Part shown: piece after piece, positions 1 to 27,862 of the stretch
How positions within the stretch are numbered: position 1 is the stretch's first letter
How the letters are laid out: each line of letters starts with the position of its first letter
Virus record (IMG/VR): IMGVR_UViG_3300047678_000450
Location: 1 to 27,862 of that record
Source: a virus
Strand: one strand, 5' to 3'
DNA: 27,862 nucleotides
The notes under the pieces: model-generated
Told to the model about the DNA's origin: nothing
The model's input: the letters and a program-made list of their open reading frames with translations, nothing else
The model's database searches: none
Position numbers and translations under genes: made by a program

Positions 1-42
1 CGAGGCGGGTTGTCGTTGCCTCTGCTCGGGTGAAAACAGTGC

Positions 43-291
43 TCACGATCGCGCCACCTTCTTCGCAAGATAGAGCTTGTACACTGCCCACGCGCGCTCA
101 ATGATTGCGGCAAAACTGGGATACTCGCGCTCGGTCGCCAGGATACGGGCTCGCTCGGCCGTCATCTCTGTATACGTCGCTAACGTGATCCGGACCTGCT
201 TGTCGAAGACTCCGATCTTTCGAGGCTGTGTACCTTGCCCCTTGGGCGTCTTTGACTTTCGCCCTCCGGCGTATTGTGGTATTGTTGACAT
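43..291 (-). CDS. Small basic protein of unknown function, possible DNA-binding
   Basis: An 82-residue protein beginning MSTIPQYAGGRKSKTPKG. The first 30 residues are rich in Lys, Arg, Gly and Pro and look disordered. The rest, from about IGVFDKQVRITLATYTEM, reads as a short beta strand followed by two helices (AERARILATEREYPSFAAIIERA), a pattern compatible with a ribbon-helix-helix or similar small DNA-binding fold, although I do not recognise a family. The frame stays open for another 85 codons upstream, but those overlap the divergent gene at 373 and contain no plausible start context. The ATG at 291 lies 40 bases after a good promoter (331-359). No clear Shine-Dalgarno sequence precedes it. 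It is divergent from a ribbon-helix-helix gene, an arrangement typical of small autoregulated modules. The DNA-binding role is inference. Confidence 0.6.
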   Translation of the reverse strand: MSTIPQYAGGRKSKTPKGQGTQPRKIGVFDKQVRITLATYTEMTAERARILATEREYPSFAAIIERAWAVYKLYLAKKVARS

Positions 292-292
292 C

Positions 293-352
293 GTGACGCT
301 GTAGTGACTTCCGTATCGTGCCTGTTGTCCACTATAACGCCACGGCGTCACG
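293..352. repeat. Inverted repeat CGTGACGC / GCGTCACG flanking the divergent promoter
   Basis: CGTGACGC at 293-300 is the exact reverse complement of GCGTCACG at 345-352. The arms bracket the -10 element of the minus-strand promoter and the presumed plus-strand start region, so they could be operator half-sites for one of the two small regulators encoded on either side. The spacing (44 bases between arms) is long for a single protein dimer. Confidence 0.35.
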
Positions 353-359
353 GAGTCAA
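331..359 (-). promoter_or_regulatory. Sigma-70-type promoter for the 43-291 gene
   Basis: On the minus strand TTGACT (354-359) is followed after exactly 17 bases by TATAGT (331-336). Both hexamers are close to consensus. Transcription would begin near 325 and give a leader of roughly 30 to 40 bases before the ATG at 291. Confidence 0.6.
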
Positions 360-372
360 GAGGGCAAATGCG

Positions 373-678
373 TTGAGGGCTACTGAAGAGAAGGTTAAGA
401 CTAGCATCTACCTTCCGGAGTCTCTTCATTGGAGATTGAAAGAGACTGCGGTGGCTATGCGCCTGAAGGATACCGAGGCGATGGAGGAAGCCGTTCGCAG
501 GTGGGTGCAGCAACCTCGGCTTCAAGAAACAGCACAGGAATCTCAAGAGACCGAGCCACTCTCAGCCGACGACTTAATGCTTGCGAAGAAGTTCCTGCGA
601 TGGATAAGGAAACCTCGCAAGTCACGGACCGACACTAAATTGGTCCAATTCATGATGAACGAGATCGAAAGTGAGTAA
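373..678 (+). CDS. Ribbon-helix-helix (CopG/Arc-like) DNA-binding protein
   Basis: About 101 residues from a TTG start at 373, preceded nine bases upstream by AGAGGG. An in-frame GTG at 304 would give 124 residues, but its extra N-terminus looks non-coding. The core VKTSIYLPESLHWRLKETA is a typical ribbon (KTSIYLP) followed by a first helix, and RLKDTEAMEEAVRRWVQQ forms the second, which is the ribbon-helix-helix arrangement of CopG, Arc and antitoxin-type repressors. Such proteins act as dimers, insert the strand into the major groove and usually repress their own promoter. The C-terminal 50 residues are charged (a Glu/Gln-rich linker, then a basic RKPRKSRTD segment). No toxin of a known family follows. 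Codon usage is more AT-rich than in the phage genes to the right. Confidence 0.7.
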   Translation: MRATEEKVKTSIYLPESLHWRLKETAVAMRLKDTEAMEEAVRRWVQQPRLQETAQESQETEPLSADDLMLAKKFLRWIRKPRKSRTDTKLVQFMMNEIESE

Positions 679-705
679 CTAAGACCATATAGAGGAAGGT
701 TCCAA

Positions 706-1320
706 ATGGAAAACGACCCGTTGTCCATGGAAACCTCGGGGGACATTGCCTTGTCCTCTAAGGATCGCGAAGTCCAGATGGGTTCGCGGATTTCTCAGAA
801 GAAACTAAAACGAGTACTGGAACTCGAGGAACTGGCCATTGCAGCACGCGAAGACTTGGTGGATGAGATTCGCGCCGGGCTCAAGGCCGAGAGCGGCGAA
901 CTCTCCATTGACAGCTCAATAATTCGAACGGGCGCACAAGTCGAACGATTGGTCAGGCCAGCGCGTGCGCGAGACGGCAAGGCCCCGCGCCAATTCGTGA
1001 TATCGAGTCGCGAAATGCGCCGCCTTGCTGCTTGGTGCGACGGCCGGGCCTCATACGATAGCGATCAGGTGACACGTATCGTCAATACATTGATTCAAAG
1101 AACGTGGGTGGTGCTTCGGCGGGAGTTCAAGGACATTCGCGAGAAGGGCGAGTTTGAACGCCTTGGAAGTCTCGTCAATAGAGAAGCTCAATACCACCTT
1201 TATTCAACTGTATTGCGCTCACTTCTTGTGCTCGATCGTTTGGGCCTGCTGTCCATGCGCCGTCGAATTTCACCCATTGCGGGACATTTTTCAATGGCCT
1301 TCAAACGGAGAACTATATGA
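706..1320 (+). CDS. Unknown protein, mostly helical, 204 residues
   Basis: Starts at ATG 706 behind a good ribosome site (GAGGAAGG, 691-698) and lies 27 bases after the ribbon-helix-helix gene, so the two probably share a transcript. The protein has no signal peptide or membrane helix. Residues 25-60 are a charged helix rich in Lys, Glu and Leu; residues 85-115 (RPARARDGKAPRQFVISSRE) are basic; the C-terminal third contains several amphipathic helices. I do not recognise a family. Its last codons overlap the start of the membrane protein gene (ATG at 1317), which suggests translational coupling and a joint role. A DNA- or RNA-associated function is possible from its charge but is only a guess. 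Confidence 0.65.
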   Translation: MENDPLSMETSGDIALSSKDREVQMGSRISQKKLKRVLELEELAIAAREDLVDEIRAGLKAESGELSIDSSIIRTGAQVERLVRPARARDGKAPRQFVISSREMRRLAAWCDGRASYDSDQVTRIVNTLIQRTWVVLRREFKDIREKGEFERLGSLVNREAQYHLYSTVLRSLLVLDRLGLLSMRRRISPIAGHFSMAFKRRTI

Positions 1321-2048
1321 TGGCGATGGCCCTTTCTGCGGTCCAGATTATCGCGATCATCGCGGTGTTGTGGAGGCTAGTTCGAAGTCGGATTCACCTG
1401 CCGGTTTTCGCTATTTACTTACTTGTCGACCTGCTGCTGGGGGGCGTCGCTGTTGTCGCAGCTCCCGCGCTCTCTATGAACACAGCGGTTTATGTTTGGG
1501 CCTACGGGCAACTTTTGGTTGCTGCTCTGTGGATTCTGATCGCAGACGAGTTGCGTAGACGGATGCTGGTCAACTATCGCGGCGTAGGGGGCTTTGGGTC
1601 AGTTGTCGTAATTGTTGCAATCGTTGTGGCCTCCATAGCAGTTTGGCTCACCGCCACCGATTCACACTCCCACTTCACGCGCGCAGTGATCTTTGTGCCG
1701 CGCGTCATCGTTACGGCCCTGACGCTTGCTGTGGCCTCATTGGCGGCCTTTGTGACCCACTATCCTGCTCATCAGGCACCGAATACTATGGTGCATGGAA
1801 GGACCTTGGGCCTATATTTTGGGGGCCAGTCCTTGTCGCTGCTAGCTGTGAATGTTAGTGACAATCCTCAAGCCATGAGTCTCGTTGGGATGGTGCTTTC
1901 GATGATCTGTTTCGGTTACTGGACGCTGGCGTTGAGCGCCGCCGGCGAAGCAGTGCCAACACCGGCAGCGAACCTCAAGAGTGGCAATCCAAGCGAAGCC
2001 AGGGAGCGATCAGAACGGGCACTAGCCGGGCTTCGCGACCTCCTCTAG
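1317..2048 (+). CDS. Seven-helix integral membrane protein of unknown function
   Basis: 243 residues with about seven hydrophobic segments: roughly 6-22, 28-50, 56-76, 93-112, 122-147, 163-181 and 187-208. A cytoplasmic-looking charged tail (PSEARERSERALAGLRDLL) follows. Basic residues cluster after helix 1 (RLVRSR) and after helix 3 (DELRRR), which suggests the N-terminus faces outside. No transporter or kinase motif is visible; similar orphan seven-helix proteins are common in Acidobacteriota. The start overlaps the upstream stop by four bases (ATGA), so the two are translated together. Its TAG stop shares the four bases CTAG with the stop of the convergent secreted-peptide gene. Confidence 0.75.
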   Translation: MMAMALSAVQIIAIIAVLWRLVRSRIHLPVFAIYLLVDLLLGGVAVVAAPALSMNTAVYVWAYGQLLVAALWILIADELRRRMLVNYRGVGGFGSVVVIVAIVVASIAVWLTATDSHSHFTRAVIFVPRVIVTALTLAVASLAAFVTHYPAHQAPNTMVHGRTLGLYFGGQSLSLLAVNVSDNPQAMSLVGMVLSMICFGYWTLALSAAGEAVPTPAANLKSGNPSEARERSERALAGLRDLL

Positions 2049-2173
2049 CGGGGGCAGTTTGGCCAACAGGCCGGGATCGGCCAGTCTGTGGCGGTGACCG
2101 GCGGCGCGGCGGCCGAAACGGCGAGAGCGGCGAGGAGCGCCAGGCGAACGAGGATCGTCGTCTTCTTCTTCAT
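2045..2173 (-). CDS. Small secreted peptide precursor (42 residues)
   Basis: A short gene with a strong ribosome site (AAGGAA seven bases before ATG 2173). The product starts MKKKTTILVRLALLAALAVS, a textbook Sec signal peptide: a positive N-region, a hydrophobic core and small residues (SAAA) before a likely cleavage. The mature part would be only about 14 to 19 residues, ending DWPIPACWPNCPR, with two Cys, two Trp and four or five Pro. Two cysteines three residues apart could form a small loop. The gene is convergent with the seven-helix membrane protein and the two stops overlap on CTAG. It could be a signalling or lantern-like small exported peptide, or a remnant of a longer secreted protein; nothing in the sequence decides. 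Confidence 0.6.
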   Translation of the reverse strand: MKKKTTILVRLALLAALAVSAAAPPVTATDWPIPACWPNCPR

Positions 2174-2242
2174 GGTTATTCCTTCCATGGAACGGGAGAT
2201 GACCGGCAGCATAGTACTGCCAGTACTGCACTCACGCTAGCA

Positions 2243-2258
2243 CCCCGCAAACGCGGGG
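2243..2258. repeat. Short GC hairpin
   Basis: CCCCGC, loop AAAC, GCGGGG. It stands upstream of the secreted-peptide gene on the minus strand. No T-tract follows on either strand, so it is not a clear terminator. Confidence 0.35.
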
Positions 2259-2311
2259 GTATGGATCAGGAAAAACTATACAACTCCGTTGGGCGATTCC
2301 GGGCGAACGGA

Positions 2312-2352
2312 AGGCGAATGATCGTACCAGTCAGTTGTACGATCATTCGCCT
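2312..2352. repeat. Perfect 16-bp inverted repeat containing a GTACGAT motif
   Basis: Arm AGGCGAATGATCGTAC (2312-2327) is the exact reverse complement of 2337-2352, with a nine-base spacer (CAGTCAGTT). The right arm includes the AGTTGTACGAT half-site that recurs further right. An arm of this length with no T-tract is better explained as a protein-binding or recombination site than as a terminator. Confidence 0.6.
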
Positions 2353-2367
2353 CGCGGCGCGAGTGAG

Positions 2368-2412
2368 ATCGTACAACTGAGTTGTACGATTCGCCCAACT
2401 CAGTTGTACGAT
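2368..2412. promoter_or_regulatory. Operator or iteron cluster: 23-bp palindrome plus one half-site
   Basis: Positions 2368-2390 form a perfect palindrome of 11-bp arms (ATCGTACAACT / AGTTGTACGAT) around a single G. A further direct copy of AGTTGTACGAT lies at 2402-2412, exactly 22 bases after the copy at 2380, and another at 2333. A degenerate version (ACTATACAACTCCGTT) lies near 2276-2291. Spacing by two helical turns suggests cooperative binding of a dimeric regulator or replication/partition protein. A TATAAG sequence follows at 2424-2429. Confidence 0.55.
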
Positions 2413-2482
2413 CGGGCCGTGCATATAAGGAACAAGAGGAAGAAGGGGCGCGCCGAGACGTTTTCGCCTTTTTTCGTGGTGA

Positions 2483-2537
2483 GTCGAGTAGAGTCGTGAA
2501 CTCGGGCTCCGTAGTCGAGTACTCGACTCTACTCGAC
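2483..2537. repeat. Nested GTCGAGTA palindromes
   Basis: GTCGAGTAGAGTCG at 2483-2496 is the exact reverse complement of 2524-2537. Overlapping the right arm is the perfect palindrome GTCGAGTACTCGAC at 2514-2527. The two alternative foldings share bases, so the element could switch between structures or bind a dimer in two registers. No gene or T-tract accounts for it. Confidence 0.55.
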
Positions 2538-2691
2538 CTCGCCTCCGGCGGGGCGGCGGCGGCGGCAGCGGCGCGTATCCCGGCGGGGGTAGAGGCCCGA
2601 AGCTCTCGCGGTCTTGGGCGACGAGAGCGGAGTTTTGGAGCTGGGGATCGAGCGGTAAGTCCTCGCCCGGTCTTCGCCCTTTCATCGCCGG

Positions 2692-3213
2692 TTAACGTTT
2701 CGCGTTCGCTGGCCGGAAGTACTCTTCGATCGGAAACAGCGCGTACGGCTGCGTCTCGCGCAGCGCGCGGCCGACGCGCAGTTCGATCTGCGAGACGGCG
2801 TGAAAGAACGCGCCGCGATCACCGTCCATGCGGTCGATGCACGCCTCTTCAGAAGCCCCAAGTAAGAAGCGGATCCGGAAGACGCGGTGCAGATCTTCGC
2901 GCAGCGCTCGTTTCGCGATAGTGAGGAAGTCGGCCATGTATTCCTCGTCTTTGCGAGACCATCCGATCGCTCGGATTGGCCGCTCGCTTGTCGCAATCTC
3001 TCGGAACTTCTCGAAACAGGCTCGGAAGATCTCGCGCAGAACGCAGGAGCAGGGCTCCGCCTGGTCGCTCACGGCCAGCACGTCACCGACACCGAATGAA
3101 AACGATTTCAGCGACGGCTGCGAATTGAGGAGGCCGCCGCCGTGACACCACGGGCAGTCGTGCAACGCGACGCCGAGCGTGTCGAAGCGCGTCCAGACGA
3201 ATGACCTCGTCAT
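2692..3213 (-). CDS. CPWCH zinc-finger protein, candidate phage transcription regulator
   Basis: 173 residues from ATG 3213, preceded by GAGAGGGG. A CPWCHGGG motif (C20, C23, H24) followed by CSC (C55, C57) makes a probable zinc site. The C-terminal half, from about YMADFLTIAKRAL, is helical and includes FLLGASEEACIDRMDGDRG then FFHAVSQIELRVGRALRE, which reads like a sigma region 4 or antiterminator helix-turn-helix, and ends QPYALFPIEEYF. I have the impression of a recurrent acidobacterial mobile-element family with this end motif, but no assigned function. It is the last gene of the early operon; its ATG overlaps the preceding stop (ATGA). A role as a late-gene activator is inference from the fold and position. 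Confidence 0.65.
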   Translation of the reverse strand: MTRSFVWTRFDTLGVALHDCPWCHGGGLLNSQPSLKSFSFGVGDVLAVSDQAEPCSCVLREIFRACFEKFREIATSERPIRAIGWSRKDEEYMADFLTIAKRALREDLHRVFRIRFLLGASEEACIDRMDGDRGAFFHAVSQIELRVGRALRETQPYALFPIEEYFRPANAKR

Positions 3214-3338
3214 TTCCGGCCCCTCTCTAGAAACAGCGCCAGTACCATGCCGGCGAGGGCCAGGAGATCCTCGCCGAAGATCAAGATCAGGCATCCGAAG
3301 AACATCACAACATCCGTCCAGTCCGTTGTCGTCACCAT
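3210..3338 (-). CDS. Small single-helix membrane protein
   Basis: 42 residues with a good ribosome site (GAGGAG six bases before ATG 3338). After a short polar start (MVTTTDWTD) comes one hydrophobic stretch, VVMFFGCLILIFGEDLLAL plus AGMVLALFL, about 28 residues broken by Glu-Asp, then ERGRK. The break could make it a helical hairpin. The start overlaps the end of the recombinase gene and the stop overlaps the next start by ATGA, so it is embedded in the operon. It could be a small holin-like or membrane-anchoring protein, but no lysis gene is nearby. Confidence 0.6.
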   Translation of the reverse strand: MVTTTDWTDVVMFFGCLILIFGEDLLALAGMVLALFLERGRK

Positions 3339-4039
3339 TTGCTCCTCAACCTTTCGTCCTTGCGCCGCCGGCGCGCGTTGCTCAATTGAAAATAGATCTG
3401 CGTGTTCTTGATCGAGGCGTGGCCGAGGTGGTCCTGGACCTCCTCGATCGGGGTGTCAAGTTCGTTGACCAGGCGCATCGCGCAGGAGTGCCTTAGAACG
3501 TGGAAATGGCACAGCTCGCGCGGGAGTTCCGCCGCGCCGCCGTACGCCTTGATGAGGTCGTCGAGCGCGGCCGTCGAGATCGGCCGCCGGACGCGAGACG
3601 GGAACAGCGGGCCCGGATCCTTCCCGCGGACGCGCAGCCAGCCCCGCAGCGCCTTGGACTCGCGGTCGGACAGCAGATACTCCCCGCCGCGCGAGCCCTT
3701 CGCTCTGGATACGCGCAGACGCCACGAGCCGCGATCATTGATGACGCTGTCGAGGCGGAGTTTGCCGACTTCGCAAGCGCGCAAGCCTCGTCCGAATCCG
3801 AGTTCGAAGATCGCCAGGTCGCGAGCACGGCGCGAGTCGTCGACTCCGGGCATCGAGCGGATCGCGCCGAACAGCGAGACGAGCTGGTCGGCGTCGAGGT
3901 ACTTCGGGCCCTCGCGCGATTTTTTCTTGCGTGGGGATTTTTGGGAGGGAGGGGGCCCCGCCGCGACGCGGCGCCGGGCGAGTTCCGCCTCGATCTCCTC
4001 GTCTGATAGGGCCCGCAAGTCTTTGATTTCAGGTGGCAC
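3332..4039 (-). CDS. int: Tyrosine recombinase/integrase, catalytic domain only
   Basis: 235 residues from a GTG start at 4039. The catalytic residues of the XerC/XerD/lambda-integrase family are visible: R87 in RGLRACEV, K114 in RAKGSRGG, H180-x-x-R183 in HVLRHS, H207 in HLGHASI and the nucleophile Y216 in TQIYFQ. These enzymes cut and rejoin DNA through a 3'-phosphotyrosine bond at sites with two inverted arms around a 6 to 8 base overlap. Only about 45 mostly charged residues precede the catalytic domain, so the usual SAM-like core-binding domain (about 90 residues) is missing; the family norm is 300 to 400 residues. Two palindromic sites sharing CGGGAGTTCGC lie directly upstream. The start codon is preceded by GGGAG that belongs to one of those repeats. 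Confidence 0.9.
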   Translation of the reverse strand: MPPEIKDLRALSDEEIEAELARRRVAAGPPPSQKSPRKKKSREGPKYLDADQLVSLFGAIRSMPGVDDSRRARDLAIFELGFGRGLRACEVGKLRLDSVINDRGSWRLRVSRAKGSRGGEYLLSDRESKALRGWLRVRGKDPGPLFPSRVRRPISTAALDDLIKAYGGAAELPRELCHFHVLRHSCAMRLVNELDTPIEEVQDHLGHASIKNTQIYFQLSNARRRRKDERLRSKW

Positions 4040-4040
4040 G

Positions 4041-4076
4041 GCGAACTCCCGAGAGTAGCCAGATCCGGGAGTTCGC
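4041..4076. repeat. 11-bp inverted repeat overlapping the recombinase ribosome site
   Basis: GCGAACTCCCG (4041-4051) and CGGGAGTTCGC (4066-4076) are exact inverted copies separated by 14 bases. In the minus-strand mRNA the arm next to the GTG start (4039) carries the GGGAG ribosome site, so the stem would hide it. The same 11-mer occurs again at 4142-4152. Confidence 0.6.
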
Positions 4077-4132
4077 GGTCGTTGCCGAACGGCAAATCAA
4101 CGACTTACACGGGGTTTGGAGGGGGGCAAGTT

Positions 4133-4172
4133 GCACGTTTTCGGGAGTTCGCTTCCAACTCCCGAAACGTGC
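4133..4172. other. Candidate recombination (att) core: long imperfect palindrome with 7-base centre
   Basis: GCACGTTTTCGGGAGTT (4133-4149), centre CGCTTCC (4150-4156), AACTCCCGAAACGTGC (4157-4172). The arms match over 16 bases with one extra T. A 7-base centre between inverted arms is the geometry of a tyrosine-recombinase crossover site, and the arms share CGGGAGTT with the repeat at 4041-4076. No T-run follows on either strand, which argues against a terminator. Confidence 0.45.
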
Positions 4173-4405
4173 CCAGCGGGCGGATTTACAGCCGGGGGCT
4201 TTCGGATAGTCGCGCGAAGTGATCCGCGATCATGGCGCGCTCATCCGAACGCAATTCGAGACTCGCCAAGCCTACGCGGATTGTCTCACTGCGTGAGAGG
4301 TTCGGCACTCGCTTACGGCGTCGAGGATAGCGAGGGAGTGGCGATCAAGACAGACGGTTTCACGCGACGCCGTGAGTCGAATGCTCCGACGCTTAAGTTG
4401 AGCCA
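4173..4405. other. Gene-free stretch upstream of the recombinase
   Basis: Together with 4040-4172 this makes about 365 bases without a gene. Besides the palindromes already described I see no tRNA, no promoter of good quality and no open frame with a ribosome site. It may hold arm-type integrase sites, but none is obvious. Confidence 0.5.
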
Positions 4406-4957
4406 TTACTCGCGGCCCACCTTCATCATGCGCTCGACGATCTCACGATACGCGTGCGCCTGGATCGCGTCGATACCCTGAGCCACCGCCAAATCCGCGC
4501 CCGGTGCGCCGAGCCAGTCGTCGGCGGTCATCGTCGTGCATCCGATTCGGATGTTCCCGTCGCCTAGGAGCGCGACGGCATGTGGCTGGCTCAAATCGAC
4601 CTCGACCTCGACCGGCGGCGGGGACTTGATCCGCTCGAACGAAACCACACGCGCCCAGTCGCCCGGGAACGTCGGCAGGCCCGGGGGCGCGCCGTGCTCT
4701 TCCGCCGAGCGGAAGATGGGGCGGAGGAACGCGGCGGGCACGGCCTCGCCGTCGGGTCCGTCGAACTGCGGGAAAACGATACGGAACCGATTGTTCGAAA
4801 TCTCGCACGTGCCGTCGGCATTTTCACTCCAGGTCGCCTCTGGGCCTCGCCCGCGGCGCCCGGTGATGTGGGTCGTGTACCGACCCCATCGCACGGTCAG
4901 CGCCGTGCTGCGATTAAGCGAGTCGATCGCTCGAATGAACTCTCTAATGTGAAGCAT
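4406..4957 (-). CDS. Early-region phage protein of unknown function, 183 residues
   Basis: Starts at ATG 4957 behind a strong AAGGAGAG site. The sequence begins MLHIREFIRAIDSLNRSTAL and is soluble, with mixed alpha and beta character: several beta-like segments (TALTVRWGRYTTHITG, CEISNNRFRIVFPQF, PVEVEVDLSQPHAVALLG, NIRIGCTTM) and a C-terminal helix (YREIVERMMKVGRE). No enzyme motif is evident. It overlaps the preceding small gene by 14 bases. It is the last early gene before the att-like region. Confidence 0.65.
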   Translation of the reverse strand: MLHIREFIRAIDSLNRSTALTVRWGRYTTHITGRRGRGPEATWSENADGTCEISNNRFRIVFPQFDGPDGEAVPAAFLRPIFRSAEEHGAPPGLPTFPGDWARVVSFERIKSPPPVEVEVDLSQPHAVALLGDGNIRIGCTTMTADDWLGAPGADLAVAQGIDAIQAHAYREIVERMMKVGRE

Positions 4958-5195
4958 TGGAACTCTCCTTCTGGTAACTGCGGGTCGATTGCCCGCTCCC
5001 GCCGTGCTCGGACAATATGAGTGCCCGCAGTCGGGCCTCGGCGGGCGAGACGACGTGCGAAAGTGCGATTGCGGCGCGGATCCGGGCGCGCTCACGTTCT
5101 CGAGCTTCTGCGATTCGCGTGAGGTCCGACGGCACGAACGCCGGCGGCCTGACGAGTGCGAACCAGAGGACTGCGGCGATTGAGGCTGCGTCCAT
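4944..5195 (-). CDS. Small protein with N-terminal membrane helix
   Basis: 83 residues beginning MDAASIAAVLWFALVRPPAF. The first 17 residues are hydrophobic and could anchor it in the inner membrane. The rest is a charged helix (TRIAEARERERARIRAAIAL) ending in a polar tail. The start codon overlaps the upstream stop by one base (TGATG), and AAGGGA lies just upstream. The shape (short anchor plus charged helix) resembles an inner-membrane spanin or Rz-type subunit, but nothing else in this operon is a lysis gene, so this is only a note. Confidence 0.55.
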   Translation of the reverse strand: MDAASIAAVLWFALVRPPAFVPSDLTRIAEARERERARIRAAIALSHVVSPAEARLRALILSEHGGSGQSTRSYQKESSNASH

Positions 5196-5410
5196 CAGTT
5201 TACCCGTCCCTTCGCTAGTTTCAAAAAGTCGGCGACGTGCTCGTCGATCTGGCGGCCGACTTCGTCGGCCATGGCGGCCGCCGCGTCCAACTCCACGCGA
5301 TGCACCGCGTTTTGGGACGCAGCGGAGCGCGACGTCGCGGCCATCAGCGCGACGACGGCGCGGATCCACGCCAAGCCGTCCTGGTAGCCGTTGCGGTAGT
5401 CGTTGGTCAT
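5195..5410 (-). CDS. Small helical phage protein, 71 residues
   Basis: Starts MTNDYRNGYQDGLAWIRAVV at ATG 5410 with AGAGGAGG seven bases upstream. The protein appears almost entirely helical and acidic, with an Ala-rich middle (VELDAAAAMADEVG) and the end HVADFLKLAKGRVN. It overlaps both neighbours (ATGA at its start, TGATG at its end). No family recognised. Confidence 0.6.
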   Translation of the reverse strand: MTNDYRNGYQDGLAWIRAVVALMAATSRSAASQNAVHRVELDAAAAMADEVGRQIDEHVADFLKLAKGRVN

Positions 5411-5613
5411 GATCGGCCTCCTCTGGACCATGTCGCGACGGGATACCCGTCGGCTCGGATGATGAGAACCGAGCCGTCGGGTTCGCACGTCGATACCGTG
5501 ATATTTTCCGGCAGCCACACGGGGACCGGACACGCCGGATCCCCGCACTCGCACGGCGCACCGTTCGAGCGCCGATATAAGTCGTCGAACGGCGTGAGGT
5601 CAGGAGGCGGCAT
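5407..5613 (-). CDS. Small protein with Cys motif, 68 residues
   Basis: Starts MPPPDLTPFDDLYRRSNGAP at ATG 5613, behind GGAGGTG. Residues 21-28 (CECGDPAC) supply three closely spaced Cys, with one more further on (STCEPDG), which may bind a metal. The C-terminal half is beta-rich (VLIIRADGYPVATW). It overlaps the next gene by ATGA. No known function. Confidence 0.55.
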   Translation of the reverse strand: MPPPDLTPFDDLYRRSNGAPCECGDPACPVPVWLPENITVSTCEPDGSVLIIRADGYPVATWSRGGRS

Positions 5614-5821
5614 CGGCGTGCACCTCCGGGAGTGCGATGTCCTCGACGGGGATCCGCTCCCCGACGCGTGCGATCCACGCGTCCATGAACGCGGCGCAGG
5701 CCGCTTGCCGCTCTTGGTCGAGTGCCGCGGTGATCCGCTCGACGGCGGGCTCCCAGGCACCGTACCGGGCCTCGCGGGCGAGCTGCTCGGCGAGTTCACG
5801 CGTTGTCAGGATGTTTCTCAT
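5600..5821 (-). CDS. Small helical phage protein, 73 residues
   Basis: Starts MRNILTTRELAEQLAREARY at ATG 5821, with GGAGG six bases upstream and a four-base ATGA overlap with the nuclease gene. The first 20 residues (TTRELAEQLARE) resemble the opening of a small helix-turn-helix of the excisionase type, but the expected second helix with Arg-Pro-wing residues is not clear. The rest is helical. The position next to a recombination nuclease and upstream of the recombinase makes an accessory DNA-binding role possible. Confidence 0.55.
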   Translation of the reverse strand: MRNILTTRELAEQLAREARYGAWEPAVERITAALDQERQAACAAFMDAWIARVGERIPVEDIALPEVHADAAS

Positions 5822-6663
5822 GAGGCCTCCGGGTAAAACGGTACGCGCCCCCCGTACTCGGACTCGCAGAGATCGGCGAATCCGCACATGAGGCGGTTGC
5901 ACGAATCCGCGCAGCGATTCGGCAGGTAGACGCCGCTGCGCATGCCCTTTTGCGCGGACTGCAGCAGCGTCGTCGCGAGCAGCTCGTCGCTGTGCGTGAT
6001 GCGATCCTCAATCGTCACGAGCTGCGGCTTATTCTTCGTCTTGACGAGATAGTCAACCGCGATGGCGCCGGACGCGCCGGGCATCGCCATCGCGTAGATC
6101 GTCAGTTGGACGCGATGCGCGGTGAGCATCCCGCCGGGCTTCCGGCAGATCGTTTTCGTGTCGCGGATCCGCCCGTTCGACTCGATGAGATCGAGGCGTC
6201 CCCGGACGCGGACGCCTCCGATCTCCGCGCCCGCGGGCAGCTTGACTTCGGCTCCCGCCGGGTCAATGAAAGGCGCAACCTCCGCCATGTACTTTGCGAC
6301 GAGCGCGGATCCGCGCTCGCGGAGTTCGTCGGGATCGTGGCGGGCGGTGAACTGCACGGCCTTCGACTCTTCGCGCCAGCTTGCGCGGAAGACATCGACG
6401 GCGTGCTCCGCCGGCAGGATCGCGCCGCTCGCGATCTGAACGTTGTGCGCGTGCCCGGTCGCTTCGTGAACGGCGCGCCCCATCGCGCTGGCGACAGTGC
6501 CGGGCTCGTCGATACCCCAGACCTTGCGGAATGCCCAACGGGCCGGGCATTCCATGTAGGTCGTGAGCTGAGAGGGGGACAGTTCGTCCCCCGGCCTTTC
6601 ATCGCGCTCGGCCTCGTAGTTGTCCGGCGCGTGCTCAATCAGGTCGATCACGTTGAGGCTCAT
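5818..6663 (-). CDS. Cas4/RecB-like PD-(D/E)XK nuclease with Fe-S cysteines
   Basis: 281 residues from ATG 6663 with a good GGAGG site. The N-terminal LSPSQLTTYMECPARWAFRK is the typical opening of RecB-family nucleases, with C39. The catalytic line-up follows: H66 in GRAVHEA, D158 in GRLDLIE, D168-T-K170 (the D-x-K motif) and Q186 in HRVQLTIY. Four cysteines near the C-terminus (C251, C255, C260, C266) with C39 fit the 4Fe-4S staple seen in Cas4 and AddB. Such enzymes resect DNA ends as 5' to 3' exonucleases in recombination and replication. It sits between a zinc-finger-like gene and small proteins, two genes downstream of an OB-like protein, suggesting a phage recombination module. There is no cas1 or CRISPR array in the window, so it is not part of a CRISPR system here. 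Confidence 0.85.
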   Translation of the reverse strand: MSLNVIDLIEHAPDNYEAERDERPGDELSPSQLTTYMECPARWAFRKVWGIDEPGTVASAMGRAVHEATGHAHNVQIASGAILPAEHAVDVFRASWREESKAVQFTARHDPDELRERGSALVAKYMAEVAPFIDPAGAEVKLPAGAEIGGVRVRGRLDLIESNGRIRDTKTICRKPGGMLTAHRVQLTIYAMAMPGASGAIAVDYLVKTKNKPQLVTIEDRITHSDELLATTLLQSAQKGMRSGVYLPNRCADSCNRLMCGFADLCESEYGGRVPFYPEAS

Positions 6664-6872
6664 CCCAGGCCTCCAGCGGCGACGATCCGCGTAGCGTCCG
6701 CCTGGCGGTAGCCCTCGTCCAGTACCAGCGACTTGATCTCGGCGCGCTGCTCCGCAGTAAGCGGCGTGTGGCGCCAGCAGGGCCCGCCTTCCGTGCGCCA
6801 GAGGCACTTCGGGCAATAGCGGTGTGGATTCTCACGCTTGTGGATGGCGACCTTCGCGGCTACTGAGCCCAT
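6660..6872 (-). CDS. Small zinc-finger-like protein, 70 residues
   Basis: Starts MGSVAAKVAIHKRENPHRYC at ATG 6872, preceded by GGAGG. CPKCLWRTEGGPCWRH gives C-x2-C-x8-C-x2-H, a probable zinc site. The C-terminus (LTAEQRAEIKSLVLDEGYRQ then ADATRIVAAGG) looks like a helix-turn-helix. It overlaps the gene before it by 13 bases and the nuclease gene by four, so all three are likely translated together. Confidence 0.6.
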   Translation of the reverse strand: MGSVAAKVAIHKRENPHRYCPKCLWRTEGGPCWRHTPLTAEQRAEIKSLVLDEGYRQADATRIVAAGGLG

Positions 6873-7576
6873 TTCGTACCTCCGTTCACGAGCTGCTGCT
6901 GCTCGGCGTTTGGCGACATCGCGGCCAGGCCGCCGCCCATCTTCGAAAGGTTGATGAACAGCGTGGAGGCGAGGCCTTGGATGTCCTGGCTGGTCGGTTC
7001 GAAGGGGACGCCCTTTTTCTTGGCGTACGCGATCGCGCTGGCGGACGCGTCGATCGCCGCGATCAGGCAACCTGCGAGCGCCTGGCTGGCCAAGGTGTGG
7101 ATGGTCGGGCCCGGAGCGCCGGGCGCCGGACGCGCGGCCATCGGTACAACAGCCGGCGCGGTCGCGCGTTGCCGCCGGACCATTGCCACCGACGCCGCCA
7201 GGTCCTGGGTGAGTCCGGATTCATCGGTGAGGTCATCCCAGGAAACGGGCGGCGCGCCGTCCGTTGTGGCGGGCGTCGCCGGGCGCGGTTGGCCACCGCT
7301 CGCCTTGATACGCAACTCATTCTTGTTGCCGTTCTGCGCGCTGCAGAACGAGAATGGCTCACCGGCGCGCACGCCGGCGCGCTGCAACTTCTCGACGATC
7401 CAGGGATAGCTGTACCACGAGGCGTCCGTTATCGCCTTGTCGGCGGGCGCGAGGACATCGACACGCAACAGCACCTGGTCCTTGCCGAACTGCGATTGCT
7501 TCGGAGTGCCTTCGACACTCGCGAGGCGAAGCGTGTACTCGATGTTCATGAGCGGCGCAAATTTCTGGAATGCCAT
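6860..7576 (-). CDS. Possible single-strand DNA-binding or recombination accessory protein
   Basis: 238 residues from ATG 7576, directly after the upstream TAA and behind GGAGGTGA. The first 95 residues (starting MAFQKFAPLMNIEYTLRLAS) are beta-rich, with alternating segments (KDQVLLRVDVLAP, SWYSYPWIVEKL, EPFSFCSAQ, KNELRIKAS) compatible with an OB fold. A long Pro/Ala-rich linker (about residues 96-150) and a helical C-terminal part (TIHTLASQALAGCLIAAIDA) follow. The layout of fold, flexible linker and tail, next to a Cas4-like nuclease, suggests an SSB-like role. The acidic tip of true SSB is absent; the end is VNGGTKWAQ. Identity is uncertain. Confidence 0.55.
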   Translation of the reverse strand: MAFQKFAPLMNIEYTLRLASVEGTPKQSQFGKDQVLLRVDVLAPADKAITDASWYSYPWIVEKLQRAGVRAGEPFSFCSAQNGNKNELRIKASGGQPRPATPATTDGAPPVSWDDLTDESGLTQDLAASVAMVRRQRATAPAVVPMAARPAPGAPGPTIHTLASQALAGCLIAAIDASASAIAYAKKKGVPFEPTSQDIQGLASTLFINLSKMGGGLAAMSPNAEQQQLVNGGTKWAQ

Positions 7577-7801
7577 TTAGTTCACCTCCGAGGTGACGAG
7601 TTCGCGCGCATCGAGCGCGACTGCCACGATGTCCGCTGCGGGGCCCGTGGCTGTGATTTCTACCGAAACGATTTTGAGAACCGAGAGAGCGTCCAGTCCG
7701 GCGTCGAGCGAATCGACGAAGACATCCGTGTTGTCCGGGCCTTGGAGTCGCCACATGGGCGACCCGGCTACGGGAGTGAGGAGATAGAGGCCGCGCGTCA
7801 T
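7577..7801 (-). CDS. Small beta-rich phage protein, 74 residues
   Basis: Begins MTRGLYLLTPVAGSPMWRLQ at ATG 7801, which overlaps the previous stop by four bases. It is largely hydrophobic beta and helix (VDSLDAGLDALSVLKIVSVE), with no Cys and no charged patch. No family recognised. It ends one base before the start of the OB-like gene. Confidence 0.55.
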   Translation of the reverse strand: MTRGLYLLTPVAGSPMWRLQGPDNTDVFVDSLDAGLDALSVLKIVSVEITATGPAADIVAVALDARELVTSEVN

Positions 7802-8265
7802 GCCGCCACCGCCTCATAAATCCGGCGGAGCGTCGCCGCCGGGAGTGCGAATTCGTAGAACTCACCGAAACCCGCGCAATCGGCGCACCAAGCGCCGTCC
7901 TCGCTGTCCTCGACGCCGAATTCGTCGGCGCCGTAGCGGGCGCCGAGCGTGATGTTTTCGCCGCCGCACGCGGCGCAGCGGAGTTCGGTATCCTCGTGTT
8001 CGTCGTTGGGTGTGGTTCGCGCTGCGCTCTCGACAATCGCGGCGTCAGGGCTGGACCCCTGGCGCCGTCCTTGTTTTGCGCGAATCTCGGCTAGGCGAGC
8101 TTCCCGCTCGCGGAGGCCGCGCTCGTAGGACTCGCGGTATGGCTTCGTGATCGCGGCCTTGTAGGTGGCGTCGGCGACGATTGCCCGGGCGATTTCGGCG
8201 TCGCGCTTCGCGCGCTGCTCGGGCGTCGTGAGCGCCGCCACGTATTTCTGAAATGCGGTTGCCAT
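7798..8265 (-). CDS. Coiled-coil plus zinc-ribbon protein, first gene of the early operon
   Basis: 155 residues from ATG 8265, with GGAGAAAG about eleven bases upstream. Residues 1-70 are a charged helix (TTPEQRAKRDAEIARAIVAD, ESYERGLREREARLAEIRAK). The C-terminal half has CAACGG and CADCAG, two C-x2-C pairs about 30 residues apart around an acidic stretch (DEFGVEDSEDGAW), which is a zinc-ribbon arrangement. It is the first gene after the promoter at 8321-8349, where phages often encode an early regulator. Function is not recognised. Confidence 0.65.
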   Translation of the reverse strand: MATAFQKYVAALTTPEQRAKRDAEIARAIVADATYKAAITKPYRESYERGLREREARLAEIRAKQGRRQGSSPDAAIVESAARTTPNDEHEDTELRCAACGGENITLGARYGADEFGVEDSEDGAWCADCAGFGEFYEFALPAATLRRIYEAVAA

Positions 8266-8320
8266 CGTTGGTCTTTCTCCTTCCGCGTGTTTCGTGTCGC
8301 GCCCGACTGCTTACATGATG

Positions 8321-8349
8321 ATTATGTGCCTGTTGTACCGCTACGTCAA
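8321..8349 (-). promoter_or_regulatory. Early operon promoter
   Basis: Minus strand: TTGACG (8344-8349), exactly 17 bases, CATAAT (8321-8326). The spacer contains GTACAAC, the core of the GTTGTACGAT half-sites at 2333-2412, so a repressor bound there would block the promoter. TGTTGTA at 8331-8337 and TACAACA at 8370-8376 form a distant inverted pair around the -35 region. Confidence 0.65.
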
Positions 8350-8409
8350 GCATAAAATGCCCGTATCACTACAACAAAAAAGGGCTAGTCATAGCGCTAT
8401 GATAAGAAC

Positions 8410-8619
8410 GTGGCGAAGAAGAACAAACACGCCGTGGCACTGGGAAGCCTCGGCGGGAAAGCGCGTGCTGCCGCGCTAAGCGATACGGAGCGAAGTGAGG
8501 GTGCGCGCGTCGCTGGCCTTGCAGGCGGGGTAGCACGCGCAGCTAAGCTGACGCCAGAACGGCGCAAGGAGATCGCGGCCAAGGCGGCCGCGACGAGGTG
8601 GGCGAAGAAAAACCTGTGA
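8410..8619 (+). CDS. Small basic KGG-like, histone-H1-like protein
   Basis: 69 residues from GTG 8410: it begins as MAKKNKHAVALGSLGGKARA and continues with repeated Gly-Gly/Ala-Arg units, LAGGVARAAKLTPERRKEIA, ending AAKAAATRWAKKNL. Short proteins with this pattern (VALGxxGGxKGGKARAxxLTPEER...ARWxK) occur widely in Acidobacteriota, Cyanobacteria and others and are usually unnamed; they are presumed nucleic-acid binding. A TATGAT hexamer ends six bases before the GTG with no ribosome site between, so the transcript may be leaderless. It is divergent from the early operon, the place where phages often keep a repressor; a regulatory role is speculation. Confidence 0.7.
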   Translation: MAKKNKHAVALGSLGGKARAAALSDTERSEGARVAGLAGGVARAAKLTPERRKEIAAKAAATRWAKKNL

Positions 8620-8670
8620 GTTTCTAGATTTGCGTGAGATCTTTGGTCCCGCGAAACACACTATATAGTC

Positions 8671-8808
8671 ATGTTGGAGCGGGCAAGCTACGTCTATTCG
8701 CTGGCGGGTGTCTCATTGTTTTTGGCTGTGGCGTTGCTTGACGCCATCGCGACCTGGCGCAGGTCGGCGAGGATGACGGAGCGAAACCTGCGCAAGCGCT
8801 CCCAGTAG
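8671..8808 (+). CDS. Tiny single-helix membrane protein, 45 residues
   Basis: Starts at ATG 8671 as MLERASYVYSLAGVSLFLAV, continues ALLDAIATW and finishes with a basic tail (RRSARMTERNLRKRSQ). One membrane helix (about residues 8-28) with positive charges after it predicts a cytoplasmic C-terminus. A TATATAG sequence stands four to eight bases before the ATG and there is no ribosome site, so expression may again be leaderless. It follows the basic KGG-like gene on the same strand. The coding call rests on protein character only. Confidence 0.45.
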   Translation: MLERASYVYSLAGVSLFLAVALLDAIATWRRSARMTERNLRKRSQ

Positions 8809-8828
8809 AGATCGGGCTCTATCGGGCC

Positions 8829-9182
8829 TTAGGAGGAAGCATATCCTGATGCTTCCTTCTTCTGGATTCGTCGCCCATATCCCCGGCCTTTCGGGCGCCC
8901 GGCGTTGTGGTAGCGCGGCAGGCCGAGCGCGTGCTTGCGGATCGAGTCCATCGCCTCGCGCAACGTGCTCTGCACCGTACCGCCGCTGATTCCAAGGATC
9001 GCGCCGATCTGGCGATAGGTCAGCACACGGACACCACCCTCGCCCTCCGGCCTCAGAGCGAGCTTCACGATGTCGCGCCGACGTTTGGTCTGGCGGCTCA
9101 ACTCGCGCGCAATGACGGCCTCGACGAGCGGGGGCTCGTCGAGTGTTGGGGCGTGAAGAATGTAGAGCTCGAGGAGCGTCAA
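8829..9182 (-). CDS. Sigma-region-4-like helix-turn-helix regulator
   Basis: 117 residues from a TTG at 9182 that overlaps the preceding stop (TTGA). The frame is open further upstream, but that part lies inside the neighbouring gene. Residues 52-85 (VLTYRQIGAILGISGGTVQS then TLREAMDSIRKHAL) form a clear helix-turn-helix of the sigma-70 region 4 type, which contacts the -35 element. Before it comes a helical part (LVEAVIARELSRQTKRRRDI), and after it a basic tail (GRPKGRGYGRRIQKKE). It lacks region 2, so it would be a partial sigma or an activator rather than a full sigma factor. It sits between the early and late operons, where phages keep late-gene regulators. Confidence 0.7.
   Translation of the reverse strand: MTLLELYILHAPTLDEPPLVEAVIARELSRQTKRRRDIVKLALRPEGEGGVRVLTYRQIGAILGISGGTVQSTLREAMDSIRKHALGLPRYHNAGRPKGRGYGRRIQKKEASGYASS
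8834..8857 (+). terminator. Terminator-like hairpin for the plus-strand small genes
   Basis: AGGAAGCAT, loop ATCCTG, ATGCTTCCT, followed on the plus strand by TCTTCT. It lies 26 bases after the stop of the 45-residue gene and overlaps the last codons of the convergent regulator gene. The T-rich tail is interrupted, so termination may be partial. Confidence 0.45.
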
Positions 9183-9472
9183 GCGCTCGCCGCGGCTTCG
9201 GATTCGAGCTGCTGCTGTCTGCGCAGCGCGGCGCCAGTGGCGATAACGGTGTACTTCGTGCCACCGTTCCAGTCGGGGTACCACGATCCGCCCTGACTTT
9301 CGAGCACCGCCGACTCCTCGTCGGTGAAGCTCTTGCCATCGACCGAGTCGCCGTAAAGACCGCTCGGCGCTTTGCCGGCGGCGAGCTCGGAGCGCAGGGT
9401 GTCGACGCTCTTCATTCCGTGCGGATGCTGGCTCTCGGATCCGCCAATTCCGGTGTAGGTGAGGGCTGCCAT
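9179..9472 (-). CDS. Unknown 97-residue phage protein
   Basis: ATG at 9472, beginning MAALTYTGIGGSESQHPHGM. The protein is polar, with many Gly and Ser and the segment GGSWYPDWNGGTKYTVIATG, followed by a helical Gln/Glu/Ala-rich end (ALRRQQQLESEAAASA). The promoter at 9479-9507 puts the transcription start at or next to the ATG. It overlaps the sigma-like gene by four bases, so both form one short transcript. No family recognised. Confidence 0.6.
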   Translation of the reverse strand: MAALTYTGIGGSESQHPHGMKSVDTLRSELAAGKAPSGLYGDSVDGKSFTDEESAVLESQGGSWYPDWNGGTKYTVIATGAALRRQQQLESEAAASA

Positions 9473-9478
9473 GAATCG

Positions 9479-9507
9479 ATTATGCCGAGTTTGAGTTCAC
9501 TACGCAA
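9479..9507 (-). promoter_or_regulatory. Promoter of the 97-residue/sigma-like gene pair
   Basis: Minus strand: TTGCGT (9502-9507), 17 bases, CATAAT (9479-9484). Only CGATTC separates the -10 element from the ATG at 9472, so the mRNA should start at or within a base or two of the initiation codon. Confidence 0.6.
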
Positions 9508-9670
9508 GATCGGAAATTCCCGGGCATCTATGCCCCGAGGAATACCTACCATAGCCGCGCGTTGGATAGCTCCAGGGCTACCAGCACGGGCGTGGCGCAG
9601 AGCGCCACAAAACGGGAATCCAGTTGGATGGGCCGGACCACTACTTTCGTTCCTACCGGACTGCCGTCTG

Positions 9671-9699
9671 ATCCATGGGGGAGTCATTCCCTCATGGAT
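9671..9699 (+). terminator. Hairpin with T-rich tail in plus orientation
   Basis: ATCCATGGGGGAG, loop TCA, TTCCCTCATGGAT: 13 pairs including G-T wobbles, followed on the plus strand by TTCTCTTTTC. No plus-strand gene leads into it, so it would act against antisense transcription, or the fold may serve the minus strand. Confidence 0.4.
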
Positions 9700-9732
9700 T
9701 TCTCTTTTCGTGACCCCTCAGAAACGACAAAT

Positions 9733-9760
9733 GCGGCCCCAGGCCGAAGCCCGGAGCCGC
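9733..9760 (-). terminator. Intrinsic terminator of the virion operon
   Basis: Minus strand: GCGGCTCCGGGC, loop TTCG, GCCTGGGGCCGC. All twelve positions pair (two as G-T wobbles) and the UUCG tetraloop is exceptionally stable. It is followed by ATTTGTCGTTTC. It lies 173 bases after the stop of the TIGR03790 gene, the last gene of the operon. Confidence 0.75.
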
Positions 9761-9983
9761 CGTCTATTGAATCTGGATTGCGCGTTCTATTGCATTTGGA
9801 GAATCGGACCTCTCCGCGTCGCTTTTGCGTCGCCACCTTGCCCTGCGTGGAGATCGCACTCCCTTCGCACACCTGGAGCCGCCGTCTATTGCATCCGGTA
9901 TTGCATCTATTGCATCTGGGAGTTGCCCGCGCTTATCGCGTCGCCACCTTTCCACGGGTGGCGATCGCGCCCCGAGTTCGCAC
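9754..9983. repeat. Imperfect tandem duplication (two copies of about 110 bp)
   Basis: Copy 1 (9754-9870) and copy 2 (9876-9983) both start GAGCCGCCGTCTATTG, carry TCTATTGCAT units, share CGCGTCGC or TGCGTCGCCACCTT in the middle and end TTCGCAC. Copy 2 includes the last 17 codons and stop of the TIGR03790 gene; copy 1 lies between that stop and the terminator stem and preserves a recognisable translation (AISTQGKVATQ against [11 protein letters not shown]). Copies differ by indels and many substitutions. Confidence 0.6.
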
Positions 9984-11186
9984 GCTGGGCGGTCGCGCCG
10001 GTGGCGGCGAGCCCCACGGCTGGTAAAGCGGATCCCCTACCTGGACGAGCATCCATCGCACACCGAGCGCCGTGTTGCGCAAGAATGCGTCGCCGATCCG
10101 CGCGTGCTCGACGAAGAGATTGCGGAACAGCGGGCCGGTGCGGGTGTTGCCGAGCACGTATGGCTCAGCGACCACGCCGGACGTAGCGGCAAGCCCTGCC
10201 TTGAGTTCCTGATACCCCCACGTGCCGTGCGGGGTCGCCCCGGTGTACGGCGCTCGAAGATCGCCGATGGAGTAGGAGTCCACGTGGACGCCAATCGCGC
10301 CGGTCACCCACGAATACGTTCCGTTGCGTGATCCCGCGCCTCCGTACCAGCCGCCGAAGAACGCCGCGCCCGAGCAGCTCGCCGCGCCGGACTGGCCGAA
10401 CTCGACGACTTTGTTGTCGTACGCGCTCCCGCCAGTCCAGCCGCCTGCGGAAGCCACCGTGAGGATCCGGTAGATGTCCCAGTCCACCATCGGCGAGGTG
10501 CCGTACGAATACGACAGACCGTCGGCCTCGGGATCGACGGTGTAGTCCGTGTAGCCGGTGTCGGCGCAAACCTTGCCTGCGGGCCCGCCCGCGGACTCCG
10601 CCGTGATCGCTTGGTCGATCAGCCCTTGAGCCAGTGCCGAGGAGTCGCCGTCGATCCGCCAGACGCTGAACAGGTATTGCGTCGGGTTTGCGGTTCGCCA
10701 GTCCGCGAGCGAAACGAACGCCGGAAACGATTGTGACGGCCCCGTGTTGGCCGCCACGTAGTACGGGTGCGAGAACGCCGTGTAGGTTGGCGGGCGAGTC
10801 GGATAGATCGTCGAAATCGAATCGAACGCGTCCGCGAGGAACGAATCGATCGAGTAGACGAGCCCGTTTGGGTGATTGAATTTCAGTGGACGGACCCACG
10901 CCATCACGACATAGAGGATCGTGTCGCGCCCGACCGTGTCGATACACGTCTTGATCGGATCCCGCAACGTCGCGGTGTACTGCGCGAAGGTGATCTCGTT
11001 GGACGTATCGTCCGGGGGCGTCACGGCGCACATGTTGCCGGCAGGGATCGACCTGGCCGTCTTGTAGTAATTTGCGAGCGTGGAACTCGTCGACGAGGTC
11101 GACGAGTACACGACGAGCGTCCGAGACGCCTGCGCCATGAGACTGGCGGAAGCGATCAGCGCAACGGCGATTGCCTTGCTCATCAT
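9933..11186 (-). CDS. TIGR03790-family protein with signal peptide
   Basis: 417 residues. [20 protein letters not shown] is a Sec signal peptide with likely cleavage before SRTLVV. The body matches what I know of the TIGR03790 family: a segment like IPAGNMCAV early on, repeated Gly-rich strands ([16 protein letters not shown]) and the end [14 protein letters not shown] ... [20 protein letters not shown] then VGDPLYQPW. The family is widespread in Acidobacteriota and Verrucomicrobiota and has no established activity. The start overlaps the fibre gene by four bases, so it is made with the virion proteins. The last 15 residues ([15 protein letters not shown]) lie in a duplicated repeat and are probably acquired. 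Confidence 0.75.
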
Positions 11187-12790
11187 GGCGCCGCCTGTGC
11201 GGTGAGTCTGGCGTTAACCAAGACCCACGTGTTGGCAAATGTATCGGATCCATCGGACCGCATCCTCTGGACCCGGACCTGGATCTGCTCGCCGGCCGCG
11301 CAACTCGTGTCCGGGACTGTGACGGTGGTCACGATGATCTTGTGGTCGCCCGAAATTGTGATCGTCGCGTTCGTCGCGGAGTTCGCTCCGTCCGTGTTCG
11401 CGTTGTCGCTTCCGCTCAGGCACACGGACTGAGCTTCTACATACACGTTTCCACTCGCGTTCGATGTCTCGCCGTAGCCTGCCCGCGGATGGGTTCTCGT
11501 GACCAATTGGAGCTGCAACGTTCCGGCAACGTATCCAACCGGCAGGATCGCGGAGAGTATCACCTTTGGCGTGCCTGTGCTTTTCGAAAACGTCGTGCCG
11601 TATTGCTTCCCGAGGACGCCGCTGTTCGAGATATCGACGACGGACACGCCGTCGGAATCGAAGTAATCGCCCATCGGGATCAGCAGGCCTCCCGTGGTGC
11701 GATATGTGCGAAATCCCTCGCTCCAATACACAGTCCCGCCGCCACCTCCGGACGGCGTGTACCACTCCATCTCCAGCAGCGTCGTGTTCGTGTCGTTTCC
11801 ACCACCGAACGCGACCGTCTGGCCGGTGGTGCGTGTCTTCACGCGCTTCACCTGGCCGGTCGCGCTGGCGGCCGCCGACGGTTCGATCTCGACGACGCTG
11901 GTCGTATGATTGTCGGGCGCCTGGCGCGAGTAGTATTTGAGGCTCGTTTTGGCGACAAGATCGATCACGCCGGACTGCGTCGCCTCGCCCGTCGAGGCGA
12001 GGGTCTTACACGTGAGCGAATCCTTCGACGCGCCCGACACGCTGCAGCCGGACGCCGTGACGGCCGCCGCCGAAGCACCACCGACGGTGACTCGATCTGC
12101 GACCTGGTCTGCCACGGTTCCACTCCCTGCTGGACCCGTCGCTCCGGTCGGCCCTGCGGGACCCGTCGCGCCTGTCGCGCCGTTCGCCCCGGCTGGTCCC
12201 GTCGGGCCCGCCGGACCAGTGGGTCCTGCGGGGCCGGTTGCGCCAGTTGGTCCCTGTGGGCCGGTCGGACCCGCTGGTCCCGTAGCGCCAGATCCGCCGC
12301 TTCCGCACTCGCCAGCAGTGCCATCGACGCGTACGCAGTCGGTGAGAGTGCCGGTGACCGGAGCGACAAGCCCGGCGCCGTCTGTCTTGAGCGCTCGGTT
12401 TGGCGTGTAGGGCGTGGCGGGATCCGGCTGCGCGCCGCCCATTGTCACGCGAACGTTGGCGACGGTCTGTTTCGCGCCGGAGTCCGGAACGGCCCACCAC
12501 TCACCCGGGGACGCTCCGAGGCCCGCCGACGTGCACTGGACACGATAGAACGTGCCGTTCGGCGTCCCGCCGACCGTGGGTTCTAGAGTGACGTCCAACA
12601 CTCCGCTGCGGATCGTGAGCACCTTGGAACCGCCCGCCACTGGACGTCCGTTAGCGGTCGCGAAACTCGCCCAGGAAATCGTGCAGGAGCCGTTCAGCCG
12701 GTTCCCCAAGCCGTCGTAGAGGGTGTCGGCCACCCGGGTGGCGGCGATTGTGCTGGCGGCCAGTGTGGCGCAAAGTATCAGGAGTCTCAT
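11183..12790 (-). CDS. Collagen-like tail fibre protein with signal peptide
   Basis: 535 residues. [20 protein letters not shown] looks like a signal peptide. Residues 22-118 form a beta-rich domain ([20 protein letters not shown] ... [12 protein letters not shown] ... EWWAVPDSG) of a kind I know from N-terminal parts of phage fibre proteins. Residues 168-222 are about 18 Gly-X-Y triplets ([16 protein letters not shown]), expected to make a collagen-like triple helix, followed by a beta-rich C-terminal part that could form the trimeric receptor-binding tip. It probably contacts the host surface. It overlaps both neighbours by four bases. The signal peptide is unusual for a tail component, which is normally assembled in the cytoplasm. 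Confidence 0.75.
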
Positions 12791-15618
12791 AGGAACCTCG
12801 CGTCGGAAGGATTGGCTGGGAGCGGGACCGGCCAGCCCATCAGGCAGATATGGTCGAACGCCCAGAAGTTGATGACGGGCGTCTGCTCGTTCGCGGCTCG
12901 CAGATACTCAGCAGGCCACGGACAGCCGCCGTTGAACCAGGGCACGAGATAGCGGACGTCGGCTCGCGGCCACGAGCCGAAATCGAGCGGAAATCGCATC
13001 GCCCAGCGCGCCTTGTCGCCGTCGCGGCTACCCGCGCCGAAGTCGAGGCCTTCGATCTTGATGCGATCGACGGGCGCCAGCGACGGATCCATCAGCCGCG
13101 GATCCGTGTGGATGTAGTGATTGAGCGCGCCGCCGAGATCGTAGCGTCCGTACTGCGACGGGTAGTTCACGTCGAGCGGCAACAGGACCTCGATCACCGC
13201 GCCCGGATACGTCGCCTTGACGTGCGTCCGGATCGCGCGGATGTGCGCGTCCAGGCGATCGCGAAGGAAGTCCGCGTCCTCGTAGCTGTTCACGCTCGGA
13301 TCCGAATCCGGATACGCGAATCGAACGAGCGGGCGTCCGAGCGCGGTGACGGCCGCCGCCGCGGTCTCGGCGTCGTAGAACGCCATCCCCTTCGTCATGT
13401 CCCCGCCCGGATCCGCCGTCGGTGGACTCGCGTTGTTGAAGTACCACCAGACGAATTCGCCACACTGTAATTCGACCGGCAGGCCCGCGGCGTCCATCAG
13501 GTCCGCGGTATCCATGAACACGCGTTTCTGATAATCAAGAACGTCACTGACGAATGAACAGTGCGTCGTCACGTTCGAACCGAAACCAGTGGCCGTCTCG
13601 ACGGGATTCCCGTTCCAGTAGCGCGCGGCCCAGTCCGCCGGCGGATTCAGCAATTCCATCGAATACGCGAGTGTGATCGCGCGAGACCTGGTCGCGCATT
13701 CCGCGAGCAGATCCGCGAGCCACTCGCGCGCGCCGCGGTTAATCGTCGGGGATTGGGACGGATCGACCATCCAGATTCCGTAGGTCCCGCCTGTTAGAGC
13801 GCCGCCAACAGTCAGAGCGGTGGTGACGGGCCCGGGTTCTTCCTTCGAGGCGGAGACCGAAAAGCTGTACGCGCTGCCGACCGCGCGTAGCGTGAGCGTG
13901 AGAACCGCGCCTGAACTGCTCGCCCAAACACCTACGCTGGTTTGGTTGATGTAGAACGCGAAGTGCTGCGCGATGCTCGCCGCGTCGTCGGCGGGAAACA
14001 CGCTCTTGCCGAACAGTTGGCCGCCGATATCGACAAACGCCGCGTTACCACTGGCCCAGGTCGTTTGCGAGAAGTCGATGGTTGCCGTAGGGAACGTCGC
14101 GCCGGCACGAACGCGTTGGTTCCACCAGAACACGCTGACGTATACGTTCATCGGTCCCTGCAGGCCCAGCTCGTCGAGCATCCACAGAATTCGCGAGGGC
14201 GGCAGCTTGTAGCTGTGGTCCGTGCCGTAATCGCACGCCGGCGCGGCCGTCGTCGTTACAGCGGGAGCCGACGGTGGATCCGCGAGCACAGCGGCCTCGA
14301 GGAAATCGAAGTAGGCGTAGTCGCCCGTCGACGGCGAAGCATGCGTCCGGAGCGTAAGTGTGACCGCGTGGGCGCCTGCTGCGACTCCGGACCGCACCTG
14401 GCGGCGCGTGACGACGGGGACCGCCGAGGCGATATAGCAGTCGAGCGACGTTTCGGTATCGCCGTCGAGCACTACGCCCCATTTCCCGCGATCGCTATAG
14501 AGCGACGTTCCGAGCCAGAGGTCGTGCGTGGACTGGCAGTGATACTGGATCGTGACGGAGTCGCCCACGGTCGATGCACGCCTGGCGAAGCCTAGGTGGA
14601 ACCAACCCGTCCCGCCGGCCTGGGCGGAGGCCTCTTCGGCCCAACTCGCACCGCTGTAGCTCGCCCACGCATCGCGCGAGCCGATCCGCACGGATCCAGG
14701 ACCAGCGACCTTGAGATCCGCGTTCGAGCCGGTGACTGTCCAGTTCGAGAACTCCGCAACGAATTCGGTGTCCACGTAAGCCGCGGAATCTGCCAGCGCG
14801 GGCGCGAGGGTGAGCCACATCTGCCGAATCTGCGGGGAGCCCCAGCCCTTGGCCGTCCAAATCGCCGAGAAGTCGAGCGAGTAGTGCCAGGTCGCGGCGC
14901 TCGATCCGTCCGTGAGTTGCGCCGTCGTCGGCGAGAGCGTGAGGGTAGACGTCTTCGATTGCGTGTACAGCCGGATCATGTTTCCGTCCGCGCCAGGTTT
15001 CGCGGCGAGGATCGTGAGCACTGCGCCGGAGCGCGTGCATTCGATGGCCTGCTCACCGATGGCCCAACTCACGCCGTTGATCTGGGCTTCGAGCGCGCTG
15101 GCCACGTCCACGGCGGACTCTCCGCCATCGGCGATCTTGTCGAACGCGTAGTTGCCGTACCAGATCGTGACGCGATCGTAGATCACCGCGCCGCCGGGAT
15201 CCGCCGCAACGGTGATCGTCGTGGAAGCCTTGTCGTATGTGCCCGAGACGGGCGAGCCGCCCGCATAGTCGGACAGCTTCAGCGTGCGCGTCGTTCCGTC
15301 GGCCTGGATCACGCTGAGCACGTCCCACGCGATCGAGGCATACTTCGCCGAGTCGAGCTGCTGGAGGCCGTCGTAAAGCGCGTCGAATGCGAGCGTGACG
15401 CCACTGAAATCGAAGTCAGGAAGGTATTTGAGACGAGGATGCTCGTAAAAGTTGTCGGCGTCGTAGAGCACCACGACGGCGAAGTCAGCCGCGTCGCGAA
15501 ACACGCCTGAACACTTCCATGAGTCGGCGGCGACCGCGTGCAGGGCGGCCGCCGCGCCGCGATCATCGAAGCCACGTAGCGCGATCGTGTATCGCGGATC
15601 GAGCTTCGAGATGGGCAT
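12787..15618 (-). CDS. Large tail protein with TIM-barrel-like C-terminal part
   Basis: 943 residues, starting [20 protein letters not shown]. Residues 1-200 mix alpha and beta; residues 200-450 are beta-rich with jelly-roll character ([20 protein letters not shown]); residues 450-640 are again beta-rich. From about 640 ([20 protein letters not shown]) to the end the pattern of alternating helices and strands ([41 protein letters not shown]) looks like a glycoside-hydrolase-type TIM barrel, with E and D residues at strand ends. Phage proteins with this layout have been annotated as non-contractile tail sheath or tail decoration proteins; I cannot confirm that assignment. A polysaccharide-binding or depolymerising role is the alternative. 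It starts on the stop of the tail tip gene. Confidence 0.65.
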
Positions 15619-18600
15619 CAGATGTAGATCGAGACAGTCAGATCCGCGCCCGGAAACGTGGTCCCCGCGGCGGTTACGTCGAGACGGATGTTCGTCGCGG
15701 CGTCGATGTCCGCGACGCCCGCGATCGCACCGGCATCTGCTTCGACGAACGTGTCGCCGTCGGCGATCGTGAGCGTGAGCCAGTCCGTCGCGCCGAGCTT
15801 CAGCACGGCGACGAGATCGTCGCCACTTGGAGCCTGCTTCACTTCCGCTCGCACGCCCACCGCGCGCACGGTCCGCGCGAGCTGCGTCCGCGGAGCCAGA
15901 TCGCTGCCGATCGCGAGCGTCCCCTGGACTGTGAGTTGGAGCCCGAGGGACCCTTGCCCAGCTCCCGGACCGCCGAGCAGGTAGATCTCGCGCCAGGGCG
16001 AGTTGGCCGGATTCGCACGATCGCCGAGCGCGTTCGCGGTGAGGCCGACGATGAAGTAGGACTTGCCGGCCACATTCGGCAGCTCGATAACAGTGTCGAC
16101 ACTGTTGTTGGGATCCCAGCTATCGATCGGGCCTGCTGACTTGCCCGTCGCCGCAATCGAGGACGCGAGTACAACGCCGCGAGACGTGACGTCCGCGACA
16201 ACGGGGAAGTCTCCGTAGATCCGCGTGCTCGTGTTGCTCGCGACCGTCGCCGTCGTGTCGCGTCCGGCGCCGAAGATCCAGCGCACGATGCCGCTCTTGA
16301 GCGCGTCGGCCGCGAGACCGGCCGGGCGGAAGATGTTCTCCAACATCGGATCCTCGACGTAGCCAGCGCCGACGCTTGTGAAGCGGCAGCGCATGGACAC
16401 GACGTCGCCCGGTTGCAGGGAGTATGGCGTGCCGCCCGTCCACAACGCCGTCGGGTCGCAGGACACATCGAGCGTTCCGGTGGTGTCGTTGCCCGTCACC
16501 GGGAAGTTGACGAACGGTACCCATCCGACTTCTTCGCCGTACTCGCCGACGTAGTCAGCCGCCACGGCCACCACGCTCAGTTCGCGCCCTGCCCATTCGT
16601 CTGGCACCATCACTTCGCCGTCTGGCAATTCGACACTGATCGACGAGCTGGTGACCGCGGTCACCTTCGCCGTCCAAACGCCGGAGAGCATGACCTCGCG
16701 GGCTTCGAACTCGAGGTGATCGTATTCGAGATCCGGAGGCCCGTACGTCGCAGGCGGAAGCGCCGTAATCGTTACGGACGACGGCCCATCTCCGCTGTCG
16801 AAGAGCGTAACGTACTGCACCAGGACCAGCCGGGTGCGATCGCTGCCAATGTAGACCGACGCTCGACGCGCCTCATCTTCCCAGACGATGCCATCCATAG
16901 TGACGGTGTTCGTATCCGTGCCGGCAGGAACGGCGATAGTGGTGAGCTCGCTCGGAGCCGTCTGGTATCCGTTGTAGTCTGGCGTCGAAGGGAAATCCTC
17001 GCCCGCGCAGATCGCGACGTAGTAGGTCCGCCCGCCCGGGATTGTGCCACCGGTGGAAGCGGTCGTGCCCTGCAGCGGCACGTACGGCGGATTCGTTGCC
17101 AGGACCTTGTTGATCGAATGATGGCCGCGCGTCCTGATCTTCGCGATCGACGAGCCATCCGCGCCCGGCTCATAGGACTGTTCGATGCGGAAGCCCCAGT
17201 CATCGTCGCCGCGCCAGGCGTCGCCCGTGGTGGGAATGTCGCTATGGGGCAACCACGAGTACACGCCGCGCAGATTCGGATTGCGGTGCGGTGAGCGATA
17301 GCGCGGCGCGCCGGCCTGGCCGAACGAGTCCAGGTACCAGTAGTCGTTGTGCCACTGGAGCGTCACGCGGATCTTGGCGAAGTTGGTGGACGGCTGCAAC
17401 TGCAGAACACGCATGACCTGCTTGTCGATGCCGTGCTGCTGGTCGCTGAAGATGACGAGTTGGCCGGGCTTCAGATGGACAGCACGGAAGGTGGTGGAAA
17501 AGCTCACCTGGATCGTCCCACCGGTGTCACCGATGGGCTCGTCGAACGCGTTGTTGCGTGGATTGCCGCGGAAGCCTTCGGCTTCGAGGGACGCGATGAT
17601 GCGCCGCGCCTGATCCCAGTCAGTGATGCCTTCCACCGCGACATTGCCGGCCTGCTCGCTACCGACGCGATCGATGTCCTCGGTCTCTGCGATCGCGACG
17701 GAGTCCTGGCTGTAGCGGTTCTCGGCGTTTTGGAAGACGAAGCCGAGCCGGTTCGCTTCGTTGCGCTGCGTGAACTCGATCGGTTCGTCTTTCAGGATCG
17801 TGGACTGGTCGAAGTGGAATGCGGCGTGGCCGTCCGCGTCCGAGCCGTCCGGCATCATCGACTCAATCGCCGTGTCGTAGTTCGAACCCTCGATTTCGTC
17901 GGGCTGCTCTTGGGCGAGCGTCGAGCGGACCGATAGCTGCAGCTTCCCACCAGCGCTCCAATCCTGCGTCAGGTTGAGCCGCGATGCGTTCCGCAGGCCT
18001 CGAATGAGGTCCGACGCGCTCTTGCGCTGTCGGACCAAGACATTCGCGGTAAAACGTGCGTGTGTCGCGTCTCGACGGAACTGATCTTTGTAGGCGATCG
18101 CTTCATCGCAGTGCGCCGCGGCGGCGACGAAGCTCTCGAAGTCAATGTCGGTGTCTTCCCATCCGGACCGCTGCAGAATGTCCGCGACCACCCACGCCGG
18201 CGACTGCGTCGATTCGAGTGTCGATGTTTCGCCGTCAGTGAAGACCCGGAGCTTAGGCCCCGTCAGAATGACGCGCACCCGCGGCGCGGATCCAGCGGGA
18301 GCGATGTACTTGTGTGCGGTGATCGAGATCACCGCCAGGGAGCCATAGGGATCACCCCTCCCGTCGAACAACGCGTCGGTGTTCGGCGAGCCGCTGCGCT
18401 TCCCGCGATTCACTGTCTTCCACCAGCCGATGCGCAACGCCTCGGCGCGATTGCTCACGCCCGGCGGGACGCCCGGCAACTCGGTGTCATCGTACGTGTG
18501 CGGAATCTCGACGTCGTTGACGATGACGCGCTCGATATCGGTGATCTCGCCATCGCAGAGCAGCACCTCGCACTTCGTATAATTCGCGTCCGCTGGAACG

Positions 18601-19463
18601 TTGAGGACGGACGGATCCGTCGCCACCTTGCCGTAGACCAGCGGAACGAAGTCGTTGTAGCGTGCGTCGTTGCCGGGATTCTGAATCGTTTCCCAATCAC
18701 CTCGATAGCTGCGCGACTGCAGCGTGCTGACCGGTGCCCACTGAATGCCGCCGAAGTGGCCCGACACGCGCGCCGAATCGTCGGTGGCGTACATGCCGCG
18801 CGACCTGCAATCGTACTGCGTGTAGTCGCACGTTGTGTGCGGTCCGTAGCCAAAGGCGACTGGCGTGCCGCGCGCGTTGCCGCCCGTCGCGTCGGGCGAG
18901 TATCCACACCGGTAGAAGATCGAGCGTGGATCGTCCGCGGCCGCCTGGCGCTCTTCCGCCGTGCGCGGAAACGTCCACGGACACAGCTTCTGGATCCGGG
19001 TTCGAGGGAACTGGATCCCGCTCATGTTCATTCGCGACCGCGCGGTGATGGCGAATACGGTCTCGTCCCATGTCGGAGGATCGCAAGAGCCGACGAACTT
19101 CGTGTAGGCGTCGGTCGAATACTCCCCATCGATCGCGTCGAAGAACACGAACTGCGCGACTACGCGGGCGCCCTTGAAACCGCGGGCCTGCTCATGGTTC
19201 GTCCAGATCCACTTGTCGGCGTCGGCCAGTTTGAGCGACATCGACGGCGCGTGATCGATGCCCTGCTCGCTGAGGATCTGCTGAGCCGCGATCGAGTCGT
19301 TCAGGATCCGCGCGAGGTACGTCTGCCCGCCATAGGTGACGTCCCCCGCCTCCTTGTTTCCGCACAATCGCAGCACCTGACCGCTCTTCCACGAGATCGT
19401 GACGAGCAGCAACGGAACCGGCGCGAGGACGCGGTCCTTCGCTTCGAGGATGGTGAACGGCAT
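15618..19463 (-). CDS. Tail tip protein, gpL-gpJ-like fusion
   Basis: 1281 residues. Residues 1-150 resemble a baseplate hub or DUF2163-like N-terminus (DVTYGGQTYLARIL ... TKFVGSCDPPTWDE). Residues 155-240 hold four cysteines, C161, C186, C212 and C219; the last pair has the C-x6-C spacing of lambda gpL, whose C-terminal domain binds a 4Fe-4S cluster. From about 250 the sequence is gpJ-like: FVPLVYGKVA, a hub region with SPAWVVADILQRSGW and CDEAIAYKDQ, then KPGQLVIFSDQQHGIDKQVM. Fibronectin-type strands follow (TTIAVPAGTDTNTVTM), and the last 150 residues look like a jelly roll. It would form the tail tip that closes the tube and starts receptor contact and DNA ejection. The start has little ribosome-site sequence and follows a 36-base gap containing a GCGCGT hairpin. 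Confidence 0.8.
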   Translation of the reverse strand: MPFTILEAKDRVLAPVPLLLVTISWKSGQVLRLCGNKEAGDVTYGGQTYLARILNDSIAAQQILSEQGIDHAPSMSLKLADADKWIWTNHEQARGFKGARVVAQFVFFDAIDGEYSTDAYTKFVGSCDPPTWDETVFAITARSRMNMSGIQFPRTRIQKLCPWTFPRTAEERQAAADDPRSIFYRCGYSPDATGGNARGTPVAFGYGPHTTCDYTQYDCRSRGMYATDDSARVSGHFGGIQWAPVSTLQSRSYRGDWETIQNPGNDARYNDFVPLVYGKVATDPSVLNVPADANYTKCEVLLCDGEITDIERVIVNDVEIPHTYDDTELPGVPPGVSNRAEALRIGWWKTVNRGKRSGSPNTDALFDGRGDPYGSLAVISITAHKYIAPAGSAPRVRVILTGPKLRVFTDGETSTLESTQSPAWVVADILQRSGWEDTDIDFESFVAAAAHCDEAIAYKDQFRRDATHARFTANVLVRQRKSASDLIRGLRNASRLNLTQDWSAGGKLQLSVRSTLAQEQPDEIEGSNYDTAIESMMPDGSDADGHAAFHFDQSTILKDEPIEFTQRNEANRLGFVFQNAENRYSQDSVAIAETEDIDRVGSEQAGNVAVEGITDWDQARRIIASLEAEGFRGNPRNNAFDEPIGDTGGTIQVSFSTTFRAVHLKPGQLVIFSDQQHGIDKQVMRVLQLQPSTNFAKIRVTLQWHNDYWYLDSFGQAGAPRYRSPHRNPNLRGVYSWLPHSDIPTTGDAWRGDDDWGFRIEQSYEPGADGSSIAKIRTRGHHSINKVLATNPPYVPLQGTTASTGGTIPGGRTYYVAICAGEDFPSTPDYNGYQTAPSELTTIAVPAGTDTNTVTMDGIVWEDEARRASVYIGSDRTRLVLVQYVTLFDSGDGPSSVTITALPPATYGPPDLEYDHLEFEAREVMLSGVWTAKVTAVTSSSISVELPDGEVMVPDEWAGRELSVVAVAADYVGEYGEEVGWVPFVNFPVTGNDTTGTLDVSCDPTALWTGGTPYSLQPGDVVSMRCRFTSVGAGYVEDPMLENIFRPAGLAADALKSGIVRWIFGAGRDTTATVASNTSTRIYGDFPVVADVTSRGVVLASSIAATGKSAGPIDSWDPNNSVDTVIELPNVAGKSYFIVGLTANALGDRANPANSPWREIYLLGGPGAGQGSLGLQLTVQGTLAIGSDLAPRTQLARTVRAVGVRAEVKQAPSGDDLVAVLKLGATDWLTLTIADGDTFVEADAGAIAGVADIDAATNIRLDVTAAGTTFPGADLTVSIYI

Positions 19464-19499
19464 TTGATCGGGTTTTGATTTTGCGCGTGTCGCGACGCG

Positions 19500-19664
19500 C
19501 TATGCGGCTGAAAGCAGGTCGCCTTCTGATTTGATCGCGTTTTGATCCGGAACGAGGCAATGCGGCGAGAACCAAATTCGCTCGTTGTGCCCGGAATGCG
19601 AGCCGTCGGCCTTCAGCTTTTGATAGCCCTTCGGCGCCTGCGCTTTCAGTTGTTCTTGGGTCAT
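19500..19664 (-). CDS. Small conserved-position tail-region protein, 54 residues
   Basis: Starts at ATG 19664 on the stop of the previous gene (TGATG). The sequence starts MTQEQLKAQAPKGYQKLKAD and continues GSHSGHNERIWFSPHC, with a single Cys and several His. It is polar, with no membrane helix. It sits between the distal-tail-like protein and the tail tip, where lambda has the assembly proteins gpK and gpI, but it is far too short to be either. Coupled start and protein-like composition support coding. Confidence 0.5.
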   Translation of the reverse strand: MTQEQLKAQAPKGYQKLKADGSHSGHNERIWFSPHCLVPDQNAIKSEGDLLSAA

Positions 19665-20506
19665 CAGAAGGTTTCAACGAGCGTGATCGTCGTGGCGTGC
19701 TGGTCCGGTCCGAGTGTCCGGATCTCCAGCGCGTCCTGGTCGAAGCGGACATTGCGCCGAAGTCCTGCGCGGCCTGGCGTCCGAACGTATGCCGCAGGCC
19801 CGGGCAACGGGACCGCCTGCGCACCGAAGAGATGCAGCGTCTGGCCGCTCCACGTCGAGAATCCGCCAATCAACAGGCGGACGTAGTTGTTCGTCGCAAG
19901 GAACGTCGTGCACCAAATCCGGTGCCACGTGTCCGCCGAAAGATCCCAGATCTGATTGCCAAGGACCGTGAAGCCGCTGTCCACGAAGCCGATCGAAAGC
20001 GTCTGCGCCGCCGGTGCTTTGACCCAAACGGATCCGCAGATCACGAATCCGGATGCGTCTCCATCCGGGATGATCGTGCTCACGAGATTCGCGTTCGATC
20101 CGGAACTAGCGACAGAGACGGCGCGCTCGCCGCCGCGCGGATCCGCGATCGCCGCGCCGGGCGTCGTGGAATTCTTTTCCCATGACGCGTTCGAGAAAAC
20201 GTCGCTGTACGGTACGAGATTCCCGTACGGGTCGAGCAGCGCGAACGATTCGTAGCGGCCACGGCGCGCGCGAAAGAAGTCTTCGAGGATAGTTCGTTCG
20301 TCGTCCGTCAACGATGCGTACGGAAACGTCCATCGCCCCAACGCCGTCGTCGGGAAACCGTCGAGCCCTGCGCCGCGCCACGCCCACGCCGTGCGAGCGG
20401 CCACGGATCCGTCCGTCCGTGACGTCTCGAAGGCGTCGCCGAACGTGGTTCCGCGCTCGACCATGTGGCCGTCAGGGCTGAGCTGGGGGAAGTAGAGAGT
20501 GGGCAC
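19664..20506 (-). CDS. Distal-tail-like protein with inserted carbohydrate-binding-type domain
   Basis: 280 residues from GTG 20506. Residues 1-100 (FPYASLTDDERTILEDFFRA, RRGRYESFALLDPYGN) match the first half of the DUF2460/distal-tail type fold also seen in the preceding gene. The last 30 residues (RRNVRFDQDALEIRTLGPDQ ... TLVETF) match its closing strands. Between them lie about 145 residues of beta sandwich (SNASWEKNSTTPGAA ... VICGSVWVKAPAAQTLSIGF ... TWHRIWCTTFLAT) that look like a carbohydrate-binding module. Such insertions decorate distal tail proteins of phages that bind surface sugars. No upstream start in frame is possible because a TGA lies two codons before. The ribosome site is weak. 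Confidence 0.65.
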   Translation of the reverse strand: MPTLYFPQLSPDGHMVERGTTFGDAFETSRTDGSVAARTAWAWRGAGLDGFPTTALGRWTFPYASLTDDERTILEDFFRARRGRYESFALLDPYGNLVPYSDVFSNASWEKNSTTPGAAIADPRGGERAVSVASSGSNANLVSTIIPDGDASGFVICGSVWVKAPAAQTLSIGFVDSGFTVLGNQIWDLSADTWHRIWCTTFLATNNYVRLLIGGFSTWSGQTLHLFGAQAVPLPGPAAYVRTPGRAGLRRNVRFDQDALEIRTLGPDQHATTITLVETF

Positions 20507-20604
20507 AGTTCAATTCATGCAAGTAGAAACACGCAATGTCACCACGCGCAAGCCGTCGCTCAACGGAGCTTGCCAATAGAAGTTGTAGTTCAAAGCCAAG
20601 CCCC

Positions 20605-20955
20605 TCAGGACAGTTGAACCACCTTCAACGCCACGGAATACCGCTCCGCCTTCGACTCCGTAGCTGTAAACGCGTCGTCCTCGAACGCGCATCTCTCGTA
20701 CAGTACGGCGTCGATCTCGACGTCCCAGGTCGCGTCAAACGCGCCCTTCATCGACCGCCAGAACTCCCGTAGATTCGAAACGTCGTATCCGTCGAGGTTC
20801 GTGAAGGTCAGTACGAACCGCGCCCGCTCGCCGCGCTCGGCGACACGTTGCTCGCTGTCGTTCCGGAACCGGTAGACCTGCGTCCGGAACTCCACGGCGC
20901 GCGTCAACGGCGTCATCGTGACCTGACCGGAGCGCAGGGCGGGGAAGCTGGCCAC
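20605..20955 (-). CDS. Minor tail protein, distal-tail/DUF2460-like
   Basis: 116 residues from GTG 20955, which follows the tape measure stop by one base and has GGAG nine bases upstream. It opens VASFPALRSGQVTMTPLTRA, includes VYRFRNDSEQRVAERGERAR and NLREFWRSMKGAFDATWDVE, and closes with YERCAFEDDAFTATESKAER then YSVALKVVQL. This order (short N-terminal strand, F-R-D-S/G-S-E-Q-R, long helix, strand with C-x-F-x-D-D) is typical of small minor tail proteins placed right after the tape measure. The following gene repeats the same fold with an insertion, so the two may be paralogues. A 98-base gap follows. Confidence 0.65.
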   Translation of the reverse strand: MASFPALRSGQVTMTPLTRAVEFRTQVYRFRNDSEQRVAERGERARFVLTFTNLDGYDVSNLREFWRSMKGAFDATWDVEIDAVLYERCAFEDDAFTATESKAERYSVALKVVQLS

Positions 20956-20956
20956 T

Positions 20957-23900
20957 TTAGGCCACTCCGAAGACCGACTTCTGAATGCCGACGCGAAGGC
21001 CGTCATTGCCTTCGCGCAGCGCTTTCGTCACAGCGCTCGCGACCTCGGCCGATCGATCCAGGAACGACTTTGTATCGAGCGCATTGACGACGACGGTAAC
21101 CGTGCTGCCTCCCGCCTTGCGGAGGTTGCCATTCATGTCGTAGTCTAGTGCGTTGCCGTCTCGATCCTCGACGCGATCAATAGCCGTCGGAGCGGTGTAC
21201 TTTCGCTTCTGCAGCTCCTCGCGGATCTCGTTCTCGCGCTGCTGGCGCGGATCCGGCAGCAGGCCTTTGAAGAGGCCCGCCACCAGCGCGGCCGCCTGGA
21301 TGAAAGGCTGCTGCGGGCCCGGGATCGCGGACGCGATCGACAGCCCGCCCTGGATCGCGGAAAGCGTCCCCGCCGCGCCGCCTTGCTTGATTCCTGAGTA
21401 GATGCCGTAGGCTCCAGCGCCGACGAGCGCAGCGGATCCGACGACGTTACCGACGCGACCGGCCGTGGAGGTGAGGCCGAGTGACGATGCCGTCGTCGTC
21501 CTGCCGTCGGGGCCCTGGATCGAGTAGTCGCCTCCGGAGAGGCCACGGAACAAGCCACCGCTGAGCGTGGATCCGAGGCCGCCGAAGAACGAGCCGAGCG
21601 TCTTGTTGGATCCGGCGCTGCTTCCGCCACCACCAAGGATACGGCCCAGGAAGCCGCCGATGCCGCCGCCGTTTCCGCTCGCGAATGGCGGCGTTGTGCC
21701 GCCGCTGCCGAGGTTACCGAGTAGATCGCCCGCGGTGGTGCCAGCTCCGGAAAGCTGGCCCAAGAGCCCGCCGCCAGTCATCGCGGTGGTGAGGTTCTCG
21801 ACGGCCTTCGTGTTCTTGTCGCGTGAGCGGATTTCAGGAGTCGCCGCGTTCTGCGGATCGAACAAGGTGCCCTTCAGCAGCCCGCCAAGTCCCGACGCCT
21901 CGCCGAGCTTACCCAGCGCGCCGCCAGCGCGCTGGAAGATACCTTGGGAAATGTTCTGGAAGATGGCGCGTTCCTGCTGCTTGACCACGCCGCCCAGCAT
22001 CTCGCGCAAGCCTCCGCCGCCCTTCGCGGTAAGCGCGTCGAACACGCGGCCAGCGTCCTCGCGATACTGCTCGCTCCGCTGCTTCTGGAGTTCGAGCAGC
22101 TTGATCGCGCCGTCGAGTTCGGCGTCGCGCGTTTCCTTGCGCAGTGTTTGCTCGGCCTTCACCAATGCGACACGCCGATCCTCGGCATCCTCGATCCGCG
22201 CCGCCTGCGCGACCTCAAAGTCGAACAATTCCTGAACGAGTTGCTTGCGGATTCCGATTGCTGCGCGCGCGGCCTCGATCTCGCGTCCGGGTCCAAGCTG
22301 CAACTCGGCGAGCTTGGCCGTGCGGCTCGATTGATCGACGATGTCGGCGCGCTTGATTGCAGATTCGATGTCGCGAATTTTGTCGTCGGCCTGAAACTGG
22401 CGCTTCTCGTCGCGGAGCCCGGATCCATCGCCGAGCAGGTTGACCGGCTTTCGTCCGCGAAACGCAACCTTCTCGAACGCGTCGAGGATCTGCTGCTGTT
22501 GATCCGAGATCTTGCGCGCCTCGGCGGCGAGCTCCTCGCCGAATGCGCGGTTGAAGTCCGCGAGCAGCGAGTCGCGCTTCGCGCCGGCCGGGAGTTCGCG
22601 CTTGATCTCGTCGACCTTGTTGCGCCGGCGTTGTTCGATTTGTCCAATGGCGCCAAACGGCTTTAGTTCAGCTTCGGACTGCAGGCTCGCGAGTTCGCGC
22701 TCGAGTTTCTTGATCTCCGCGACCTGGTGCTCGTAGTCCTTCGCTGTTTTCTTGATGGAGTCGAGGCGCGACTGAATCGAGGCCGCCTCTTTGTCGAGCG
22801 TCGAGATTTGGCCTTCCAGCAGGCCCGCGGAGCCTGAACTTAGAGTGCCCCCGAGCCCGCTCAGCAGCTCACGCCGAACCTTGTCGCGCTCCGCGTCCAC
22901 ATCCCGCAGCCGGTCCTTCAGCCCGTCTTCCGTATTTGAGCGCCGCGATCGATAGGCTTCGGCACGCGCCTTCCCGGCGGCGAAGTCCTGGCCGATGAGG
23001 AACTGGGACTTACTTCGCGCGTCCAGTAGCGGGTCAAGGCGAGAGTCCCCAACACCTACAGCAGCCGGATCAAGCAATCGACTCGCTTCGCTGGCTCGGG
23101 CCAGAGCGATCGAATCAGGCACCGCCTGTTCCTGATTCGACTTAGATGTCAGGGTGTCCGTGACGACGCGAATGATCGGGATATAGATCGGAGCGATCTT
23201 CGCCGCGAGTTGCTTTTTGAACTCGTCCCAAGCGATCCCGGCCTTGTCGATCTCGTCGTTAGCTTTGGCGAGCACCTTCACGACGTTGTCGTCGAAGCCG
23301 ACGCCCAGCGCGCGCACCGCACGATTCAACTCGCCATAGTCCGCGATCAACGGCGCGAGTTGCTTCGCTGCGTTTCGGCCGAGCAGCTCCTTCGCGAGAG
23401 CGACACGTTTGGTCGAGTCCTCGACTTGCGCGAGCTTTCCTAAAACTTCCAGCAGCACGGCGCCATACTCCCGCTCACCACCAGACGCCGTCGAGCTGTC
23501 GATGCCGAGCCCCTGCAGCGTCTTTCGAAGCTTGTCGCCTTTGGCTCCGCTATCCTCTAGCGCCGACCCGAGGAGGACTGCCGACGACTCCAGGACCTCG
23601 ATGCCGACGCCAGCGATCCGCCCCATCGCCTGCAGGCGCTCGACCTGACCGACAGTCAAACCCGTGCGAACCGCGAGATTCGCAGTGACCTCGGCGAGGG
23701 CGCTTTGCGAATCGACCAAGGCGTAGCCGGCCTGCGCGGCAGAGACCAGGACGGTCGCCACAGTACCGATCGCCGCTCCGGCCACGAGCATCGTTGAGTT
23801 GACGCCGAGCGTTGAGGCTGCGATGTCCAGAAAGCCCAGCGAGGCGTGACCGCTGGCCTCGGTCACTGCATGGACTTCCGTGCCGACGGCTTGTGCGGGC

Positions 23901-24304
23901 TGCTTCAGTGCCGCGAATCGAGCACGCAGTTCATCAAGCGTGCTGTTCAATCCGGCATGGGACGCGGCTGACGCGGCCGCTTCTGCAGCGGCAGCTTTGA
24001 CATATCGCGCTTCCTCGGCAGCGGCAGCCGCGGCCTTTTTGAGCGCGCGCTCGTGGTCGGCGGCCGCGTGCGCCGCCTTCGCCGCTTCGCTCGCGACACC
24101 CTTGAGTTCGGACTTGGCAGTCGCCAGTTCCTTGCTCATCTTGGCGACGCTTTGCGTGACGGCTACGGTTGCCGCATCCATGCCCTTCAGCGCGGTGTCG
24201 GCCTGACGCACTTCGGACGTCGTCCCCGTGACGGCGGCCTTGATCGCCGCCAGGAGTTGCTGCCCTTCGGATAGGATCCGAAACTTGATGCCGACTTCTT
24301 GCAT
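20957..24304 (-). CDS. Tail tape measure protein
   Basis: About 1,115 residues from ATG 24304 (MQEVGIKFRILSEGQQLLAA), eight bases after the preceding stop; the frame extends 18 codons upstream but into the neighbouring gene. Long helical, Ala/Lys/Glu-rich regions dominate (AKMSKELATAKSELKGVASE, residues 90-130), with a hydrophobic segment (STMLVAGAAIGTVATVLVSA) near residue 180 typical of tape measures. The C-terminal third has Gly-rich stretches (GGIGGFLGRILGGGGSS) that could become membrane-active. Tape measures set tail length and help DNA cross the membrane; at about 0.15 nm per residue the tail would be near 165 nm. Position after the chaperone gene and before the distal tail genes is standard for siphoviruses. 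Confidence 0.9.
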   Translation of the reverse strand: MQEVGIKFRILSEGQQLLAAIKAAVTGTTSEVRQADTALKGMDAATVAVTQSVAKMSKELATAKSELKGVASEAAKAAHAAADHERALKKAAAAAAEEARYVKAAAAEAAASAASHAGLNSTLDELRARFAALKQPAQAVGTEVHAVTEASGHASLGFLDIAASTLGVNSTMLVAGAAIGTVATVLVSAAQAGYALVDSQSALAEVTANLAVRTGLTVGQVERLQAMGRIAGVGIEVLESSAVLLGSALEDSGAKGDKLRKTLQGLGIDSSTASGGEREYGAVLLEVLGKLAQVEDSTKRVALAKELLGRNAAKQLAPLIADYGELNRAVRALGVGFDDNVVKVLAKANDEIDKAGIAWDEFKKQLAAKIAPIYIPIIRVVTDTLTSKSNQEQAVPDSIALARASEASRLLDPAAVGVGDSRLDPLLDARSKSQFLIGQDFAAGKARAEAYRSRRSNTEDGLKDRLRDVDAERDKVRRELLSGLGGTLSSGSAGLLEGQISTLDKEAASIQSRLDSIKKTAKDYEHQVAEIKKLERELASLQSEAELKPFGAIGQIEQRRRNKVDEIKRELPAGAKRDSLLADFNRAFGEELAAEARKISDQQQQILDAFEKVAFRGRKPVNLLGDGSGLRDEKRQFQADDKIRDIESAIKRADIVDQSSRTAKLAELQLGPGREIEAARAAIGIRKQLVQELFDFEVAQAARIEDAEDRRVALVKAEQTLRKETRDAELDGAIKLLELQKQRSEQYREDAGRVFDALTAKGGGGLREMLGGVVKQQERAIFQNISQGIFQRAGGALGKLGEASGLGGLLKGTLFDPQNAATPEIRSRDKNTKAVENLTTAMTGGGLLGQLSGAGTTAGDLLGNLGSGGTTPPFASGNGGGIGGFLGRILGGGGSSAGSNKTLGSFFGGLGSTLSGGLFRGLSGGDYSIQGPDGRTTTASSLGLTSTAGRVGNVVGSAALVGAGAYGIYSGIKQGGAAGTLSAIQGGLSIASAIPGPQQPFIQAAALVAGLFKGLLPDPRQQRENEIREELQKRKYTAPTAIDRVEDRDGNALDYDMNGNLRKAGGSTVTVVVNALDTKSFLDRSAEVASAVTKALREGNDGLRVGIQKSVFGVA

Positions 24305-24311
24305 GAGTGGT

Positions 24312-25180
24312 CTATCGCGTCGCGTCGTCGCGCGCGGCGTCGAGCCGCGCTTGCTCAATCTGGATCAACTTGTGGGCGTCCAGCGCCCGACCTGGCCAGC
24401 TCGCCAGGTCGGCACCGTACGCCGCCGCGCCGGCGTCGCGCAACCACGCCGCCGCGCCGTGCTCTTCGAGCCAGGCCAGCGACTCCGACGTGATCGCGGA
24501 GACCGGGCACTCCGCGGACTCGACGCCATCGACGGTGTAAGACTCGCCTTTGGTCGTCCGGTAGTCCGGCGTCCAGCGCCAGGGTTTATTGCCCGTCAGT
24601 CCTTGAGGGCCCACCCGCTTGCAGTCGCGGCTGGCGTACCAGCCGGCGCGCTTGCAGGCTGCGCACTTGTATCGTTCGTTTCGCCAGCCACGGCTGCGCT
24701 CGAAGTGGAAGGCGAGTCTAAATTTGCTTCCTCGCCCGCCGACAGGGCGGATCCGGCGAGGATCGCTTGCGTGATCTCGCGCACCAGCGCCGCGGGTCCG
24801 TCCTCGACGAGCGTCTTGGCGTCCGGACTGGCGTTGCCGTTGATGGTGAGACCTTCAACGGAGACGAATCCCGCCTCGAAGTAGAGCGGATTGATGTCCA
24901 GATCCCGGATCAGATCGACAGCTTCGTTGAGCTCGTCGAACTCGCGCCGCTCGTCGCGGGTGAGTTCGACCAGCTTGATCTGATCGGCGGGTTTGTCCAG
25001 ACGCTCCGCAAGGCGCGCGTGGAAGTCCTCACGCTGGTAGTCGACTTCCGCGAGCTTCGCGAACGATGCTGCCGTTGCGCGGCGCAAACGCCGCCTCGCA
25101 CCTTCGCTCAACTCGCGCACTGTAAACCGGACTCCCGGCAGCGCCGCGGAATCCTTGGTGATAGTGGAGACGTAGTTCAT
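24312..25180 (-). CDS. Tail assembly chaperone, -1 frameshift fusion product (gpGT-like)
   Basis: Predicted product of a -1 shift at 24719-24725: residues 1-154 come from the chaperone gene and 135 more from the -1 frame, ending at TAG 24312-24314, 289 residues in total. The added part has 35 residues before the first internal start (RLAFHFERSRGWRNERYKCA, ACKRAGWYASRDCKR), with C-x2-C and a further Cys resembling a zinc site. It continues KPWRWTPDYRTTKGESYTVD and ECPVSAITSESLAWLEEHGA, which read as protein with strong aromatic and Cys content, unlike the Ala/Pro/Ser/Thr-rich end of the unshifted product. In lambda the fused form carries the tape measure to the major tail protein. An alternative is separate translation from GTG 24614. 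Confidence 0.7.
24596..25180 (-). CDS. Tail assembly chaperone, unshifted product (gpG-like)
   Basis: 194 residues from ATG 25180, just after the major tail protein stop. The sequence begins MNYVSTITKDSAALPGVRFT and has a helical, charged core: VRELSEGARRRLRRATAASF, DQIKLVELTRDERREFDELN, INPLYFEAGF. The last 40 residues (after ANL) are low in complexity. The protein sits in the invariant slot between the major tail protein and the tape measure and is expected to coat the tape measure before tube polymerisation. Translation in the 0 frame terminates at 24596; a slippery heptamer at codons 152-154 diverts a fraction of ribosomes. Confidence 0.75.
   Translation of the reverse strand: MNYVSTITKDSAALPGVRFTVRELSEGARRRLRRATAASFAKLAEVDYQREDFHARLAERLDKPADQIKLVELTRDERREFDELNEAVDLIRDLDINPLYFEAGFVSVEGLTINGNASPDAKTLVEDGPAALVREITQAILAGSALSAGEEANLDSPSTSSAAVAGETNDTSAQPASAPAGTPAATASGWALKD
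24719..24725 (-). promoter_or_regulatory. Programmed -1 frameshift site A-AAT-TTA
   Basis: The minus strand reads A AAT TTA in the chaperone frame (end of codon 152, then codons 153 and 154), a canonical X-XXY-YYZ heptamer, the same one used by Rous sarcoma virus gag-pol. The TTA codon is rare in this GC-rich gene. The -1 frame is open from here to 24312. A weak stem (CAGC-CGTG-GCTG) lies about 25 bases downstream; a stronger stimulator is not obvious by eye. Confidence 0.7.
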
Positions 25181-25184
25181 GGCG

Positions 25185-26423
25185 TTAGAGGATCGTCAGC
25201 TTGATTTCGTCGAGAGCGCCGGGCGTGGACCCTGTGGCGCGGCAGTTGGCGTACTTGCGAACGAAGCGCCGCGCGCTGTCGTCGAGTTCCGTCGTCGCGA
25301 GCTGCACGCCCTTCGCATGGAAGACCCAGGTGTTGTACTGCTGGGTGCCAATCTGCAGGATGGTGTCGATGGGCGTCTTCGCCTTGAAAGCCGCATAGAG
25401 CGCCTGCATGGCCGCTGTATCCTTGTCGTTCAGGTCGAGACTCACCGAAACGTTGCGCTCATCGGCCTCGAGTTCGTCCGGCGTGAAGCGGCCGAAGTTT
25501 GTCTTGACGACTTCACCGGCGGTCCCGAACGTCAAGGTCGCGGCCCGGATGCCACTGAACGAGGCGCCGTTGATGACAGCTCGGCCCGTGAACCCCGCGA
25601 CGATGCCAGAGTCCGCCGGCAGCGAGCCGGACGGTTCCGCCGGGAACGCGGTCAAGCCAGCCTGCAACTCTGCTGAATCGCTCGCGAACGTGTCGCTATC
25701 GAGTTCGTAGATGCCCTCGCCGTTGAACTGCGCCTCGGCGATGTCCTGCCCGAGGTTGATCGTCGCGGACGTCACCACGTTGCCGTAGCTCAGCCGTTGC
25801 TGCAGTGTCGAGGGCGTGCGGAAGAGCGCAGCCACGAAGGTCAACAGATCGTCGGTCAGCGTGTATTTCGTTCCCACGAAGGACGCCGTTCCGCCGCTCG
25901 TGTACCCGGCGTTGCCCGTGGATCCCGCGAGTGAATACGTATCGGCGCTGAGGGACGTGATGACCCAAACGCCGTTGGCTGCGGTGTTGCCGCCGACGGC
26001 AGCGATCCGGACGACGTCGCCCGTCGCCTTGCCGTGTCCGACTTGCGTGATGACGATCGGCGAGGCGTTCGTCGCACCGGTAACGGAACCAGATCCGGTT
26101 ACCGCGGTGCCAGCGTTGCCGAACAGCGATCGCCAGAGTGACTTCGATGGCGGCGCGACGGCCGAGGCCGCGCCGATCATTTCGATGGCGGCCTGCCAGC
26201 CAATATACGAACGCCCGGCGACGCCACGGCGCGCGGTGCGCGTGCCCGTCTTTGAGCGGGATGTCAGGAGCCCGGAGTTCGGCGTGGTCTTGTACGAAAC
26301 GTGCGGACAGTAGTTCGCGATCGTCAGACTTGCGGCGCCCGATGAGTTTGGGACGGTCAGGTGCGTATCGACCGGCTGGTCGAGCAGAAGCAACTTCTCG
26401 TTGCGGGAAAGGGAATTCGCCAT
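25185..26423 (-). CDS. Major tail protein with FCCH-like insertion
   Basis: 412 residues from ATG 26423 with AGGAG eight bases upstream. The start MANSLSRNEKLLLLDQPVDT, the body (SATINLGQDIAEAQFNGEGI, GIRAATLTFGTAGEVVKTNF) and the end (ARRFVRKYANCRATGSTPGA then LDEIKLTIL) are those of a tail tube protein. Residues 114-183 (TGATNASPIVITQVGHGKAT ... GNTAANGVWVITSLSADTYS then LAGSTGNAGYTSGGT) form an extra domain with the pattern of the E1 FCCH-type beta domain often found in phage structural proteins. It would project from the tube surface. The tube polymerises around the tape measure. Confidence 0.8.
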   Translation of the reverse strand: MANSLSRNEKLLLLDQPVDTHLTVPNSSGAASLTIANYCPHVSYKTTPNSGLLTSRSKTGTRTARRGVAGRSYIGWQAAIEMIGAASAVAPPSKSLWRSLFGNAGTAVTGSGSVTGATNASPIVITQVGHGKATGDVVRIAAVGGNTAANGVWVITSLSADTYSLAGSTGNAGYTSGGTASFVGTKYTLTDDLLTFVAALFRTPSTLQQRLSYGNVVTSATINLGQDIAEAQFNGEGIYELDSDTFASDSAELQAGLTAFPAEPSGSLPADSGIVAGFTGRAVINGASFSGIRAATLTFGTAGEVVKTNFGRFTPDELEADERNVSVSLDLNDKDTAAMQALYAAFKAKTPIDTILQIGTQQYNTWVFHAKGVQLATTELDDSARRFVRKYANCRATGSTPGALDEIKLTIL

Positions 26424-26432
26424 GCTTGGCTC

Positions 26433-26960
26433 CTAGTTGGAATCGAGTTCGAGGGTCAGTCTGGCGCGAATCGTCTGCCGCCAGTTGGAGGATGTCTTGG
26501 TCACCGGCAGCCGCTGCAGCTCAATATCGCCGCCGTACACGACGTCGTCGCCGGCCCAGTCCGGGCGGGCGTTGAAGCACGCGATCAGTGCGTTTTCGAT
26601 CGCGTCCATTTCGCGTTCCGAGTCCCGCGGCGCGGCCGAGGACTTCGATGCCCAATGGATGTCCACATAGACGTGGACCTCGCCGGAGAACACGTTGTAC
26701 TTCGCGCGATTCGTGCTGGCCGAACGCGCCGAGTAAACGCATACCACCGGAAACGTGAATGCCGTCGTGTCCTCGATCGCATCCGGAGACAGGAACGACA
26801 GGAAGAGCTGCTTCGACGTCGCCGGGTTCCAGTTGACCGCGATCGGCTGCGCTCCGCCTGCGGCTGCCGCGTCGGCGTGATTCGCGTTGAAGCCGTAGAC
26901 GGCGTCGGCCAGGCGTGCGAGGACGGCGCCGCGTGCGGCGCTCGATACGGAAACTGCCAT
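26433..26960 (-). CDS. Tail terminator candidate (head-tail joining region)
   Basis: 175 residues beginning MAVSVSSAARGAVLARLADA. The N-terminal helix, a central beta region with an interrupted loop (FPVVCVYSARSASTNRAKYN then VFSGEVHVYVDIHW), a helix (SEREMDAIENALIACFNARP) and the final strands (SNWRQTIRARLTLELDSN) match the fold order of tail terminator proteins (lambda gpU, HK97 gp10-like partners). It lies directly upstream of the major tail protein, where the terminator gene usually is. It would cap the tail tube and join it to the head. No ribosome site is seen before ATG 26960. Confidence 0.65.
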   Translation of the reverse strand: MAVSVSSAARGAVLARLADAVYGFNANHADAAAAGGAQPIAVNWNPATSKQLFLSFLSPDAIEDTTAFTFPVVCVYSARSASTNRAKYNVFSGEVHVYVDIHWASKSSAAPRDSEREMDAIENALIACFNARPDWAGDDVVYGGDIELQRLPVTKTSSNWRQTIRARLTLELDSN

Positions 26961-26972
26961 GCGTTTTCGGGG

Positions 26973-27146
26973 TTAGGCCTGCAGGTTCTTGAGGGCGTTG
27001 GCGGCCGCGCGAAGCAGAGCCGGCGCTTCCGCGGCCAGCGCCGCAGGAAGTTCGATGGTGACGGTCTTCGGCGCGCTATCGAGCGCGTGCGCCAAGCCTT
27101 CGAGTTTCGCGGCGAAGCTCTCGCCGGTCTGGATCGGGTTCATCAT
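26973..27146 (-). CDS. Small helical protein, 57 residues
   Basis: Begins MMNPIQTGESFAAKLEGLAH at ATG 27146, eight bases after AGGAG and overlapping the upstream stop (ATGA). Two amphipathic helices (GESFAAKLEGLAHALDSA and AALAAEAPALLRAAANALKN) are separated by a short strand (KTVTIELP). Strong ribosome site and coupling support a real gene. Function unknown; a small chaperone or connector accessory is possible. Confidence 0.6.
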   Translation of the reverse strand: MMNPIQTGESFAAKLEGLAHALDSAPKTVTIELPAALAAEAPALLRAAANALKNLQA

Positions 27147-27604
27147 TTGAGTGCTCCTACTCGCTTGCTCACGAGCCGCTCCAGCAGCTTCGCGATTCGC
27201 TCGGTATCGGCGACCGTGGCGCCGAGCCAGTGCCGGCGGGGCAGGCGTCCCGGGACGCCGGAGTCGTGCGCTCCGGCGCGGACGGATTCCTCGCCGTAGA
27301 TCACGAGCGCGACCTCGTTCAGCGCGCGGTTCACCACGATGCGAAGAGCCTGCAGCATCTTGCCGGACCACAGCAGATCGACCTTCGCGTTGCGGCCAGA
27401 CTTGGTCCGCTTCTTCGCATACGCCGGCGCATACGGCGCGAACGGCGTGCCGTCCACGTCCACGCCCCGCGCGGTCTTTTCGAGGATCGTCGAGCGCATC
27501 ATCTCGCCCGCGAGTTCGAGATCGACCTCGGTCACCTGGGCGGCGTGCTCAAGCGTCACGACGACGGCGAGCGGGTCGCGATCGAACGACGCGGAGGATG
27601 ACAT
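27143..27604 (-). CDS. Phage virion morphogenesis / gp10-like protein
   Basis: 153 residues from ATG 27604. The pattern EMMRSTILEKTARGVDVDGT, PFAPYAPAYAKKRTKSGRNA and VDLLWSGKMLQALRIVVNRA, later RRHWLGATVADTERI, is the one seen in Mu gpG/P2 gpS-type virion morphogenesis proteins and HK97 gp10-type tail-joining proteins: a basic loop (Y-A-x-x-K-x-x) followed by L-x-x-S-G-x-M/L. It acts in finishing the tail or joining it to the head. It is translated together with the 57-residue protein. No clear ribosome site; a hairpin stands 21 to 37 bases upstream of the start. Confidence 0.7.
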   Translation of the reverse strand: MSSSASFDRDPLAVVVTLEHAAQVTEVDLELAGEMMRSTILEKTARGVDVDGTPFAPYAPAYAKKRTKSGRNAKVDLLWSGKMLQALRIVVNRALNEVALVIYGEESVRAGAHDSGVPGRLPRRHWLGATVADTERIAKLLERLVSKRVGALK

Positions 27605-27624
27605 GTGAAAAAAGTGGAAGAACA

Positions 27625-27641
27625 GCGCTCAGATTGAGCGC
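27625..27641 (-). terminator. Weak intercistronic hairpin with T-rich tail
   Basis: GCGCTCA, loop ATC, TGAGCGC on the minus strand, followed after a few bases by TTCTTCCACTTTTTT. It lies between the right-edge gene and the virion morphogenesis gene and may attenuate transcription within the operon. Confidence 0.4.
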
Positions 27642-27660
27642 GGCGGGGACATTACAAAGT

Positions 27661-27862
27661 TTAGACGTCGATGCCAGCAGGCACCGGGCGCTCGACGAGT
27701 TGCGTTCTCGTCTCCACCGCGCGCTCGACCGCATCCCAGCACTCGGACTCGTTGAGTCCATCGCCTAGCATCTGGATCAGCGGAGGGGAGTCGTGAAACA
27801 TCGCGGCGTAGGCGCGTGAGAGCCTGCCCCTGCGTTGTTTCAATGTCTCGACGACTTCCGCG
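27661..27862 (-). CDS. Partial gene at the right edge (start outside the window)
   Basis: The frame runs off the window: the visible 66 residues read AEVVETLKQRRGRLSRAYAA then MFHDSPPLIQMLGDGLNESE, and end VETRTQLVERPVPAGIDV. A TTG at 27843 could serve as a start, but in-frame codons continue upstream without a stop, so the gene is likely longer. It belongs to the head or connector side of the virion operon. No family recognised from this fragment. Confidence 0.5.
   Translation of the reverse strand, partial: AEVVETLKQRRGRLSRAYAAMFHDSPPLIQMLGDGLNESECWDAVERAVETRTQLVERPVPAGIDV

Follow-up and report, generated by a model that had tools for sequence, protein, structure and literature searches.

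A probable −1 frameshift joining a tail assembly chaperone to a conserved cysteine-rich domain in a siphovirus-type tail module

We analyzed a 27,862-nucleotide stretch of viral DNA (IMG/VR record IMGVR_UViG_3300047678_000450, positions 1 to 27,862; hereafter ‘the window’). Its minus strand carries a siphovirus-type tail module, in which two overlapping reading frames, a putative tail assembly chaperone gene and an ORF in the −1 frame relative to it, sit between the genes for the major tail protein and the tape measure protein (Table 1). The relatives described below keep this order. The module also includes a non-contractile tail sheath protein (12787-15618; PF23845, TIM barrel), which is found in the relatives' cluster too.

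Table 1. Features of the chaperone locus in the window
Feature	Coordinates	Strand	Basis or remark
Major tail (tube) protein, upstream neighbour	25185..26423	−	phrog_584, E 2.2e-5
Frame-0 tail assembly chaperone (G-like, probable), 194 aa	24596..25180	−	ORF, ATG at 25180
Slippery heptamer A_AAT_TTA, codons 152-154	24719..24725	−	In frame; A_AAA_AAC in 40 relatives
−1 frame extension (T-like domain), 136 codons + stop	24312..24722	−	ORF, conservation, dN/dS
Overlap, frames 0 and −1 both open and apparently both constrained	24596..24718	−	dS values
Candidate stimulatory hairpin, 5+4 bp, −14.4 kcal/mol	24681..24715	−	3 nt past heptamer
Putative C4 zinc site	24507..24665	−	Cys20, Cys23, Cys34, Cys72
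Codon of Cys20	24665-24663	−	
Codon of Cys23	24656-24654	−	
Codon of Cys34	24623-24621	−	
Codon of Cys72	24509-24507	−	
Tape measure protein, downstream neighbour, 1115 aa from ATG 24304	20957..24304	−	phrog_8462, E 7e-15

The heptamer A_AAT_TTA lies at the junction of the two frames: codon 152 ends with its leading A, and AAT and TTA make up codons 153 and 154. This agrees with the first-pass annotation of this DNA, which had placed it exactly in the chaperone frame. From the re-read codon (24722), the −1 frame is open for 136 codons up to a TAG at 24314-24312; that this frame is open had been recognized before, with the length miscounted as 135 codons. The unshifted end had also been described as low in complexity and the TTA codon as conspicuous, and both descriptions hold. 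The frame-0 tail past the heptamer is the low-complexity sequence SPSTSSAAVAGETNDTSAQPASAPAGTPAATASGWALKD, and TTA is rare, accounting for 3 of 541 leucine codons in 16 genes. Within these 16 genes, A_AAT_TTA is the sole heptamer whose X and Y bases are both A/T. Given that codon shuffling expects 0.6 such heptamers, the motif alone is not beyond chance. Its conservation at the junction, judged from the loci compared below, does exceed chance.

To follow this conservation, we compared the junction among related loci. One of them, L003, is a 49,428-b contig of a MAG deposited as Nitrospirae and is syntenic with most of the window genes. Its −1 frame is 72% identical to that of the window, and it has the identical heptamer in identical codons. 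Matches elsewhere in the phylum to which this MAG belongs (L082-L086) were weak and contained internal stops, and we discounted them as probable noise. Scans of IMG/VR yielded 39 loci via the −1 domain (L002, L004-L039, L079 and L080) and one more, L040, via the frame-0 protein only. These 40 distant loci are ~25-33% identical, and in every one of them A_AAA_AAC occupies the same junction in frame; the frame-0 stop follows the heptamer directly in 33 and comes one codon further on in 7. The later stop is seen in a subgroup comprising L005, L011, L027/L028, L031 and L037. When the window and L003 are included, an in-frame heptamer is present at the junction in 42 of 42 loci, which represent 36 distinct junction sequences, several loci being near-duplicates. 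The alignment of homologues, which had been suggested as a check of the heptamer, therefore came out in its favour. The heptamer was absent from every query used in the scans. Moreover, L040 has both the heptamer and the −1 domain, and as it was retrieved without the −1 domain as bait, the link between the two holds independently of the bait. Across these loci, A_AAT_TTA is a local variant specific to the small clade of the window, and the wider family uses A_AAA_AAC.

Next, we calculated substitution rates between the window and L003. In the −1 frame beyond the frame-0 stop, dN was 0.24 and dS was 0.89 (dN/dS ~0.27), which indicates that purifying selection acts on the −1 frame. Within the overlap, the dS of the −1 frame was 0.30, against 1.06 for frame 0 upstream, in what is a modest test of 35 codons. 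This drop in dS suggests that both frames are constrained there. The ratio and the dip thus run counter to the idea of an unselected −1 frame, an outcome that had been named in advance as evidence against frameshifting.

The −1 frame has cysteines at residues 20, 23, 34 and 72. Among 32 aligned −1 domains, the AFHF motif, Lys19, Cys20, Cys23, Arg32, Cys34, Cys72-Pro73, Ser81 and Ala116 are invariant, and the four cysteines are also present in L040 and L080. The cysteine-rich extension noted in the first-pass annotation is a real conserved domain. It matches no Pfam or PHROG family, and it appears to represent an undescribed domain family. A search of PDB sequences found no relative of it, and Pfam gave no convincing match to a zinc family. 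In the structural model of the domain, the part with the cysteines had a pLDDT of ~40-55, with values <60 around the first three of them; the model was too uncertain to use, and no structural match was found. A C-x2-C motif with two more invariant cysteines in a cytoplasmic protein is a usual zinc pattern, and the C-x2-C, C, C arrangement here is probably a C4 zinc site. His6 is unlikely to be a metal ligand, because it is replaced by Gln in L080. We also considered the possibility that the frameshift is real and that, instead of holding zinc, the four cysteines form disulfides or mediate protein contacts. Zinc is invisible in a sequence, and the low pLDDT of the model and the lack of a convincing Pfam zinc family leave some room for this notion. 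Given the zinc-typical C-x2-C and two further invariant cysteines in a presumably cytoplasmic protein, we regard it as unlikely, if by no means far-fetched.

We also analyzed the RNA downstream of the heptamer. A stem of 11 bp, interrupted by a single bulged nucleotide, starts 5 nt past the heptamer in 34 distinct distant relatives, and 95.5% of the cells in its columns (13-23 with 49-60) are paired. The closing pair varies between G-C, A-U and C-G, and column 18 pairs as either C18-G54 or A18-U55, which are compensatory changes. In the subgroup of L005 and the five loci listed with it above, the base of the stem is A-U instead of G-C (G-U in L005). Because the stem columns also encode the conserved VAFH and WKCD, synonymous codon shuffling was used as the standard of comparison. 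Of 31 sequences, 30 had all 11 stem positions paired, where 500 synonymous shuffles predicted 11.3 and never gave more than 20; of 15 cluster representatives, 14 had them all paired, where 2000 shuffles predicted 5.3 and reached at most 12. The stem tested here had been defined from the same sequences. Pairing beyond that of the shuffles indicates that, in the distant relatives, the stem is selected as RNA. When compared with synonymous shuffles, the region was unremarkable in its overall folding energy (mean z −0.33), and the RNA claim is therefore limited to this specific stem. A pseudoknot between columns 43-47 and 74-78 is 84% paired, which is too little support to claim it. An upstream Shine-Dalgarno-like stimulator was rejected, as synonymous shuffles gave stronger anti-Shine-Dalgarno pairing than was observed.

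In the window and L003, the homologous 5′ arm of the stem, TCGCCTTCCAC, is kept and pairs with a nearer 3′ arm, different from that of the relatives, to form a hairpin of −14.4 kcal/mol in the window and −19.9 kcal/mol in L003. The window hairpin is not significant alone and competes with a longer alternative pairing, and the downstream RNA of the window was not unusually stable in three tests (z +0.92, −0.86 and −0.48). We regard this hairpin as a candidate weaker analogue of the family stem, which may act as a stimulator in the window.

A tblastn search of INPHARED phages for the chaperone, for the −1 domain and for the domain of L002 gave no match, and searches of Pfam, PHROGs and PDB sequences with both proteins, as single sequences and as alignments, gave nothing convincing. 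The AlphaFold model of the frame-0 protein (pLDDT 87) retrieved, in Foldseek and VIA-align, generic helical matches only, plus the HK97 chaperone (PDB 2ob9), which is likewise mostly helical and of similar size. Given that the 2ob9 match (Z 5.7 over 85 residues) was tied with unrelated helical proteins, a kinship of fold is not established. In BFVD, named chaperones appeared only at E > 0.1, and the best match was an unnamed phage protein (8e-9). The frame-0 protein is most probably a diverged tail assembly chaperone; as no homology to a named chaperone family was found, we class it as functioning like a G/GT chaperone.

Lambda needs its two G/GT products at a ratio of about 30:1; the G part attaches to the tape measure, and the T part to the tail tube protein (PMC5009743). 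The present locus resembles lambda G/GT in its location between the tail tube and tape measure genes, in a heptamer for −1 slippage close to the end of ORF 1, and in a T-like C-terminal domain that would be made only by the shift (PMC5009743). It differs in the four invariant cysteines of the extension, in the paired stem just downstream in the distant relatives, and in having no detectable sequence similarity to the known chaperone families of Pfam and PHROGs. The heptamers A_AAT_TTA and A_AAA_AAC also differ from G_GGA_AAG, the slip site of lambda. The −1 frameshift of Rous sarcoma virus gag-pol uses A_AAU_UUA. The g-t frameshift of the archaeal virus HCTV-2 has A_AAA_AAC as its slip site (PMC5009743). 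The hosts and proteins of these two viruses are unrelated to those considered here, and the likeness lies in the slip site only. A literature search for AAAUUUA in phage chaperones found nothing relevant. The mechanism is familiar; on account of the cysteine domain and, in the relatives, the conserved stem, we count the locus as a variant within the G/GT kind. It has been reported that A_AAA_AAC is inefficient in E. coli (PMC4066793, PMC5009743). Therefore, the efficiency of frameshifting may be low, which fits a low ratio of fusion to chaperone.

The −1 ORF could instead be a separate gene, translated from its own start or by coupling or reinitiation, with the heptamer there by coincidence. 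A GTG at 24614 does begin a 100-codon ORF in the window, and 26 of 41 loci have a −1 frame ATG, GTG or TTG before the conserved block, in most cases a GTG that lies 24 nt ahead of the heptamer. However, a start at 24614 would lose AFHF and three of the four invariant cysteines, and 15 of the 41 loci checked, including the window, have no such codon before the block, so that a fusion is the only simple route to the domain in these loci. A separate gene also leaves unexplained why a heptamer stands at the exact point in 42 of 42 loci, and we consider it very unlikely. The first-pass annotation had held that loss of the heptamer in homologues with retained −1 starts would speak against frameshifting; what we observed was retention of the heptamer throughout, with starts missing in those 15 loci.

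The fusion might also arise by transcriptional slippage on an A-run rather than by ribosomal frameshifting, and forty relatives do have six or seven consecutive A residues. These runs are short, and a stem placed 5 nt downstream is consistent with a ribosomal signal. Furthermore, the window and L003 have AAATTTA, in which the longest run is three; since no homopolymer there exceeds this length, slippage is unlikely in the window, and we give it as little credence as a separate gene. The window is a single metagenomic contig, and the change of frame could in principle be an assembly error or a sign of decay, the locus being in truth a pseudogene or encoding one continuous chaperone. However, the two frames stand in the same relation in 42 loci, from many metagenomes and one MAG, and both are under purifying selection; this leaves a negligible prospect, which we count as refuted by the independent loci. 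By contrast, the programmed −1 frameshift proposed in the first-pass annotation is supported by the conserved heptamer, by selection and by the missing −1 starts, and is the only reading that fits all of the comparative data. We put at roughly 93% the probability that a lambda G/GT-type −1 ribosomal frameshift makes a fusion of the chaperone with the T-like domain.

From these comparisons, we infer the occurrence and rate of the shift, the binding of zinc, the partners of the products and a stimulator in the window, and the frameshift would then proceed as follows. Most ribosomes would finish the chaperone gene in frame 0 (25180-24596). A minority, when AAT occupies the P site and TTA the A site, would slip by −1 at A_AAT_TTA, the two tRNAs re-pairing from AAT/TTA to AAA/TTT, and would translate onwards until the −1 stop at 24312; the result would be a G-T fusion, the less abundant product. 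If lambda is a guide, the tape measure would be coated by the N-terminal part that both products share, and the rarer fusion would recruit the tail tube protein via the −1 domain. The four invariant cysteines of this domain probably bind a zinc ion.

Finally, we surveyed the gene cluster around the chaperone in the distant relatives, using 23 fuller IMG/VR records among L090-L113 (e.g. L092:468-17037) and reading the order as far as the records reach. The order is fixed: terminase, portal, putative scaffold, P22-like coat, three small genes and tail protein, followed by chaperone, −1 domain, tape measure, two DUF2460 proteins, a Phage-tail_3 hub and a non-contractile tail sheath. The tape measure has ~190-240 aa (e.g. 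L040:3673-4344 and L092:8470-9138), and therefore a very short tail is implied. Most of the relatives' tape measures end in SFLDR/SFLDH...IA.AV..A, as does the C-terminus of the 1115-aa tape measure of the window; the subgroup of L005 mentioned above has a short tape measure without the SFLDR motif, where the gene is complete. In a few longer records, bacterial genes flank the cluster, namely a sodium:solute (SSF) symporter in two, and a TPP enzyme, an aminotransferase and a saccharopine dehydrogenase in others. An IS110-type transposase fragment (L090:5022-5513) lies between a bacterial flank and the terminase.

On this gene content, the cluster is a candidate gene-transfer-agent-like element or domesticated prophage, a reading that concerns the distant relatives only, comes from fragment records, and excludes the window and L003. 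It presumably recalls the RcGTA-type gene transfer agents, which it resembles in its compact invariant head-tail cluster, short tape measure, DUF2460 proteins and Phage-tail_3 hub. It differs from them in its P22-like coat; the window, moreover, is part of a larger, phage-like genome whose tape measure has 1115 aa. A literature search yielded no paper on acidobacterial gene transfer agents that possess a tape measure. We suggest, as a tentative possibility, that the phage of the window shares its frameshifted, probably zinc-binding chaperone with an undescribed family of domesticated GTA-like clusters (reaching from terminase to non-contractile tail sheath, tape measure ~220 aa) of uncultured bacteria, in which slip site and RNA stem would have been retained in a host-controlled particle.

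These results add a sequence-distinct, unannotated family to the frameshifted tail chaperones. With A_AAA_AAC, described as weak in E. coli, and, in most members, a selected RNA stem after it, the family is suited to asking how a low fusion ratio arises, and its invariant cysteines point to a metal-stabilised T domain. The cassette is also paired with a tape measure of ~220 aa in the distant relatives, whose clusters are possibly gene transfer agents.
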